From: Olleya namhaensis | Lineage (GTDB): Bacteria; Bacteroidota; Bacteroidia; Flavobacteriales; Flavobacteriaceae | Length of the DNA: 64,000 bases | Reading direction: 5' to 3' | Assembly (NCBI RefSeq): GCF_900114005.1 | Contig: NZ_FORM01000003.1 | Coordinates: 62,001-126,000 of the forward strand | Part shown: positions 1-64,000 of the stretch, one piece after another | Layout: each line of letters starts with the position of its first letter | Numbering within the stretch: the first letter of the stretch is position 1 | Made by a program: the position numbers and the translations under genes | The notes under the pieces: model-generated | What the model saw: the letters and a program-made list of their open reading frames with translations, nothing else | Told to the model about the DNA's origin: nothing | The model's database searches: none

Positions 1-780
1 TTTTTGATCTAACCAAGATGAGTAGTTCCCTTTCCATGGGATACCTTCTCCTCTATCTAGTTCTAAAATCCATCCTGCTACGTTATCTAAAAAGTATCTA
101 TCGTGGGTTACAGCAATTACTGTTCCTTTGTATTGTGCTAAGTGATGCTCTAACCAATGTACAGATTCTGCATCCAAGTGGTTGGTTGGCTCATCAAGTA
201 ATAATACATCTGGCTCTTGAAGTAATAAACGACATAAAGCAACACGACGTCTTTCACCTCCAGATAATACACCTATCTTTTTATCACCATCCGGAGTACG
301 TAACGCATCCATAGCAATTTCTAATTTGGTATCTAACTCCCAAGCATTAGAAGCATCAATTTGATCTTGAAGCTCGGCTTGACGATTCATTAGTTTTTCC
401 ATCTTGTCTGCATCAGAGTATACTTCCTCTAAACCAAACTGATCGTTAATTTTATTGTATTCATCTAAAATAGCAACGGTTTCTGCTGCACCTTCACGTA
501 CAATTTCCATTACTGTTTTGTCATTATCCAATTCTGGCTCTTGTTCTAAGTAACCAACAGAATATCCTGGAGAAAAGACTACGTCTCCTTGATAATTTTT
601 ATCAACTCCAGCAATAATTTTAAGTAAAGTAGATTTACCAGAACCGTTAAGACCTAAGATTCCAATTTTTGCTCCATAAAAGAAACTTAAATATATGTTT
701 TTAAGTACAGGTGTTTGTGCACTTTGAAATGTCTTGGTCAAACCAGACATTGAGAAAATTACTTTTTTATCGTCAGACAT
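1..780 (-). CDS. ettA: Energy-dependent translational throttle protein EttA (ABC-F ATPase), N-terminal part, cut by window edge
   Basis: The first 260 residues are visible; the gene runs off the left edge. They hold a complete first ABC domain: Walker [10 protein letters not shown], signature LSGGERRR and Walker [14 protein letters not shown], followed by the start of the linker. ABC-F proteins have two such domains and no membrane segments; they bind the ribosome. EttA binds near the E site and gates entry into elongation according to ADP/ATP ratio. The opening [16 protein letters not shown] and the domain spacing fit EttA better than Uup or antibiotic-protection ABC-F proteins, but the second domain is not visible. 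The gene starts 29 bp downstream of the small membrane protein gene on the same strand, so the two may be cotranscribed. Confidence 0.9.
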
Positions 781-809
781 TTATTGTAATGTTTTAATTA
801 TTAATTTGA

Positions 810-992
810 TTATACTCTTCCCTTAAGTGCGTTAAACACCCAAGCCACAGCAAAAAAACCGACACCAACAGCTGCAAAACCCCAACCTGCTACATCATCG
901 TATCTAAAGGCTCCTAATGCGATTAATGCTAATCCTACTATTATCATTATTGTGGTAGCCCAAGCTAACACAGTATTTTTATTCATTGCCAT
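810..992 (-). CDS. Small membrane protein, CAL67264-type family
   Basis: A 60-residue protein with two hydrophobic segments (about residues 10-28 and 35-54) joined by a short loop containing RYDDVAGWG. It matches my recollection of a small flavobacterial family that annotation pipelines call CAL67264 family membrane protein, often found next to ettA. Function is unknown. The start could be Met1 or Met3 (MAMNK). It lies between the pirin operon terminator and ettA, both on the same strand, so it probably has its own promoter and may read into ettA. Confidence 0.8.
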   Translation of the reverse strand: MAMNKNTVLAWATTIMIIVGLALIALGAFRYDDVAGWGFAAVGVGFFAVAWVFNALKGRV

Positions 993-1040
993 AATCTATT
1001 TTTAGTAAAATGTGAATTACAAATATCGTTTATTTCAACA

Positions 1041-1070
1041 AAAAAAGCACCCTATTTAGGATGCTTTTTT
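1041..1070 (-). terminator. Intrinsic terminator after the pirin gene
   Basis: Inverted repeat with arms AAAAAAGCA-CCT and AGG-TGCTTTTTT and one mismatch, giving a U-run on the minus strand. It lies 22 bp beyond the pirin stop codon and upstream of the small membrane protein gene, so it separates the two units. Confidence 0.75.
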
Positions 1071-1092
1071 GATATCGCTTAATTTGAAGCTA

Positions 1093-1806
1093 TTACATTG
1101 GTACTTCTATAAAAAGTAATTGCGTATTTGTATTCGTTTTTATTTCAAAATTATCTGTTTCAGTAACTCCTATAGCATCTCTTGTTTGCAATACATTATC
1201 ATCTATAGTTACACCTCCAGACATAACCATAACGTAGGTTCCGTGGTTATCACTTTTTAAATGATACTTAAAGCTTTGATTGGCTTTTAAATCTATTCTG
1301 GACAACTTAGCGTCTTGATGAATTTTTAAACCATCCTCTTCACTATCTATAGATGTTACTAAGGTTTGTAACCTACCTTGCCTATCTTCTGCGTTAAAAA
1401 AGCGTTGATCGTAACGTGGCGCTACATTTTGCTTATTGGGTATCACCCAAATTTGAAACAAGCTTAAATACTCATCCGTTTTAGCATTCATCTCAGAATG
1501 TAACAAGCCTGTCCCTGCACTCATGACTTGTACTTCTCCTGCTTCTATGGTTTGCCATGCATTACCCATAGAGTCTTTGTGCTTAAGTGTACCTTTTAAA
1601 GGGATAGTAATAATCTCCATATTATCATGAGGATGTGTACTAAACCCCATACTAGGTGCTATGACATCGTCGTTTAATACACGTAACGCTCCAAATTGCA
1701 TTTTATTTGGGTCATAAAACTGAGCAAAACTAAAACTATGATTTGCTTGTAACCAACCATGATTTGCAAAACCACGATCTGAAGCTTGGTGTATAACTGT
1801 TTTCAT
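1093..1806 (-). CDS. Pirin family protein (cupin dioxygenase-like)
   Basis: A 237-residue bicupin of the pirin/YhhW family. The metal ligands of pirins can be read directly: H58 and H60 in THPHDN, then H103 and E105 in LLHSEMN, with the family's 45-residue spacing. YhhW-type members can act as quercetin 2,3-dioxygenases in vitro; others are redox sensors, so the physiological substrate is open. It is the last gene of a three-gene minus-strand operon (FMN reductase, MarR regulator, pirin), an arrangement suggesting response to redox-active aromatics or electrophiles. The strong hairpin at 1041-1070 ends the transcript. Confidence 0.92.
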   Translation of the reverse strand: MKTVIHQASDRGFANHGWLQANHSFSFAQFYDPNKMQFGALRVLNDDVIAPSMGFSTHPHDNMEIITIPLKGTLKHKDSMGNAWQTIEAGEVQVMSAGTGLLHSEMNAKTDEYLSLFQIWVIPNKQNVAPRYDQRFFNAEDRQGRLQTLVTSIDSEEDGLKIHQDAKLSRIDLKANQSFKYHLKSDNHGTYVMVMSGGVTIDDNVLQTRDAIGVTETDNFEIKTNTNTQLLFIEVPM

Positions 1807-1851
1807 TTTGTTTTAATATTTATTTTAGTAATCAATACCGTATACCGTAAT

Positions 1852-2313
1852 TTATGCGTCGTTATTGTCACGCAATTTATCTAATAAATCACTTAGCTGA
1901 CCCGCTTCCTCGTTAGATAACGAATCCAATAAATGATGCAATGGATTATTAGGCATAATTTCGTTTAAAAGATCTAATCCATCTTTTGTTATTTCAATTA
2001 AAACAACTCTGCGATCTCCAGGAAAAGGAATCCGTTTAATTAGTTTTTTATCACACAACTTATCCGTCAAACGTGTTAGATTTGGTGCGCGCTCTACCAT
2101 TCTTTCTTTTATGGTTTGCACTTTTATAGGTTGTTTTGCGCCACGCAATATTCTTAAAATATTATACTGTTGTGGCGACACCCCAAAAGGTTTAAAAAAA
2201 TCGTTTTGATGACTTGTAATGTAATTTGCTGTATACAGAATATTAAGCATTGCCTTTATCCTGTTATTATCAAATTTTGAATTTATCTCTTCTGCGAAAT
2301 TAGCCATGATCAT
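1852..2313 (-). CDS. MarR family transcriptional regulator
   Basis: A 153-residue winged-helix regulator. The recognition region runs through QQYNILRILRGAK, and the wing includes LCDKKLIKRIPFPGDRRVVLI, where the DRR(V) signature of MarR wings is clear. MarR dimers usually repress their own operon and release DNA on binding phenolic ligands or on cysteine oxidation. It sits 15 bp downstream of the FMN reductase and 45 bp upstream of pirin, so it is cotranscribed with its likely targets. Met1 or Met3 (MIMAN) could be the start. A palindrome near the operon promoter (2913-2925) is a candidate operator. Confidence 0.92.
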   Translation of the reverse strand: MIMANFAEEINSKFDNNRIKAMLNILYTANYITSHQNDFFKPFGVSPQQYNILRILRGAKQPIKVQTIKERMVERAPNLTRLTDKLCDKKLIKRIPFPGDRRVVLIEITKDGLDLLNEIMPNNPLHHLLDSLSNEEAGQLSDLLDKLRDNNDA

Positions 2314-2328
2314 TGGTGTTATTAGCTG

Positions 2329-2859
2329 TTATAAACTGTCAGAAAATTTAGCAATTTCATGCACTAATACTTTATTAAGATCTGTATCAATAATACTTCC
2401 ATCTTTAAAATTATCATTAAACGATGGGAAATTATAAGTGGCAACAATGTTAGCATTATGTCTTGGAAATCTATCTTTTGCCATGTCAAACACTGACTGT
2501 CCTGCTCTTGCACCCGGAGACGTACTCATTAACAACATTGGTTTATCCTGAAACACTTTTACGTCTATCCTAGACATCCAATCTAATAAGTTTTTAAAAG
2601 CTGCGGTATACGCTCCATTATGCTCTGCTAAGGATATAATAATTCCGTCAGTTGCTTTAAGCTTATCAAAAAATAATTGTGCCTTTTCAGGAAAACCAGA
2701 AGCTTGCTCTAAGTCTACTCCATAAACAGGTACTTCAAAGTCGTTAAGATCTAAAACCGTTACTGTTGTATTTGGTACTAAAGACGCTGCGTAAGTTGCT
2801 AATTGTTTATTTATTGATGTTGAGCTGTTACTTGCTCCAAATGCTATTAATTTTTTCAT
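2329..2859 (-). CDS. NAD(P)H-dependent FMN reductase (flavodoxin-like fold)
   Basis: A 176-residue protein of the NADPH-dependent FMN reductase family. The FMN phosphate loop is GASNSSTSIN near the N-terminus, and a second flavin contact region is AEHNGAYTAAFKNLLDW. Such enzymes reduce free flavins, quinones or azo compounds with NAD(P)H. It is the first gene of the operon with a MarR regulator and pirin, preceded by an exact TATATTTG -7 box at 2880-2887. The context favours a role in quinone or electrophile detoxification, which is inference. Confidence 0.88.
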   Translation of the reverse strand: MKKLIAFGASNSSTSINKQLATYAASLVPNTTVTVLDLNDFEVPVYGVDLEQASGFPEKAQLFFDKLKATDGIIISLAEHNGAYTAAFKNLLDWMSRIDVKVFQDKPMLLMSTSPGARAGQSVFDMAKDRFPRHNANIVATYNFPSFNDNFKDGSIIDTDLNKVLVHEIAKFSDSL

Positions 2860-2879
2860 GTATCTAATTTTATAGATTA

Positions 2880-2887
2880 CAAATATA
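2880..2887 (-). promoter_or_regulatory. -7 promoter box of the FMN reductase/MarR/pirin operon
   Basis: Minus-strand TATATTTG matches the Bacteroidota -7 consensus TAnnTTTG exactly, about 20 nt before the start codon. No clear -33 TTTG is present; an inverted repeat GGAA-N5-TTCC at 2913-2925 lies just upstream of where it should be. Confidence 0.6.
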
Positions 2888-3071
2888 CAAAATAAATTAA
2901 TATATATTACATGGAAACTAATTCCTTGTTTTGTATTACAGATGAAACAAAAAAAATGCTAATTATAAGCTGTAAATTATGGATTACAGCATAATACTTG
3001 TTATAATTAGAAAATAGTAGTTTCATTACACTATTATCTTTTGTATTTTTACCTCAAATAAAACAATTGCA

Positions 3072-4700
3072 ATGGACATAAACTTCAATAAAAACGAAGA
3101 TCACAATAAGCTATTACTTTCTGACCTTAAGTCTAAATTAGTTAAAGTTAAACTAGGTGGTGGAGAAAAACGCATAGAAAAATTACATGCAAAAGGAAAA
3201 ATGACTGCCCGAGAACGTGTAAATTATCTATTAGATAGTAAAAAGAAAAGTATAGAGATCGGCGCTTTTGCTGGAGAAAATATGTACCAAGAACATGGCG
3301 GTTGCCCTTCTGGAGGTGTGGTTGTAAAAATGGGCTACATAAAGGGTAAACAATGTATAGTTGTTGCCAATGATGCAACTGTTAAAGCAGGCGCTTGGTT
3401 TCCTATTACAGGAAAGAAAAACTTACGTGCTCAAGAGATTGCAATCGAAAACAAATTACCTATTATTTATTTAGTAGATTCTGCTGGTGTATACTTACCT
3501 ATGCAGGACGAAATATTTCCTGACAAAGAACACTTTGGTCGTATTTTTAGAAACAATGCAATTATGAGTAGTATGGGAATTACACAAATTTCAGCTATCA
3601 TGGGAAGTTGTGTTGCTGGTGGTGCTTACTTACCTATTATGAGTGACGAAGCTATTATTGTGGATAAAACTGCAAGTATTTTTCTAGCAGGTAGCTATTT
3701 AGTTAAAGCTGCTATTGGAGAATCTATAGACAACGAAACATTAGGTGGAGCAACAACACATTGCGAAATTAGTGGTGTAACAGATTATAAAGCTAAAGAT
3801 GATAAAGATGCTTTAGAAAAAATTAAACGTATTATTGATAAAATTGGTGATTATGACAAAGCTGGCTTTAGCCGAAACGAGTCGAAAAAACCAAAAGAAG
3901 ACCCACAAGACATTTATGGTATTTTGCCTAAATCTAGAGCGGATCAGTATGATATGAAAGAGATTATTAAGCGACTTGTTGACGACTCTGAATTTGATGA
4001 ATACAAAGCCGATTATGGTAAATCTATAATAACTGCTTACGCTAGAATAGATGGTTGGGCTGTCGGTATCATAGCAAACCAACGTACCTTAGTTAAAAAT
4101 GCAAAAGGAGAAATGCAATTTGGTGGTGTGATTTATAATGATAGTGCCGATAAATCTACCCGTTTTATTGCTAATTGTAATCAGAAAAAAATCCCTTTAG
4201 TCTTTTTACAAGATGTTACTGGATTTATGGTTGGTAGTAAAAGCGAACATTCTGGAATTATAAAAGATGGTGCCAAAATGGTAAACGCTGTTAGTAATAG
4301 CGTGGTGCCAAAGTTTACTATTATTTTAGGTAATAGTTATGGAGCTGGTAATTATGCAATGTGCGGAAAAGCGTATGATCCTAGATTAATTGCTGCTTGG
4401 CCAAGTGCAGAGCTTGCTGTAATGAGTGGTAATAGCGCTGCTAAAGTATTATTACAGATTGAAACAGCATCACTTAAAAAGAAAGGTGAAACTATTACTA
4501 AAGAAAAAGAAGACGAACTGTTTAATAAAATAAAAGCACGTTACGATGAGCAAGTCTCTCCGTACTATGCAGCTGCACGTATTTGGACTGATGCTGTAAT
4601 TGATCCTTTAGATACTAGAACATGGATTAGCATGGGTATTGAAGCTGCAAACCACGCACCTATTGAGAAACAATTTAACATGGGGGTTTTACAGGTTTAA
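3072..4700 (+). CDS. Acyl-CoA carboxylase beta (carboxyltransferase) subunit, methylcrotonyl-CoA carboxylase-like
   Basis: 542 residues with two crotonase-fold halves. The family motifs GSCVAGGAYLP in the N-terminal half and GNSYGAGNYAMCG in the C-terminal half form the acyl-CoA and carboxybiotin pockets. Length and motifs such as ARERVNYLLD, ANDATVKAGA and FLQDVTGFMVG are closer to methylcrotonyl-CoA carboxylase beta (MccB) than to propionyl-CoA carboxylase, so a role in leucine catabolism is likely but not proven. It transfers CO2 from carboxybiotin to an acyl-CoA. No biotin carboxylase/BCCP subunit gene is in this window; that partner must be encoded elsewhere. Confidence 0.88.
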   Translation: MDINFNKNEDHNKLLLSDLKSKLVKVKLGGGEKRIEKLHAKGKMTARERVNYLLDSKKKSIEIGAFAGENMYQEHGGCPSGGVVVKMGYIKGKQCIVVANDATVKAGAWFPITGKKNLRAQEIAIENKLPIIYLVDSAGVYLPMQDEIFPDKEHFGRIFRNNAIMSSMGITQISAIMGSCVAGGAYLPIMSDEAIIVDKTASIFLAGSYLVKAAIGESIDNETLGGATTHCEISGVTDYKAKDDKDALEKIKRIIDKIGDYDKAGFSRNESKKPKEDPQDIYGILPKSRADQYDMKEIIKRLVDDSEFDEYKADYGKSIITAYARIDGWAVGIIANQRTLVKNAKGEMQFGGVIYNDSADKSTRFIANCNQKKIPLVFLQDVTGFMVGSKSEHSGIIKDGAKMVNAVSNSVVPKFTIILGNSYGAGNYAMCGKAYDPRLIAAWPSAELAVMSGNSAAKVLLQIETASLKKKGETITKEKEDELFNKIKARYDEQVSPYYAAARIWTDAVIDPLDTRTWISMGIEAANHAPIEKQFNMGVLQV

Positions 4701-4734
4701 TTTAACTTTTAACTTTTAACTTTTAACTTTTAAT
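4701..4734 (+). repeat. Tandem heptamer repeat (TTTTAAC)n
   Basis: Directly after the carboxylase stop codon the heptamer TTTTAAC is repeated: a 6-nt partial copy, three perfect copies and one copy ending in T. The array ends 11 bp before the lipoprotein start codon, so it occupies that gene's leader or promoter. Confidence 0.9.
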
Positions 4735-4745
4735 CTTATTTTTTT

Positions 4746-5330
4746 ATGAATACAAAAGCATTATCTCTAGCTCTTTCTACTGTTTTATTTTTTTTATTAT
4801 TAAGTAGTTGTGGTACAAAAGTAGTGGACTCAAAAAAAACTTTCAACAGTAACTCTCAAACTATTAATAAAGAATACTTCCAAGAGTATAAGGAACATCT
4901 AAAGAATCTTGAAAAAGGTGTTTTAACAGAAGAAGCATTGCCTATTTTTAAAAGTTACATAAAAGAATTATTTAATATTGAAATTAATGATACAGAATAT
5001 TTAACTATTTCTTATTTAAAATCAAGAGGTGATTGTTGGTATGATAATTATGCAAATATTAACTCTAAACAAGCTAAGATTAATGCAGATAAATTAAAGC
5101 AACAAATAGTATCAGACCTAGTATTTGCTCATTATGACAATAAAAAATCGACTTATAGTACTAAAGACGAAAAGAAACTACTGTATTCTTTATTTAACAA
5201 AAACTACGAAGTCTGTGATTTTACAATTGTAATTGACAAAGCAGGAAGATATTACTTTAAAGCCAGTCATTTTAATCCAGAAATAGCTAATGCTATGGTA
5301 TTTGCGCTTAAAAAAGAGCACGCTTTATAG
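4746..5330 (+). CDS. Putative lipoprotein of unknown function
   Basis: A 194-residue protein with a lipoprotein signal peptide: a hydrophobic stretch ending in LLSSCG, so Cys22 should be acylated. The remainder is charged and probably alpha-helical, with no domain I recognise. The start follows the (TTTTAAC) array closely and the gene ends 12 bp before the DUF3352-like gene, suggesting cotranscription and perhaps a joint envelope role. Confidence 0.7.
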   Translation: MNTKALSLALSTVLFFLLLSSCGTKVVDSKKTFNSNSQTINKEYFQEYKEHLKNLEKGVLTEEALPIFKSYIKELFNIEINDTEYLTISYLKSRGDCWYDNYANINSKQAKINADKLKQQIVSDLVFAHYDNKKSTYSTKDEKKLLYSLFNKNYEVCDFTIVIDKAGRYYFKASHFNPEIANAMVFALKKEHAL

Positions 5331-5342
5331 AAAATAACCTTT

Positions 5343-7340
5343 ATGAGTTTTAATAAAAAAGGTATATTATCATTACTAGTTGCACTATTTATTAGTTATG
5401 GTTTATACCAAATTTATGTGTTTTATTTTGACAATAACAACAACATACAATCCATCTATCTAGTACCTAAAGATGCGGTTTATGTTATTGAAAGCCAAAA
5501 ACCAATAGACAATTGGGATGCCATTAGTAAAAGTGATATCTGGAAACATTTAAACACCAACACCTATTTTAATAGCCTTGCTCAAAACTTAAATAAGTTA
5601 GATACTATTTTTAAGCAAAAGCAAGGCACATTTAATCGCATTGGTAATCGTGAGATTTTAATCTCTGCACATGTTTATGCGCCTAAAAAATATGGGTTTT
5701 TCTATGTTGTAGATTTACAGAAAATATCTAAACTTAATTTACTTAAAAACAATTTAAACTCATTAATAAACAGTAATTATAAGGTTAGTAAACGTAAATA
5801 TCATGACCATCAAATAACAGAGGTTTACGATGTTAAAAACAGAGAAACACTTTATATTAGTTTTATAGAAAACCAAATGATTGCGTCCTATACGCATACT
5901 TTAGTAGAAGCTTCTATTGATCAGTATTCTGAACCTAAAATTGGTAGAGATTTAAATTTTATTGAAGTCAAAAAGCAAGTCGGGTATAATGATATGTTTA
6001 GACTGTATTTTCAATATGACTATCTAGACCAGTTTGTTAAGGTCTTTTCTAATACTACTGGGTATACAACACAAGTTTTAAATGAAAGTCTTGAGTATAG
6101 TGGTTTTAGTTTTGACTTGGACGATAATACCATTATTGCTAACGGAATTACAAATACAAACAATCAAGCGTCGTCCTATTTAAAAGCACTTCAAAAATCA
6201 GGAAAAGGAAAACGTACAATAAGTCGTATTGCTCCAAAAGAAACTGCTTTATATCTTAGCTTCGGTTTTAGTAGTTTTAAAGACTTTTACAACAATTTTG
6301 AGACTATTCAAAAAGAAAACCCAGAACAATTTAAAAGCTATTTGGACGGTACAGAACAGATTGAAAACTTTTTAAAAATAAACATTAAAAAACACTTCAT
6401 AAGTTGGGTTGATGATGAGATTGCTTTACTACAACTCCATTCCAACGTTTCAGATTCTAAAAAAGATGTTGCCTTAGTTATAAAAATAAATAACATTGAT
6501 GACGCCAAAGAAAACCTAGACTTTATTCTAGAACAAATTAGAAAACGATCTCCTGTTAAATTCAAAGCGGTTGACTACAAAGGCTATACTATTAATTTTA
6601 TGTCCATAAAGGGCTTCTTTAAAATTCTTTTAGGTGATTTGTTTTCAGATATAGAAAAGCCATACTACACCATTATAGATAATTATGTTGTTTTTAGTAA
6701 TGAGCCTAACACCTTAAAAAGTATCATTAATGGGTATACTAACAAACAAACATTAAGTAATTTTGAGGCTTTTAATAATTTTGACGACCGCTTTGATAAA
6801 CGCTCTAGCGTCTTCGCTTACATCAATACACCTAGCTTATACAACAACGCTTATCAATTTGTAGATAATGCCACTAAACAACAGTTAAGTGTAAATAAAG
6901 ACTATGTGATATGTTTTCCATTAATAGGAATACAACTAACACCAGAACAACGTTATTTTGAAAGTAAAATAGTAATAGACTATCAGGCACCTGATCAAGT
7001 AAAATCTAATTATACTTTTATAGATGCCACTATACCGAACAAACCAAATAGTAATACATCTTCATTAATTAATAAAGATACTATTGATCAGACTACTGTA
7101 TTTAATATTCCTGAAATATATCCAACAGATCTAACTGCTGATCAATTTTCTAAAAAATACGCTAACGGAAACACCAAATTTAGTGTTGAATTAAAAGATG
7201 GTTTAAAACACGGACGTTATAAATCCTACTATTCCAACGGAGTTCTTAAAATTTCTGGTAAATACAGAAAAGACAAACAAGTTGGTACTTGGCGTGTTTA
7301 CGATTTAAATGAAGATTTAATTTTTAAGAAACGGTTTTAA
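5343..7340 (+). CDS. Membrane-anchored DUF3352-like protein with C-terminal MORN-type repeat
   Basis: 665 residues. An N-terminal segment (about residues 8-28) is a single membrane anchor; the large remainder, beginning with IYLVPKDAVYVIES, should face the periplasm. That opening and the overall layout resemble DUF3352 proteins, whose function is unknown; this is recognition by feel, not a search. The last 45 or so residues contain a MORN-like motif (DGLKHGRYKSYYSNGVLK, then GKYRKDKQVGTW) like those in toxin-immunity and envelope proteins of Bacteroidota. It follows a lipoprotein gene by 12 bp and ends at a bidirectional terminator. Confidence 0.6.
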   Translation: MSFNKKGILSLLVALFISYGLYQIYVFYFDNNNNIQSIYLVPKDAVYVIESQKPIDNWDAISKSDIWKHLNTNTYFNSLAQNLNKLDTIFKQKQGTFNRIGNREILISAHVYAPKKYGFFYVVDLQKISKLNLLKNNLNSLINSNYKVSKRKYHDHQITEVYDVKNRETLYISFIENQMIASYTHTLVEASIDQYSEPKIGRDLNFIEVKKQVGYNDMFRLYFQYDYLDQFVKVFSNTTGYTTQVLNESLEYSGFSFDLDDNTIIANGITNTNNQASSYLKALQKSGKGKRTISRIAPKETALYLSFGFSSFKDFYNNFETIQKENPEQFKSYLDGTEQIENFLKINIKKHFISWVDDEIALLQLHSNVSDSKKDVALVIKINNIDDAKENLDFILEQIRKRSPVKFKAVDYKGYTINFMSIKGFFKILLGDLFSDIEKPYYTIIDNYVVFSNEPNTLKSIINGYTNKQTLSNFEAFNNFDDRFDKRSSVFAYINTPSLYNNAYQFVDNATKQQLSVNKDYVICFPLIGIQLTPEQRYFESKIVIDYQAPDQVKSNYTFIDATIPNKPNSNTSSLINKDTIDQTTVFNIPEIYPTDLTADQFSKKYANGNTKFSVELKDGLKHGRYKSYYSNGVLKISGKYRKDKQVGTWRVYDLNEDLIFKKRF

Positions 7341-7347
7341 AACAAAA

Positions 7348-7380
7348 TAAAAAAGGAACGCTTTTAGCGCTCCTTTTTTA
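7348..7380. terminator. Bidirectional terminator between convergent genes
   Basis: Hairpin with arms AAAAAGGA-CGCT and AGCG-TCCTTTTT, A-rich on the left and T-rich on the right, lying between the plus-strand DUF3352-like gene and the minus-strand VIT/vWA gene. It can end transcripts from both sides. Confidence 0.85.
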
Positions 7381-7406
7381 TTTTAAATACTAGTAACAAT
7401 TAAAAC

Positions 7407-10400
7407 TTAAAATTGTATTGTTCCGATTTCCAATAGATCTTTCTCAGCATCTAGTCTAAAAACTCTAACCTCTTTCGTTTCTTCTTTACTTCCGTATTTC
7501 TTGAATATTGTAATTTTTAAAGTGGTTGGTCCCGAAATTTTCTGAACGTCGTCAGCAAAATAATCTAATTCAATTTCGTATGTTCCTTTCAGTCCTTTTT
7601 TAATCATAAACTCTTCCGGTCCATAACCTTCAGTCATATCTTCTGACAAATGATCTCCAAAATCTGATATGGTCTTTTTATAGCTTATCGATACTTCTTC
7701 AGGTGTTTCTACCCATAAATCTAAATCAGTATCGTTATGATTCCAATCTGCAACAACACGCAGGTCTAATTTAATTGGCTGCATTCGTTTTTTCTGTACT
7801 TCAGTTAATTGTATCTGACCTTTATATTTTTGTATCAAATGACCAGCCTCGATAAATGCTACGTGTTCTATTCCATAAAAGCGTTCATCTAAATCCTTTT
7901 CAACTAATTGTCCATCTATTAATGTATATAATAAGTCAAAAGCCTTTTGGTACTGTCCAACGTTTTCAAAAGCTAAAGCTAAATCTCTTGTAGATTGTGG
8001 CTCTTCTGGCCTCAACTTTAAAATTTCTTTATAAACATGCAGTGCCAGATGATCTTGCTTAAAATACTCTAACTTATAAGCCAGAGCACGTATTACTTCA
8101 TGATTATCCAAATCTATTTCAACTAAATTAGACAACACTTTAATTGCTAATTTTGTTTCTTGTTTAGAATCAAAAAAATCTGCGACATCCATAAAAAAAG
8201 ATGGTGTATTGCGGTATTTCCCTCTCAGCTTTAAATACGTTTTATAAGCATCTTCAATGCTAGTTTGCGCCGTTAACAATTTGATATAATCATTCTCTGC
8301 TGACCAAGGTTTAAAATTAATGTCTTCCCTAATTTTATTATCTAATTCTTCTATTTCCTCTGGTCTATTTTTTAGACCAGCTTTAGTTCTTATTATTATA
8401 ACTTCATTACTAGCCCTACTTCCAAATAAGGCGGTTGTTGAAGCATCTTTAAGCACCGTAAGACTATCAATAGAATCCGTATCTATTTTTTTAAATTCAG
8501 TATCAGAAACTATTACTCCATCAATTACATACAACGGTGTATTGTTACCAATAGTACTTTGTCCTCTTATAATTATTTGAGGACTACCTCCTGGTTGCCC
8601 TGAATCGTCTTCTATATTAACTCCAACAACTCTACCGCTTAATGTTTGTACTGCGTCTGTAACAGATTCTGATTTAACAACTTGAACTGAACTTGTCACA
8701 CTTTTCCTTGTTATAGAAGCGTAAGCAGTAACAACCACTTCATCTAAATTATTATCCGGTTCTAAAGTACTATTAACAGTAGTATTACTACCAACAACAA
8801 ACACTTTACTTACATACCCCACATAGCTAATAGCAATACTATCTCCAACGTCGGCATTAATGCTAAAATTCCCCTCAAAATCTGTTGTTGCACCTCTAGA
8901 CGTTCCTTTTACAATTATTGAAGCACTTGGCAATGGTAGTCCGTTTTCGTCAGTTATGACTCCTGATATTATCCTACTACTGGAGTCTAATTCTGTTTCC
9001 GGTAACACACTTCTAACAGGCATAACTTCAGGTTCTGTAATACTTGGCAGGTTAACTGTAGTACTTTCTGTTGTCACCGTTGCTGTATTTAAAGATTTTG
9101 ATTTTTTAATCTTAGTTACGATCGGATACTTAGTGCTATACCAATCCATTAAATCTTGATAATCTTTAATAAGATCTTCTTTTCTGTCTTGTATTTCTTC
9201 TTGTCTTTCAGCTTCAGCTTGACTATTATTAGCTATAAGTGCTTTATATTCTGTTTTTAGTTCCAATGGTGGCTCAATCTTATACCTGACATAATCTTCT
9301 ATTCTATCTAAAATTATTAGCGACGTATATTCAGATATCAAATGATGCTTTTTTGCTAGTTTAATAATGTCATCTTTATTATTTTCTTTATCTATATTCA
9401 ATGCTTGTAATTTCTTTTTTGCCCATAAGCGCTTTACTAATCCATTAAAACTAGATTTAATTAAGTTTACTTTTAAATGCTCTGTAACTTGACCATTATA
9501 ACCAAAATTTAATTTTACTTCTGTATTAGAATCAAATTTTCCTGACACTGAAAAATCACTATTCACAGTTGTATTTGGTAGCGGATACACTTCAGAAACT
9601 GCTTTGTTTTTATCAGTACCTAAAAACTTAAATGATTCCGTTTTAAGGGCATGTAAAGCAGCATCAGGTTTGTTGAAATTTAGATTAATATATTTTCCGT
9701 TATTTTGATTTGCTATGTGCTCTAAAAACTGATGATTGGCAGATTTAACAGTGTTTATGGTATACAAACGACCGTTAAACTTATTTTGCAACTCTCCTAA
9801 ATTAAACATACCATCACTAAAAAATAAAACCTCCTCTTTTACCGTGTTTTTAATATCCAAATAAGATGTACCTCCATCATACACTACGGACTGAATTTCT
9901 TTTTTTAATAAGTCCCAATTTCCGTTAGTAATACTAAAATGTTTTGGTGTTTGAGTTACATTACTAAACACAACTAAATTGACGTTAACCGTCTTTAAAT
10001 ATTTAAAATAGTCTTCTAAAAGCTTAATTTCGGTTTCTAAATCTCTAAACTTCATAGAATAAGATGCATCCCAATACAATGTAATATTTCTAGGTTTTTC
10101 TTTAATCCTACTTTTCGGTTTAAATGATTTATAAACATTAAAATATGCGTTATAAGTGGATACACTCTCCATTCTACCTATAGGGAACTCTAACAAAACA
10201 GCCGTATTTACAATAATTTTAGTCTGCTTAGATGATGCTTTTAATACGCCATCTACTTCTTTGAATTTAAGTTTATACAGATTATCACCAATAACCCTCG
10301 GTTCTTGATTTACATTATAAACAACAACATCTAGATTAAAGTCTAAAGGATCTAAAAAATGTAACGGAATCTGATATAAGTGTTTACCATTACTTACATT

Positions 10401-10841
10401 CATTTCTTGCTCAAATGTGATACTTAATAATTTATAACCTTTTGCCGGTATTGGATATACTCTTGCTTTATAATTATTTCCTTTGGTAATTTCTAACAAT
10501 CCAGGATCAATGGTTTGTCTGATAGTAGACTCATAAGCAACACGACCCAACTCTTTAGTAACAATTACAGCATCTCTAAGTTTACCATTTACATCCATTG
10601 CAAAATTAGTCACAGATTGACCCTGCCCCAAAGGAAAAGCCAACTGCCCCTCTAAAACACGATCTGTACCATTATAAAAGGTCATGTTATAAGTAGTTGT
10701 AGCAATATTACCTACAACTTCTGTTTTAACATCCAATTGCTTTAACGCTAAAAAAGTAGAATCTTGAAGTTTAATTCGTGGCACTTCTTGCGCAAATAGT
10801 TGAATTGAGATAAAAAAGAAAAAGAGTTTGATTAGTTTCAT
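7407..10841 (-). CDS. Exported VIT-vWA-carboxypeptidase regulatory-TonB plug-TPR-DUF2135 chimeric protein
   Basis: 1144 residues with a signal peptide ending in FAQ. Domains in order: VIT (about 25-150); vWA (about 245-400) with an intact MIDAS (DASYS, GGTS, FSDG); an acidic helical linker; a CarboxypepD_reg-like beta-sandwich (about 620-700, GVITDENGLPLPSASI...); a SusC-type plug (about 700-820, with GRVVGVN, IIIRGQS, LYVIDGVIV); TPR-like helices (about 830-1010); and a DUF2135 beta-sandwich (about 1025-1144, DWNHNDTDLDLW). No barrel strands follow the plug, so it is not a TonB receptor. VIT-vWA proteins bind partners through divalent metal; the plug here probably acts as a soluble interaction module. 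A clear -33/-7 promoter precedes it. Function unknown. Confidence 0.8.
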   Translation of the reverse strand: MKLIKLFFFFISIQLFAQEVPRIKLQDSTFLALKQLDVKTEVVGNIATTTYNMTFYNGTDRVLEGQLAFPLGQGQSVTNFAMDVNGKLRDAVIVTKELGRVAYESTIRQTIDPGLLEITKGNNYKARVYPIPAKGYKLLSITFEQEMNVSNGKHLYQIPLHFLDPLDFNLDVVVYNVNQEPRVIGDNLYKLKFKEVDGVLKASSKQTKIIVNTAVLLEFPIGRMESVSTYNAYFNVYKSFKPKSRIKEKPRNITLYWDASYSMKFRDLETEIKLLEDYFKYLKTVNVNLVVFSNVTQTPKHFSITNGNWDLLKKEIQSVVYDGGTSYLDIKNTVKEEVLFFSDGMFNLGELQNKFNGRLYTINTVKSANHQFLEHIANQNNGKYINLNFNKPDAALHALKTESFKFLGTDKNKAVSEVYPLPNTTVNSDFSVSGKFDSNTEVKLNFGYNGQVTEHLKVNLIKSSFNGLVKRLWAKKKLQALNIDKENNKDDIIKLAKKHHLISEYTSLIILDRIEDYVRYKIEPPLELKTEYKALIANNSQAEAERQEEIQDRKEDLIKDYQDLMDWYSTKYPIVTKIKKSKSLNTATVTTESTTVNLPSITEPEVMPVRSVLPETELDSSSRIISGVITDENGLPLPSASIIVKGTSRGATTDFEGNFSINADVGDSIAISYVGYVSKVFVVGSNTTVNSTLEPDNNLDEVVVTAYASITRKSVTSSVQVVKSESVTDAVQTLSGRVVGVNIEDDSGQPGGSPQIIIRGQSTIGNNTPLYVIDGVIVSDTEFKKIDTDSIDSLTVLKDASTTALFGSRASNEVIIIRTKAGLKNRPEEIEELDNKIREDINFKPWSAENDYIKLLTAQTSIEDAYKTYLKLRGKYRNTPSFFMDVADFFDSKQETKLAIKVLSNLVEIDLDNHEVIRALAYKLEYFKQDHLALHVYKEILKLRPEEPQSTRDLALAFENVGQYQKAFDLLYTLIDGQLVEKDLDERFYGIEHVAFIEAGHLIQKYKGQIQLTEVQKKRMQPIKLDLRVVADWNHNDTDLDLWVETPEEVSISYKKTISDFGDHLSEDMTEGYGPEEFMIKKGLKGTYEIELDYFADDVQKISGPTTLKITIFKKYGSKEETKEVRVFRLDAEKDLLEIGTIQF

Positions 10842-10863
10842 GATGGTTGTTTTAAAATTAAAA

Positions 10864-10894
10864 CAAACTTATAACCAAACTAAAGATTACAAAA
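10864..10894 (-). promoter_or_regulatory. Promoter of the VIT-vWA chimera gene
   Basis: On the minus strand TTTTG (10890-10894) and TAAGTTTG (10864-10871) are 18 bp apart, an excellent match to the Bacteroidota consensus TTTG-N17..23-TAnnTTTG. The box ends 22 nt before the ATG. Confidence 0.8.
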
Positions 10895-10932
10895 CCAATA
10901 TTGAGGGAACGCTACTTTTCAATTAGGCAAAC

Positions 10933-11991
10933 CTACGATTTAACAAGTGCCATAGTTTTTAACCTATTTATTTTACCTGAGGTTGTTTCCGCGAAAGCGG
11001 GAATAGAATATACAGTTTTAGGCGTTTGTATTGCTGTTAGGTCTAAAAAAACAGCAGGACTTAACGTATTGTCTTCCGCTTCAATTACCATTACAATGAC
11101 CTCTCCAAACGTCTCGTCTTTTTCTGAAGTTATAAAAAAACGAGGTCCAATTTTAGATTGAAGCTTCGCCTCTATCTGTTCCGGAAATAGTTTTACACCT
11201 CCGGAGTTTATAACATTGTCAATACGTCCTAACCACTCAAACGTTGTTTTAGAATGTAGTTTTACAACATCATTAGTTATAATTTGCGTTGTATTTAATT
11301 GTGGCGCATCAATAACCAAGCACTCCTTATCGTTTTGACTAATGGTTATATTTGGTAACGTTTTAAAGTAGTTTGTCGTTTTACCATTAATCTGTTTTAC
11401 CGCAATATGAGTAATGGTTTCCGTCATCCCATAAGTTTCAAAAATATTAGTTTTTAAACCTTTAAACTGTTGTTTTAATTTGGAAGACACTTGAGCACCT
11501 CCTACAATTAACGTTTTTATATTGCTTAATTTTTGAATTGTCTTTTCTGCTTGCGCAGGAATCATAGCACAAAAATCATAATGCTTTTTACTATTAAATT
11601 CCGGATTAGTTGTTGGTTGTACACAGTCTATTTCTAAACCTAAAATCATAGCACGTACCAACATCATCTTACCCGCTATATACGTTGCCGGAAGACACAG
11701 TAACGCAGTATTAATAGGTTGCAACTTAAAAAAATCTCCAGTAGCAATAGCCGAATGCACCATGGCTTGTTTACTTAATGTAATTGTTTTGGGTTGTCCC
11801 GTAGACCCTGATGTTTTTACTAAAATAAAGTCATTATCATCTAACCAATCTGATAAAAAATCACCGATTTCTTTTTCAAACAAATCACCTTCTTTAATAA
11901 AACTATACGCTACTTCTTTCAAGTCTTGAAAAGAAAAACTATTCCCGTTTAACTTAAATCGGTTATGTACTTTATTAAATGTTGGTGTCAT
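10933..11991 (-). CDS. menE: o-Succinylbenzoate-CoA ligase (MenE), short form
   Basis: 352 residues of the ANL adenylating superfamily. The P-loop is KTSGSTGQPK, the A5 motif ETYGMTET, the A7/A8 hinge LGRIDNVINSGG and the A10 lysine lies in TSGKINR. MenE activates o-succinylbenzoate to its CoA thioester in menaquinone synthesis. It is about 100 residues shorter than E. coli MenE; the missing part is N-terminal, which I believe is normal for Bacteroidota. It is the last gene of a tight operon with menC and a CPBP protease (3-bp gaps). A hairpin repeat (10986-11003) encodes PAFAET just before the A10 motif. Confidence 0.88.
   Translation of the reverse strand: MTPTFNKVHNRFKLNGNSFSFQDLKEVAYSFIKEGDLFEKEIGDFLSDWLDDNDFILVKTSGSTGQPKTITLSKQAMVHSAIATGDFFKLQPINTALLCLPATYIAGKMMLVRAMILGLEIDCVQPTTNPEFNSKKHYDFCAMIPAQAEKTIQKLSNIKTLIVGGAQVSSKLKQQFKGLKTNIFETYGMTETITHIAVKQINGKTTNYFKTLPNITISQNDKECLVIDAPQLNTTQIITNDVVKLHSKTTFEWLGRIDNVINSGGVKLFPEQIEAKLQSKIGPRFFITSEKDETFGEVIVMVIEAEDNTLSPAVFLDLTAIQTPKTVYSIPAFAETTSGKINRLKTMALVKS
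10986..11003 (+). repeat. CGAAAG hairpin repeat, copy 1 (in menE)
   Basis: TTTCCGCGAAAGCGGGAA: stem TTCCGC/GCGGGAA closing a GAAA tetraloop, on the plus strand inside the minus-strand menE gene. One of at least five near-identical elements in the menaquinone genes. Confidence 0.75.
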
Positions 11992-11994
11992 TAC

Positions 11995-13158
11995 TTAATC
12001 TAAAAGGTTACTATTTTCCTTTAATGGTGCTTCAATGTTTCCAAATAATTTCTCTTTCCAATTAGTCCATTTATAGACTTTCGCAAAAATAAATAGCAAT
12101 ATAGGAAACACTACAAATACTGGTATAATTACATCTCCAAAACCTGCTCCTGGTTCTGACACGTCTTTTAAAACTGAATGTGTTTGCAATACAGTCCAGT
12201 CTGCAGTAACCAATAACGCACCAAATAAATTATTTGCAGCATGAAACCCTAAGGCTAACTCCATCCCGTCGTCCATTAACGTTAGTACTCCTAAAAATAC
12301 ACCTGTACCAATATAATATACCATTACACCATAACCTAGCTTACCAACTTCAGGATTAAACACGTGCATACCTCCAAAAATAACAGAGGTTATAAGTAAT
12401 GGAACCCATTTTTTTCTTAAAGAAGTCACTAAGTTTTTATTAAATTCAGACTCAAAAGCATTTTTCTTTTTTAAAATATCAAAGACTAAAGCACCAACTC
12501 CAATTACAGCGCCAATTGCACCAATACCTTCCCATACATCAAGATCATAAATCATGATTATATTAGAACATATCGGAATAGACAACAGCGTAAAAATAAA
12601 TCCAAAAGGAAATTGATTACTAGTTGTAACCGTCCCGAAACCTTGCATTAAATACCCTCTAAAAATGTACTCTTCTAAACTTGTTTGAATTGGTATTAAC
12701 AATACTGCAATAACAGCTAAAATTAAAAAACGTTCTAACTCAAAATTCCAAACATAACTCTCAGGCGTCGTTAAATAGTCAATCAATATCATTCCTGAAG
12801 ATATTACACCCCAAAACAAAAAAGAAAACATAACACGTTTCCAATCTATTTTATTTCTAGCAGTCGTTACAGATAACAACGTTTGTTTATGCAAATATTT
12901 AACAGCAATAATTAACCCTATAAAACCAATAGCAAAGGATAGTAATAATAAAAACAAATTTAGATTAGGCTCTAAAATTGTCATCAATTGTTTTTCGTCC
13001 ATATTATAAGCGGATCCACCATTTGCCACATATTTAAGCATAGCTGCAACTGTAAACGGAATTTGCCCTAATGATGCAAAAACAGCAATAATTAAAGACC
13101 CTACTAGGTAACGCCAAAATTCGTGTTTAAAATTAAAAGCTTGTTTTATAAAATCCAT
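11995..13158 (-). CDS. CPBP family intramembrane metalloprotease (Abi/CAAX-type)
   Basis: 387 residues with about eight hydrophobic segments. The catalytic EExxxR motif is visible as SLEEYIFRG, followed by the histidine motifs FGGMHVFNP and FHAANN, as in CAAX-processing/bacteriocin-processing (CPBP) proteases such as Rce1 relatives. Substrates of bacterial members are mostly unknown. It is locked between menC and menE with 3-bp gaps on both sides, so it must be cotranscribed with menaquinone synthesis, though no mechanistic link is known. An internal hydrophilic loop (around residues 225-245, KKKNAFESEFNKN) makes it longer than the usual 220-300 residues. Confidence 0.85.
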   Translation of the reverse strand: MDFIKQAFNFKHEFWRYLVGSLIIAVFASLGQIPFTVAAMLKYVANGGSAYNMDEKQLMTILEPNLNLFLLLLSFAIGFIGLIIAVKYLHKQTLLSVTTARNKIDWKRVMFSFLFWGVISSGMILIDYLTTPESYVWNFELERFLILAVIAVLLIPIQTSLEEYIFRGYLMQGFGTVTTSNQFPFGFIFTLLSIPICSNIIMIYDLDVWEGIGAIGAVIGVGALVFDILKKKNAFESEFNKNLVTSLRKKWVPLLITSVIFGGMHVFNPEVGKLGYGVMVYYIGTGVFLGVLTLMDDGMELALGFHAANNLFGALLVTADWTVLQTHSVLKDVSEPGAGFGDVIIPVFVVFPILLFIFAKVYKWTNWKEKLFGNIEAPLKENSNLLD

Positions 13159-13161
13159 AGT

Positions 13162-14196
13162 CTATAATTTAAAATCCCAATTAGTATTGTTATTGTAATG
13201 TAATCGTCCTTGCTCTACTTCTAAAGGCGATGTAATATTATTAGTAAATAAACCGCCAGTACCAAGACCTTGTGGCAAATTACTTTGTTTTGTATACGTG
13301 TATTGCGCTATTGCATTTAGTCCAACATTACTTTCTAGCGCGCTAGTAATCCACCAACCTATCTTTTGTTTTTGGGCTAAAGCAATCCATGTATCACTAC
13401 CTTTAAAACCTCCAATAAAACTAGGTTTTAAAATAATGTATTGCGGATTAATAGCGTGTAATAAGGCTTCCTTTTTAGCATCATCAAACACACCAATTAA
13501 TTCTTCATCTAAAGCAATATCTAAAGGGGTTTGCTCGCAGAGTTTTGCCATTTCTGAAAACTGACCTGCTTGTATTGGTTGTTCAATAGAGTGTAAATTA
13601 AAGTCTGATAACTGTTTTAGTTTTTCTAAAGCTTCAGATGGTTTAAACGCACCATTGGCATCCACACGTAGTTCTATATCGCTTTCGCTGAAATTATGCC
13701 TGATACCCTTTAAAATATCCAACTCCGTTTGAAAATCTATGGCTCCAATTTTTAATTTTATACAACTAAATCCCGACGCTATTTTGTCTTCAATTTGTTG
13801 TTTCATAAAATCCTGATCGCCCATCCAAATCAAACCATTAATATCAATCGAAGCACTGCCACTTGTAAATTCTGAAGGAAATAAAACAAAAGGGGCTTGA
13901 CTCTCTAAACTTTTAAAAGCCATTTCAAGTCCTATTTGAATACTCGGGAATTCTCTATTCTTGGCATACAAATACGCTAACCCTTTTTCTATTTCTTGAC
14001 ATGTGTTGTGCAATTGCGTTTCGTAATCAGGTCTATCATCTGCACTTAAACCTCTTAAAATACCACATTCTCCAATACCACGTTTACCGTCATGTTCTAT
14101 AATAATAAACCAAGTTTCCTTAGTTTTTAAAACACCTCGAGAGGTACCACTTGGTCTTTTAAATTCTAAAATGTGTTTCTTGTAGCTTGCTTTCAT
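13162..14196 (-). CDS. menC: o-Succinylbenzoate synthase (MenC), enolase superfamily
   Basis: 344 residues from the ATG at 14196. The enolase-superfamily residues are all visible: KLKIG (catalytic Lys), RVDANG, SIEQPI and DEELIG (metal-binding Asp, Glu, Asp/Glu) and ILKPSFIGG (second Lys). It dehydrates SHCHC to o-succinylbenzoate. The reading frame stays open to a GTG at 14235, but an exact TATTTTTG -7 box at 14205-14212 lies inside that extension, so translation must begin downstream of it. It heads the menC-CPBP-menE operon and is divergent from an SDR gene. Some relatives are dipeptide epimerases; the men context settles the call. Confidence 0.88.
   Translation of the reverse strand: MKASYKKHILEFKRPSGTSRGVLKTKETWFIIIEHDGKRGIGECGILRGLSADDRPDYETQLHNTCQEIEKGLAYLYAKNREFPSIQIGLEMAFKSLESQAPFVLFPSEFTSGSASIDINGLIWMGDQDFMKQQIEDKIASGFSCIKLKIGAIDFQTELDILKGIRHNFSESDIELRVDANGAFKPSEALEKLKQLSDFNLHSIEQPIQAGQFSEMAKLCEQTPLDIALDEELIGVFDDAKKEALLHAINPQYIILKPSFIGGFKGSDTWIALAQKQKIGWWITSALESNVGLNAIAQYTYTKQSNLPQGLGTGGLFTNNITSPLEVEQGRLHYNNNTNWDFKL
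13680..13695 (-). repeat. CGAAAG hairpin repeat, copy 2 (in menC)
   Basis: Minus-strand AATTTCAGCGAAAGCG, in the sense orientation of menC, read as F-S-E-S. The core GCGAAAGC is identical to the copies in menD, menE and menF, but here it is in another reading frame. Confidence 0.7.
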
Positions 14197-14204
14197 AAGA
14201 AAAT

Positions 14205-14212
14205 CAAAAATA
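14205..14212 (-). promoter_or_regulatory. -7 promoter box of menC
   Basis: Minus-strand TATTTTTG fits TAnnTTTG exactly and ends 8 nt before the menC ATG, implying a leader of only a few nucleotides. No convincing -33 element. Confidence 0.55.
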
Positions 14213-14253
14213 CTTAAATAATTTTGTAATTTCACCTAAAAATATAGGATTAC

Positions 14254-15045
14254 ATGACGTTTAAAAATAAAGTAGTTTGGATTACTGGCGCCTCTAGCGG
14301 AATAGGAAAAGGGTTAGTTCTAGCCTTAGCTAAATTAGAGTGTCAATTAATAATTTCTTCAAGAAACAGTAGCACTTTAAATCAACTTAAGCAATTGTGT
14401 CCTAATCCAGATAATATTGCAGTCCTACCGTTTGATTTATTGGATTACAACCATATGAAACCAGTTGTAGCCCAAGCTATAAAACAGTATGGAAAAATAG
14501 ACTTGTTAATTAATAACGGGGGTATTAGCCAACGCGCCTTGATTATTGATACGGATATAAGTGTAGATAAAAAACTAATGGAAGTGGATTATTTAGGGAC
14601 TGTTGCTTTAAGCAAAGCGTTACTACCTCATTTTATTAAAAATCAAACTGGACATTACGCTGTAGTAACTAGTTTGATGGGTAAATTCAGTTCGCCTTAC
14701 CGTTCTGGATATTGCGGTGCAAAACATGCTTTACACGGTTTTTTTGATGCGCTACGTATGGAACACCAAAAAGACAATGTAAACGTAACACTAATCTGTC
14801 CCGGATTTGTAAATACTAATATTGCAAAAAATGCATTGATTGGCGATGGTAGTTTACAAAACAGCCAAGATGACGCCACAGAAAACGGATTACCTATTCC
14901 TGAGTTTTGTGACCGCATGATACAAGCTATTCAAAAAGAAAAATTTGAAGCTTATATTGGAAAAAAGGAAATTTTAGGCGTGTATTTAAAACGCTTTTTT
15001 CCAAAGCTATTGCATCGTTTTGTAATGAAGAGCCAAGTTAGATAA
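14254..15045 (+). CDS. SDR family NAD(P)-dependent oxidoreductase
   Basis: 263 residues of the classical short-chain dehydrogenase family. The cofactor loop is TGASSGIGKG, the NNGG motif is INNGGIS, and the catalytic triad is Ser in VTSLMG with Tyr/Lys in YCGAKHA. A C-terminal segment with LKRFFPKLLHRFVMKSQ is basic and amphipathic, as in DHRS7-like members associated with membranes. It is divergent from menC and converges with a metallo-hydrolase gene 3 bp away. Substrate cannot be told from sequence. Confidence 0.9.
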   Translation: MTFKNKVVWITGASSGIGKGLVLALAKLECQLIISSRNSSTLNQLKQLCPNPDNIAVLPFDLLDYNHMKPVVAQAIKQYGKIDLLINNGGISQRALIIDTDISVDKKLMEVDYLGTVALSKALLPHFIKNQTGHYAVVTSLMGKFSSPYRSGYCGAKHALHGFFDALRMEHQKDNVNVTLICPGFVNTNIAKNALIGDGSLQNSQDDATENGLPIPEFCDRMIQAIQKEKFEAYIGKKEILGVYLKRFFPKLLHRFVMKSQVR

Positions 15046-15048
15046 TAA

Positions 15049-15726
15049 TTACAACTCTAAACTTTCTCCTATTTCTAAAAGCATTAAGTCTTTGTCTTTT
15101 TCAAAAAACTTACGCTTAGCTGCTTCATGATCAATTTCTATATAACCAAACGTATCAAAATGATATCCTAAAATTTTATCGCACTCTACAAAATCACTAG
15201 CAATAATAGCATCATTAATACCCATTGTAAAATTGTCTCCAATAGGTAAAATAGCTAAATCCAATTTGGTTTGCATTGGGATCAACTTCATATCAAATGT
15301 TAGTGCTGTATCTCCTGCTATATAAATATTTTTATGTTCGCCTTCAAGAACAAAACCTCCAGGTTGTCCACCATAACTACCATCAGGAAAAGAAGAGGTG
15401 TGTATTGCATTGACATATTTTAAACTTCCAAAGTCAAAATCCCAGGTCCCACCATGATTCATTGGATGACCTTCAAAACCTAAATTCTGAAAGTGTGTTA
15501 CAATTTCAAAATTAGAAACAATGACTGCATCCGTACGTTTTGCGATTGCTTCCACATCCAAAATATGATCTTGATGTGCATGTGTCAACAATATGTAATC
15601 TGCTTTAATAGTATTAATATCAATATGAGCAGCTTTAGGGTTTCCTGAAATAAATGGATCTACTAAAATATGTGTATCCTCTATTTGAAGACCTAAGCAG
15701 GCGTGACCGTAAAAAGTAATTTTCAT
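15049..15726 (-). CDS. Metal-dependent hydrolase, UPF0173 type (metallo-beta-lactamase fold)
   Basis: 225 residues. The metal motif HxHxDH appears as THAHQDH, with later ligands in GDTAL and GYHFDTF. Family members (YtkL-like, UPF0173) are annotated only as metal-dependent hydrolases and lack the second RNase Z features. It is the third gene of the menB-menA block, 13 bp after menA; a role as hydrolase in quinone metabolism is possible but unproven. It ends 3 bp from the convergent SDR gene with no terminator between them. Confidence 0.85.
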   Translation of the reverse strand: MKITFYGHACLGLQIEDTHILVDPFISGNPKAAHIDINTIKADYILLTHAHQDHILDVEAIAKRTDAVIVSNFEIVTHFQNLGFEGHPMNHGGTWDFDFGSLKYVNAIHTSSFPDGSYGGQPGGFVLEGEHKNIYIAGDTALTFDMKLIPMQTKLDLAILPIGDNFTMGINDAIIASDFVECDKILGYHFDTFGYIEIDHEAAKRKFFEKDKDLMLLEIGESLEL

Positions 15727-15739
15727 GGTAATGTATTTA

Positions 15740-16642
15740 TTACAGTAAATGTCCGATACCTAATAGTAAACTTAACAATACTGTGGTTAATGCTAACTTT
15801 TTTAATTCTGGATCAAAATCTTTAGGGTTAGTAACCGATCTGACCTTTTTCAAATGTAATCCTAAAGGAATATACGCTACAAAGTAAATCAGATTTAAAG
15901 GTGATTTATAGTAAATAACACCAAATAAAACTGATAATACAATAGCTGTTATAATTAAAAAATAATGATATTTTTTAGCCTTTTCTGCACCTAATTTTAC
16001 AGCCAATGTTATTTTGTTTGCTGTTACGTCAGATACAATATCTCTCATGTTATTTAGGTTAAGTACCGCTGTACTTAATAATCCTATTGCAACTGCAGGT
16101 AAAACAACAATAAAATCTATCTGTTTAGCAAATAAAACATAACATCCTAAAACACTTACTAAACCAAAAAAAACAAAGACAAAAATATCGCCCTTACCTT
16201 TATAGCCATACGCATTGTTTCCTACGGTATATTTTATAGCTGCATAAATAGAGATTCCTGCTAGCACAAAAAATAATAGTGCTAACCACAAATATTCAGC
16301 TTTAAAAGACACATAAAGTAAAATTAGAGTAAGCACTACGCAAATAATTACGTTTAATCTAATAGCTTTATACATGTCCTGATGTGTAATAGCGCCAGAT
16401 TGTAAAGCACGAACAGGTCCAATGCGTTGGTCGTTATCCGTCCCTTTTACACCGTCTCCATAATCGTTAGCTAAATTTGATAGTATTTGATAACTAAGCG
16501 TTGTTAATATAGCAAACACTAGTATTACACTATCAAAAACACCATTATATTTTGCTAAACAGGCTGCAACAATAATTCCAGAAATAGATAGTGGCAATGT
16601 GCGTAAGCGCATTGCCGACAACCATTTGGTAAGGTTCTTCAT
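15740..16642 (-). CDS. menA: 1,4-Dihydroxy-2-naphthoate polyprenyltransferase (MenA)
   Basis: 300 residues, about nine transmembrane helices, UbiA superfamily. Both Asp-rich motifs that bind the prenyl diphosphate are visible: NDYGDGVKGTDND near residue 65 and NNMRDIVSDV near residue 195. It attaches the isoprenoid tail to dihydroxynaphthoate in the membrane, giving demethylmenaquinol. It starts 3 bp after menB, so the two are translationally close. Confidence 0.93.
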   Translation of the reverse strand: MKNLTKWLSAMRLRTLPLSISGIIVAACLAKYNGVFDSVILVFAILTTLSYQILSNLANDYGDGVKGTDNDQRIGPVRALQSGAITHQDMYKAIRLNVIICVVLTLILLYVSFKAEYLWLALLFFVLAGISIYAAIKYTVGNNAYGYKGKGDIFVFVFFGLVSVLGCYVLFAKQIDFIVVLPAVAIGLLSTAVLNLNNMRDIVSDVTANKITLAVKLGAEKAKKYHYFLIITAIVLSVLFGVIYYKSPLNLIYFVAYIPLGLHLKKVRSVTNPKDFDPELKKLALTTVLLSLLLGIGHLL

Positions 16643-16645
16643 ATA

Positions 16646-17485
16646 TTATGGAATCCATTGTTTTGGAAAATTAGGCTTACGCTTTTCTAAAAACGCATCC
16701 CTCCCCTCTTTAGCTTCGTCTGTCATATAAGCTAATCGTGTCGCTTCTCCAGCAAATACTTGCTGCCCAACCATACCATCGTCTGTTAAATTCATGGCAA
16801 ATTTTAACATCTTAATAGACGTTGGCGATTTCTCTAAAATTTCTTGTGCCCATTGGTATGCAGTAGCTTCTAACTCGTCATGAGGTATCACAGCATTTAC
16901 CATTCCCATGTCATAAGCTTCTTGCGCAGAGTAATTTCTTCCTAAGAAAAATATTTCTCTAGCTCTTTTTTGACCTACCATTTTTGCTAAATAAGCAGAT
17001 CCATAACCACCATCAAAACTGGTAACATCGGCATCCGTTTGTTTAAAAATAGCATGTTCTTTACTTGCTAAAGTTAAATCGCAAACAACATGTAAACTAT
17101 GTCCTCCACCAACTGCCCAACCAGGAACCACTGCTATAACTGCTTTAGGCATAAATCTAATTAAACGTTGTACCTCAAGTATATTTAATCTATGGTAACC
17201 ATCTTCCCCTACGTAACCTTGATGGCCTCTTGCCTTTTGATCTCCACCAGAGCAAAAACTATACACGCCATCCTTAGTAGATGGTCCTTCTGCGGATAAT
17301 AACACAACACCTATTGAGGTATCTTCTCCTGCGTCATAAAAAGCATCATACAATTCCTTTGTAGTTTTTGGTCTAAAGGCGTTTCTAACATTTGGTCTAT
17401 TAAAAGCAATACGTGCAACACCATTACATTTACTGTAGGTAATGTCTTCGTAATCTTTGGCTTTCTTCCAATTTATATTATCCAT
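16646..17485 (-). CDS. menB: 1,4-Dihydroxy-2-naphthoyl-CoA synthase (MenB)
   Basis: 279 residues of the crotonase family. The oxyanion-hole segment SGGDQKARG, the GGGHSLHVVCDL motif and SFDGGYGS, with the Asp typical of MenB, are all readable. It cyclises o-succinylbenzoyl-CoA to DHNA-CoA (Dieckmann-type). It heads the menB-menA-hydrolase block; the 289-bp leader contains a near-consensus TATTTTTA box about 25 nt before the ATG. Confidence 0.95.
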   Translation of the reverse strand: MDNINWKKAKDYEDITYSKCNGVARIAFNRPNVRNAFRPKTTKELYDAFYDAGEDTSIGVVLLSAEGPSTKDGVYSFCSGGDQKARGHQGYVGEDGYHRLNILEVQRLIRFMPKAVIAVVPGWAVGGGHSLHVVCDLTLASKEHAIFKQTDADVTSFDGGYGSAYLAKMVGQKRAREIFFLGRNYSAQEAYDMGMVNAVIPHDELEATAYQWAQEILEKSPTSIKMLKFAMNLTDDGMVGQQVFAGEATRLAYMTDEAKEGRDAFLEKRKPNFPKQWIP

Positions 17486-17605
17486 AAAATTTCTTTAATT
17501 TTTCAAGTCATAAAAATACGGAATAAATCTTTTTTAAGAAGCGATATTCAAGGTTAACTACCGAATACTTTTTGGCTAAAAAAACAAGATGAGAGAGCGT
17601 CAATA

Positions 17606-17628
17606 CTTGTAAATACTTGATTTACAGG
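17606..17628. promoter_or_regulatory. Operator-like inverted repeat in the menB / paralog-1 intergenic region
   Basis: TGTAAAT-ACTTG-ATTTACA is a perfect 7-bp inverted repeat, extended by one G-T and one C-G pair. It lies in the only sizeable gap (17486-17774) between two divergent genes, without a U-run, so an operator fits better than a terminator. Confidence 0.4.
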
Positions 17629-17742
17629 TGTTAAATGTAGGAAAAATCAACTCAGTTTTTGGTTTTAAACGTTGAAATCAGTCTTTAATCTATTTGTTAT
17701 CACAACTTTAGCAATTAGCATAATACAATTAAAAACAACTTT

Positions 17743-17750
17743 TATATTTG
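17743..17750 (+). promoter_or_regulatory. -7 promoter box of the first SNRINKYS-family gene
   Basis: TATATTTG, exact TAnnTTTG match, 24 nt before the ATG at 17775. No exact -33 TTTG; TTTAGC lies in the expected region. Confidence 0.6.
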
Positions 17751-17774
17751 TAGCATATTAAAATCCCTCTATTA

Positions 17775-18200
17775 ATGAATGTAACCAAGTCTAACCTATA
17801 TAATTCAATTTCAAAAGAACACAATCTCTCCCTAGGTGATTTATTTCTTTTTGAAAATGTAGCTGTAATTCAAGTTCATGAAGGCATGCACGTAGATATA
17901 GACTCTTTACAAGATTGCTTAGAAATCTTATATGATTTTTATGAAAAAAGAAAAAAACCGTTTAGTTTAATTTCTAATAGAATAAATAAGTACTCTATTG
18001 AAGTTTTAGACTATCCAAAATATAGTAGTTTATTTGATAATATATGTATGTATGGTATTATCGGATATTCAAGCTTTAGTGAAATGAATATTTCAATTGA
18101 AAAACGATTTAGTAAAATGAAAACATTAACATTTAATACCCTTAATGAAGCTTTTACTTATTCCAATACAGTTGCACAAAATAAAGTAAGTATTAATTGA
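17775..18200 (+). CDS. Uncharacterised protein, SNRINKYS family, paralog 1
   Basis: A 141-residue soluble protein without signal peptide or membrane segment. It shares with the next plus-strand gene the layout: GDLFLFENVAVIQVHEG, helix, SNRINKYSI (residues about 74-82), strand, helix, FNTLNEAF near the end. The alternating strand/helix pattern and length resemble SpoIIAA/STAS-like proteins, but this is inference from pattern only. It has its own promoter (17743) and a strong terminator (18246). Confidence 0.6.
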   Translation: MNVTKSNLYNSISKEHNLSLGDLFLFENVAVIQVHEGMHVDIDSLQDCLEILYDFYEKRKKPFSLISNRINKYSIEVLDYPKYSSLFDNICMYGIIGYSSFSEMNISIEKRFSKMKTLTFNTLNEAFTYSNTVAQNKVSIN

Positions 18201-18245
18201 TAGCGTAAATTAGTCCCCCCAAGTTACTATTATATAGAAACTTAT

Positions 18246-18293
18246 AAGTTACTTTTTAAGAGCCCTAAACTCTTTTTAAGTAACTTTTTTTTT
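18246..18293 (+). terminator. Terminator after SNRINKYS paralog 1
   Basis: Arms AAGTTACTT and AAGTAACTT, plus AAGAG/CTCTT, form a long stem with a 3-by-3 internal loop, followed by a run of nine T. It isolates paralog 1 from paralog 2. Confidence 0.85.
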
Positions 18294-18376
18294 GGAGTTA
18301 AACCTAAAAAACATAATTTATATCGAAAACTATTTAGTTAACAACCACATAACTACATTAAAAAAATTTCATGCGC

Positions 18377-18384
18377 TAAATTTG
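18377..18384 (+). promoter_or_regulatory. -7 promoter box of the second SNRINKYS-family gene
   Basis: TAAATTTG, exact consensus, 18 nt before the ATG at 18403. No TTTG at the -33 distance. Confidence 0.55.
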
Positions 18385-18402
18385 CTATAAGCTATTAAAC
18401 TT

Positions 18403-18822
18403 ATGAAAATTGTAGATTCCACACTTGCTGACCAAATTAAAGATGTATACATCTCTGATTATGGTAACTTCTATTTTTTAGACGATGTTATAATTTCAGA
18501 ACTTGACGAAGGTATTACCTACACTTGGGAAGAAGCTAAAAAAGTTATTGAGGCAGCAAAAGCATTTTACGGTCCAACAATAAACGTAAGTTACGTGTCC
18601 AACCGTATAAATAAATACTCTGTAAAACCATCTGATTGGTTAAAATTTTATCGTGGTAACAATAGACTAAATGCCTATGCTGTAGTTACCAAAAGTGAAA
18701 ACAGTTGGTTTAATGCTTTAATGGAAAAATTATTTTCTAATGTAGAGATTGAACGCTTTGATAATTTATACGAGGCTATTGACTGGGCAAAACGCCTTAG
18801 TAGTGCTAATCTTGCTTCTTAA
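18403..18822 (+). CDS. Uncharacterised protein, SNRINKYS family, paralog 2
   Basis: 139 residues, soluble. It aligns over its whole length with the preceding gene: YGNFYFLDDVIISELDEG, a helix (WEEAKKVIEAAKAFY), VSNRINKYSV, then a strand and FDNLYEAIDWAKRL. Divergence outside the motif is high, so this is an old duplication. Its last 17 bp overlap the 3' end of the convergent cvfB-like gene. Function unknown; a STAS-like fold is possible. Confidence 0.6.
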   Translation: MKIVDSTLADQIKDVYISDYGNFYFLDDVIISELDEGITYTWEEAKKVIEAAKAFYGPTINVSYVSNRINKYSVKPSDWLKFYRGNNRLNAYAVVTKSENSWFNALMEKLFSNVEIERFDNLYEAIDWAKRLSSANLAS

Positions 18823-19645
18823 GATAAATTCCATCAGGTTTTAACTCCACTAATTTTTGTCTGTATAACGTCCCTATTGCCTTTTTAAATGTTTTTTTAC
18901 TCATTTGTAAAAGGTCTTTAATTTTTTCAGGACTAGATTTATCTGTTACAGCTAAAAACCCATTGTTATCCGTAAGTTCTTGCATAATCTTATCAGCATT
19001 AGGCTCTATATTTCTATAGCCTATTTCTCCTAATCCAATATCTAACTTATTTCCTGGTCTTACTTTTTTAACAATACCTTTTAGTTTGTCTCCAACACTT
19101 AAGTCTTGAAAAATACTATCCTTGTATATTAATCCTGTATGTATATTATTAACAATAACATTCATCCCTAAATCACTTGGATGAGATACAATAATATCCA
19201 CTTGATCAAACTGCGCTACTGTTAATTCTTTATTATCTAAAAACTGATTAGTCTTACTAGATGCAACTAAACGCTCTGTAACATCGTCTAAATAACAACG
19301 TACTAAGTACCAACCACCCTTTTTCATAGGAAATGCTTGCTCTTTAAATGGGCAAAACAATTCTTTTACCAATCCAAAATCTAAAAAGGCACCAAAATTA
19401 GATACTTCATTACATCGTAATACAGCAAACTCCCCGTTAATTATAAACGGTTCTGTAGTTGTTGCGATAATACGTTCGTCATTATCTAAATAAACAAAAA
19501 CTTCTATTTTATCCCCAATTTCAAAATGTTCTGGAACATATCTGTTAGGTAATAAAACTTCATTATTATCTGCATCACCTAAAAATAATCCAGGTTCTGT
19601 ATCTCTTAAAATTTCAAGCGTATTGAATTCTCCTATTTGTATCAT
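18806..19645 (-). CDS. CvfB-type S1 RNA-binding protein
   Basis: 279 residues resembling CvfB/YitL: three S1-like OB domains (about residues 1-60, 65-130 and 140-210, with NFGAFLDFGLVKELFCPF and KVRPGNKLDIGLGEIGYR) and a C-terminal winged helix (KIKDLLQMSKKTFKKAIGTLYRQKLVEL). Family members bind RNA and influence virulence or stress gene expression in firmicutes; role here unknown. A TACATTTG box ends 4 nt before the ATG, suggesting a leaderless transcript. Its 3' end overlaps the convergent paralog-2 gene. Confidence 0.82.
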   Translation of the reverse strand: MIQIGEFNTLEILRDTEPGLFLGDADNNEVLLPNRYVPEHFEIGDKIEVFVYLDNDERIIATTTEPFIINGEFAVLRCNEVSNFGAFLDFGLVKELFCPFKEQAFPMKKGGWYLVRCYLDDVTERLVASSKTNQFLDNKELTVAQFDQVDIIVSHPSDLGMNVIVNNIHTGLIYKDSIFQDLSVGDKLKGIVKKVRPGNKLDIGLGEIGYRNIEPNADKIMQELTDNNGFLAVTDKSSPEKIKDLLQMSKKTFKKAIGTLYRQKLVELKPDGIYLKKQD

Positions 19646-19649
19646 TTTG

Positions 19650-19657
19650 CAAATGTA
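19650..19657 (-). promoter_or_regulatory. -7 promoter box of the cvfB-like gene
   Basis: Minus-strand TACATTTG (exact TAnnTTTG) is separated from the ATG by CAAA only, placing the transcription start at or next to the A of the start codon. Confidence 0.55.
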
Positions 19658-19664
19658 AGCATAT

Positions 19665-19698
19665 AAAAAAAGCGTTACAGAACTGTAACGCTTTTTTT
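19665..19698 (-). terminator. Terminator after the DUF2853 gene
   Basis: Perfect palindrome: arms AAAAAAAGCGTTACAG and CTGTAACGCTTTTTTT with a 2-nt centre, 23 bp past the DUF2853 stop. It also lies immediately upstream of the cvfB-like promoter. Confidence 0.9.
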
Positions 19699-19721
19699 AT
19701 ATATTTTTTTCTATTTTTTTT

Positions 19722-20066
19722 CTATTTGTTGTAAATCGCTTCTTTTTTGAAGTGTTTTGCCAATAAATAATAAACAACTGCTCTGTATTTATTTTTATTT
19801 GATCTTCCATAAGTTTCAATTACAGAATCTATAGCTTTATCTAAATCTGCACTATCTGCTAAACCTAACTTTTTAATTAAAAAATTATTTTTTACAGTAG
19901 CTAATTCTGATTCGTCAGAACCTGACACTGTCGCTGCATCTTTATTATATATAGATGGTCCACAACCAATAGTAACTTTAGTTAAAAAATCCATATCTGG
20001 ATTAACTCCACATTTATCCTTTAAATCTGCAGCGTACTTTACGATTAAGTCATCACGTTTACTCAT
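19722..20066 (-). CDS. DUF2853 family protein
   Basis: A 114-residue all-helical protein. The opening MSKRDDLIVKYAADLKDKCG and the C-terminal RAVVYYLLAKHF match DUF2853, a small family common in flavobacteria and of unknown function. It is monocistronic: a near-consensus TATCTTTA box lies upstream and a perfect terminator downstream. Confidence 0.85.
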   Translation of the reverse strand: MSKRDDLIVKYAADLKDKCGVNPDMDFLTKVTIGCGPSIYNKDAATVSGSDESELATVKNNFLIKKLGLADSADLDKAIDSVIETYGRSNKNKYRAVVYYLLAKHFKKEAIYNK

Positions 20067-20190
20067 AATTTTTTTATAATTTAAATTAATAATTTTTAGC
20101 TTACTAAAGATACAATTTTTCTCGGTCTCTTTTTTAAGCCAAAATAAATATAATTACAATTACGATTAACGGTCAATTTCTCCGATTAAA

Positions 20191-21942
20191 CTATTTAACA
20201 AATTGAAAATAATCTAATAGTATACTATCATTGTCTCTTGCTGGCGTCATAACCTCCAATAACTTAGGTTGCTCGGTTTTATCGTAAAAATGCTCTAGAG
20301 CATTTTCTAATTGGTCTGGGTCGGTTACTTGGGTGTATTCTAAACCATACATTTGACACAAGTGCTTTGAAGACAGATTATGTTTGGTTTCGAAAAAATA
20401 ATCAAAGTTATCTGTGTTTTTATGTCCTGGTAGGATTCTAAAAATCCCTCCTCCTTCGTTATTTATAACTATAATCCTAAAGTTTTTAGGTATGTAGTTA
20501 TTCCACAACGCATTACTATCGTAAAAAAAGCTTAAATCTCCAGTAATAAAGACGGTTGGATTATCTCTTGTTATTGATGCTCCAATTGCGGTACTAGTAC
20601 TTCCATCAATTCCACTAGTGCCTCGATTACAAAAAACGTCCAACGTTGGATTAATATCAAAAAGCTGTGTATATCTAATAGCAGAACTATTACCAACTTG
20701 TAATTGCGTATGATTTGGTATACTTTTTAGTAACACATCAAATGCTTTAAAGTCAGAAAATGGTATCAACCCCATGTATTCCAAATGCTTTTCTCTTCTA
20801 ATATCCATTTGGTTTTTCCAAAATGGATTATAATCACTTTTTAAAGCTTTAGTTAATGGTATAAAAGATTGGAAAAACGAGTTTATTGATTGCTTAAACA
20901 ACTTATTTAGCACAAAAAAGGTGTCATTTGCCCCATTTTCTGCTACATGCCAATGTTGTTTTGGCTTATGGGTTCTTAAAAATTTCTTTATTTTTTTTGA
21001 TACTATTAAGCCTCCAAAGGTTAATAGTATTTCTGGTTGTAAGCCTTGTAACTCTTGTTCAGAAAGCGCACCAATTAATTTATCAATACTTGGACAAATA
21101 TTATCGTGATGTAAGTTAGACGTACTTTCGGTTAATATCAATACACTTTCATCTTCTGCTAAAACATCAATAAAGTGCTGCTCTACGCTGTTTGGAGCTA
21201 AAACACCTACTAATACTAACTTCTTTTTGGAGTTATTCCAAATTTCAGCGAAAGCGTTATAATCTTCACTACCTATATTAGGTTTTGGTACGGGCACTAT
21301 TTCTGGAGTTACCGTAAGTGCATCCATCATTTGATATAAAGGCTCATCAAACGGAATATTAACATGTACAGGGCCTTGTGTTGTTATTGCTATATTAAGG
21401 GCTTTATTAATTTCGGTTTCGTTGTATTGTTGGATTCCTTGTTGTAGCCCTAAAAAGCGTTCGATTTTATTCTCAATACTCTTCATTATTGGCAAGTCTT
21501 CCGCGAAAGCGTTTTCTTTTTCAGGATTTAAATCTTGCTTTAAATTAGCCGAATATTGTATGTGATTTTTAAAAACGTTTTCTTGATTTATAGTCTGTCC
21601 ATCTCCTATTCCGACCAAGTACTTAGGTCTATCTGCACTTAAAACCACTAACGGAACATGGCTGTAATACGCTTCTGACACTGCTGGATAATAATTTAAC
21701 AACGCACTACCAGAAGTACAAACCACTGCTACGGGATGCTTTATTTGTTGTGCGATACCTAATGCGAAAAAAGCTGCGCAACGCTCGTCCACAATACTAT
21801 AACATTTAAAAAAAGGATCGTGAGTAAATCCAATGGTTAATGGCGCATTTCTGCTTCCTGGAGACAGTACAATGTGTTGGATATTCTTGGCTTTACAAAG
21901 CTGAATTACCGTTTGCGCTAAAGGTATTTTTGGGTGTTTCAT
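20191..21942 (-). CDS. menD: SEPHCHC synthase (MenD), thiamine diphosphate enzyme
   Basis: 583 residues of the ThDP-dependent family. The N-terminal PYR domain has SPGSRNAPL and DERCAAFFALG (catalytic Glu); the C-terminal PP domain has the ThDP-Mg motif GDLSFFYDSNALW followed by NNEGGGIF. It condenses isochorismate with 2-oxoglutarate, the first committed step of menaquinone synthesis. It starts 42 bp after menF and has its own TATTTTTG box at 21951. Two CGAAAG hairpin repeats lie in the coding sequence (21243 and 21498), encoding NAFAEI and NAFAED. Confidence 0.95.
   Translation of the reverse strand: MKHPKIPLAQTVIQLCKAKNIQHIVLSPGSRNAPLTIGFTHDPFFKCYSIVDERCAAFFALGIAQQIKHPVAVVCTSGSALLNYYPAVSEAYYSHVPLVVLSADRPKYLVGIGDGQTINQENVFKNHIQYSANLKQDLNPEKENAFAEDLPIMKSIENKIERFLGLQQGIQQYNETEINKALNIAITTQGPVHVNIPFDEPLYQMMDALTVTPEIVPVPKPNIGSEDYNAFAEIWNNSKKKLVLVGVLAPNSVEQHFIDVLAEDESVLILTESTSNLHHDNICPSIDKLIGALSEQELQGLQPEILLTFGGLIVSKKIKKFLRTHKPKQHWHVAENGANDTFFVLNKLFKQSINSFFQSFIPLTKALKSDYNPFWKNQMDIRREKHLEYMGLIPFSDFKAFDVLLKSIPNHTQLQVGNSSAIRYTQLFDINPTLDVFCNRGTSGIDGSTSTAIGASITRDNPTVFITGDLSFFYDSNALWNNYIPKNFRIIVINNEGGGIFRILPGHKNTDNFDYFFETKHNLSSKHLCQMYGLEYTQVTDPDQLENALEHFYDKTEQPKLLEVMTPARDNDSILLDYFQFVK
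21243..21258 (+). repeat. CGAAAG hairpin repeat, copy 3 (in menD)
   Basis: TTTCAGCGAAAGCGTT on the plus strand, antisense to menD, where the complement encodes NAFAE. Stem CGC/GCG around the GAAA loop, with the flanking TTTCA conserved in copies 2 and 5. Confidence 0.7.
21498..21515 (+). repeat. CGAAAG hairpin repeat, copy 4 (in menD)
   Basis: CTTCCGCGAAAGCGTTTT on the plus strand, antisense to menD, encoding NAFAED on the gene strand. Only about 255 bp from copy 3. Confidence 0.7.
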
Positions 21943-21950
21943 GTGTTATA

Positions 21951-21958
21951 CAAAAATA
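21951..21958 (-). promoter_or_regulatory. -7 promoter box of menD
   Basis: Minus-strand TATTTTTG, exact consensus, in the 42-bp menF-menD gap and 8 nt before the menD ATG. It suggests menD can be transcribed independently of menF. Confidence 0.5.
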
Positions 21959-21984
21959 CGAAACCCAAATCCTAAATAAAACCA

Positions 21985-23100
21985 TTATAAGAGGTTTTTA
22001 ACAGTCTTAGATTTTGCAACGGTTTCTTCCCATTCGTTTTCAGGTATAGAATCTTTTGTAATTCCCCCACCAACATAGATTAATGCTTGGTTATCCTTAA
22101 TTTGCAGACATCTTAAGTTAACAAACAAATGCGATATTGTTTTTACGGATCCGTAAGCGTTATTCTCTACGTTTCTGCGATTGGTATTTCTTGTTTTGGC
22201 TTGTTTAATATTTATTTCGCCTAAAAAACCGGTATAATATTCACGATTATAGCCTTCGTTTTTTAATATAAATTGTTTAGCGTTTTCTTTAGGTAAACCG
22301 CAAACTGCAGGTGTTGGATGTAATTTAGCAATAACAGACTGCAATCCATTTTCAGGCTTTAATAGTCCAGAAATCTTAGTTTGCAAATGCAATAAATTCC
22401 CTGCTTTGATAGTCTCTGTAGTGCCCAAATTAATACTACTGACTGATGCCTCTAAACTACCTACTATAAAATCCGTAACTAATTGCTGTTCTTCTTGTTC
22501 CTTGGACTGCCACTGGACATCAACTGTGTTTTTGTATTGTTGCGTACCCGCAAGAGACATGGTTAAAAAGCGGTTGCCTTCTACTTTTAACAACGTCTCA
22601 GGCGTTGCACCTAGCCACAGTCCTACTTTTGGATGATACCAACAATACACCATTGCTGTTTTATAAGTCGCTAACAGTTTTTTAAATAGTAAAAGCGTAT
22701 TGTCTTCAGGAAAAGTTTCGGTTTCAACTCGAGATATCACTACTTTTTTAAAACTACCATCTTCAATTTCGGAAATAGCTTTCTCTACTATTTGGATATG
22801 TTTCGCTTTCGCTGAAACATTTATCGTGCTACTTAATTGGCTTTTAGACTGATCCGGTTTACTATCAAACAAACAATCTATTACTTCGCTTTTATCTAAA
22901 GGAAATAATACCGTATTATCTTCATTTTTAAAAGGTGAAAACACAAAACCGCTAGCCTCAAAATTTGTCGTAAAATGAAGCTGATTGCTATCCTGAAGTA
23001 TTGCTTTTACTGCTAATTGATTGGGCTTTTTATACGCTACAAAAGGAAGCTGATTTGTAAACTGCTGAGCAAGCTGTTCAAAAAAATCTGAAGACGTCAT
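21985..23100 (-). CDS. menF: Isochorismate synthase (MenF/EntC type)
   Basis: 371 residues with a chorismate-binding fold in the C-terminal 270. Motifs: SFKKVVISR with the catalytic lysine, LGATPETLL, HPTPAVCG, GFLGEI and GGGITKDSIPENEWEE with metal-binding glutamates. It isomerises chorismate to isochorismate, feeding MenD encoded just downstream. EntC-like siderophore enzymes look similar, but no siderophore genes are here. A CGAAAG hairpin repeat (22801) encodes VSAKAK between the N-terminal region and the catalytic domain. Confidence 0.92.
   Translation of the reverse strand: MTSSDFFEQLAQQFTNQLPFVAYKKPNQLAVKAILQDSNQLHFTTNFEASGFVFSPFKNEDNTVLFPLDKSEVIDCLFDSKPDQSKSQLSSTINVSAKAKHIQIVEKAISEIEDGSFKKVVISRVETETFPEDNTLLLFKKLLATYKTAMVYCWYHPKVGLWLGATPETLLKVEGNRFLTMSLAGTQQYKNTVDVQWQSKEQEEQQLVTDFIVGSLEASVSSINLGTTETIKAGNLLHLQTKISGLLKPENGLQSVIAKLHPTPAVCGLPKENAKQFILKNEGYNREYYTGFLGEINIKQAKTRNTNRRNVENNAYGSVKTISHLFVNLRCLQIKDNQALIYVGGGITKDSIPENEWEETVAKSKTVKNLL
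22801..22818 (-). repeat. CGAAAG hairpin repeat, copy 5 (in menF)
   Basis: Minus-strand GTTTCAGCGAAAGCGAAA, in sense orientation of menF, read as V-S-A-K-A-K. Same TTTCAGCGAAAGCG core as copies 2 and 3. Confidence 0.7.
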
Positions 23101-23103
23101 AAC

Positions 23104-23529
23104 TTACTTCTTTTTAGGTAAAGAAATGGTTGACAATTTGCATAACGAAATAAGGTTATCATCATCATCCGTTACTCTAATATCTAGTAATTGCGTTGTA
23201 CGTCCTTTATGTAAAAAAGTAGCCTTAGCGTAAACATAGCCTGAGCTAATACTTTTTAAATGGTTGGCAGTTATCTCCAAACCTCTAATCATTAAATTTT
23301 CTGAATCTAAAAAAATATGCGAAGCAAAACTACCAACGCTTTCTGCTAAAGCTGCTGTTGCGCCACCATGCAACACACCGTCTGGTTGATGCACACGTGG
23401 TGTCACTGGCATTCTGGACACTAAAAAATCCTCGCCATAATCCACAACTTCTATCTCTAAGGTTTCCATTAAAGTGTTTTTGCTTGCTTTATTTGCTATT
23501 GCTAACACTTGTGCTTTAGAATACTTCAT
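23104..23529 (-). CDS. Hotdog-fold thioesterase (PaaI/YdiI type), probable DHNA-CoA thioesterase
   Basis: 141 residues from the ATG at 23529. The hotdog signature HQPDGVLHGGATAALAESVGS, with the HGG turn and catalytic Glu, is typical of the PaaI/YdiI group that includes the menaquinone enzyme MenI. It sits 3 bp upstream of menF, so DHNA-CoA hydrolysis is the natural guess (inference from context). The frame is open to a TTG at 23553, but that codon is the end of an exact TATTTTTG promoter box, so the ATG is the better start. Confidence 0.82.
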   Translation of the reverse strand: MKYSKAQVLAIANKASKNTLMETLEIEVVDYGEDFLVSRMPVTPRVHQPDGVLHGGATAALAESVGSFASHIFLDSENLMIRGLEITANHLKSISSGYVYAKATFLHKGRTTQLLDIRVTDDDDNLISLCKLSTISLPKKK

Positions 23530-23550
23530 GTAAGGGTTTGTTTTATTTTG

Positions 23551-23558
23551 CAAAAATA
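23551..23558 (-). promoter_or_regulatory. -7 promoter box of the thioesterase-menF(-menD) operon
   Basis: Minus-strand TATTTTTG, exact consensus, preceded closely by TTTTG, 21 nt before the ATG. It sets the start of the thioesterase gene. Confidence 0.6.
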
Positions 23559-23583
23559 CAAAACAATAGGCATTTATTTAGTT

Positions 23584-24606
23584 TTACTGTAGGTCGATAT
23601 GCAATCCAAAAAAGCTAGCATTACTTGCTGCAGTGTATTTGGCATGTGTATAACTAAAACGCAATTTGTTGATTTTAATAGCAAATCCAGCAGACAAACC
23701 TGAAAAATTACGTTGATCAACAATACGCAACTCTTCTGCACGTCTAAAGTTATAACCTAATCTTATATTAAAACCTTTGTCTGGGAAAAGCTCCGCTCCT
23801 AAAATAGTATGTCGTATTACATTGCCTAAAAAGCCAACCTTTTCTTGTGTTTGATTACCTTCTAAATCTGTGGTTGCACGTGCCGGATTAGAGGTTCCAA
23901 TAGGCCACTGTTGCAAGTTTTCAAAAGTGACATGCCAACGCAATGGTACATGCTCTAGCGTTTGAGACAAACCTAAAGTGATGTCTAATGGCAAACTTTC
24001 TTGTTGTCCTGCGTAGGTTGTAATCTGTGTTCCTAGGTTTCTGACTACTAATGCAGCTTGAAACTCTAAATCGTCATCGACATACATTAAACCCAAATCT
24101 GTTGCTACTCCAAACGAGCTGTACTGCTCTAAAGTAGACGTAATAAATTTAAGATTGGCACCAAAATAAAAATCAGAATAACCTAGTTGCAATGCATACC
24201 CTAAAGATAAGGCTGCTTCTGTACCAGTAAATGTTCCTGTTGAAATTCCGTCTTCATCATAGCCATCAAAATCGCCATAATTAATATAGGTCATCCCAGC
24301 ATGTAAAGTCTGAGTACGTCTGTCCCAAGTATAAGCATAAGCAGCAGTACCATAAGTAATACCACCCAAATAGTTACTAAAATTTAATGCGAATTGGTTA
24401 TCCATTTCTGGATTAATAGCCGATGGATTATATAATCCCTGCGTGACATCGTAATCTATATTGGTTAAAACTTTACCTCCCAAAGCGGCTTGACGCGGGG
24501 ATGATACTAAGTTTAAAAATTGATAAGTCGATTGCCCTCCCAATTGCGCGTAACTAAACGTGCAACCAAACAATAGCAATAAAAGGACTATTTTATTTTT
24601 AAACAT
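23584..24606 (-). CDS. porQ: Type IX secretion system protein PorQ
   Basis: 340 residues with a signal peptide ending in SYAQ. The opening LGGQSTYQFLNLVSSPRQAALGG and a repeated beta-strand pattern are typical of PorQ, an outer-membrane PorV-like 14-stranded barrel protein required in the T9SS. PorQ is thought to work with PorZ in retaining A-LPS-anchored cargo at the cell surface. It stands alone, not with other por genes. A PorV-family outer membrane protein without T9SS role is the alternative. Confidence 0.85.
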   Translation of the reverse strand: MFKNKIVLLLLLFGCTFSYAQLGGQSTYQFLNLVSSPRQAALGGKVLTNIDYDVTQGLYNPSAINPEMDNQFALNFSNYLGGITYGTAAYAYTWDRRTQTLHAGMTYINYGDFDGYDEDGISTGTFTGTEAALSLGYALQLGYSDFYFGANLKFITSTLEQYSSFGVATDLGLMYVDDDLEFQAALVVRNLGTQITTYAGQQESLPLDITLGLSQTLEHVPLRWHVTFENLQQWPIGTSNPARATTDLEGNQTQEKVGFLGNVIRHTILGAELFPDKGFNIRLGYNFRRAEELRIVDQRNFSGLSAGFAIKINKLRFSYTHAKYTAASNASFFGLHIDLQ

Positions 24607-24661
24607 AGTTTCGCAAAGTAAATAAATCTACCCTAAAACGCAGATATAGTAAATTTATTTT

Positions 24662-25897
24662 TTACTTAAGTTTAAGCTTTTGTCCTATTTTTAAATTATT
24701 AAACTTAACGTTGTTTAGTAATGTTAGCTTTTTAACTGTTGTTTTGTGTTTTAAAGCCAAGTTGTAAAGGTTATCCCCTTTTACAATTATATGGTAATCG
24801 ACACCCTCTACTTCTTCTTTAGCTTCTTCTTCAGACTCTTCTTTGTCTTCATCAGTATCATTAACTGTATCTTCAGTTGCTCCTTCTGTTTCTTCTTCTA
24901 AAACGTCTTCCACAGTTTCTTCTATAGCTTCTTCAACTACAGCTTTTTCAACTACTACCATTTCTTCAGGTTTTACAATCTGTTTTACCACGTCCTTAGC
25001 TACTACTGCATCTTCAATAGCTGTATCTTCAATAACTGTATCTTCAATAACTGTTTCATTAACAACGGTTTCAACTATTTCCTTTTGCTCTACTACTGCA
25101 GGTATCTTTACAGGCGCTGTTACTTTAGATTGTTGCGCTTTTTTAGCTGATTTTAATCGTTGCTTAGCATCTTCCAATTGTCTCTCTGCCCTTCTAACTT
25201 CTTCCGAAGCTTCCAAAACTGTTATTTGATTTGTAATTACAGTTTCTTGAACCTCAACCTTTGGAGCTGCGACAACTTCTTCTTCGATTGTTGTTACTGG
25301 AACTGTTGTATTTGATGGTTCTGAAACCGTAGGAATAATCATTGGTTTAGAATAGATACTTCCTTTAACTTTTGTTTTTTTGTCTTTTGGATTTACTGTT
25401 TTTGTTATCTTAGTATCACTTTCCATTGTTTGTGATGTCTGTGATGGTGGCGGTGCTAATGTAGATGGTGATTGTCCTGGTCTTAATTTAGCAATAATAC
25501 GATCGTCTCCAGAATAACTAATTACCGGGCTACTTGATTTTACTAAAACTTTATTGATAATTTTTAACTTTTGTCCTAAACTAAGCGCGTTAGATTTTAG
25601 ATTATTATCTTTTTTTAACTGCGTAAGACCTAACTTATATTTTTCTGCAATTACAGATAACGTTTCTCCTTTTTTAACAACGTGCGTAGATATGTTATTA
25701 TAAACTACACCACTTGGTGTTGTTTGTAATTGTTCAGGATCCGTTTTTGCATGTTCTCTAAACACATATTCTCCTGTTAAAGTAGACATAAACGCCTCTT
25801 TTTCTTCTATTACTATTGGTAAAAACTCTTCTTCTACTTCTTGCGCTATACCTAGGTTAGCAAATAAAAACACTAAAATAAATAGTATGTTTTTCAT
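24662..25897 (-). CDS. Exported LysM protein with acidic Val/Glu/Thr-rich linker
   Basis: 411 residues: signal peptide (ends GIAQ), LysM domain 1 (about 71-115, HVVKKGETLSVIAEKYKL), a long low-complexity linker, and LysM domain 2 (about 367-411, HIIVKGDNLYNLALKHK). LysM domains bind peptidoglycan GlcNAc. The linker contains a coiled-coil-prone stretch (RRAERQLEDAKQRLKSAKK) and degenerate repeats ETVIEDT/TVIEDTAIEDA, reflected in DNA as repeats of about 15 bp around 25010-25070. It may span between two peptidoglycan contacts. An exact TATATTTG box precedes it. Confidence 0.8.
   Translation of the reverse strand: MKNILFILVFLFANLGIAQEVEEEFLPIVIEEKEAFMSTLTGEYVFREHAKTDPEQLQTTPSGVVYNNISTHVVKKGETLSVIAEKYKLGLTQLKKDNNLKSNALSLGQKLKIINKVLVKSSSPVISYSGDDRIIAKLRPGQSPSTLAPPPSQTSQTMESDTKITKTVNPKDKKTKVKGSIYSKPMIIPTVSEPSNTTVPVTTIEEEVVAAPKVEVQETVITNQITVLEASEEVRRAERQLEDAKQRLKSAKKAQQSKVTAPVKIPAVVEQKEIVETVVNETVIEDTVIEDTAIEDAVVAKDVVKQIVKPEEMVVVEKAVVEEAIEETVEDVLEEETEGATEDTVNDTDEDKEESEEEAKEEVEGVDYHIIVKGDNLYNLALKHKTTVKKLTLLNNVKFNNLKIGQKLKLK
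25010..25070 (-). repeat. Tandem 15-bp repeats in the LysM linker
   Basis: Three adjacent near-copies of a TCTTCAATA-AYTGTA unit (plus-strand reading), encoding V/A-I-E-D-T on the minus strand. In frame (15 bp), so copy-number change would only alter linker length. Confidence 0.7.
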
Positions 25898-25920
25898 TTT
25901 TATAAATGGATTATTTTCTG

Positions 25921-25928
25921 CAAATATA
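25921..25928 (-). promoter_or_regulatory. -7 promoter box of the long LysM gene
   Basis: Minus-strand TATATTTG, exact consensus, 23 nt before the ATG. Confidence 0.55.
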
Positions 25929-25973
25929 AGCTATTGCTTATTATCCGCTATAATTAAGGAATTTAACATAAAA

Positions 25974-26016
25974 AAAACACCATTATACTTTAGTTAAAAA
26001 GGATAATGGTGTTTTA
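25974..26016 (-). terminator. Terminator after the short LysM gene
   Basis: Arms AAAACACCATTAT and ATAATGGTGTTTT, with a loop of about 17 nt, followed on the minus strand by a run of T. It closes the lon/short-LysM region. Confidence 0.8.
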
Positions 26017-26046
26017 AAAAATATAATTACAGACGGTTTTAGCGTC

Positions 26047-26568
26047 TTATTTTAATCTTAACTGCTGTCCAATTGACAACGTGTTACTTTCTAAATTATT
26101 TAAAGCTTTAATATCTGTAACAGAAACACCAGATTGTCTTGAAATACCATATAAAGTATCTCCTTTTTTAACAATCCAAGCACTTTCTGAAGGCTCTTGA
26201 GTTGCAGATGCATAAGAGATATTAAGTACCTGTCCAATGCTTAAGGCATTACTTTCTAGATTATTTATAGACTTTAATTGAGACATACTTACACCATATT
26301 GTTTAGATATAGAATATAATGTTTCTCCCCTATTAACTGTATGAGTATTACCGCCAGTTGTGTTACCACTACTAACTGTTTTACTTGCTGTATTATTTTT
26401 GTTGGATGACATTTTTGCCAAATCCTTTTTATTCATTGCTTTAAACTGGCCCGTTTTTGTATTTAACAAAGCAGGCTTTCCGTCTAAAACAACTTCAATA
26501 TAATTATCGTCTTGTGCAAATGCAGTTAACGAACTAAATAATACGGCTAATACAATTAATCTTTTCAT
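26047..26568 (-). CDS. Exported protein with two LysM domains
   Basis: 173 residues from the ATG at 26568, where a clean signal peptide begins (MKRLIVLAVLFSSLTAFAQ). The longer open frame upstream overlaps the 3' end of lon and would bury the signal. After a short strand region come two LysM domains of about 43 residues (about 78-120 and 131-173), each with the VNRGETLYSIS/VKKGDTLYGIS pattern and ending LSIGQ. Probably a periplasmic or outer-membrane-associated peptidoglycan binder. It starts 16 bp after lon and may be cotranscribed with it. Confidence 0.82.
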   Translation of the reverse strand: MKRLIVLAVLFSSLTAFAQDDNYIEVVLDGKPALLNTKTGQFKAMNKKDLAKMSSNKNNTASKTVSSGNTTGGNTHTVNRGETLYSISKQYGVSMSQLKSINNLESNALSIGQVLNISYASATQEPSESAWIVKKGDTLYGISRQSGVSVTDIKALNNLESNTLSIGQQLRLK

Positions 26569-26584
26569 GTTACTAAAGTGTGCT

Positions 26585-29032
26585 TTAAAGTTTTTTTGCG
26601 TTTTTAACTTTTTGGTCGGTAATAGCAATATCAACAACCTCCAACATGTCTGACACATAATGAAACGTTAGCCCATTTAAATATTCTGGCTTAATTTCTT
26701 CTATATCTCTTCTGTTGTCTTCGCAAAGTAATATTTCTTTAATTTTTGCACGTTTAGCAGCCAATATTTTTTCTTTTATTCCACCAACGGGTAAAACTTT
26801 CCCACGAAGTGTAATTTCGCCGGTCATTGCTAAGCTCTTTTTGACTTTTCTTTGTGTAAATAATGACACTAATGATGTTAACATTGTTACACCTGCACTT
26901 GGTCCGTCTTTTGGAGTTGCACCTTCTGGCACGTGGATATGTACATTATATTTCTCAAAAACATCAGGATCTATACCCAATTCTTCAGCATGTGCTTTAA
27001 TATATTCCATTGCAATGGTAGAAGACTCCTTCATCACCTTACCTAAGTTTCCTGTAATATTAAGCGATCCTTTTCCCTTAGATAAAATAGATTCGATAAA
27101 TAAAATATCACCACCTACTCTAGTCCAAGCTAATCCTGTAACAACCCCTGCTACATTATTGTTTTCGTATTTATCACGTTCTAATTTTGGACCACCTAAA
27201 ATTTCAATAATATCATCATTAGATATTTTGATGTTATAATCTTGCTCCATTGCTATGTTTTTTGCTGCATAACGCACCATCTTAGCAATTTGCTTTTCTA
27301 AACCACGCACACCAGACTCACGCGTATAACCTTCAACTATTTTCTCTAATTGTGGTTTTGCAATCTTAATATGCTTGTCCGTTAAACCATGCTCTTTAAG
27401 TTGCTTTGGTAATAAGTGACGTTTCGCTATTTCAACTTTTTCTTCAATAGTATACCCTGTTACATTAATAATCTCCATACGATCTCTTAATGCAGGCTGT
27501 ATAGTATTTAAACTATTAGTAGTTGCAATAAACATAACCTTAGATAAATCATACCCCATTTCTAGGAAGTTATCATGAAACTCAGAGTTTTGCTCTGGAT
27601 CCAACACTTCTAACAATGCAGAAGATGGATCTCCTTGATTAGAGTTAGATAATTTATCAATTTCGTCTAATACAAATACAGGATTAGATGTTCCTGCTTT
27701 TTTAAGACTCTGTAAAATACGTCCTGGCATTGCACCAATGTATGTTTTACGGTGTCCGCGTATTTCTGCTTCGTCACGTAAACCACCCAAACTCATACGC
27801 ACATACTCACGTCCTAGAGCTTCTGCTACAGATTTACCTAAAGATGTTTTACCAACTCCTGGAGGTCCGTATAAACAGATTATTGGAGACTTCATGTCAT
27901 TACGTAGTTTTAAAACAGCTAAATGTTCTATAATTCGTTTTTTAACGTCATCTAAACCATAATGGTCACGATCTAGTATTTTTTCGGCACGTTTTAAATC
28001 AAACTTATCTTTACTAAATTTACCCCATGGTAAATCTAGAAATAAATCTAAATAATTACGCTGTATGGAATACTCAGCAACCTGAGGATTCATACGTTGT
28101 ATTTTTGCTAATTCTTTTTCAAAATGCTCTTTAACTTTTTTGTCCCATTTTTTAGTTTTAGCACGTTTTTTCATCGCTTCAATTTCTTCAGCATTACCAC
28201 CACCAAGTTCTTCCTGAATGGTTTTTAATTGCTGATTTAAGAAATACTCACGTTGTTGTTGATTTAAATCGCTTTGTACTTTAGATTGGATATCGTTTTT
28301 AAGTTCTAATTTCTGGAACTCGACATTCATAAAACGTAACGTTTCTAAAGCTCTTTCTTTTAAATCGTTAATTTCTAAAAGCGCTTGTTTTTCGTCTACA
28401 GACAAATTCATGTTTGAGGACACAAAATTGATTAAAAACGCATCACTTTTAATATTTTTAATAGCAAAAGTAGCTTCTGTTGGGATATTTGGACTGTCCT
28501 TAATAATTTGTACAGCCAACTCTTTAATAGAATCTATTATAGCAGCAAACTCTTTGTTTTTCTTAGCCGGAGTTGCTTGAGGTACTTCTTTTACTGTTGC
28601 TTTAATGTATGGCTCCTCAGTGATTACTGTATCAATTTCAAAACGTTTTTTACCTTGAATAATAACTGTAGTGTTACCATCAGGCATTTTTAAAACTTTT
28701 AAAATTCTAGCTACTGTCCCTACTTGGTGTAACTCTTCAGCTTTTGGATCTTCAACCTCTTCATCAATTTGAGAGACTACTCCAATAACTTTTTCGCCTT
28801 TATTAGCGTCGTTAATTAATTTAATAGACTTATCACGTCCTGCAGTTATAGGAATTACAACACCTGGAAACAATACCGTATTACGTAACGATAAAATTGG
28901 CAAAGATTCTGGTAATTCTTCTTTAGCTATTTTTTCTTCATCTTCTGGTGTCATTAAAGGTATTAACTCTGAATTTTCGTCAAAATCCTGCAATGACAAA
29001 CTGTCAAGTGATATAAAGTTAGATTTTTTCAT
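26585..29032 (-). CDS. lon: ATP-dependent protease La (Lon)
   Basis: 815 residues, normal length for LonA. N-terminal LON domain (about 40-240, [15 protein letters not shown]), coiled-coil region, AAA+ ATPase with Walker [10 protein letters not shown] (about 389) and the Walker B region [10 protein letters not shown], and a C-terminal Ser/Lys protease domain with [10 protein letters not shown] (catalytic Ser near 708) and [13 protein letters not shown] (catalytic Lys near 751). It degrades misfolded and regulatory proteins in the cytoplasm. Upstream lies a 293-bp gap with no other gene I can support. Confidence 0.97.
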
Positions 29033-29325
29033 AGATATATATAAGCCAAAATGTCACATTAGTAGTTTCATTTGGACTATTTGTTTTTAAAAATTATTCT
29101 TATTAAAAAGCCATCTTATTGATTTACTTGTTGTTAACAAAACAGTATGGCTTAATTTCATTATTAAAAATTCAATTAATGTGCCACTTTTTAAGTTTTT
29201 ACTTTCAAACCGAATAGATTCCGTGTGGAAGTTAATAGAATTGGATTCAATAAAATTTAAAATATTTTTTCTAAAAGTGTAACAAAGTGTTTTAACTTTC
29301 CTCTTTATATAAAACAAACCATTTT

Positions 29326-29880
29326 TTGACACTAACCAAACACAATATCGAAGAGCTTATAATGCTTTGCTTATCTGGTAACCAATTAGCACAATTGGAG
29401 ATTTACAACAGATATTACAAAGCAATGTACAATACCTCGTTTAGAATTGTGAACAATAGTTTTGAAGCTGAAGACATTATGCAAGAGTCCTTTTTGACCG
29501 CATTTACTAAGCTTAAGACACTAAAAGAAATAAGCACATTTAGTGCTTGGCTTAAACGTATTGTTGTTAATAATAGCATCCATGCGTTTAATAAGAATAA
29601 AAAAAATGAAGACGTAGCACTGGACGATGTATTATATAAAATTGAAGACCAACAAGGATTAGATACAACAACCCAAATTACGTCTACTAAAGCAAAACAA
29701 GTATTAGAAACTTTAAATGTCTTAAAATCTAATTACAGAATTGCGTTAACCCTTAATTTAATTGAAGGTTATGATTATGAAGAAATTAGCCAAATCATGG
29801 ATATTAGTTATGCCAATTGCAGAACCACCGTGTCTAGAGCTAAAGACAGTTTAAGAAAAAAATTAGAACAATTAAACTAA
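29326..29880 (+). CDS. ECF-type RNA polymerase sigma factor
   Basis: 184 residues. Region 2 (about 15-85: CLSGNQLAQLEIYNRYY, FEAEDIMQESFLTAF) and region 4 (about 125-180: RIALTLNLIEGYDYEEISQIMDIS, NCRTTVSRAKDSLRKKL) are clear, with no region 3, as in ECF sigma factors. The start is a TTG; the next ATG (Met13, 29362) would cut into region 2. It is the first gene of an operon with a membrane-anchored probable anti-sigma factor and two exported adhesin-like proteins, which are its likely targets. Confidence 0.9.
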   Translation: MTLTKHNIEELIMLCLSGNQLAQLEIYNRYYKAMYNTSFRIVNNSFEAEDIMQESFLTAFTKLKTLKEISTFSAWLKRIVVNNSIHAFNKNKKNEDVALDDVLYKIEDQQGLDTTTQITSTKAKQVLETLNVLKSNYRIALTLNLIEGYDYEEISQIMDISYANCRTTVSRAKDSLRKKLEQLN

Positions 29881-29885
29881 TTGTT

Positions 29886-30437
29886 ATGAGCGATAAAATA
29901 GAAGACTTATTTAAAAACCTAGACAATCAATTTGATGTTGAAGTTCCAAATTTTGGACACCAACAACGGTTTTTAGACAAATTAAATAACCAACAAATTG
30001 AAGTAAAAGTAGCCAATACTAAAGCTAGTTATTGGAAACCATTATTAGCGGTAGCAGCCTCTATAGTTTTAATATTAACCATTACGTTTAATTTAAAACC
30101 TGATACTAGTGATAAAGATTTAGCTAGTGTGTCTCCAGAAATGGCAGAAACACAAACTTTTTTTGCAAATACAATCACCTTTGAATTAAACAAATTAAAT
30201 ACAGAGAAAAGTCCTGAAACAGAAAAACTAGTAAACGATGCTTTACTAAGATTAGGACAGCTAGAAAAAGAATACAAAACACTAAAATTAAATTTAACAG
30301 AAAGCGGAGAAGATCAACGTGTTATTTACGCAATGATTACCAACTTTCAGAACAGAATAGACTTGCTACAAAGCACGCTTTTACAAATCGAAGCGATAAA
30401 AACATTAAAACAAAACAATTATGAAACTACTTTATAA
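29886..30437 (+). CDS. Probable anti-sigma factor (single membrane anchor)
   Basis: 183 residues: an N-terminal cytoplasmic part of about 46 residues, one transmembrane helix (WKPLLAVAASIVLILTITF), and a periplasmic part rich in charged helices (coiled-coil-like ELNKLNTEKSPETEKLVNDALLRL). The layout and the 5-bp spacing after an ECF sigma gene support an anti-sigma role; I do not see the zinc-binding HxxxCxxC motif, so it would be a non-ZAS type. The gene overlaps the next one by 17 bp. Confidence 0.65.
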   Translation: MSDKIEDLFKNLDNQFDVEVPNFGHQQRFLDKLNNQQIEVKVANTKASYWKPLLAVAASIVLILTITFNLKPDTSDKDLASVSPEMAETQTFFANTITFELNKLNTEKSPETEKLVNDALLRLGQLEKEYKTLKLNLTESGEDQRVIYAMITNFQNRIDLLQSTLLQIEAIKTLKQNNYETTL

Positions 30438-31503
30438 ACTAACCTTATGCCTATTGCTGCCGCTTTTCGCGTTTTCAAATAATGGCAATTGGGATGGCAA
30501 ACACACTAAGAAAAAGACCATTAACAAAACCTATACTGTAAGTAAAGATGCAACGCTAAAAGTAGCCAACAAGTATGGAAACGTAGATATTGTTACCTGG
30601 ACAGGAAACACAATAGAGATTGAAGTAACAATTACTACCAATGGTAATGATCCAGAGGAAGTAGATAAAAGATTAAATGAAATTGATGTCGAGTTTAACG
30701 CATCCTCTAACCATGTCTCTGCCGAAACTGTTATTGGTAAAAAGAAGAAAAACTCTTGGTGGAGTTGGTCTAGTAATAATGACGTGAACATGAAAATAAA
30801 TTATGTTATTAAAATGCCTATTACAAATAACGTAAGCTTAAATAACGACTATGGTAATATTACATTAGATACGCTTGAAGGACATGCTGACATAAAGTGC
30901 GACTATGGTAAGATTACAACTAAAGAGTTATTAGCAGATAACAACACCATCCAATTTGATTATACAAACAATAGTTATTTTGAGTATATAAAAAGTGGAA
31001 AAATAAATGCCGACTATAGTGGGTTTACCGTAGCAAAAAGTAAAGATTTGACTATAGTTGCCGATTACACAAAATCACTTATAGAAATTGTAGAAAACAT
31101 AGATTATAACTGTGACTACGGAAGCTTACGTGTTAATAAACTTAATAGCATTTCTGGTAACGGAAACTACCTTACAGTTGTCTTAGGTGATGTGTATAAA
31201 AATGTTAATATAAATGCAGATTATGGTTCTATTAAAATAGGAAAAATGGCCAAAAATGCTAAAAACATAAGCATCCAATCTGATTACGTGGGTATTAAAA
31301 TAGGTATTGATGCAGAATACGCCTTTAACTTTGATATTAACTTAGAATATGGTGGACTTAACGGAGATGACCATTTTGAAGTACAAACAAAAAGTATAAA
31401 AAACACAGACAAGTACTACTCTGGTTACCATTTAAAAAATGGTACAGGAAATTTAGTTAAAATAAACTCAGAATACGGAAGCGTCACTTTTGATAAAAAA
31501 TAA
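30421..31503 (+). CDS. Exported DUF4097-like beta-repeat protein
   Basis: 360 residues with a signal peptide (LCLLLPLFAFSNNG). The rest is a run of short beta-strand repeats with recurring DYG/SEYG motifs (NNDYGNITLD, KCDYGKITT, NADYGSIKIG, NSEYGSVTF), the pattern of DUF4097/DUF2807 putative adhesins that form right-handed beta-helices. A single KKKKNSWWSWSS loop interrupts it near residue 105. Function in flavobacteria is unknown; the ECF sigma operon suggests an envelope stress output. Confidence 0.75.
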   Translation: MKLLYKLTLCLLLPLFAFSNNGNWDGKHTKKKTINKTYTVSKDATLKVANKYGNVDIVTWTGNTIEIEVTITTNGNDPEEVDKRLNEIDVEFNASSNHVSAETVIGKKKKNSWWSWSSNNDVNMKINYVIKMPITNNVSLNNDYGNITLDTLEGHADIKCDYGKITTKELLADNNTIQFDYTNNSYFEYIKSGKINADYSGFTVAKSKDLTIVADYTKSLIEIVENIDYNCDYGSLRVNKLNSISGNGNYLTVVLGDVYKNVNINADYGSIKIGKMAKNAKNISIQSDYVGIKIGIDAEYAFNFDINLEYGGLNGDDHFEVQTKSIKNTDKYYSGYHLKNGTGNLVKINSEYGSVTFDKK

Positions 31504-31529
31504 TCAATTAATAATATAAATCAATCACT

Positions 31530-32309
31530 ATGAATTTTTCAGCACACAAACACTTACCAATTACAAATGCGGTAAGTAAAACATTAAAACAAACATTACT
31601 TTTAGCATTAACTCTAGTTACTTTCTCCTCTTGTAATGCACAATGGGGTAACGGTAAAAAGATTAAAGGAAACGGAAATGTTACCACCATTACTAGATCA
31701 ACATCAGATTATGATGCCATTAGATTAGCTGGTTGGATGGACTTTGAATTAGTAAAAGGAACAGAAGGTACAATTACTATTGAAGGTGAAGAAAACTTAT
31801 TAGACTACATTATTACAGAAGTTGAATCTAACGGATTAGTAATTAAAATAGAAAATAACACAAATTTAAAACCAAGCGGAAGCAATAAAATTAAAATTAC
31901 GGTTCCATTTGAAGACATAGATAAATTAACTTTATCAGGTTCTGGAGATGTTACTTCTAATGCAACATTCTACTCTAAAAATTTTGAAACTAAAGTATCT
32001 GGATCCGGAGATGTTACTTTAGATGTAGAAGCTACAAATGTAAAAGCTTCGGTTACTGGATCTGGAGATTTAACCATTACTGGTACTACTAAAAACTTAG
32101 AAGCAAGTGTTACTGGGTCAGGAGACATCCATGCTGAGCGTTTAAAGTCTGACAATGCAGATGTAAAAGTTACAGGGTCCGGCGGAATAGAAGTTTACGC
32201 TAAAGACAGTTTAAAAGCAAAAGTTACTGGATCTGGAGATATAGATTATAAAGGTAACCCGTCAAACGTAAATAAAAAAGTTACAGGCTCTGGAGATATT
32301 AGTAATTAA
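31530..32309 (+). CDS. Head GIN domain protein (DUF2807), probable lipoprotein
   Basis: 259 residues. The signal ends in LVTFSSCNAQ, so either lipidation at Cys or cleavage after Ala-Gln is possible; about 20 polar residues precede the hydrophobic core, so the start may be later than Met1. The body has the head-GIN pattern: GNGNVTTITRSTSDYDAI, then at least six turns ending VTGSGDI/VSGSGDV, predicted to be a beta-helix. Such proteins are called auto-transporter adhesin heads, though function is untested. It is the last gene of the sigma operon, followed by a strong terminator. Confidence 0.82.
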   Translation: MNFSAHKHLPITNAVSKTLKQTLLLALTLVTFSSCNAQWGNGKKIKGNGNVTTITRSTSDYDAIRLAGWMDFELVKGTEGTITIEGEENLLDYIITEVESNGLVIKIENNTNLKPSGSNKIKITVPFEDIDKLTLSGSGDVTSNATFYSKNFETKVSGSGDVTLDVEATNVKASVTGSGDLTITGTTKNLEASVTGSGDIHAERLKSDNADVKVTGSGGIEVYAKDSLKAKVTGSGDIDYKGNPSNVNKKVTGSGDISN

Positions 32310-32332
32310 GACTCTAAGTGAATCTATAGTTT

Positions 32333-32371
32333 AAAGGATTTTGCAATTAATTGTAAAATCCTTTTTTTTAT
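32333..32371 (+). terminator. Terminator of the ECF sigma operon
   Basis: Arms AAAGGATTTT and AAAATCCTTT enclosing CAATTAATTG, followed by a T-run. It ends the sigma operon just before the speD promoter. Confidence 0.9.
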
Positions 32372-32397
32372 GTTCTAAAATTATTGATTTAGAATGC

Positions 32398-32405
32398 TAT
32401 ATTTG
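32398..32405 (+). promoter_or_regulatory. -7 promoter box of the speD operon
   Basis: TATATTTG, exact consensus, separated from the speD ATG by AGTC only; the transcript is probably leaderless. No TTTG at the -33 distance. Confidence 0.55.
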
Positions 32406-32409
32406 AGTC

Positions 32410-32772
32410 ATGAAAAAAAGCTTAGGATATCAAACTACAGTAGACTTTTATAATTGTAATAAAAACACCATCAATTCAGTCTCAACAATAACCACTATTT
32501 TAGAAACAGCAGCCAAGTTAATGAACCTTAATGTAGTTAACACAACTATACACCAGTTCTCTCCTATTGGTATTAGTGGTGTAATTGTAATTAAAGAAAG
32601 TCATATTGCAATACACACTTGGCCAGAACATAACTATGTCGCATTAGACTTTTTTACATGCAGTACCTTTAACAATCTTGAAAAAGGTATACTATGGATC
32701 CAAGAACAATTTGAATCTGATAAAATAGAGCAGCAATTTTCTCAAAGAGGATTTTTAGAAAAAATACATTAA
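32410..32772 (+). CDS. speD: S-adenosylmethionine decarboxylase proenzyme (class 1B, SpeD/SpeH)
   Basis: 120 residues, the size of the bacterial class 1B enzyme. Self-cleavage should occur at Glu63-Ser64 in KESHIAIHTWPE, giving the pyruvoyl group; the processing His69 and the proton-donor Cys84 (DFFTCS) are in the expected positions. It supplies decarboxylated AdoMet for spermidine synthesis, matching the speE-like gene four genes downstream. It heads a five-gene operon in which a K+ channel gene starts 3 bp later. No ornithine or arginine decarboxylase gene is in the window. Confidence 0.95.
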   Translation: MKKSLGYQTTVDFYNCNKNTINSVSTITTILETAAKLMNLNVVNTTIHQFSPIGISGVIVIKESHIAIHTWPEHNYVALDFFTCSTFNNLEKGILWIQEQFESDKIEQQFSQRGFLEKIH

Positions 32773-32775
32773 GTT

Positions 32776-33576
32776 ATGAGTTTTAAAAAATCAATTGCAA
32801 AATATTTTGATGACGAAAAAGGTAACGCTAAAGGAGAAGCACTATTAGAATATTTTATAGCAGTACTAATTCTAATAAATGTATTAGCCATTATATTAGA
32901 ATCCTATAAAAGCATCTATACCAGTTATAAATCCCTTTTTCAATTACTAGAACTATTTACAATCATTGTTTTTTCAATCGAATATATCATTCGTATTTGG
33001 GTTTCAGATTTAATCTACCCACACCTATCTCCTACCAAAGCGCGATTAAAATATGCGCTTTCTTTTATGGGAATAGTAGATTTAGCATCAATATTGCCAT
33101 TCTATTTGCCATTTATAGTCACGTTAGATTTAAGAATAATCAGATTGTTACGTTTATTTAGATTATTGAGAGTTTTAAAATTAAATCGAAATTTTAAAAG
33201 TTTAGCGGTAATACGTTCTGTAATAATTAAAACAAAAAATGAAATATTAGTTTCAGCCATATTAGTATTTATATTACTAATAATAGCATCTACTTTAATG
33301 TTTTATATAGAAAACAAAGCACAACCTGAAGCTTTTGAAAATATTGGACAAGCACTTTGGTGGGCAGTTGCAACCTTAACTACCGTAGGATATGGAGATA
33401 TTTACCCAATAACAGGACTTGGTAAAATAATGAGTGCTTTTATCGCTTTACTAGGTATTGGTTTTGTAGCCTTACCAACCGGTATTATTAGCTCTGCCTA
33501 TATTGAAGAAATACGTAGCCAAAAGAAAACAGAAAAATGTATTTGCCCACATTGTAATAAAGAAATAATAGAATAA
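32776..33576 (+). CDS. Voltage-gated-like potassium channel (ion transport protein)
   Basis: 266 residues with six transmembrane segments. S4 is arginine-rich (DLRIIRLLRLFRLLRVLK), and the pore loop before S6 carries the K+ selectivity filter TTVGYGD (about residues 201-207). It resembles KvAP/Kv-type channels. The C-terminus ends in a CICPHC mini zinc-ribbon-like motif, which is unusual. Encoded between speD and DUF4178 with a 1-bp stop/start overlap to the latter (TAATG), it is surely cotranslated; polyamines are known to block cation channels, so a functional link is plausible but inferred. Confidence 0.9.
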   Translation: MSFKKSIAKYFDDEKGNAKGEALLEYFIAVLILINVLAIILESYKSIYTSYKSLFQLLELFTIIVFSIEYIIRIWVSDLIYPHLSPTKARLKYALSFMGIVDLASILPFYLPFIVTLDLRIIRLLRLFRLLRVLKLNRNFKSLAVIRSVIIKTKNEILVSAILVFILLIIASTLMFYIENKAQPEAFENIGQALWWAVATLTTVGYGDIYPITGLGKIMSAFIALLGIGFVALPTGIISSAYIEEIRSQKKTEKCICPHCNKEIIE

Positions 33577-34055
33577 TGTTTGGAAACAAAAAACAACATC
33601 CATTAAATAAACTAAAAGTGGGGTTTTCATTTAGTTTATTAAAAAAAGAATGGACCATCCTTGAACTTGGTGAATATAGTTGGGATACAGGAAATATGAG
33701 TGTAGAATACACCATTGAAAGTGGTGCTGAAAAAGCATTTTTAGAAGTCGAATTTTATCGTGGTGAATTTGAAGTTATCTATAGCGAAACATTGCATCTA
33801 GGAACTATTGATTTAGATGAAATTATTGATGATGGTTACTTTAATTTTGAAGGTAAAGATTATAAATTAGAAGAAACATATTCAGGCTCTTACAGAAATA
33901 TGACTATTTTTACAAGCACTGAAACCTTAACTAGTTATCAATTTTATTACAAAGACAATTGTATTACTATTGAAAAATGGAGTGACGGAAGTATTGAATC
34001 CTTTTATGGAAAAGAAATAAAACCTAAAAAAATAACCAACATTAACACCTTATAA
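33576..34055 (+). CDS. DUF4178 protein
   Basis: 159 residues, soluble, mostly beta-strand. The pattern LKKEWTILELGEYSWDTGN ... WSDGSIESFYGKEI fits DUF4178, a domain repeatedly found in other bacteria next to speD, speE-like and potassium-channel genes. Its function is unknown. Its start codon overlaps the channel stop codon, and it ends 1 bp before the lipoprotein gene. Confidence 0.75.
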   Translation: MFGNKKQHPLNKLKVGFSFSLLKKEWTILELGEYSWDTGNMSVEYTIESGAEKAFLEVEFYRGEFEVIYSETLHLGTIDLDEIIDDGYFNFEGKDYKLEETYSGSYRNMTIFTSTETLTSYQFYYKDNCITIEKWSDGSIESFYGKEIKPKKITNINTL

Positions 34056-34056
34056 A

Positions 34057-34821
34057 ATGATTAACAAAATTATATGTGCTACTGTAATTAGCCTTTTATT
34101 GTTTTCGTGTGATAACACGGAAAAAGAGGTAAAAACAATAACTGTTGAGCCTTCTCAAGCCATATTAAAAAACATACCAAGTAACGATTTTTCGTTAGTA
34201 TTGGATGATATGACTATTGAAGAAACTGAGAATCAAATTATACACAAACACAAGTATAAAGTTTTAGAGCTTAAAAAAGATTCGTTATACAGTACAGATA
34301 AAGACTGGGCTGTTGTAAATCAAACTTTTTTTTCTAATCATAAAAATGATTTAGGAATGGAAATTTTATCAAGGCATAATGGTAAAGTTTCAACATTAGC
34401 ACAACCCGTAGGTTTTGGTTGGGCAATTGGAAATACAGCGCATGGCGAATGGGAAGAGACTAAAAAAGACTCTACAAGCACGTCCAATTCCGGAACAACA
34501 CATAGACGTTGGAGAACACATTCTACTAGTCCATTTTTTTGGCTTTGGTTAGGTTCTAGACGTAGTATATTTAGAAGCGATTATACTAATTACAGAACAT
34601 ACAATACTAGTGGCAGAAGCTATTATGGACAAAATAGCAATAATACTTATGGATACGGTACCAGAAGTAGTTACCAGAAAAAAACAAGGTCTTCGTTTTT
34701 TACAAGACAAAGTAAAAATACCTCACGCTGGAATAATTTAGAAAAAAGAACTAGTAGAAGTTCTTCAAGATACAAATCAGGGTCTTCAACACGATCTAGA
34801 TCAGGTGGAACTGGAAAATAG
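34057..34821 (+). CDS. Lipoprotein with cationic Arg/Ser/Tyr-rich tail
   Basis: 254 residues. Lipoprotein signal ending LLLFSCD; a globular region (about 30-135, with GFGWAIGNTAHGEWEE), then a low-complexity tail of about 110 residues packed with Arg, Ser, Tyr, Asn and Gly (for example SGRSYYGQNSNN, SRSSSRYKSGSSTRSRSGG), strongly basic. I recognise no domain; DUF4247 proteins in comparable speD/speE clusters also have such tails, so it may be a distant counterpart. Sits between DUF4178 and the speE-like gene. Confidence 0.6.
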   Translation: MINKIICATVISLLLFSCDNTEKEVKTITVEPSQAILKNIPSNDFSLVLDDMTIEETENQIIHKHKYKVLELKKDSLYSTDKDWAVVNQTFFSNHKNDLGMEILSRHNGKVSTLAQPVGFGWAIGNTAHGEWEETKKDSTSTSNSGTTHRRWRTHSTSPFFWLWLGSRRSIFRSDYTNYRTYNTSGRSYYGQNSNNTYGYGTRSSYQKKTRSSFFTRQSKNTSRWNNLEKRTSRSSSRYKSGSSTRSRSGGTGK

Positions 34822-34826
34822 TAATT

Positions 34827-36368
34827 TTGAGTTATACTAAAAAACAAAAATCTACCGCTTTAAAAGTAGCCTTATTTGCTACAGGCTTAAGCGGTATCGT
34901 GGCAGAGTATATTCTGTCAACCTTAGCATCTTATTTTATTGGTAACGCCATATTGCAGTTTACATTAATTGTTTCAATTATGTTATTTGCAATGGGCTTA
35001 GGTAGTCGGTTATCCAGATTATTTACTGGTAATGTTGTTTTATCGTTTATTGTAACCGAGCTAGTGCTTTCTGTATTTATATCCTTTTCAGCAATTATTT
35101 GCTATTTGGTTTATGGATTTACAGATTTTTCATGGTTGATTATTTATATGTTTTCAATACTAATAGGTTTATTAATTGGATTAGAAATCCCGCTAGCAAC
35201 CCGAATAAATGATGACTACGAAGAGCTGAGACTTAACATTTCCAATATTCTTGAGAAAGATTATTTTGGGAGTTTAATTGGAGGACTATTTTTTGCTTTT
35301 GTAGGCTTACCATATTTAGGATTAACCTACACGCCATTTATACTTGGGTTTCTTAATTTAAGTGTTTCGTTTTGGTTGTTTATTGTACTTAAAGACACAT
35401 TTTCTGCAAAAACAAAAAAAATGCTTTCCATAACTTACGTGATTGTATCCACTTGTATTGCATTAGGCGTTTATTTTGCTAGCCCAATAGTACAATACGG
35501 AGAGCAAGTAAAATACAAGGACAAAATAGTGTTTAGTCAACAAACTAAGTATCAAAAAATAGTTATTACTAAATGGAAAGACTGGCACTCGTTATATATA
35601 AACGGAAACCAACAACTATCCTCTTTTGATGAGTTTATGTATCATGAACCTATGGCACACGTAACCATGGGATTAGCACCAAAAAAAAGTAATATTTTAA
35701 TTTTAGGAGGTGGTGATGGTTGTTTAGCTCGAGAAATTTTAAAATACAAGTCAGTTAACACTATTACTTTGGTTGATTTAGACCCTATAATGCTAGAGCT
35801 TGGTAAAGACAACCAAACGTTTAAAACCTTAAACAACGATGCTCTAAACAGTCCTAAAGTAACAACTGTTGCAGATGATGCCTTTTCTTTTTTAGAAAGA
35901 AATGACATATTATATGATGTCATATTTGTGGACCTTCCAGATCCAAACAATGTTGATCTAAACAAACTGTACACTAAAGAGTTTTATTATTTATGTAAGA
36001 ATAAGTTAAGCGATAATGGCTTAATGATAACCCAATCAGGAAGTCCCTATTACGCAACAAAAGCCTTTTACTGTATAGAAAAAACAATGCGTGCTGCGCA
36101 ATTAAATACCATTCCATTACATAATCAAATTTTAACTTTAGGAGAATGGGGCTGGATTATAGGTAGCAAAAACAAGATAACTACAAAACAGGTTCATGAT
36201 GTAGATGTTTCTAGTATACCGTCCTTAAAATGGCTTAATAATAGCTCAATTGGTTTGTTGACGTCTTTTGGAAAACCATTAGCAGATACAACGGATATTA
36301 AAATTAATACTATTTTCAACCCTAAGCTGTATACTTATTACAAAGAAGGTAATTGGAATCTGTATTAA
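34827..36368 (+). CDS. speE: Membrane-fused polyamine aminopropyltransferase (spermidine synthase)
   Basis: 513 residues. The first about 200 form seven or so transmembrane helices; the remainder is a spermidine synthase domain with the dcAdoMet-binding LGGGDGCLAREIL (about 291) and VDLPDP (about 368; usually DSTDP), followed by YTKEFYYLCKNKL. It transfers aminopropyl groups from decarboxylated AdoMet to a diamine. The start is a TTG 5 bp after the lipoprotein stop; no ATG lies nearby. Membrane-fused SpeE proteins are common beside DUF4178 and SpeD; their acceptor is not established. Confidence 0.88.
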   Translation: MSYTKKQKSTALKVALFATGLSGIVAEYILSTLASYFIGNAILQFTLIVSIMLFAMGLGSRLSRLFTGNVVLSFIVTELVLSVFISFSAIICYLVYGFTDFSWLIIYMFSILIGLLIGLEIPLATRINDDYEELRLNISNILEKDYFGSLIGGLFFAFVGLPYLGLTYTPFILGFLNLSVSFWLFIVLKDTFSAKTKKMLSITYVIVSTCIALGVYFASPIVQYGEQVKYKDKIVFSQQTKYQKIVITKWKDWHSLYINGNQQLSSFDEFMYHEPMAHVTMGLAPKKSNILILGGGDGCLAREILKYKSVNTITLVDLDPIMLELGKDNQTFKTLNNDALNSPKVTTVADDAFSFLERNDILYDVIFVDLPDPNNVDLNKLYTKEFYYLCKNKLSDNGLMITQSGSPYYATKAFYCIEKTMRAAQLNTIPLHNQILTLGEWGWIIGSKNKITTKQVHDVDVSSIPSLKWLNNSSIGLLTSFGKPLADTTDIKINTIFNPKLYTYYKEGNWNLY

Positions 36369-36399
36369 TAAATATTACCAAAATTAAACTTTTAAATAA

Positions 36400-37788
36400 C
36401 TAATTCAAATCGCCCTCTTTTGGTACTCTAAATAACAACACAATACCTATTAAAAAGAATATGAATAAAAACAAGATGGCATTACGCATACTTCCCGTTA
36501 ATTGATCTATTGTCGCAAAAATTACCATACCTATTACAATACCTATTTTTTCTGCTACATCATAAAAACTAAAATAAGACGTTGTGTCTTCTGTTTCTGG
36601 TAAAAATTTTGAATACGTTGATCGTGCTAGACTTTGCACACCTCCCATTACTAAACCAACAAAACCAGCAGCTAAATAAAATTGCATTGGTGTTTCCATA
36701 AAATAGGCGTAAAAACAAAGGAACATCCATATTATATTTACAACAATAAGTGTTTTAATGTTTCCGAATTTAGACGATGCTACTGAAGTTAAAAAAGCAC
36801 CTAAAATAGCAACTAATTGAATAACTAATATACTTACTATTAACCCTTGTGTTTTAGCATCAGCGCCTCCCCAATTAATCTCTTCTTCTCCAAAGTACAC
36901 CGCAACCAACATAATGGTTTGTACCGCCATACTAAACACAAAAAAGGCTGTTAAGTAACGTTTAAGTCTTAAGTTCTGTTTTAACTGAATCCAAACTAAC
37001 TTTAATTCTTTTAAACCATTAAAAACAACAGCTCTAGTTACCTTATGTCCTTTAGATACCCCTTTTGGTAAGACATAAAAAGAGTACTGACTAAATAATA
37101 TCCACCATAAACCAACGGTTATAAAAGATATACGCATGGCTTGAAAAGATGCTGCATTTTTAGCCTCTTTTAATGCTTCTGCTATTTGTCCTTCTGTTCC
37201 TGTTTCTCTGATTGATTCAGAAATACTAATATCAAAACCAAACCAATCTGGCTTCATTACCATAGCTAAGTTTAATAATAATAGTGTAACACTTCCAATG
37301 TACCCCATACTAAACCCTTTGGCACTAATACTATCTTGCTGTTCTGGATAAGCTATATCTGGTAGATAAGAGTTATAAAAAACCAAACTGCCCCAATACC
37401 CAATTAATCCCATAAAATAGAAGAACAAACTTAGGTGAATGGAATCTATACTAAACCAGTATAACCCAATACAACCTGTACCTCCAACGTAGCAGAAAAA
37501 CTTCATGAAATTTTTCTTATTACCAACATAATCGGCAATACCTGATAAAATTGGAGAAGTAAAAGCAACAACTAGAAATGTAAATGCTGTAACATAGGTT
37601 ATTAATGCTGTACTTTTAAATACCATCCCAAAAGCAGGTACTGTTTTTTCTACTTGTGATACAAAAAGTGCAGAATAGAATATAGGAAATATAGAAGATG
37701 CTATTGTTAGCGTGTAAACCGAATTTGCCCAGTCATAGAAAGCCCAAGCATTAAGTAGTTTTTTACTTCCCTTTTCAAGATTTGCCAT
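36400..37788 (-). CDS. MFS transporter, UMF1/Atg22 family
   Basis: 462 residues with about twelve transmembrane helices. The opening KKLLNAWAFYDWANSVYTLTI is the signature of the UMF1 (Atg22-like) branch of the major facilitator superfamily, and SLARSTYSKFLPE matches its second half. Yeast Atg22 exports amino acids from the vacuole; substrates of bacterial members are unknown. Single gene, converging with speE 31 bp away and with no clear hairpin between them. Confidence 0.88.
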   Translation of the reverse strand: MANLEKGSKKLLNAWAFYDWANSVYTLTIASSIFPIFYSALFVSQVEKTVPAFGMVFKSTALITYVTAFTFLVVAFTSPILSGIADYVGNKKNFMKFFCYVGGTGCIGLYWFSIDSIHLSLFFYFMGLIGYWGSLVFYNSYLPDIAYPEQQDSISAKGFSMGYIGSVTLLLLNLAMVMKPDWFGFDISISESIRETGTEGQIAEALKEAKNAASFQAMRISFITVGLWWILFSQYSFYVLPKGVSKGHKVTRAVVFNGLKELKLVWIQLKQNLRLKRYLTAFFVFSMAVQTIMLVAVYFGEEEINWGGADAKTQGLIVSILVIQLVAILGAFLTSVASSKFGNIKTLIVVNIIWMFLCFYAYFMETPMQFYLAAGFVGLVMGGVQSLARSTYSKFLPETEDTTSYFSFYDVAEKIGIVIGMVIFATIDQLTGSMRNAILFLFIFFLIGIVLLFRVPKEGDLN

Positions 37789-37820
37789 TTAATAAGTGTT
37801 AGTTAGAGCCTAAAAATACA

Positions 37821-37847
37821 AAAGCTGCTCTATAAAAGAGCAGCTTT
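37821..37847 (-). terminator. Terminator after the M48 protease gene
   Basis: Perfect 11-bp arms AAAGCTGCTCT and AGAGCAGCTTT around a short loop, 29 bp past the stop codon; the tail is A/T-rich rather than a strict T-run. Confidence 0.8.
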
Positions 37848-37875
37848 AAAAATAATTAAATATTTTAATAAGTAA

Positions 37876-38706
37876 CTAGTATTTTCCTAATGGCTTAAAG
37901 CTAGTAACTCCAAACTTCTTTGCTTCTGCTTTCGCAGCTGGCGACAATGCTGTTAAGTTATCAATACGTGTTTGATTTGCAGGGTGAGTACTTAAAAACT
38001 CTGGTGGCGCCTCTCCACTACTTGCTGCTGCCATACGTCTCCATAGGTTTGCAGCCTCATCTGGGTTATAACCAGCAATAGCTGTTAAATACAATCCAAT
38101 TTTGTCTGCTTCCGTTTCATGACTTCTACTAAAAGGTAACATCCCTAAAACATTAGATCCAACACCGTAATATTGGTTAAACGCATTTCTTGTTTGATCA
38201 TCTTTAATGGCAACATTTCCAGCTACAGCTAAACCTTGTTGTAAATATGAAGCACTCATACGTTGCTGACCATGATTTGCTAGTGCGTGCGCAACTTCAT
38301 GTCCCATAATGGCTGCTACCGCAGATTCGTTTTCTGCTACAGGTAAAATCCCTGTGTAGAATACAATTTTACCTCCGGGCATACACCAAGCATTGATAAT
38401 ATCTTCATCAATTAGGTTATACTCCCACTTATAATCATTCAAATATCCTTGTTGACCATTTGCATTTAACCAACGTTCTGCAGCAACTGCTATACGCTGA
38501 CCAACACGCTTAATCATATCAGCACGAGCCGTACCTGTTTCTACTTTGCTTTCTGTCAACACTTGATTATATTGTGCAAATGCAGTCGGAAATAATTGAG
38601 AGTTAGACACAAATGCTAGCGTCTTTTTTCCCGTAAACGGATTTGTTGCACAAGACATAAACATCACTAATGTTAATGTCACAACTATTGTATTCTTAAA
38701 TTTCAT
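37876..38706 (-). CDS. M48 family metalloprotease lipoprotein (LoiP/YcaL-like)
   Basis: 276 residues from the ATG at 38706, where a lipoprotein signal begins (LTLVMFMSC). The open frame extends 16 residues upstream without family support. The catalytic zinc motif is HEVAH (about residue 134, in MGHEVAHALANHG), with the third ligand Glu in SHETEAD. Family members are periplasmic outer-membrane-facing proteases such as E. coli LoiP and YcaL (quality control of outer-membrane proteins). It stands alone with a terminator downstream. A degenerate CGAAAG hairpin lies near the 3' end (37926). Confidence 0.9.
   Translation of the reverse strand: MKFKNTIVVTLTLVMFMSCATNPFTGKKTLAFVSNSQLFPTAFAQYNQVLTESKVETGTARADMIKRVGQRIAVAAERWLNANGQQGYLNDYKWEYNLIDEDIINAWCMPGGKIVFYTGILPVAENESAVAAIMGHEVAHALANHGQQRMSASYLQQGLAVAGNVAIKDDQTRNAFNQYYGVGSNVLGMLPFSRSHETEADKIGLYLTAIAGYNPDEAANLWRRMAAASSGEAPPEFLSTHPANQTRIDNLTALSPAAKAEAKKFGVTSFKPLGKY
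37926..37940 (-). repeat. CGAAAG hairpin repeat, degenerate copy 6 (in M48 gene)
   Basis: Minus-strand AGCTGCGAAAGCAGAAG: stem CTGC/GCAG around the same GAAA loop but without the TTTCMG flank. It may be chance; listed because it keeps the loop and in-frame position (KAEAK). Confidence 0.35.
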
Positions 38707-38834
38707 ATGGATTGTTGTTAATTCTTTTATAAAACTACAAAAACTTAGCCACAATTAAGTAATGACCGTATTTATCATGTTAGTAACATCGATAAACGTC
38801 AAAAAAGAACCTGTAAACTGTTAATTTTATTGTG

Positions 38835-41240
38835 TTATTTTCCTATTAAATGAATTTCTGCAAAGTTTTTATCGACAACCATTGATAGCGTTTCGTTTAC
38901 TTGTAAATTTTCTATTGAAATAATTTCGTTATCAATTTGAATCTCTTTTATCTCGAAAGGTAAACCATGTAAATTAAGTTTAAAGGTTTTATAAGACGCC
39001 TCATACTTACCTTCTTTATGCTGTTGTATAATTAACTCGTTAGCCTTACCTGTTAGTTTAAACGTTCTAAAACTATAACGTCCTTTAGTATAGTCATAAC
39101 CGTCATGTGCATCGTCATACAATTCAGATACTTCTTTCCCTAATTTATAATAGACTTCTAAAGCTAATTCTTCAATTTCAATTTCTCCAACATATTGTTG
39201 CACAGGGAATTTAGGAATAATAGCACCTTCTTTTATAAACATTGGCATACTGTCTATTTCTGCATCTACCCATTTTTCCTTTCCTCCTTCAACATATTCA
39301 TCTGTCCAGAAATTATACCAACTTCCTCTAGGAATATACATTCTACGTCCTTTTGCATTTGGCTCTTGAATTGGACACACCAATATTTGATTTCCGTATA
39401 CAAATTCATCTGTTCTGTAATGCGTTTGTTGGTCTTCTTGATCGAATAAGACTAACGACTGTAATAATGGTGTCCCATGTTCTATCAGCTTCCAGAATGC
39501 CGTATATAAATACGGTAACAATTGGTAACGTAGTTCAATAAATTTTCTAACAATATCAGTAACATCATCATCAAATGCCCAAGGTTCTTGATCACCATGG
39601 TCTCCTGAAGAATGCACACGACAAAATGGATGGAATACGCCTAATTGGATCCAACGCGTGTATAATTCGCCTTGAGGCTGTTCTGCAAAACCACCAATAT
39701 CACTACCTGCAAAACTAAACCCTGACATAGCCATGCGCTGTGCTTGAATATTTGCAATACTTAAATGCTCCCAAGTCGCCACATTATCTCCTGTCCAAGT
39801 AGACGTATAACGTTGCGTTCCTGAGTACGCTGCTCTGGTTATAACAAACGGACGTTTTGGGTAATTAAATTTTTTCATTCCATGGTACGTCGCTCGCGCC
39901 ATTTGCATACCATAAACATTATGCGCTTTTCTATGACTACAACGGTTACCATCATAATCATGTCTAACATCATCAGGGAATGTTTTGTTTGGCACTTCCA
40001 TAACTGCGGGCTCATTCATATCATTCCAAACCCCTTGCACGCCAATATCTTCTACTAATTCTTTAAATAAACCTGACCACCAATCTCTAACTTCTGGTTT
40101 AGTAAAATCTGGGAAATAACATTCTCCTGGCCATACTTTTCCTTTCATGTAAGGACCATCAGCACGTTTACAGAAATAGTCTTTTTCTAGTGCTTCTTTA
40201 AATACAGAATATTCGTGATCTATCTTTATACCTGGATCTATAATAGCGACCGTTTTAAAACCATCATCCAATAACTCTTTCACCATACGTTTAGGATCCG
40301 GAAAATAGTCTTTATTCCAAGTAAAACATCTAAATCCGTCCATGTAATCGATATCCAAGTAAATGGCATCACATGGTATTTGTAACTCTCTAAACTTGTT
40401 GGTGATTTCTTTTACATTAGCTTCTGGATAGTAACTCCATTTACATTGATGAAATCCTAATGCCCAAAGTGGTGGCAGCTGGTGTGGTTTTCCTGTTAAA
40501 TCTGTATAACTTTCCACGACATCATTCATTTTAGGCCCGTAGATAAAGTAATAATTCATCTCTCCTCCTTGTGCCCAAAAACTTGTTACATTTCGTCTTT
40601 CTTGACCAAAATCAAAATACGTTCTAAATGTATTATCAAAAAATATCCCATAGGCTTTGTTATGGTGTAAGCCTGTAAAAAACGGAATAGCTTTATATAT
40701 TGGGTCTGTTTGCTTACCAAATGCATAAGAATCTGTTACCCAATTTTCAAAACGCTTTCCTTTTAAGTTTAAATGTTCTGGTTTATCTCCTAAGCCAAAG
40801 TAGCTTTCACGATCATTTATGGTTTTACTCATTTTAACAATGTTACCACCATACTCATAGCTTTCTTCCCAATGAAAACCAATTTCGTCTTCATTTATCA
40901 AAGTGTTATCCTTGACATCGTAAATACGTATTCTTAAATTTTCCTTTGCAATTTTACAAAGTAATTTAGAGGTAATAATATGGTATTCTTCATCATTTTC
41001 TACAATCTCTAAATGATTATACCCTTTGCTAGCATACTTAGTGATAGCATAAGAAAAATCGTTATCAAAAGTACCTGTGGTTGTATACCTAAATCGTAAT
41101 ACACTGTCTCTAAAAACGGTTAATTGAAGGACAACATTATTATCTGTTGAAAAATATAATGTATCGACATCTTTTTTAAAAGAGACGAACTTTGATGGAA
41201 ACAAATTTCCTTTTTGTTCTAATTCTGTATTTACAATCAT
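38835..41240 (-). CDS. Glycoside hydrolase family 31 alpha-glucosidase
   Basis: 801 residues. The GH31 nucleophile region is GVWNDMNEPAV and the acid/base region WTGDNVATWEH; an N-terminal beta-sandwich (about 1-230) and C-terminal beta domains flank the barrel. There is no signal peptide, so it acts in the cytoplasm on maltose-like or isomaltose-like oligosaccharides. It lies downstream of glgB-C-A on the same strand across a 157-bp gap and may help recycle glycogen fragments. Exact linkage specificity cannot be read. Confidence 0.92.
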   Translation of the reverse strand: MIVNTELEQKGNLFPSKFVSFKKDVDTLYFSTDNNVVLQLTVFRDSVLRFRYTTTGTFDNDFSYAITKYASKGYNHLEIVENDEEYHIITSKLLCKIAKENLRIRIYDVKDNTLINEDEIGFHWEESYEYGGNIVKMSKTINDRESYFGLGDKPEHLNLKGKRFENWVTDSYAFGKQTDPIYKAIPFFTGLHHNKAYGIFFDNTFRTYFDFGQERRNVTSFWAQGGEMNYYFIYGPKMNDVVESYTDLTGKPHQLPPLWALGFHQCKWSYYPEANVKEITNKFRELQIPCDAIYLDIDYMDGFRCFTWNKDYFPDPKRMVKELLDDGFKTVAIIDPGIKIDHEYSVFKEALEKDYFCKRADGPYMKGKVWPGECYFPDFTKPEVRDWWSGLFKELVEDIGVQGVWNDMNEPAVMEVPNKTFPDDVRHDYDGNRCSHRKAHNVYGMQMARATYHGMKKFNYPKRPFVITRAAYSGTQRYTSTWTGDNVATWEHLSIANIQAQRMAMSGFSFAGSDIGGFAEQPQGELYTRWIQLGVFHPFCRVHSSGDHGDQEPWAFDDDVTDIVRKFIELRYQLLPYLYTAFWKLIEHGTPLLQSLVLFDQEDQQTHYRTDEFVYGNQILVCPIQEPNAKGRRMYIPRGSWYNFWTDEYVEGGKEKWVDAEIDSMPMFIKEGAIIPKFPVQQYVGEIEIEELALEVYYKLGKEVSELYDDAHDGYDYTKGRYSFRTFKLTGKANELIIQQHKEGKYEASYKTFKLNLHGLPFEIKEIQIDNEIISIENLQVNETLSMVVDKNFAEIHLIGK

Positions 41241-41397
41241 AATTGTATATTATTTATAAAGTAAAAAAACGGAAAATTTTAATGTTATAAAAACATTGAT
41301 TACAGTTATTACCACAAATTATTAACTATAACGATTTCGGTAACAAAAATTATTAAAACCTTTATTATCAGCAGATAAAAAGAGAATTTAATATAAT

Positions 41398-43317
41398 TTA
41401 TTTTGCGCTTTTTTGATACTTAAATGCGACCATTCCTAAAGGTGGAATTGTTATTTCTGTCGAGTTTTTTCGAGAATGCCAAAGCGCCCCTTCACTAATT
41501 AAGGTCTTATTTTTAAAATCTCCTGTTCCAAAAAACGATTTATTATCACTATTAAAAACCTCTATTAAACTTCCTTTTTTAGGCAAACCTATACGATAGT
41601 TTTCTAAAGGTACAGGCGTCATATTACAAGCAATAATTACATTGTCTTTTGGTTGATTTCCTTTTCTTATAAAAACAATAACAGAATGCTCTGCATCTCC
41701 ATAATCTATCCACTCAAAACCATCATGAGAAAATTGCTTTTGATATAAAGCAGGCTCCGATTTATAAAATGTATTTATAGCCTTAATAAACTGATTAATC
41801 CCTTTATGAGATTGATATTCTAATAAGTGCCAATCTAGACTAGTTTGAAAATCCCACTCTTCACTTTGACCAATCTCCGCCCCTTGAAACAATAATTTTG
41901 TTCCTGGGTGTGTAAACATATAGCTGTATAACAATCTCAGGTTTGCAAAACGCTGCCACTCGTCTCCTGGCATACGTCCTAAAATAGATTTTTTGCCATA
42001 AACAACTTCATCATGGCTTAAAGGCAACATGAAATTTTCAGTAAACGCATAGGTTAAAGAAAAAGTGATATCGTTTTGATGGTGTTTTCTATAAATCGGT
42101 TCTTTTGCAAAATACTGCAATGTATCGTGCATCCAACCCATCATCCATTTCATCCCGAAACCTAAACCGCCTAAAAAGACTGGTTTTGATACTCCAGGAA
42201 ATGCGGTGGACTCTTCCGCTATGGTTTGTACATCCGGAAAATTATCGTAAACAGCGACGTTTAACTCTTTCATAAACGCAATAGCATCTAAGTTTTCTCG
42301 TCCTCCGTAAATATTAGGTTCCCATTCGCCTTCTTCTCTACTATAATCTAAAAATAGCATAGACGCTACAGCATCTACACGCAATCCATCAGCATGGAAT
42401 TGTTCTAACCAAAAAATAGCATTACTTATTAAAAAGGATTTAACCTCGTTACGTCCGTAATTAAAGATTAAACTTTTCCAATCTTGATGATAGCCTTTTT
42501 TCTTATCAGGATGCTCATACAAGCAAGATCCATCAAAAAAACCAAGACCATGTGCATCTTCAGGAAAATGTGAGGGTACCCAATCTAGTATAATTCCGAT
42601 GTCATTTTGATGCAGTTTATCGACTAATAATTTAAACTCTTCAGGATATCCAAATCGCGATGTTGGTGCAAAATATCCTGTAATTTGATAGCCCCAACTT
42701 GGGTCGTACGGAAACTCCATGATTGGCATCAGCTCTACATGTGTAAAATTCATGTCTTTGACATATTTTACTAAGTCATCCGCCAACTCTACATAAGATA
42801 AAAACCGATTCTCTTCAATTTGCTTTTTCCAAGATCCTAAATGCACTTCATAAACAGAATACGGTGCGTCTAGTGCGTTTTTCTTTTTTCGAGATTTCAT
42901 CCATTTGGAATCCTTCCAACTATAATCGTCTTCCCAAACAATAGATGCTGTATTGGGGTTATGCTCGCAACGTCTAGCGTACGGATCGGCTTTCTCTGTT
43001 ACAATACCGTTATTATTACTTTGTATTTTATATTTATAGGCACTTCCTTTACCAATATTTGGTATAAACCCTTCCCAAATACCGCTTTCATCCCAGCGCA
43101 CATTTAGTAAATGTTCGCCTTCCTTCCAATAATTAAAATCTCCGACAACAGACACTTGCTTGGCAGTTGGTGCCCACACAGAAAAATAAGTACCTTCTAC
43201 TCCATTTATAGTCGTGATATGCGACCCAAACTTCTCGTATAACTTATAGTGCTTTCCAGACTTAAAGAGATTAATATCAAATTCTGTAAATAAACTAAAT
43301 ACTGTTACATCTGCCAT
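41398..43317 (-). CDS. glgB: 1,4-Alpha-glucan branching enzyme (GlgB)
   Basis: 639 residues: CBM48 domain (about 30-125, YFSVWAPTAKQVSVVGDFNYW), GH13 barrel with the four conserved regions DWVPSHF, GLRVDAVASM (nucleophile Asp), TIAEESTAFP (acid/base Glu) and LSHDEV, and a C-terminal beta domain. It forms alpha-1,6 branches in glycogen. It begins 3 bp after glgC, the middle enzyme of the cytoplasmic glycogen pathway glgA-glgC-glgB read from right to left. Confidence 0.96.
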   Translation of the reverse strand: MADVTVFSLFTEFDINLFKSGKHYKLYEKFGSHITTINGVEGTYFSVWAPTAKQVSVVGDFNYWKEGEHLLNVRWDESGIWEGFIPNIGKGSAYKYKIQSNNNGIVTEKADPYARRCEHNPNTASIVWEDDYSWKDSKWMKSRKKKNALDAPYSVYEVHLGSWKKQIEENRFLSYVELADDLVKYVKDMNFTHVELMPIMEFPYDPSWGYQITGYFAPTSRFGYPEEFKLLVDKLHQNDIGIILDWVPSHFPEDAHGLGFFDGSCLYEHPDKKKGYHQDWKSLIFNYGRNEVKSFLISNAIFWLEQFHADGLRVDAVASMLFLDYSREEGEWEPNIYGGRENLDAIAFMKELNVAVYDNFPDVQTIAEESTAFPGVSKPVFLGGLGFGMKWMMGWMHDTLQYFAKEPIYRKHHQNDITFSLTYAFTENFMLPLSHDEVVYGKKSILGRMPGDEWQRFANLRLLYSYMFTHPGTKLLFQGAEIGQSEEWDFQTSLDWHLLEYQSHKGINQFIKAINTFYKSEPALYQKQFSHDGFEWIDYGDAEHSVIVFIRKGNQPKDNVIIACNMTPVPLENYRIGLPKKGSLIEVFNSDNKSFFGTGDFKNKTLISEGALWHSRKNSTEITIPPLGMVAFKYQKSAK

Positions 43318-43320
43318 ATG

Positions 43321-44586
43321 TTATATTACAAACCCATTAGGTATTATTGCTCCTTTTTTAATAACCACAATACCGTCTTTAATAACGTACGTATCCGTTT
43401 CTATATTTTCAAGATGTTTACCACCGTTAATACGGACATCATCTCCAATTCTAGTGTTTTTATCAATAATGGTATTTTTAATAAAGCAACGCTCTCCAAT
43501 ACCCATTAAAATATTTATTTTATTCGATTCTATTTCGGATAAGGATTCATAAGAATCATTTCCCATCATATAGGTGTTAATAATCGTAGTTTCTTTACCT
43601 ATTCTTGACCGTATTCCAATAACCGATTTTTCGATTTTTGATGCATGTACAATACAACCTTCTGCAATTACCGCTCTATCTAAAGCTGTACCTGATATTT
43701 TTGACGTCGGTAAAATCCTTGCACGTGTATAAACACTTTGGTCTTTGTCGTACAAATTAAATTTAGGAATATCATCCGTTAAACCAAGATTGGCCTCAAA
43801 AAACGAATCGATATTACCAATATCTGTCCAATACCCTTCAAACTGGTAACTTAAGGTTTTATGTTTCTCTATAGATTGCGGAATGATTTCTTTACCAAAA
43901 TCATTAGTATCCGGATTACTCATTAATTCCACCAACAACTTTCTATTAAAGATATAGATTCCCATAGATGCCAAATGATTTTTACCTTCTTTTTCCATTT
44001 CTGGACTAACTTTAGACGTCCAATCCGGTAATAAGGACGCATCAGGCTTTTCTACAAAAGAGGTAATTACATTTTTATCGTCTGTTTTTAAAATCCCAAA
44101 AGACGTCGCATCCTTTGCATTTACTGGAATAGTTGCAATAGAAATTTCGGCTTTAGCCTTAACATGCGCATCTACCATGGCATTAAAATCCATTTGATAA
44201 AGTTGGTCACCCGATAATATTAAAGCATATTCAAAATCATGACTTAAAAAGTGATGCATGCTTTGTCTAACAGCATCTGCGGTACCTTGAAACCAACCTT
44301 CGTTACCAGGCGTTTGCTCGGCAGCTAATACATCCACAAAAGCAGAACTAAAAAAACTAAAATGATAGGTATTTTTTATATGACGATTTAATGATGCCGA
44401 GTTAAACTGAGTTAACACAAACATACGTTTGATATCAGAATTAATACAATTAGAAATAGGTATATCTACCAATCTGTATTTACCCGCAATTGGTACTGCT
44501 GGTTTAGATCTAGTTGCTGTTAAAGGGTACAATCTTGAGCCTTGTCCTCCTCCTAAAATGATAGATAAAACTTTATTATTAATCAT
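43321..44586 (-). CDS. glgC: Glucose-1-phosphate adenylyltransferase (GlgC)
   Basis: 421 residues from the ATG at 44586. The nucleotidyltransferase signature GGGQGSRLYPLTATRSKPAVP begins 9 residues in; the sugar-phosphate region FVEKPDASLLPDW and a C-terminal left-handed beta-helix follow. It makes ADP-glucose, the rate-limiting step of glycogen synthesis. An upstream extension in the same frame overlaps the end of glgA by about 55 bp and is not part of the family, so I start at MINNKVL. Followed after 3 bp by glgB. Confidence 0.95.
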   Translation of the reverse strand: MINNKVLSIILGGGQGSRLYPLTATRSKPAVPIAGKYRLVDIPISNCINSDIKRMFVLTQFNSASLNRHIKNTYHFSFFSSAFVDVLAAEQTPGNEGWFQGTADAVRQSMHHFLSHDFEYALILSGDQLYQMDFNAMVDAHVKAKAEISIATIPVNAKDATSFGILKTDDKNVITSFVEKPDASLLPDWTSKVSPEMEKEGKNHLASMGIYIFNRKLLVELMSNPDTNDFGKEIIPQSIEKHKTLSYQFEGYWTDIGNIDSFFEANLGLTDDIPKFNLYDKDQSVYTRARILPTSKISGTALDRAVIAEGCIVHASKIEKSVIGIRSRIGKETTIINTYMMGNDSYESLSEIESNKINILMGIGERCFIKNTIIDKNTRIGDDVRINGGKHLENIETDTYVIKDGIVVIKKGAIIPNGFVI

Positions 44587-44588
44587 AG

Positions 44589-45998
44589 TTATTTTTTTAA
44601 AGATTGGTATAAATTGATATATGCGTTTGCTGATACATGCCATGAGTGGTCAATTGTCATGATATGCTTAGTTAGTGACTTAAAGATAGTAGTTTTATGG
44701 TATAAATCGACACTTCTTTTAATTGCTTGGTAAATTTCTTCAACGGTAACCTGCTCATGGCTAATCCCAAAGCCACCTTTTTTACTAATATCCACAACCG
44801 TATCCTTTAAGCCTCCTATACTTCTCACTACCGGAATAGTACCATAACGTAAGGCGTATAATTGATTTAAGCCACAAGGTTCTACTCGTGATGGCATTAA
44901 CAAAAAGTCTGCTCCAGCATAGATATTGTGTGACAATTTTTCGTCATATCCAATAAATGTGTTGTAGTAACCTTTATTTTTCGCTTTAAGCTGAAGTAAA
45001 GCCGCTTCTGCTTCAGCATTACCCGATCCTAAAACCAAAACACTACAATTTTTATCTTCTAATGCTTTTTCTAAAGCTGAAGGAAATACATCTGCACCTT
45101 TTTCGTAAACCAAACGCCCTATAAAAGCAATTAAAGGCTTTGTTGCATCCAAATCAAATGTTTTACAAAGCGCTAATTTATTAGCTAGTTTACCAATTTC
45201 GACTGTATTTATACTATAATTCTCTTCTATATAATGGTCTGTTTCTGGATTCCAAACAGCGGTGTCAATACCATTTAAAATACCAACACACTTATTACTT
45301 TCATGTTTTAATAAATCTTGCAATCCATTAGCTTCTAACTTTAACTCTTCCATATAACTTGGCGATACCGTTGTTACTCTCCAAGCACATTTAATAGCAG
45401 TTGCCAATGGGTTAATACTATTATCCCAGTCTAATAATCCTGTTTTGTTTAGATCAAATTCTGGTATTAAATGTAATTTATCATAGCTAAACCAACCTTG
45501 ATACTGCGCATTATGGATAGTTGTCACCACAGGAATTGTGTTTAATGTTTTATACCTAAAACTCTCTTGTAGCATAAACGGAATTAACCCCGTGTGGTGA
45601 TCATGACAATGGATAATTTCCGGTAGTGCTTGTAAAGTCAAAATCCAATTTAAAGTTGCAATTTGAAACGCTAAAAAACGATCCGTATCATCCGTAGAAT
45701 ACACATAATCTTTAAAAAGAAGCTCTGGTATATCCACAAAAAAGGTATTAAAATCTAAAACGTCATCCGTTGTTTTTAATATTTTAAAACTAATTTGAGA
45801 ACCATTAAAATCTATTTGATCTTTGTAAACAGTAGTAAAACTATTGCTTTGGGTGAATTTATTATCATAAAAAGGCATGATTACTGAAGACGAATGTCCT
45901 AACCCATTTTGATATTTTGGTAAGGCGCCTACAACATCCGCTAATCCTCCTACTTTGGCTATAGGATAACATTCTGCGCTAATATGAAATATTTTCAT
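44589..45998 (-). CDS. glgA: Glycogen synthase (GlgA, GT5)
   Basis: 469 residues, ADP-glucose type. The ADP-glucose-binding loop KVGGLADVVGALPK is at residues about 15-28, and the C-terminal GT-B motif with EPCGLNQLYALRYGTIPVVRS is complete. It elongates alpha-1,4 glucan chains. First gene of glgA-glgC-glgB, the gap to glgC being 2 bp. The 134-bp leader shared with the divergent msrB gene has no consensus -7 box for glgA that I can point to. Confidence 0.95.
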   Translation of the reverse strand: MKIFHISAECYPIAKVGGLADVVGALPKYQNGLGHSSSVIMPFYDNKFTQSNSFTTVYKDQIDFNGSQISFKILKTTDDVLDFNTFFVDIPELLFKDYVYSTDDTDRFLAFQIATLNWILTLQALPEIIHCHDHHTGLIPFMLQESFRYKTLNTIPVVTTIHNAQYQGWFSYDKLHLIPEFDLNKTGLLDWDNSINPLATAIKCAWRVTTVSPSYMEELKLEANGLQDLLKHESNKCVGILNGIDTAVWNPETDHYIEENYSINTVEIGKLANKLALCKTFDLDATKPLIAFIGRLVYEKGADVFPSALEKALEDKNCSVLVLGSGNAEAEAALLQLKAKNKGYYNTFIGYDEKLSHNIYAGADFLLMPSRVEPCGLNQLYALRYGTIPVVRSIGGLKDTVVDISKKGGFGISHEQVTVEEIYQAIKRSVDLYHKTTIFKSLTKHIMTIDHSWHVSANAYINLYQSLKK

Positions 45999-46132
45999 TT
46001 ACAATAATTTAATTAGAAGTTGAAAAGTTACACTTAAAATTACAAATAGTGAAATGTTATTTTTAAATTAAAATTACGACAGTATTAATTCTATTTTAAG
46101 TTTTTAAGATATCTTTAAAAAAAAGAAAAATT

Positions 46133-46612
46133 ATGAAAAATATTGCATTAGTACTCCTAACTTGCCTTTTGTTTAGTTGCAAAAGTGAAGCACAGGAAAC
46201 AACAAAAAAAGAAACCTTTGAGGTGACTAAAACAGATACAGAATGGAAAGCCGAATTGTCGGATGCTGAATATTATGTATTAAGACAAGCCGGTACAGAA
46301 CGTCCTTTTTCTAGCGCTTTAAATAAAGAATACAGATCAGGAACGTACCATTGTGCTGCCTGTGACACGCCTTTATTTAAAAGTAAAGATAAATTTGATT
46401 CTGGAACAGGATGGCCTAGCTTTGACCAAGAAATAGAAGGTAATGTTGCATTTGGAACTGATACTAAAATTGGTTACACAAGAGATGAAGAACATTGCGG
46501 GGCTTGTGGTGGACATTTAGGACATGTTTTTAATGATGGTCCAAAAGAAACCACAGGAGAAAGACATTGTATAAACGGAGTTGCATTAAATTTTAAACCA
46601 GATAATGAGTAA
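46133..46612 (+). CDS. msrB: Peptide-methionine (R)-S-oxide reductase MsrB, lipoprotein form
   Basis: 159 residues: lipoprotein signal (LVLLTCLLFSCK) and an MsrB domain. Zinc site CAAC and CGAC; catalytic Cys in RHCINGVAL. The usual resolving cysteine in the loop before GWPSF is replaced (DSGTGWPSF), so regeneration must use a different route. Exported MsrBs repair oxidised periplasmic proteins. It overlaps the second msrB by 8 bp. Confidence 0.92.
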   Translation: MKNIALVLLTCLLFSCKSEAQETTKKETFEVTKTDTEWKAELSDAEYYVLRQAGTERPFSSALNKEYRSGTYHCAACDTPLFKSKDKFDSGTGWPSFDQEIEGNVAFGTDTKIGYTRDEEHCGACGGHLGHVFNDGPKETTGERHCINGVALNFKPDNE

Positions 46613-47000
46613 TTATAAAGTAACAAAATCAGAGGACGAATGGCGTAAAGAATTAACGGATGAGCAATACCGTATTTTACGTAAAAAAGGTACTGAAATG
46701 CCGCATACAGGTAAATATAATCTTCATTTTGAAGATGGCGCCTATACTTGTGCTGCTTGTCACCAAAAGCTTTTTAAAAGCAACAGTAAGTTTGAATCTA
46801 ATTGTGGATGGCCTAGTTTTGACGAAGCAATCCCGGGAAGTGTTACAAACATATTGGATAAAACGCATGGGATGATTAGAACGGAAGTCGTGTGCTCTAA
46901 TTGTGGTGGACATTTAGGACATGTTTTTAACGATGGTCCAACAGAAACAGGAACACGTTTTTGTGTTAACTCTGCAAGTGTAGATTTTAAAGATGAATAA
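46605..47000 (+). CDS. msrB: Peptide-methionine (R)-S-oxide reductase MsrB, cytoplasmic form
   Basis: 131 residues without a signal peptide. Zinc site CAAC and CSNC; catalytic Cys in TRFCVNSAS; the resolving Cys is present in ESNCGWPSF, unlike the exported copy. Together the two give a cytoplasmic two-Cys and an envelope one-Cys enzyme encoded back to back. It overlaps the downstream DinB-like gene by 8 bp. Confidence 0.93.
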   Translation: MSNYKVTKSEDEWRKELTDEQYRILRKKGTEMPHTGKYNLHFEDGAYTCAACHQKLFKSNSKFESNCGWPSFDEAIPGSVTNILDKTHGMIRTEVVCSNCGGHLGHVFNDGPTETGTRFCVNSASVDFKDE

Positions 47001-47520
47001 CTACATTACAAGTATAATAAAACAGTTTGATTACTATAAAACTGCTGGAGACAAAACACTCCAGCAGTTATCTTTTGAGGAAATGAATTGGCAATCTCAC
47101 GACAATTCTAATAGCGTGTCTATTATTGTAAAACATATGGTTGGAAATATGTTAAGTCGATGGACTAATTTTTTAATAGAAGATGGCGAGAAAGATTGGC
47201 GCCAGCGTGAACAAGAGTTTGAAGCGACCTACACAAATAAAGACCAACTTATTGCCAATTGGGAAAAAGGATGGCAATGTGTATATGATGCTATAAAACC
47301 GCTTAAAAACAAAGATTTAGAGCGTACTGTGTATATCCGTAATGAAAGTCATACTGTAGCCGACGCCATATTTAGACAACTAGGACATTACAGTTATCAT
47401 ATTGGTCAAATAGCCTACATAGGTGTTATTATTAAAAATAATGATTGGCAATCTTTATCTATACCAAAAGGACAATCGGTACAGTTTAATTCAGAAAAAT
47501 TTAGTAAACCTAAAACTTAG
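46993..47520 (+). CDS. DUF1572 / DinB-like four-helix-bundle protein
   Basis: 175 residues, all-helical. DinB-type metal-binding histidines appear in IVKHMVGNM (about residue 47) and LGHYSYHIGQI (about 137-141), as in the DUF1572 group of bacillithiol-transferase-like proteins. Reaction unknown; translational coupling to msrB (8-bp overlap) suggests a role in oxidative or thiol stress, which is inference. Its 3' end overlaps the convergent NDH-2 gene by 4 bp. Confidence 0.8.
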   Translation: MNNYITSIIKQFDYYKTAGDKTLQQLSFEEMNWQSHDNSNSVSIIVKHMVGNMLSRWTNFLIEDGEKDWRQREQEFEATYTNKDQLIANWEKGWQCVYDAIKPLKNKDLERTVYIRNESHTVADAIFRQLGHYSYHIGQIAYIGVIIKNNDWQSLSIPKGQSVQFNSEKFSKPKT

Positions 47521-48800
47521 GATTTTAGTTTCTTTTTATAAGGTCTTATTATTAAACGTGCCTCTCTATCAAATCTAATATAGTTGTAGACCCAATTAAT
47601 AAAAACAACTGTTCTGTTTCTGAATCCAACTAAAGAAAATAGGTGCACAAACATCCACACAAACCAAGCAAAAACACCTTGGAATTTAAAATTAGGTAAA
47701 TCTACAACTGCTTTATTACGACCTATAGTTGCCATAGATCCTCTGTCTTTGTAAACAAACGGTGTCATTGGTTTTTTATCTAACAGCTTCAAGATATTAT
47801 CACCTAATAATTTACCTTGTTGTATCGCTGGTTGTGCCATCATTGGATGGCCATGTGGTACACTTTCAGACTCCATTTGTGCGACATCTCCAATTGCAAA
47901 AATATTATCAATTCCTTTGACTTGATTAAACTCGTTAACCAAAATTCGATTACCTCTAGAGACAAATTGTTCGGCATCCAATCCTTTTATAGCAGCGCCC
48001 TTTACTCCTGCTGCCCAAACTACAGTTTCAGACTCAAACGTTAAGTCGCTATCTGTTGTTACCGTTGTACCGTCGTAACTAGTTACTCTAACATTTTTCC
48101 AAACGTTAACTCCTAATTGTTCTAAAAAATCTTCTGCTTTTTTAGAGGCATTTGGACTCATTGTTTTTAGAATAGTATCTCCCGATTGCACTAAATTTAT
48201 TTGTGCTAACCGCGTATCTAAATCAGGGTAATCCTTTGGCAATATTCCTTTTTTAATTTCGGCTAAAGCCCCAGCCAACTCTACTCCTGTTGGTCCAGCA
48301 CCAACAATAACAAAACTCATTAATGCATTTCTTCGATTTAAATCAGACGTTAATAATGCTTCTTCAAAATTTTCAAGAATTAAACTTCTTAAATTTAAAG
48401 ACTGCGGTATGGTTTTCATTTCCATACTATTATCTTCAATAGATTTATTACCAAAATAATTGGTTTTAGATCCTGAAGCAACTACTAAATAGTCAAACTT
48501 AAGTGCTCCTATATTTGATTGTATTGTGTTTTTTTCAGTATCTATTTCGGATACTTTTGCTAGTCTAAAATAAAAATTAGGAAAATCTTGTAATACCTTT
48601 CTAATCGGGTAAGCTATGGAGTCTGGCTCCAAGCCACCGGTAGATACTTGATACAATAAAGGCTGAAATGTATGATAATTGTGCTTATCCAAAAGTACGA
48701 CCTGCACTTCTTGTTTAGATAATTTTTTAGCTAACGCAATGCCCGCAAAACCACCACCAATAATTACAATTCGAGGAAAACTAGATTTAGGTATATTCAT
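47517..48800 (-). CDS. ndh: Type II NADH:quinone oxidoreductase (NDH-2)
   Basis: 427 residues from the ATG at 48800. Two Rossmann motifs: FAD-binding VIIGGGFAGIALA near the N-terminus and NADH-binding VIVGAGPTGVELAGAL near residue 165; FAIGDVAQM (FAD) near 300; a C-terminal hydrophobic hairpin (WFVWMFVHLFSLVGF) fits membrane attachment. It passes electrons from NADH to menaquinone without pumping protons. The open frame extends 23 residues further, but an exact TACCTTTG promoter box (48819-48826) lies inside it, so I use the later ATG. Confidence 0.88.
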   Translation of the reverse strand: MNIPKSSFPRIVIIGGGFAGIALAKKLSKQEVQVVLLDKHNYHTFQPLLYQVSTGGLEPDSIAYPIRKVLQDFPNFYFRLAKVSEIDTEKNTIQSNIGALKFDYLVVASGSKTNYFGNKSIEDNSMEMKTIPQSLNLRSLILENFEEALLTSDLNRRNALMSFVIVGAGPTGVELAGALAEIKKGILPKDYPDLDTRLAQINLVQSGDTILKTMSPNASKKAEDFLEQLGVNVWKNVRVTSYDGTTVTTDSDLTFESETVVWAAGVKGAAIKGLDAEQFVSRGNRILVNEFNQVKGIDNIFAIGDVAQMESESVPHGHPMMAQPAIQQGKLLGDNILKLLDKKPMTPFVYKDRGSMATIGRNKAVVDLPNFKFQGVFAWFVWMFVHLFSLVGFRNRTVVFINWVYNYIRFDREARLIIRPYKKKLKS

Positions 48801-48818
48801 AATAAAAAACTTGCTGTG

Positions 48819-48826
48819 CAAAGGTA
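48819..48826 (-). promoter_or_regulatory. -7 promoter box of the NDH-2 gene
   Basis: Minus-strand TACCTTTG (exact TAnnTTTG), 18 nt before the chosen ATG; it rules out the longer upstream start. Confidence 0.6.
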
Positions 48827-48919
48827 GCATAAAGTTGTAATTTTTTAAGAATCTAAATTCTTTATTCAAATTTGGTTTCGTAACTTCGTAACTTCTTAAA
48901 AACTACAAAAATTAATAGA

Positions 48920-50296
48920 ATGAGTAAATACGATGTAATTGTACTTGGAAGTGGTCCTGGAGGATACGTAGCTGCTATTAGAGCATCTCAATTAGGTTTA
49001 AAAACTGCTGTTGTAGAGAAAGAAAGTCTTGGTGGTATATGCCTAAACTGGGGTTGTATTCCTACCAAAGCTTTATTAAAATCTGCACAAGTTTTTGAAT
49101 ATTTAAAGCATGCAGAAGATTATGGTTTATCTGTTAAAGATTATGACAAAGATTTTAATGCTGTAGTTAAACGTAGTCGTGGCGTAGCTGAAGGCATGAG
49201 TAACGGTGTTAAGTTTTTAATGAAAAAAAACAAGATTGATGTTATTGAAGGTTTTGGAACACTTAAAACTGGAAAAAAGATTGATGTAGAAGGAAAAGAA
49301 TATAGTGCAGATCATATTATTATAGCTACTGGAGCGCGCTCTAGAGAATTACCAAGCTTACCTCAAGATGGTAAAAAAGTGATAGGTTACAGACAGGCTA
49401 TGACATTACCCGAACAACCTAAAAAATTAATTGTTGTAGGTTCTGGTGCAATTGGTGTTGAGTTTGCTTATTTCTATAACTCTATGGGTACAGAAGTAAC
49501 TATAGTAGAATACCTTGATAAAATTGTTCCTGTTGAAGATGACGATGTATCTAAACAATTAGAACGTAGTTTTAAGAAAAGTGGTATTAAAATTATGACT
49601 TCTGCAGAAGTTACTAGTGTTGATACTTCTGGTGATGGTGTAAAAGCTACTGTAAAAACTAAAAAAGGAGAAGAAGTATTAGAAGCTGACATCGTATTAT
49701 CTGCTGTTGGTATAAAATCTAATATAGAAAATATTGGATTAGAAACTGTTGGTATTGCTGTAGATAGAGATAAAATCTTAGTAAACGATTATTACCAAAC
49801 TAACATCCCTGGGTACTACGCTATCGGAGATATTACTCCTGGTCAAGCATTAGCACACGTTGCCTCTGCAGAAGCTATTTTATGTGTAGAAAAAATTGCG
49901 GGAATGCATGTGGAAGCATTAGACTACGGTAACATCCCTGGTTGTACTTATGCTAGCCCAGAAATTGCAAGTGTTGGTTTAACAGAAAAACAAGCTAAAG
50001 AACAAGGTTACGATATTAAAGTTGGAAAATTTCCATTCTCTGCGTCAGGTAAAGCAAGTGCTGCTGGAGCAAAAGATGGTTTTGTTAAAGTAATTTTTGA
50101 TGCTAAATATGGTGAGTGGTTAGGTTGTCATATGATTGGAGCTGGTGTTACGGACATGATTGCAGAAGCCGTTTTAGGACGTAAATTAGAAACTACAGGA
50201 CATGAAGTATTAAAAACGGTACATCCACACCCTACAATGAGTGAAGCGGTTATGGAAGCTGTAGCAGATGCTTATGGAGAAGTAATACATTTATAA
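48920..50296 (+). CDS. lpdA: Dihydrolipoyl dehydrogenase (E3)
   Basis: 458 residues. FAD motif VLGSGPGGYVAAIRA; redox-active disulfide GGICLNWGC (two Cys five residues apart); NAD motif VVGSGAIGVEFAYF; C-terminal His-Glu pair in HPHPTMSEAVMEA. It reoxidises lipoamide in pyruvate, 2-oxoglutarate and branched-chain dehydrogenase complexes. A single gene here, not next to E1/E2 genes. Its 120-bp leader, shared with the divergent ndh, contains a direct repeat of TTCGTAAC. Confidence 0.95.
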   Translation: MSKYDVIVLGSGPGGYVAAIRASQLGLKTAVVEKESLGGICLNWGCIPTKALLKSAQVFEYLKHAEDYGLSVKDYDKDFNAVVKRSRGVAEGMSNGVKFLMKKNKIDVIEGFGTLKTGKKIDVEGKEYSADHIIIATGARSRELPSLPQDGKKVIGYRQAMTLPEQPKKLIVVGSGAIGVEFAYFYNSMGTEVTIVEYLDKIVPVEDDDVSKQLERSFKKSGIKIMTSAEVTSVDTSGDGVKATVKTKKGEEVLEADIVLSAVGIKSNIENIGLETVGIAVDRDKILVNDYYQTNIPGYYAIGDITPGQALAHVASAEAILCVEKIAGMHVEALDYGNIPGCTYASPEIASVGLTEKQAKEQGYDIKVGKFPFSASGKASAAGAKDGFVKVIFDAKYGEWLGCHMIGAGVTDMIAEAVLGRKLETTGHEVLKTVHPHPTMSEAVMEAVADAYGEVIHL

Positions 50297-50349
50297 ATCT
50301 AAACATTTTAATCTTTAGGACTAAAATCTATTTAGAAAACTACAATACT

Positions 50350-50382
50350 AAAAAAGTTCCAGAAATTTCTGGAACTTTTTTT
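50350..50382. terminator. Terminator after lpdA, also able to act on aroQ transcripts
   Basis: Perfect palindrome AAAAAAGTTCCAGA/TCTGGAACTTTTTT between the convergent lpdA and aroQ, A-run on one side and T-run on the other. Confidence 0.9.
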
Positions 50383-50425
50383 ATGTTTAAAATATAGATA
50401 TTATTGTAATAGTTATTATTAAAGA

Positions 50426-50842
50426 CTATAAAAAGCTTTGAATAGCCAATTCATAACTCTGTAATCCAAAACCTAAAATAATTCCTTTTGCATTTGGAGA
50501 TACAAAGGATTGATGTCTAAACTCCTCTCTTCCAAAAGTATTAGAGATATGCACTTCTACAACAGGTGTCTCTATAGCTTTAACAGCATCTCCTATACCT
50601 ATAGACGTATGTGTATACGCTGCTGCATTTAAGATTATACCATCATAACTAAAGCCTACCTCTTGGATTTTATCAATTAGTTCGCCTTCAATATTAGATT
50701 GGTAATGCTCAATAGCCGCAGTTGGATATTTTGCCTTTATTGTATCTAAAAACTCGGTAAAAGAAAGACTTCCGTATATATTAGGTTCTCGCTTACCAAG
50801 TAAGTTTAGGTTTGGTCCGTTTATAATGATTAGTTTTTTCAT
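50426..50842 (-). CDS. aroQ: Type II 3-dehydroquinate dehydratase (AroQ)
   Basis: 138 residues from the ATG at 50842; the five-residue extension upstream in the frame overlaps a TATTTTTA promoter-like box and is not in the family. Motifs: NGPNLNLLGKREPNIYG with the catalytic Tyr, YQSNIEGEL, NAAAYTHTS with the active-site Asn, and EVHISN with the His. It is a dodecameric cytoplasmic enzyme dehydrating 3-dehydroquinate in the shikimate pathway, upstream of the chorismate used by menF. Single gene. Confidence 0.95.
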   Translation of the reverse strand: MKKLIIINGPNLNLLGKREPNIYGSLSFTEFLDTIKAKYPTAAIEHYQSNIEGELIDKIQEVGFSYDGIILNAAAYTHTSIGIGDAVKAIETPVVEVHISNTFGREEFRHQSFVSPNAKGIILGFGLQSYELAIQSFL

Positions 50843-50870
50843 ACTGTAAAAATACAAAAGTTATAGCATA

Positions 50871-50904
50871 AAAAAACCGAAGCGATTAAGCTTCGGTATT
50901 TTTA
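50871..50904 (-). terminator. Terminator after the outer-membrane barrel gene
   Basis: Arms ACCGAAGC and GCTTCGGT with a 6-nt loop and A/T tails, 19 bp beyond the stop codon at 50923. Confidence 0.9.
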
Positions 50905-50922
50905 TAATAAAGTTTTATAAAC

Positions 50923-51513
50923 TTAGAACTTGTAAACAACTCCAAAGTTAATATCACTTAAGTCTAATCCAATGTTAAAGCTATCAGTTGATTCAGCACC
51001 TGAAAAATCTGGCTTAGTAGTAGAGTATCCTAAAACACCTACAGAAGCTTCGATAGCAAAGTTTTTAGATACGAAATAGCTAATACCAGGAGCAAAAGCA
51101 ACATCAAATCCATCATACTTAGCATCTGCTAACTTGTCTTCACCTGAAGTATAATCAACTCCTAATTCTGTGAATAAAGAAAATTGGTTAGCTGGAGAAA
51201 AGTAATATCTTCCAAAAGCACCAACAGCAAATTCATTTGCATCAACTAAATCTGTTCCATCGTTATCAGAAGAAAAAGAAGTGTAACCAACTTTTAAACC
51301 TGCAGCAATGTTTTCAGAAACAAAATATCCAACTTTTGGAGCAATGTTAAATACATTTGAATCAAGATCTCCTGTATTCTCAGTTCCAAAACCAACAGAA
51401 CCAGAAACAAAAACATCACCTTTTTCGAAACCACCAACAGTAGTCTCCTCTTGTGCATTAACACTTGTAAATCCTAATACTGCGATTGCAGCTGTAAATA
51501 ATAATTTTTTCAT
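50923..51513 (-). CDS. Outer-membrane beta-barrel protein (OmpA-type 8-stranded barrel)
   Basis: 196 residues: signal peptide ending in SVNAQ, then alternating aromatic/hydrophobic strands (VSGSVGFGT, NIAAGLKVGYTSF, FAVGAFGRYYF, FSLFTELGVDY, FAPGISYFV) ending in the barrel-terminal Phe (INFGVVYKF). Small barrels of this type are abundant surface proteins of flavobacteria; the cargo is unknown. A strong -33/-7 promoter and clean terminator indicate a highly expressed single gene. Confidence 0.85.
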   Translation of the reverse strand: MKKLLFTAAIAVLGFTSVNAQEETTVGGFEKGDVFVSGSVGFGTENTGDLDSNVFNIAPKVGYFVSENIAAGLKVGYTSFSSDNDGTDLVDANEFAVGAFGRYYFSPANQFSLFTELGVDYTSGEDKLADAKYDGFDVAFAPGISYFVSKNFAIEASVGVLGYSTTKPDFSGAESTDSFNIGLDLSDINFGVVYKF

Positions 51514-51543
51514 AATTGATATAATTTTAAATCATTTGAACTG

Positions 51544-51574
51544 CAAATTTAGAAGCTATAAACACCTTCAACAA
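51544..51574 (-). promoter_or_regulatory. Promoter of the outer-membrane barrel gene
   Basis: Minus-strand TTGTTG (51569-51574) and TAAATTTG (51544-51551), spacing 17-20 bp, followed by a 30-nt leader. Good Bacteroidota consensus. Confidence 0.75.
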
Positions 51575-51870
51575 GTAAATTTTCGTAAAAAAAAAGAGCT
51601 AAAAAACAAGTCACTATCAATCACACATTTAGAGTAAAAGTTTAACGTTTTATTTTGATAAAAAGTAGTTAAAAATCTTGTAAAGTCCCGATATCAAAAG
51701 GATAGCAACAAAAATACATATTAAACATTATGAAAAAAAAACATGTATTTTAAGCATTATTCTCATCATATTAACACGCTTAGCTTTTATTTTTTATCAC
51801 AATCAAACTAATATATAAACTATCAGCAATCTGCTCTATTTTCGTCTTTATAAATACTATATTTAACCTC
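51575..51870. other. Gap between the barrel gene and xerD, no gene seen
   Basis: Very AT-rich, with the barrel promoter on the left. On the xerD side a TATTTTCG (7 of 8 to the -7 consensus) lies near 51836. No open frame worth calling, no convincing hairpin and no repeat. Confidence 0.5.
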
Positions 51871-52767
51871 ATGAAATGGCATCAAGCACTAACGGATTAT
51901 TCATTGTATTTAAAAATTGAAAGAGGGCTTTCTGAAAACTCTATTAATAGTTATATTCTTGATGTAAAAAAACTAATAAATTATTTAGAGACTAACACTA
52001 TCAGCGTTTCACCCATTGACATAGATACGACAACAGTAAAACAATTTATTTATGAGGTTGCTAAACTGTTAAATGCTAGATCACAATCCCGATTAATTTC
52101 AGGTTTAAAAGGTTTTTTTAACTATTTAATTTTTGAAGACTACCGCAAAGACAATCCTCTGGATACGATAGACTCTCCAAAAATTGGACGAAAACTTCCG
52201 GATACATTAAGCGAAAATGAAATCAATAATTTAATTGAAGCTATTGATTTAAGTCACCCGCAAGGCGAACGTAATCGCGCTATTTTAGAAGTATTGTACA
52301 GTTGTGGTCTACGTGTTAGCGAGTTAACTAATCTAAAAATATCTGATTTATTTTTTGATGAAGGCTTTATAAAAGTCACCGGAAAAGGTGATAAACAGCG
52401 CTTTGTTCCTATTTTAGAAGACACTCAAAAATATATTACTATTTATAAAAACCAAATACGAAACCATATAAAAATACACCCTGAGCATCAGGATATCCTG
52501 TTTTTAAACAGACGTGGTAAGCAACTTACCCGAGCAATGATATTTACTATAATAAAAGGTTTAGCTGTTACCATTGCTTTAGATAAAACAATATCTCCTC
52601 ACACTTTTAGACACTCATTTGCAACACATTTATTAGAAAATGGTGCTGACCTTAGAGCTATACAACTTATGTTGGGTCACGAAAGTATTACCACTACCGA
52701 AATTTATACACACGTAGATCGCAGTCAATTAACCGCAGTAATTAATAATTTTCATCCAAGAAAATAG
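51871..52767 (+). CDS. xerD: Site-specific tyrosine recombinase XerD
   Basis: 298 residues, the normal Xer length. N-terminal SAM-like core-binding domain (1-100) and catalytic domain with Arg in GLRVSEL (about 147), HTFRHSFA (about 245-248), LGHESITTTEIYTH with His (about 268) and the nucleophile Tyr (about 277). It resolves chromosome dimers with its Xer partner. No dif-like site or integrase-like att site is nearby, which supports a housekeeping role. Confidence 0.92.
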   Translation: MKWHQALTDYSLYLKIERGLSENSINSYILDVKKLINYLETNTISVSPIDIDTTTVKQFIYEVAKLLNARSQSRLISGLKGFFNYLIFEDYRKDNPLDTIDSPKIGRKLPDTLSENEINNLIEAIDLSHPQGERNRAILEVLYSCGLRVSELTNLKISDLFFDEGFIKVTGKGDKQRFVPILEDTQKYITIYKNQIRNHIKIHPEHQDILFLNRRGKQLTRAMIFTIIKGLAVTIALDKTISPHTFRHSFATHLLENGADLRAIQLMLGHESITTTEIYTHVDRSQLTAVINNFHPRK

Positions 52768-52857
52768 TTGGGTTTTCTCGATATATTTATTTATATTTGA
52801 CACAGTCTGAATGATTTAGACGGAATCCCTGAACTAGCTTGATTAAAATTTTACTGT

Positions 52858-54000
52858 ATGTCTGAGTTAATAAATGGTGTTCTGCCAAATCCAAATACGT
52901 CCATTCATGAAAATGAAAAGTGGCAATTAGCGTTGCAAATTAGTAAATTGGGTATTTGGGACTATTGCGGAACTTCTGACCGTATTTTCTTTTCTCAACC
53001 GTCTAAAGCTCTAATTGGATTTGAAGATAATGACGAATTTGGTAATAACGCCACAGATTGGAACAACCGTGTACATCCAGATGACAGAGCGCAATATTAT
53101 AACGATTTTCAAGACCACTCCAAAGGACTAAAACCTATCTACGAGAATAAGCACCGTGTTTTGCATAAAGATGGATCCTACCGCTGGATTTTGGATCGCG
53201 GTAAAATTGTTGAAAAAGATAAATCAGGAAAAGCATCTAGAATTATTGGTACACACGTGGACATCACTGAATATGTTGAAAACGAAGAAAAGATAATAGA
53301 CACCTTTAACCTTGTAGTAAAGCAAAATAGTAAACTTCAAAATTTTGCACACATTGTTACTCATAATTTAAAGCAACATGCTGGTAATTTTGAAAGTCTG
53401 TTAGGGTTATATGAAGAAGCAGATACCGAAAGTGAAAAAACAGAAATGTTAGATTACTTAAAAACACTTTCTCAATCTTTATCAAAAACAATTACCGATT
53501 TAAGTGAAATTGTAACCGTACAATCTAAAGAAAAAACTTCAATACATAAACTATTTGTATTTAATGAAATAAATGCTATTCTAAAGGATTTAGCATATTT
53601 TATATCAGACAATAATGCAATAGTGACCAATAACGCTAGCCCTAGTTGTTATGTCCATTTTAATACCTCTTATTTTCAAAGTATAATACAAAACTTAATT
53701 AATAATGCGGTTAAGTACAAACATCCAAATCGTGAACCTAAAGTAACTTTAACATCTCAAACTATAAATGATATTTTAGAAATTAAAATAGCAGACAATG
53801 GTATTGGTATCGATTTAGAAAAATTTGGTAATGCCATTTTTGGACTCTACAAAACGTTTCATAATAACGATGACTCTGAAGGAGTTGGCTTATATCTTGT
53901 TAAAAATCAAATTGAAGCTTTTAATGGTACCATTACAGTGTCTAGTGTTGTCAATTCTGGTACAACCTTTACCATTACTATCCCGAACAAACAGTTTTAA
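52858..54000 (+). CDS. PAS-domain sensor histidine kinase, paralog 1
   Basis: 380 residues, no signal peptide or membrane segment, so cytoplasmic. PAS_3-type domain (about 20-140, FSQPSKALIGFEDN, HRVLHKDGSYRWILDRGK), then a short linker, H-box FAHIVTHNLKQHAGNF and a HATPase with N box NLINNAVKYKHP, G1 DNGIGIDLEKF and G2 EGVGLYLVKNQ. No response regulator gene is adjacent. The next gene is a close paralog, clearly a tandem duplication. Confidence 0.88.
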   Translation: MSELINGVLPNPNTSIHENEKWQLALQISKLGIWDYCGTSDRIFFSQPSKALIGFEDNDEFGNNATDWNNRVHPDDRAQYYNDFQDHSKGLKPIYENKHRVLHKDGSYRWILDRGKIVEKDKSGKASRIIGTHVDITEYVENEEKIIDTFNLVVKQNSKLQNFAHIVTHNLKQHAGNFESLLGLYEEADTESEKTEMLDYLKTLSQSLSKTITDLSEIVTVQSKEKTSIHKLFVFNEINAILKDLAYFISDNNAIVTNNASPSCYVHFNTSYFQSIIQNLINNAVKYKHPNREPKVTLTSQTINDILEIKIADNGIGIDLEKFGNAIFGLYKTFHNNDDSEGVGLYLVKNQIEAFNGTITVSSVVNSGTTFTITIPNKQF

Positions 54001-54159
54001 AGTTATTCCAAAAAAAACCAAAAGCAATTAAACGGTAAAACACGCAGTTAATCTAATTAACTGGTGTTTAATCGATGTTAACATTTCTACAAACACAAAA
54101 ATCCTCAAATTAATTCTTGTATCAGATATTTGCACTGTAATGTATTAATATTTAGAGAA

Positions 54160-55287
54160 ATGGAACAGATAACGGAAGAAAACACTCTTGAAAACCAGAA
54201 ATGGAAATTCGCTTTAGAAAACTCAGGAATTGGAGTTTGGGATTGGAATGCAAAAACTAACGTTGTCATTTACTCTAAAGAATCAAAAAAAATTATAGGT
54301 TTTAAAGATGACGAAATAAGCTCTGAAGCATCAGAATGGGATAATCGTGTACATAGAGAAGATAGAGCCGATTATTATGAAGATTTTAATGATCATATTA
54401 CAGGTATAAATTCAAACTATGTTAATATACACCGCGTCTTACATAAAGATGATACTTATAGATGGATCTTGGATCAAGGTAAAATAATTGAGCGCGATAC
54501 CGCTGGTAATCCATTAAGAATAGTTGGTACACATACAGATATTACTAAACAAAAAGAAGCTGAATTATCATTAAAAAAATCAATTGATGTTATTACTGAT
54601 CAAAATAATAAATTGAAAAGTTTTGCACATATTGTTTCTCATAACCTAAAACAACATGCTGGTAATTTTGAGAGTATCTTAAAATTTCACGAAGAGGCAG
54701 ATTCTGATGCTGAAAAACAGGAAATGGTTAGACACTTAAGAACTGTTTCTAAATCTTTATCAAAGACATTAAATAGTCTAAGTCAAATTGTTACACTTCA
54801 GTCTAAAGAAAGTATTAGAGATAAAAATATCAAAATAGGTAAAGAGGTAAATGCTGTTATAGAAGAACTTACTTTTATAATTTCAGAAAGTAGTACTATA
54901 ATTTATAATAATGTTAGAAGCAACTGTAATGTCTACTTTAGTGCTAGTTATTTACATAGTATTCTGCAAAATTTAATTACTAACGCTATAAAATACAAAC
55001 ATCCTGACCGTAACCCAGTAATAACTATTGATTCTGATTGTATTGATGATGATTTAGAATTGACGATTAGTGATAATGGAAAAGGTATAGATTTAGAGAA
55101 ATTTGGTAAAGATATTTTTGGGTTGTACAAAACGTTCCATCATAATGAAGATGCAGAAGGTGTAGGCTTATACTTGGTCAAAAATCAAGTTGAAGCTTTT
55201 GGAGGTACAATCTCCATCGATAGTAAAATAGATGTCGGTACAACGTTTAAAATACGAATTCCCAATCATAAAAAAATCCAGCTATAA
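54160..55287 (+). CDS. PAS-domain sensor histidine kinase, paralog 2
   Basis: 375 residues from the ATG at 54160; a longer frame begins at a TTG inside a GATATTTG promoter-like box, so the later ATG is preferred. Same layout as its neighbour: PAS (HRVLHKDDTYRWILDQGK), H-box FAHIVSHNLKQHAGNF, N box NLITNAIKYKHP and DNGKGIDLEKFGKDI. A soluble orphan kinase. Its coding 3' end is part of the terminator stem (AAAATCCAGC/GCTGGATTTT). Confidence 0.88.
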   Translation: MEQITEENTLENQKWKFALENSGIGVWDWNAKTNVVIYSKESKKIIGFKDDEISSEASEWDNRVHREDRADYYEDFNDHITGINSNYVNIHRVLHKDDTYRWILDQGKIIERDTAGNPLRIVGTHTDITKQKEAELSLKKSIDVITDQNNKLKSFAHIVSHNLKQHAGNFESILKFHEEADSDAEKQEMVRHLRTVSKSLSKTLNSLSQIVTLQSKESIRDKNIKIGKEVNAVIEELTFIISESSTIIYNNVRSNCNVYFSASYLHSILQNLITNAIKYKHPDRNPVITIDSDCIDDDLELTISDNGKGIDLEKFGKDIFGLYKTFHHNEDAEGVGLYLVKNQVEAFGGTISIDSKIDVGTTFKIRIPNHKKIQL

Positions 55288-55300
55288 GCTGGATTTTTTA
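55271..55300. terminator. Bidirectional terminator between kinase 2 and rny
   Basis: AAAAAATCCAGC-TATAA-GCTGGATTTTTT; the left arm encodes the last residues of the kinase and the loop contains its stop codon. It can serve both convergent genes. Confidence 0.9.
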
Positions 55301-55320
55301 TTTATAAATAGTTTTAGAAT

Positions 55321-56892
55321 TTACTTAGCAATATTTACCGCTCTAGTTTCTCTAATTACTGTAACCTTTACTTGACCAGGATAAGTCATATCTGTCTGTA
55401 TTTTTTGAGAGATATTAAATGATAAGTCTGATGCTATTTGATCAGTTACTTTTTCACTTTCTACAATAACACGTAATTCTCTACCAGCTTGTATAGCATA
55501 AGCCTTTTTAACTCCGTTAAATCCAAAAGCAATTTCTTCTAAATCCTTTAAACGCTGTATATAACTGTCTAATACTTGACGTCTAGCACCTGGACGTGCT
55601 CCTGATATAGCATCACAGACTTGAATGATTGGAGATAATAACGATTTCATCTCTATCTCGTCGTGGTGAGCTCCAATAGCGTTACACACTTCATCTTTCT
55701 CGCCATACTTTTCAGCCCACTGCATACCTAAAATAGCATGTGGTGTTTCCATATCTGCTTCTGCATCTGGCACTTTACCTATATCATGTAATAATCCTGC
55801 ACGTTTTGCTAATTTTGGATTTAAACCTAGTTCTGCTGCCATTACACCACATAATTTTGCGACTTCACGCGAGTGTTGTAATAAGTTTTGTCCGTAAGAA
55901 GAACGATACTTCATACGTCCTACCATTTTTATAAGTTCTGGATGTAATCCATGAATACCTAAATCGATAACTGTACGTTTACCAACTTCAATAATTTCTT
56001 GTTCTATCTGTTTTTGTGTTTTCTTAACAACTTCTTCAATTCGTGCTGGATGAATACGACCATCCGTTACTAATTTATGAAGTGACAAACGTGCTACTTC
56101 TCTTCTAACAGAGTCAAAACATGATAAAATAATTGCTTCCGGTGTATCATCAACAATAATCTCTACACCTGTCGCTGCTTCAATTGCACGAATATTACGT
56201 CCTTCACGACCAATAATACGTCCTTTAACATCATCACTTTCAATATTAAATACAGAAACACAATTATCAACCGCTTCTTCTGTTCCAATACGTTGTATCG
56301 TATTAATAATTATTTTTTTAGCGTCTTGCTGAGCTGTTAATTTAGCTTCTTCCATTTTATCTTGGATGTAAGCCATAGCATCACTTTTTGCTTCACCTTT
56401 TAAAGACTCTACTAATTGAGATTTAGCTTCGTCTGCAGACAGACTAGAAATAACTTCTAATTGCTCTACCTGGCTTTTATGCAGTCTATCTAGCTCTTCT
56501 TGTTTTTTATCTAAAACATCAAGTCTATGATTGTAGTCTTTTACTTTTACTTCTATATCAGTATTTAGCTTTTTGTTTTTAGATAACTCACTAGATACCT
56601 GAGACTCTTTATCTCTAACACGTTTTTCTGTGTCAGCCATTTTTTTGTCACGACTTAAAATAACCTTTTCGTGCTCTGCTTTAAGCTCTAAAAATTTTTC
56701 TTTTGCTTGAAGTATTTTATCTTTTTTGATACCATCACCTTCTACCTTAGCTTCTTTGAGAATAGCTGCTGCTGATTTTTTAGCACCTTTGATAAGCTTT
56801 GATGCGTTATTGCGCTCTAATATTTTAGCGACTATAAAGCCTATTATGGCTCCGATTGCAATACCTGCTATAATTAAAATTGTTTTATCCAT
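55321..56892 (-). CDS. rny: Ribonuclease Y
   Basis: 523 residues, typical length. N-terminal membrane anchor ([19 protein letters not shown]), a long coiled coil (about 25-200), KH RNA-binding domain ([15 protein letters not shown]), and HD domain with GLLHDIGKV. It is the 5'-end-proximal endonuclease starting mRNA decay at the membrane. It is downstream of the 6S RNA gene and zapA on the same strand but separated by the 6S terminator run. Confidence 0.96.
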
Positions 56893-56910
56893 TTTTGATT
56901 GTTTATATAT

Positions 56911-57097
56911 AAAAAAAGCCTACACTAATTTGCTTTTGTATAAACTCCTTAAAAACAAGTTTAGGGCTAACAAGCTGATCAATAATCTACCTAAATAGTA
57001 ATAAATCACTATTAGCAGCACGCTTTTACAGCTTAAAACTCACCCTTTTTAAAGAATTAACGTTGAGTTTATCAAAAAAATAATTAATGTAGGCAGT
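56911..57097 (-). ncRNA. ssrS: 6S RNA (regulator of RNA polymerase), flavobacterial type
   Basis: About 187 nt on the minus strand between zapA and rny. The ends pair over 13 bp: GCCTACATTAATT (from 57094) with AATTAGTGTAGGC (to 56918, one G-U), followed by a run of seven T. Further in, ATAAACTC pairs with GAGTTTAT (57065-57072 with 56940-56947); after a large unpaired AU-rich central bubble come GGG/CCC, AAGCTG/CAGCTT and an apical hairpin AATAGT/ACTATT. A long rod with a central bubble is the hallmark of 6S RNA, which mimics an open promoter and binds sigma-housekeeping RNA polymerase. The neighbour zapA is also next to 6S in proteobacteria. Exact 5' end is inferred. Confidence 0.82.
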
Positions 57098-57126
57098 AAC
57101 CTAATATTCTATGTTATATGAACGTA

Positions 57127-57420
57127 TTATAAACTAAGATGTGATTGTAACATATCATTTAAAGCTTCTAACTTATCCTGTACATGTTCCGTCACATGGT
57201 CTTTATCTAGTGCCTTCTGTTCTACTTGACTTGCAAATTGTAAAGCACACATGGCTAATACATCTTGCTTATCCCTAACAGAGTAGCTTTGCTCGAACTT
57301 GGTAATCATAGCCTCAATCTTCTTTGCTGCTAAACGCAGTCCTTCTTCTTGACTAGGTGCTATAGTTAACGGGTAGACTCTATTTGCTATAGATAACTTT
57401 ATTTTAAGCGTGTCTGCCAT
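57127..57420 (-). CDS. zapA: Cell division protein ZapA
   Basis: 97 residues of the ZapA family: globular head (LKIKLSIANRVYPLTIAPSQEEGLRLAAKKIEAMI) and a C-terminal helix that forms a coiled coil. It bundles FtsZ filaments at midcell. It follows the 96-residue coiled-coil gene by 16 bp and precedes the 6S RNA. Confidence 0.9.
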   Translation of the reverse strand: MADTLKIKLSIANRVYPLTIAPSQEEGLRLAAKKIEAMITKFEQSYSVRDKQDVLAMCALQFASQVEQKALDKDHVTEHVQDKLEALNDMLQSHLSL

Positions 57421-57436
57421 AAAAACTATATAAACT

Positions 57437-57727
57437 TTAACTTGATAATTGACTTATACAATGGTCAATCTCTCTTATTAATGTATTTATTCTGAGCTTT
57501 GTTTCTCGTTTATCATTGTCACTGCCAAGTATTGTGTTAGCCATTTTTAAAGTGTTATACTTTTCTTGCCAAGTTTCTAATTCTAAATCCTTTGCAACAC
57601 TTTTAGATTGGGATTGTTCTAAAGCCTTTTTAAGCTTTTCGTTTTCTAGTTTTAAAATCTCTTGCCTATGTAAGACTTTTTTAATTTTACCTTCTAGAGC
57701 ATCAACAATGTTTTCAATCTTACTCAT
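57437..57727 (-). CDS. Small coiled-coil protein upstream of zapA (ZapB-like?)
   Basis: 96 residues, nearly all heptad-like helix (DALEGKIKKVLHRQEILKLENEKLKKALEQSQ), with no motif I recognise. Size, coiled-coil nature and position suggest a partner of ZapA comparable to ZapB, but sequence identity cannot show it. Forms an operon with zapA. Confidence 0.6.
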   Translation of the reverse strand: MSKIENIVDALEGKIKKVLHRQEILKLENEKLKKALEQSQSKSVAKDLELETWQEKYNTLKMANTILGSDNDKRETKLRINTLIREIDHCISQLSS

Positions 57728-57902
57728 GAACTAATACTATACTTATCTCACAAAGTTAATCAAACCTTAACACAATACAATTAATTTTTGATAATTTTTT
57801 AAACCGCCTTTAATTATGCTCATTATCAATAGTATGGCTTAGTCTTTGATTTTACTTTGGTATTTAAAACCTTATTTATACTTTAGCCGTAATCAATATT
57901 TT

Positions 57903-59591
57903 ATGCGATATACACTTTTATTACTCATTTTTATTTCAACTTTTGGCCAAGCACAAAGCATTTACCCTCAAGACTATTTTAGATCTCCTTTGGATATAGA
58001 ACTGGTGTTATCCGGTACTTTTGCTGAGTTAAGAAGCAACCACTTCCACTCTGGTTTGGACATTAAAACTAAACAAAGAGAAGGTTTAAACATTTATGCA
58101 ACTGCTAGCGGTTATGTTAGCCGAATTAAAGTATCACATTACGGATATGGTAAAGCTATTTATGTGACGCATCCTAATGGTTACGTTACAGTACATGGGC
58201 ATTTACAACGCTTTTCTGATAAAATTGAAGCGTATGTTAAACAACGTCAATATGCAGAAGAAAGTTATGAAATCGAGTTATTTCCCGATTTAAACGATTT
58301 GGTAGTTACAAAAGGTGACGTTATTGCTTATTCTGGGAATACTGGTGGTTCTGGTGGTCCTCACCTTCATTTTGAGATTAGAGATAACCAAGAACGTCCA
58401 ATCAATCCATTGCTTTTTGGTTTAAAAATTAAGGACTCCAAAAAACCGACAGTTAGTAGTGTTTATGCGTATCCAATTAACGACTTATCTCATGTAAATG
58501 GTTCTAACCAAAAGCAAAAAATTAGACTTATCCCTTTAAAAAACGGGGATTATAAAACCGAAGACTTGACAGGTTACGGTAAAATTGGTTTTGCTATTAA
58601 TAGTATTGATAGACACGATTTAGCTGCTAATAAAAATGGTGTTTATAAAATTGAAACGTTTTATAATGGCATGCAAAATTTTACAATCGATTTTAAAAAG
58701 TTTTCGTTTAACGAAACAAAACATCTTAATAGATTAATTGACTACAAACATTATAAGGATAAAAAGGAACGTCTTCAAAAGTTATTTAAAGACACCAACA
58801 ATCCTCTAAGCATGTATGATAATATAATTGACGATGGATATTTAATTATCTACGATACCGTTTCTAATGTTTATAAAGTAAAAATTACAGATTTTGATGG
58901 TAATGAAACTAGTATAAATATTAATATCAAAGGAGAAAACACACAACCTACAGATATTGTGGATCGTTTTACTTCGCCTTATTATATTAAATCAGAAGAA
59001 GTAAATTTATTAGAAGATCAAAATATAAAAGTAGAAATCCCGAAACAGACCTTTTACGAAGACTTTTTTATGGATTATAAAGTTAGTGGTGACACATTAA
59101 AGCTTCACGAAAACAATCTTGCGGCTAAAAAGTATTTTACTATATCTTATGATGTTAGCAATTATAGTGCTGAAGATTTAAAACAAATGTACATTGCTAG
59201 ATTAGTGGGTTACAAAAATTATTTAAGCTACTCCTCTACTATCAGAGAAGATAATACATTACTAACGAGGACCAAAAACTTGGGGACGTATTGCTTAGCA
59301 AGAGACACTGTAAATCCCACAATAACACCTGTAAGTTTTAAAGATGGACAATGGTTAAGTAAATACCGTTTTTTGAAAATCAAAATTGATGATAAAGAAA
59401 CCGGTATTTCTAATTACAGAGCGTCCATTAATGATGAGTGGATTTTAATGGAATATGACTACAAAAAGAAGACCTTAACATACGATTTTAACGATAAAGT
59501 CGTTACTGGTACTAAGAACAATTTAAAAGTTATTGTTACAGATAATGTAGGAAATAGCACTACATTTGAAGCAAGCTTTTTTAGAAAATAA
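57903..59591 (+). CDS. M23 family metallopeptidase (exported)
   Basis: 562 residues from the ATG at 57903, which starts a clear signal peptide (RYTLLLLIFISTFGQAQ); the frame is open 19 residues further, without family or signal support. LytM/M23 zinc motif HSGLDIK plus GHLQRFS and HLHFEIR, giving the four ligands. The C-terminal 400 residues contain beta-rich Ig-like modules. Peptidoglycan DD-endopeptidase or, in members of this Bacteroidota group, an envelope structural protein. It ends 11 bp before a TonB-receptor gene. Confidence 0.85.
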   Translation: MRYTLLLLIFISTFGQAQSIYPQDYFRSPLDIELVLSGTFAELRSNHFHSGLDIKTKQREGLNIYATASGYVSRIKVSHYGYGKAIYVTHPNGYVTVHGHLQRFSDKIEAYVKQRQYAEESYEIELFPDLNDLVVTKGDVIAYSGNTGGSGGPHLHFEIRDNQERPINPLLFGLKIKDSKKPTVSSVYAYPINDLSHVNGSNQKQKIRLIPLKNGDYKTEDLTGYGKIGFAINSIDRHDLAANKNGVYKIETFYNGMQNFTIDFKKFSFNETKHLNRLIDYKHYKDKKERLQKLFKDTNNPLSMYDNIIDDGYLIIYDTVSNVYKVKITDFDGNETSININIKGENTQPTDIVDRFTSPYYIKSEEVNLLEDQNIKVEIPKQTFYEDFFMDYKVSGDTLKLHENNLAAKKYFTISYDVSNYSAEDLKQMYIARLVGYKNYLSYSSTIREDNTLLTRTKNLGTYCLARDTVNPTITPVSFKDGQWLSKYRFLKIKIDDKETGISNYRASINDEWILMEYDYKKKTLTYDFNDKVVTGTKNNLKVIVTDNVGNSTTFEASFFRK

Positions 59592-59602
59592 AACAACTAC
59601 CC

Positions 59603-62068
59603 TTGGACAAACCTAACTACACCATAAAACTATTAGCCTTTTTATTCCCTCTGTTCTGTTTTGCACAAACCGGAACAATAAAAGGTGTGATTTTAAACGA
59701 ATTGAACCAACCAGTAGAAGCCGTAAATATTAAGAGTGGAGCGTTTGGCGGACAAACCAATCAAAATGGTTTTTTCGAAATTAAAATTCCGGCTAACACA
59801 GATGTAAAAGTTATTTTTTCTCATGTATCACATAAAAACATAACGGCTACTTTCAACTTAAAAAATGGTGAAAAATTAGAGTTTAATCCCGTCTTAAAAG
59901 AAAACGTAGAACAAATTTCGACCGTTGTCATAAATGGTCGTAAAAGAAAAGATGTGGAAGGTATTGTTAATATTGATCCCGCTACATTAACAAAAATCCC
60001 AGGTGCACAAGCTGGTATTGAAAATTTATTAAAAACGCTACCTGGTGTTAGTAGTAATAACGAGTTAAGTACACAGTATTCTGTAAGAGGTGGTAATTTT
60101 GACGAAAACCTAGTATATGTTAATGGCATTGAAGTGTATCGTCCTTTTTTAATACGTTCTGGACAGCAGGAAGGATTAAGTTTTGTTAATTCGGATTTGG
60201 TTCAAAATGTAGATTTCTCTGCTGGAGGATTTCAAGCCAAATATGGAGACAAATTATCTTCTGTTTTAGATATTACTTATCGTAAACCTGTAGACAATAG
60301 CGTAGCTGTAGACGCTAGCTTATTAGGCGCTAGTGTAGCTATAGAAACTACTAGTAAAGATTCTAAATTTACAGGTATCGTCGGACTACGCTACAGGGAC
60401 AATAGCTTATTGGTTAACGCTAAAGAAACGGAAACTAATTTTAAACCAACCTTTGCAGATGTGCAAAGTTATTTAACGTATCAATTTACAGATAAATTAG
60501 AAGTCTTCTTTTTAGGAAATGCTGCACTTAATAAATATGATTATACGCCATTAACTAGGCAAACAAATTTTGGAACCTTAGATAACCCACAAGCGTTAAT
60601 TGTGCAATATCAAGGTCAAGAAAAAGATAAATACCAAACCCTTTTTGGTGCTTTAAGTGCTAATTATGATGTTAATGACGATTTATCGCTAGCATTAGTC
60701 ACGTCTACTTATCACACTACAGAAGAAGAATACTTTGACATTTTAGCACAGTATGCTTTAGGGGAAGTTAATAGTAATATTGGAGATGAAAATTTAGGTG
60801 AAGTCGAATTTGCTGAAGGTATCGGAAGTCAACTAAATCACGGGCGTAACGATTTAGATGCTTTAATCACGACAGTGGAAGCAAAAGGAACGTATACTAA
60901 AAATGAAAACGAATTTAAATTTTCAATAAAATATACCAATGAGGATATTAGAGATAGATTGGTAGAATGGGAAGTAATTGATTCTGCCGGGTTCTCAATA
61001 AATCCTCCAAGATCAGACGCTTTTAATAATCAACCTTATGAGCCTTACGAAGGTCCTCTAGAAGCTTATCAGGACGTTAGAGCACGAAACAACACTACAA
61101 TAGATAGATTGCAAGCATATGTACAATGGAGCAAGCGTAGCACCATTGGAGCACATGATGTATGGTATAATGCCGGCGTTAGAAGCCATAGTTGGACTGT
61201 TAATGATGAGGCTACAAACCAAAGTGTATCTCAAAATGTTTTTAGTCCCCGTGCACAATTTGCTATAAAACCAAACTGGGATAAAGACATGCTATTTAGA
61301 TTTAGTGGTGGTTTATATTACCAACCTCCTTTTTACAGAGAATTACGTAATCAAGAAGGTATTGTCCAAGCAGATGTAAAAGCTCAAAAATCCATACACT
61401 TAGTATTAGGTAACGATTATAGTTTTAAAATGTGGGACAGACCCTTTAAACTAACTAGTGAAGCCTATTATAAAAAACTAACAGATGTTAATCCATATAC
61501 TTTAGAAAACGTACGTATTAGATATCGTGCTACTAATAATGCAGAAGCGTATGCTTACGGTTTAGATTTACGTTTAAATGGCGAATTTGTACCTGGTACA
61601 GAAAGCTGGTTTAGTTTTGGATATTTAAAAACAGAAGAAAATATTAATGATCAAGGTTTTATAGCAAGACCAACAGATCAACGCTTAAAATTTGCTGCAT
61701 TGTTTCAGGATTACGTACCAAATATCCCTAGTATGAAAATGTATTTAAACTTAGTTTATAATACAGGACTTCCAGGAGGATCACCAAGTTACGCCGATCC
61801 TTACGTGTTTCAAAATAGACTTCCTGACTATAAACGTGCTGATATAGGATTTCAATTTGTTGTAGTAGACGCAGACAAACAATTTGACAGTGGTTGGAAA
61901 AAAGCGTTTAAAGAATTGTCTTTTGGATTTGAAATCTTTAACGTGTTTGATGTCCAAAACTCAATAACCAATACTTGGGTTAGAGATGTGTACAGTAAAC
62001 GTCAGTATGCAATACCTAATTATTTAACGCCACGTGTTTTTAATGTCAGAACTACAATGCGTTTTTAG
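59603..62068 (+). CDS. TonB-dependent receptor with carboxypeptidase-regulatory domain
   Basis: 821 residues: signal peptide (LAFLFPLFCFAQ), CarboxypepD_reg-like domain (about 25-105, GTIKGVILNELNQPVEAVN), plug (about 120-230, TVVINGRKRKDVEGI, YSVRGGNFDENLVYVNGIE), and a 22-strand barrel to the C-terminal Phe (TTMRF). Substrate unknown; no SusD partner. The start is TTG 11 bp after the M23 gene, because no ATG lies near the signal peptide. The pair looks like one transcript. Confidence 0.88.
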   Translation: MDKPNYTIKLLAFLFPLFCFAQTGTIKGVILNELNQPVEAVNIKSGAFGGQTNQNGFFEIKIPANTDVKVIFSHVSHKNITATFNLKNGEKLEFNPVLKENVEQISTVVINGRKRKDVEGIVNIDPATLTKIPGAQAGIENLLKTLPGVSSNNELSTQYSVRGGNFDENLVYVNGIEVYRPFLIRSGQQEGLSFVNSDLVQNVDFSAGGFQAKYGDKLSSVLDITYRKPVDNSVAVDASLLGASVAIETTSKDSKFTGIVGLRYRDNSLLVNAKETETNFKPTFADVQSYLTYQFTDKLEVFFLGNAALNKYDYTPLTRQTNFGTLDNPQALIVQYQGQEKDKYQTLFGALSANYDVNDDLSLALVTSTYHTTEEEYFDILAQYALGEVNSNIGDENLGEVEFAEGIGSQLNHGRNDLDALITTVEAKGTYTKNENEFKFSIKYTNEDIRDRLVEWEVIDSAGFSINPPRSDAFNNQPYEPYEGPLEAYQDVRARNNTTIDRLQAYVQWSKRSTIGAHDVWYNAGVRSHSWTVNDEATNQSVSQNVFSPRAQFAIKPNWDKDMLFRFSGGLYYQPPFYRELRNQEGIVQADVKAQKSIHLVLGNDYSFKMWDRPFKLTSEAYYKKLTDVNPYTLENVRIRYRATNNAEAYAYGLDLRLNGEFVPGTESWFSFGYLKTEENINDQGFIARPTDQRLKFAALFQDYVPNIPSMKMYLNLVYNTGLPGGSPSYADPYVFQNRLPDYKRADIGFQFVVVDADKQFDSGWKKAFKELSFGFEIFNVFDVQNSITNTWVRDVYSKRQYAIPNYLTPRVFNVRTTMRF

Positions 62069-62169
62069 AAGATAAAAACACTCCATCCTAAAAAAACAAC
62101 ACTTGAGTAAAACAAAATTACAGAAGCCTTAAAATAAGTATAAGTTTGGGTATCTAACAACCCAAAATT

Positions 62170-62556
62170 ATGTCTTATACTATTTTAATGTACCTTCATT
62201 TAGCCACTATACTTCCTGCTTTTGTTTTAGGAACACTTAGTTTTATACTAAAAAAAGGAACAGTAACTCATAAAATAATTGGTCGGATTTATATGATTTT
62301 AATGCTATTAACAGCATTCATTACTTTATTTATGCCCTCTTTTATTGGCCCTCAATTATTCAACCATTTTGGTTGGATACACTTATTTAGTTTCCTAACT
62401 ATTTACACTGTACCAACTGCATACACCGCGATAAAAAAGGGAGATGTAAGGCGTCATAAAATAAAAATGATTGGCTTATACGTTGGCGCAATGCTAATAG
62501 CTGGTGCTTTTACTTTTGTTCCTGGGCGTTATATGCATACCTTATTTTTTACCTAA
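62170..62556 (+). CDS. DUF2306 membrane protein
   Basis: 128 residues with four hydrophobic segments and the family's conserved His/Arg pairs (HLATILPAF, GTVTHKIIGRIYM, FGWIHLFS, GDVRRHKIKMIGLY), characteristic of DUF2306. Function unknown; heme- or quinone-related membrane roles have been suggested for relatives only by analogy. Single gene. Confidence 0.82.
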   Translation: MSYTILMYLHLATILPAFVLGTLSFILKKGTVTHKIIGRIYMILMLLTAFITLFMPSFIGPQLFNHFGWIHLFSFLTIYTVPTAYTAIKKGDVRRHKIKMIGLYVGAMLIAGAFTFVPGRYMHTLFFT

Positions 62557-62575
62557 TATAAAGATTAACAGATCC

Positions 62576-62609
62576 TTGACAATCTAAAGTATCTTAGCAC
62601 CTATCTTTG
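62576..62609 (+). promoter_or_regulatory. Promoter of the Lacal_2735-type gene
   Basis: TTG (62576-62578) and TATCTTTG (62602-62609, exact -7 consensus), spacing 23 bp, 11 nt before the ATG at 62621. Confidence 0.65.
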
Positions 62610-62620
62610 TAATAAAAGCT

Positions 62621-62791
62621 ATGTTTGGATTATTTAAGAAGAAAAGTGAGTTAGATAAACTTCAAGATAAATACAAAAAATTATTAGAAGAGTCGTTTAA
62701 ATTATCAACTACTAATAGAAGTGAGAGTGATAAAAAACAAGCAGAAGCACAAGTTGTATTAGAGCAAATAGAAGCGCTTCAAAAAAATTAA
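62621..62791 (+). CDS. Lacal_2735 family small protein
   Basis: A 56-residue helical, charged protein beginning MFGLFKKKSELDKLQDKYKK and ending QIEALQKN. It matches my recollection of the Lacal_2735 family, a short flavobacterial protein of unknown function whose opening MFGLFKKK is almost invariant. A good promoter precedes it and its stop codon overlaps the convergent hydrolase gene by 4 bp. Confidence 0.85.
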   Translation: MFGLFKKKSELDKLQDKYKKLLEESFKLSTTNRSESDKKQAEAQVVLEQIEALQKN

Positions 62792-63579
62792 ACTACTATT
62801 GCTTTGCTTCTAAGAAAGTCTAAACTTGTTTTGTTAAACAATAACGGTTGTTCCACATTAACCACATGTCCACATTTTTCAACTACATATAATATTGAAG
62901 ATGAATGCGATTTTACTATATCCTTTATGGATGGTAAAAACAAATGATCCTCTGCTCCCATGACGTAAAGTGTTGGGATTTGAATATCCTTTGCTCTAAA
63001 AAACCGAAGTAAAGGGTTGATCTCAGAGGTTAACTTAAACCATCTGATAAACTCTTTTTGATATAGTTTTTTAGCTTCGTTAACAAACAAAGATCTTGAC
63101 TTTTTATGATTTTTTTTCGGCATTATAATAAATGCAAAAAAACGATACAATAGCATATAAGGCACTACACTTTTAAAAATAACACCTAACTTAATCAAGA
63201 TTTGAGACCTAACATTAAGTTTCATTATAGCACCTCCCATTATCATACTTTGTACGCGTTTGGGATGTTTTTCGGCTAAATTTCTTATTAAAATGGTTCC
63301 TAAAGAAATACCAACAAAATGTGACATTTCAATCTTTAAATGATTGATAACCTCAAGAATATCATTAGTAATAGAATCAAAAGTATATTTAGAATTAAAG
63401 GTGTCTTTTAATCTAGGCTTGCTATTTCCGTGACCACGAAGGTCCAAAATAAGCACATTAAATTCTGCTTTAAAATCTCTAATTTGCTTGTACCATATGG
63501 AACTGCTCCCTCCTGCTCCATGGACAAAAGTCACCCATTGATTAGAATTAGCATTTAAATATGTAGAGTAGTTTAGCAA
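62788..63579 (-). CDS. Alpha/beta hydrolase
   Basis: 263 residues of the alpha/beta-hydrolase superfamily. Oxyanion HGAGGSS, nucleophile Ser in VGISLGT (about residue 93), Asp in GAEDHLF and His in CGHVVNVEQP form the triad. The start is a TTG at 63579; no ATG is near, and an exact TATTTTTG promoter box (63597-63604) lies 17 nt upstream, which supports it. Substrate unknown. MenH, missing from the men genes here, belongs to the same superfamily, but nothing links this gene to it. Confidence 0.82.
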   Translation of the reverse strand: MLNYSTYLNANSNQWVTFVHGAGGSSSIWYKQIRDFKAEFNVLILDLRGHGNSKPRLKDTFNSKYTFDSITNDILEVINHLKIEMSHFVGISLGTILIRNLAEKHPKRVQSMIMGGAIMKLNVRSQILIKLGVIFKSVVPYMLLYRFFAFIIMPKKNHKKSRSLFVNEAKKLYQKEFIRWFKLTSEINPLLRFFRAKDIQIPTLYVMGAEDHLFLPSIKDIVKSHSSSILYVVEKCGHVVNVEQPLLFNKTSLDFLRSKAIVV

Positions 63580-63596
63580 ATATTTTTTATGAGTTA

Positions 63597-63604
63597 CAAA
63601 AATA
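63597..63604 (-). promoter_or_regulatory. -7 promoter box of the alpha/beta hydrolase gene
   Basis: Minus-strand TATTTTTG, exact consensus, 17 nt before the TTG start. It lies just after the end of the cysteine desulfurase gene. Confidence 0.55.
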
Positions 63605-63618
63605 CGATATAAAAAGAC

Positions 63619-64000
63619 TTAAATATATTCTTTTAACACCTCAATAACATAATCTATTTCTTCTGTTGTATTATACTTACTAAAAGAAAAACGTAAAGAC
63701 GGTTTTTGCATATCATCATCACTTAAAATTTGAGATAATACATGACTTCCTTTAGAGCTTCCACTTTGGCAAGCACTTCCTTTAGAACATGCAATTCCTT
63801 TTAAATCTAATTGAAAAAGTAATATCAATGCTTTTTCTGGCGCAATTGGTAGGCAAGTATTTAAAACAGTATATGTGCTTTTTTCAAAATCGGCACTACT
63901 ACCATTAAATCCTACACCAGGAAAATTAGTTTCTAGTTGCTTTATAAAATATGTTTTAAGCGTTGTGATATATGCTTTTTCTTCTTCTAGATTTTGGTAA
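63619..64000 (-). CDS. Cysteine desulfurase (NifS/IscS-like), C-terminal part, cut by window edge
   Basis: The last 126 or so residues of a PLP-dependent cysteine desulfurase, reading in from the right edge without stop. The mobile active-site loop is visible as GIACSKGSACQSGSSKGSHV, with the persulfide-forming Cys in the ACQSG segment, followed by the RFSFSKYNTTEEID motif shared by NifS/IscS. It mobilises sulfur from cysteine for Fe-S clusters or tRNA thiolation. Loop length suggests the IscS/NifS group rather than SufS. The start is outside the window. Confidence 0.9.
   Translation of the reverse strand, partial: YQNLEEEKAYITTLKTYFIKQLETNFPGVGFNGSSADFEKSTYTVLNTCLPIAPEKALILLFQLDLKGIACSKGSACQSGSSKGSHVLSQILSDDDMQKPSLRFSFSKYNTTEEIDYVIEVLKEYI

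Follow-up and report, generated by a model that had tools for sequence, protein, structure and literature searches.

The window analysed here, the whole stretch of 64,000 nucleotides from Olleya namhaensis, raises the question of why one short hairpin word recurs in several men genes, and whether protein, RNA or DNA is being maintained there. As originally predicted, TTTCMGCGAAAGCG occurs exactly at positions 10986 (+), 13680 (-), 21243 (+) and 22804 (-), with a fifth copy at 21498 (+) differing in its first base (position 22801, given earlier for one copy, is the 22804 site counted with its 3-base extension). With up to 2 mismatches, the window contains 5 matches to TTTCMGCGAAAGCG vs. 0.44 expected from shuffles, and 5 sites for GCGAAAGCG vs. 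0.13 expected. A sixth copy, proposed at 37926, has the core GCGAAAGC without the preceding TTC and is not a member; no copy near this position was recovered in the window search for TTTCMGCGAAAGCG at ≤2 mismatches. The word with a GAAA core is real, but the true unit is wider: a 16-nt selected unit, TTC-[3 bp]-GNAA-[3 bp]-NWA. Within it, GAAA and CGC/GCG are merely the most frequent letters, and several other Watson-Crick stems also occur. Constraint per position is sharp (fixed word TTCMGCGNAAGCG), an A is found at +3 after the hairpin word in 42/48 sites, and both the outer flanks TTC and NWA and the GNAA loop are asymmetric. No flanks are shared among the copies. TTTA and TTCA loops after TTC also exceed expectation, though neither is clearly conserved.

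The host genes menD and isochorismate synthase score above the NCBIfam cut-offs. The menE and menC assignments stand in part, these being the best models but both below cut-off, and we refer to menE-like and menC-like genes. The site at 10986..11002 (+), TTTCCGCGAAAGCG followed by GGA, lies antisense in the menE-like gene (peptide PAFAET); because its extension is GGA, the A of NWA fits and the W does not. Its basal pair has changed from C-G to A-T in O. marilimosa and G256. The site at 13677..13693 (-), TTTCAGCGAAAGCG followed by ATA, is sense in the menC-like gene (NFSESD) and unchanged in O. marilimosa. Antisense in menD lie 21243..21259 (+), TTTCAGCGAAAGCG plus TTA (NAFAEI), and 21498..21514 (+), CTTCCGCGAAAGCG plus TTT (NAFAED), the last base of which is not A. 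The former is identical in O. marilimosa, an M-variant in G256 and O. sediminilitoris, and missing from G171, O. aquimaris and an Olleya MAG; the latter is found at the same place in G171, O. marilimosa and the Olleya MAG L128. The fifth site, 22801..22817 (-), TTTCAGCGAAAGCG plus AAA, is sense in the menF-like isochorismate synthase gene (VSAKAK), identical in O. marilimosa and absent in G256 and G171. The encoded peptides AFAE, SAKA and FSES are as claimed, as is the conservation of DNA rather than protein: the three MenD and MenF sites aligned with homologs contain no stretch of conserved residues. Since these peptides sit in permissive loops, where homologs vary or have gaps, an explanation by conserved residues fails for the sites examined. 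A search of the window against Rfam yielded 6S-Flavo RNA alone, elsewhere than at the hairpin sites.

The clustering in men genes is mildly unusual, with a simulated probability of 0.027 that at least 4 of 50 exact sites fall within 11.8 kb anywhere in the genome (0.022 with 92 sites, a number assumed rather than measured), but the word is genome-wide and not a feature of the men cluster. Indeed, TTCMGCGNAAGCGNWA is present in 80 copies in the 3.52 Mb of this genome vs. 0 for the reversed pattern, an average of one 16-mer every 44 kb for G000, and 48 13-mers were counted in 864 kb. CCGCGAAAGCG occurs 29 times in 864 kb of this genome vs. 0.03 expected from an order-4 Markov background trained on the same 864 kb, so that the counts do not reduce to a Markov expectation, and the hairpin word tops the over-represented 10-, 11- and 12-mers of the 864 kb. 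Chance and codon bias are ruled out by these counts, the reversed controls and the orthologous conservation described below. The ten genomes of the marine bacterium Olleya each have 25-80 copies of the most frequent form and stem variants besides; the word is patchy in other genera of the Flavobacteriaceae and reaches ≤4 copies per genome in 238 genomes outside the family. A phage origin was rejected, with 27 viral stretches containing the 17-mer vs. 31 its reversed form.

The tetraloop hairpin is the relevant form of the word, as proposed, and both covariation and compensatory changes bear this out. Where the basal pair was other than C-G on both sides, 116/130 cases in the 10 Olleya genomes were Watson-Crick (T-A 51, G-C 39, A-T 26) vs. 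about 35% expected from the marginals. The corresponding figures were 53/71 vs. about 35% in 12 other genomes and, for the middle pair, 80/112 vs. 44%; the middle-pair tally, the marginal expectations and the other-genome tally were copied by hand from listings. All p-values are nominal, since the counts include orthologous copies from several genomes. Non-CGC stems were complete in 35/301 instances of TTC/GNAA/NNA in 1.66 Mb of Olleya DNA, vs. 2-3% for six other 5′ triplets, and in 10/307 in 75 non-Olleya loci. Compensatory double changes are present at orthologous sites, as are one-sided losses at the basal pair. Basal pairing is not absolute, because A.G is often tolerated and T.G occurs (T.G in 16/20 matches, G.T in 0).

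Between this genome and O. marilimosa, 19/24 sites were letter-identical, compared to 13-16% of control 13-mers. Across species, 160/227 directed comparisons were identical, 16 variant, 7 compensated and 39 losses, vs. 11.7% of control 13-mers that were identical; as the comparisons are directed, one site recurs over several species. These tests skipped alignments of <250 columns or >97% identity, and sites within 12-15 columns of the alignment end. Orthologous places without the word differed mostly by substitutions, with some gaps, leading us to reject an insertion element, and two gains in relatives (L095 and L112) were substitutions of near-sites. By hand tally, 7/7 sense, 11/12 antisense and 4/5 intergenic sites of G000 were kept in O. 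marilimosa. Given that sense, antisense and intergenic sites are kept alike, conservation acts on DNA rather than mRNA.

The sites show no preference for either strand of the gene (30 sense vs. 35 antisense) or for replichore direction (leading-like in 32/59 in G209 and 33/70 in G168), and on the latter figures a replication-directed signal of the Chi or KOPS kind was discarded. They were mostly intragenic in two of three genomes (35/48 in G000, 25/31 in G250 and 5/11 in G252) and nevertheless enriched between genes. By quarters of distance from dnaA, the counts were 17, 10, 13 and 19 in G209 and 15, 26, 13 and 16 in G168; clustering, tested in three genomes, gave p values of 0.08, 0.11 and 0.11 and was discarded, the length of G250 being entered in the placement analysis as a rounded 3.3 Mb. 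G168 is uneven between its absolute strands, with 45 sites vs. 25.

Several explanations have to be weighed against these data. A chromosome-maintenance site seems possible to us, if rather unlikely: a protein of the nucleoid, of segregation, of replication restart or of repair would bind the hairpin, either in extruded form or at forks, at intervals along the whole chromosome. The tens of copies spread round the chromosome and kept at orthologous places fit such a site, and their density resembles that of known nucleoid sites; in G209 and G168, however, the sites have no replichore orientation and are not clearly biased with respect to origin or terminus. Sites of the Noc, MatP and SlmA type lie preferentially near to or far from the origin or terminus. 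Patchiness between genera would also be unusual for a housekeeping function, and a 3-bp stem would be unlikely to extrude unaided. That the word is read as duplex DNA by a dimeric protein, the matching arms being two half-sites and no fold being involved, would account for inverted repeats about a 4-bp centre, for the strong CGC/GCG preference and for the tolerance of A.G. We consider it unlikely, given that the arms switch jointly to the T-A, G-C and A-T pairs counted above, that other stems are enriched, and that flanks and loop are asymmetric.

Another explanation, and an improbable one, is that a factor of the NusG/RfaH type reads the hairpin in the non-template strand while transcription proceeds. 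PMC5995543 describes ops as likewise a protein-read mini-hairpin with a G..A loop; in Olleya, however, antisense sites are as frequent as sense sites and equally kept, and lie in gene bodies. The same lack of sense bias makes an RNA hairpin acting in transcripts very improbable, although GNAA fits the GNRA tetraloop and the predicted fold is more stable as RNA than as DNA (-4.0 vs. -2.7 kcal/mol): G.U-type basal pairs are rare (T.G 16 and G.T 0 vs. 116 Watson-Crick), and GNGA loops are not clearly enriched (2 full stems with NNA). Finally, a mobile repeat, REP-like or palindromic, that multiplies by copying is already largely refuted and can be given hardly any weight. The word is a dispersed, multi-copy hairpin and a small number of intergenic sites fall opposite alignment gaps in a relative, but orthologous places are stable, the gains seen are substitutions and no flanks are shared. 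The transposase family Y1_Tnp (PF01797, RAYT), searched for in 249 genomes of the family, is absent from eight motif-bearing genomes (G171, G209, G168, G068, G091, G173, G012 and G243), though among the 97/249 genomes with matches are six others bearing the motif (G000, G084, G134, G153, G220 and G240; two matches in G000, best E 1e-6). As the distribution of PF01797 does not follow the motif, a RAYT/REP system was rejected.

We tentatively favour a selected, folded-DNA recognition site, for which a role in uptake or recombination is the best, if weak, guess. Since the fold is kept even where letters change, the putative host protein probably reads the unit as a folded single DNA strand, with TTC and NWA serving as flanking letters and GNAA as a DNA tetraloop. 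Such reading would take place when either of the two strands can become exposed. As the orientation of the sites follows neither genes nor replication, DNA uptake or recombination may be the likeliest occasion: on single strands that are incoming or resected, the hairpin might serve as a tag of self DNA and load a processing protein or guide it. More broadly, we judge it about evenly balanced whether some Flavobacteriaceae carry a genome-wide code of single-stranded mini-hairpins, direction-indifferent and many tens of sites strong, whose fold and loop would be read by a putative protein, most likely for self-DNA recognition in uptake or recombination. Such a code, if true, would add a new category to the dispersed chromosomal signals; those known so far are, to our knowledge, read as duplex or part of mobile repeats. 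A strand-neutral signal with stem letters changing in step, and with fold, loop and flanks preserved, would amount to a whole-chromosome structural DNA code with an undiscovered reader, and the patchiness among genera offers a natural presence/absence contrast for tracing the reader protein. No description of such a signal was found in the literature searched: a text search for three forms of the word returned no paper containing any of them, and the titles and abstract openings retrieved for GCGAAAGCG with Flavobacteri describe none.

How does the unit compare with known systems? Like REP sequences with their RAYT, it is a dispersed hairpin found in both orientations with a conserved 5′ flank (here TTC plus a covarying stem), but it has a 3-bp stem and stable orthologous places, and it is mostly genic in two of three genomes whereas REP is extragenic. 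The REP flank is of the GTAG type, which the Olleya flank is not. Neither a REP-like copied element nor a Rickettsia-type palindromic element, both suggested originally, is supported by the comparison: sites stay put, orthologs differ mostly by substitution, and RAYT is absent in eight of the motif-bearing genomes named above. The Rickettsia element is a long palindromic element inserted in frame into genes, while the present unit is only about 16 nt. On the uptake reading, the unit would do in folded form what DNA uptake sequences do in Neisseria and Haemophilus. It resembles the DUS/USS of Neisseriaceae and Pasteurellaceae in being over-represented, strand-neutral, lineage-limited and tolerated in genes, and differs in covarying as a hairpin. 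DUS/USS have a density of about one per 1-2 kb; the Olleya unit is far sparser (80 16-mers in 3.52 Mb), which counts against the uptake reading. The core letters of the unit are identical to those of the extraordinarily stable d(GCGAAAGC) DNA mini-hairpin, which, in the titles and abstract openings of its literature, figures as a tool or physical object rather than as a genome-wide bacterial signal. HIP1 of cyanobacteria is likewise a highly over-represented short word, according to PMC4390886. HIP1 (GCGATCGC), however, forms a perfect palindrome of 8 bp and is linked to methyltransferases, whereas in the Olleya word the loop is fixed, the stem varies and the flanks are asymmetric. Similar in form is ops, the DNA mini-hairpin read by RfaH, with a loop from G4 to A7 and a C3:G8 pair (PMC5995543), to which the GNAA loop and covarying stem of Olleya correspond; ops, however, is read in the non-template strand, whereas the Olleya unit occurs in both orientations, in tens of copies and mostly in gene bodies.

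The 14-mer TTTCMGCGAAAGCG was found in the window where the original prediction had placed it (10986, 13680, 21243, 21498 and 22801), in four exact copies and one with a different first base, and the GCGAAAGCG core occurred 5 times vs. 0.13 expected. A looser copy near 37926, proposed as a sixth site, was rejected; the core is present, but the TTC 5′ of it is missing. All host genes had been assigned to men functions; menD and isochorismate synthase indeed scored above the NCBIfam cut-offs, while the other two are only menE-like and menC-like, and fall below them. The window also contains a 6S-Flavo RNA (RF01685; 56942-57068, minus strand), with 88 bits vs. a gathering score of 85.

As the original prediction implied, the word lies far above its Markov background. 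In 864 kb of G000, the genome holding the window (3.52 Mb, 36 contigs), CCGCGAAAGCG was counted 29 times vs. 0.03 expected (order-4 Markov), and the word ranks top among over-represented 10- to 12-mers. A second over-represented word in this sample, GGGAGGAGGCC, has 8 copies vs. about 0.01 expected. With up to 2 mismatches, G000 has 155 sites (50 of them exact), compared to 41 for the backwards pattern. Single-base variants around TTTCCGCGAAAGCG are almost absent, save at positions 1, 5 (C or A) and 9, and the aligned flanks have an A at the third base past the word in 42/48 cases. The full unit is TTCMGCGNAAGCGNWA: TTC, a 3-bp stem, a GNAA loop and NWA. In the window, NWA is matched in full at three sites, and the other two are one base off (GGA at 10986, TTT at 21498).

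Conservation of the hairpin as such was shown in three ways. Within 1.66 Mb of Olleya DNA (G000, O. marilimosa and a third genome, G252), 35/301 non-CGC stems in TTC-NNN-GNAA-NNN-NNA were fully paired, vs. 2-3% with six other 5′ triplets; the count in 75 non-Olleya men loci was 10/307. Hairpins with a TTC-flanked stem and TTTA or TTCA loops were also in excess in this Olleya sample, with no clear signal of conservation among Olleya orthologs. Across the genus, basal pairs lacking both the left C and the right G were Watson-Crick in 116/130 cases (T-A 51, G-C 39, A-T 26; the others A.A 8, T.T 4, G.A 2), vs. 35% expected. Repeated on 12 motif-rich genomes from other genera, this search gave 53/71, unevenly distributed (2/6 in G173 and 1/3 in G012). 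Middle pairs lacking the left G and right C were Watson-Crick in 80/112 cases, vs. 44% by marginals, and the basal pair was paired in 70 of these 80, vs. 14/32 where the middle was mismatched. Some basal exceptions are tolerated: A.G is common, and T.G accounts for 16/20 matches in a further search (T.T 4, G.T and G.G 0). Among Olleya orthologs, non-CGC GNAA hairpins were identical in 18/46 directed comparisons, and in 9 more they had changed into a different hairpin or into the main site. The menE site is compensated, with C-G in G000 and O. sediminilitoris and A-T in O. marilimosa and an uncultured Olleya (G256); at two further orthologous loci the basal pair switches between C-G (or A.G) and T-A. 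The consensus is predicted to be modestly stable (DNA -2.7, RNA -4.0 kcal/mol).

Between G000 and O. marilimosa, 19/24 alignable sites were letter-identical and 2 further sites had A instead of C at one place, vs. 13.4% (GC-rich) and 15.9% (all) identity for control 13-mers pooled across genome pairs. Over 227 directed comparisons from eight Olleya sequence sets, three being single men loci, identity was seen in 160, variants in 16, compensation in 7, loss in 39 and a gap in 5, vs. 11.7% identity in the control. Throughout, counts over several genomes include orthologous copies repeatedly, so that p-values are nominal, and the effects are large. Sites also form islands of identity in diverged intergenic DNA. 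By hand tally, retention in O. marilimosa is similar for the sense (7/7), antisense (11/12) and intergenic (4/5) sites of G000. At a position near 49 kb where G209, from another genus, has a full site (L112), the window carries a synonymous near-site (VASAE).

In the G000 sample, 35/48 sites lie within ORFs and 13/48 outside, in DNA with an 8% non-coding share (simple ORF caller). Two of the six reading frames account for 30 of the 35 genic sites, where sites in sense orientation encode xSAKAx-type peptides and antisense ones xA(F/Y/S)AEx. Orientation over three genomes is about equal (30 sense, 35 antisense). Several intergenic sites (L009, L017, L018) immediately follow a terminator-like inverted repeat and T-run. 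The site at L044:15424 overlaps the codons of an RLRGK peptide, which we take to be DnaJ-like, and is kept in aligned stretches of O. marilimosa (L122) and G209 (L103). The three MenD/MenF sites fall in stretches that are variable or gapped among homologs; a protein-level cause, already doubted in the original prediction, is excluded there, and the placement data make an mRNA role unlikely.

By its related loci, the window groups with Olleya species. All 10 Olleya genomes contain the 16-mer, with 25 to 80 copies each (508 in total vs. 3 reversed). TTTCMGCGNAAGCG is present in 101/249 genomes of the family, a few having 25-75 copies and most none, and its reversed control never exceeds 2 per genome. 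Outside the family (238 genomes within a class-wide sample of 247), the 16-mer reaches at most 4 per genome, with a weak excess (74 matches vs. 31 reversed). These counts therefore identify the hairpin word as a family-level feature, in use by some genera.

The structure covaries and occurs in either orientation relative to genes, which suggests that folded DNA is what a candidate reader would recognize. The suggestion of a REP-like element did not hold, since the distribution of RAYT, tested as a partner, does not track the motif and ortholog differences are for the most part substitutions. We favour a putative self-signal in uptake or recombination: either strand would be exposed in incoming DNA, resection or extrusion, which would suit the orientation neutrality, although low site density is the chief argument against it. 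The main rival is a putative chromosome-maintenance site, but the sites have no clear origin/terminus pattern in G209 and G168. In the single-contig relatives, neither a replichore preference nor significant clustering was seen; sites in G168 split 45:25 by absolute strand. The nearest precedent known to us for the reading of so small a DNA hairpin is ops/RfaH, where a protein reads a DNA mini-hairpin (PMC5995543). However, ops reading is strand-specific, whereas the Olleya sites are orientation-neutral.
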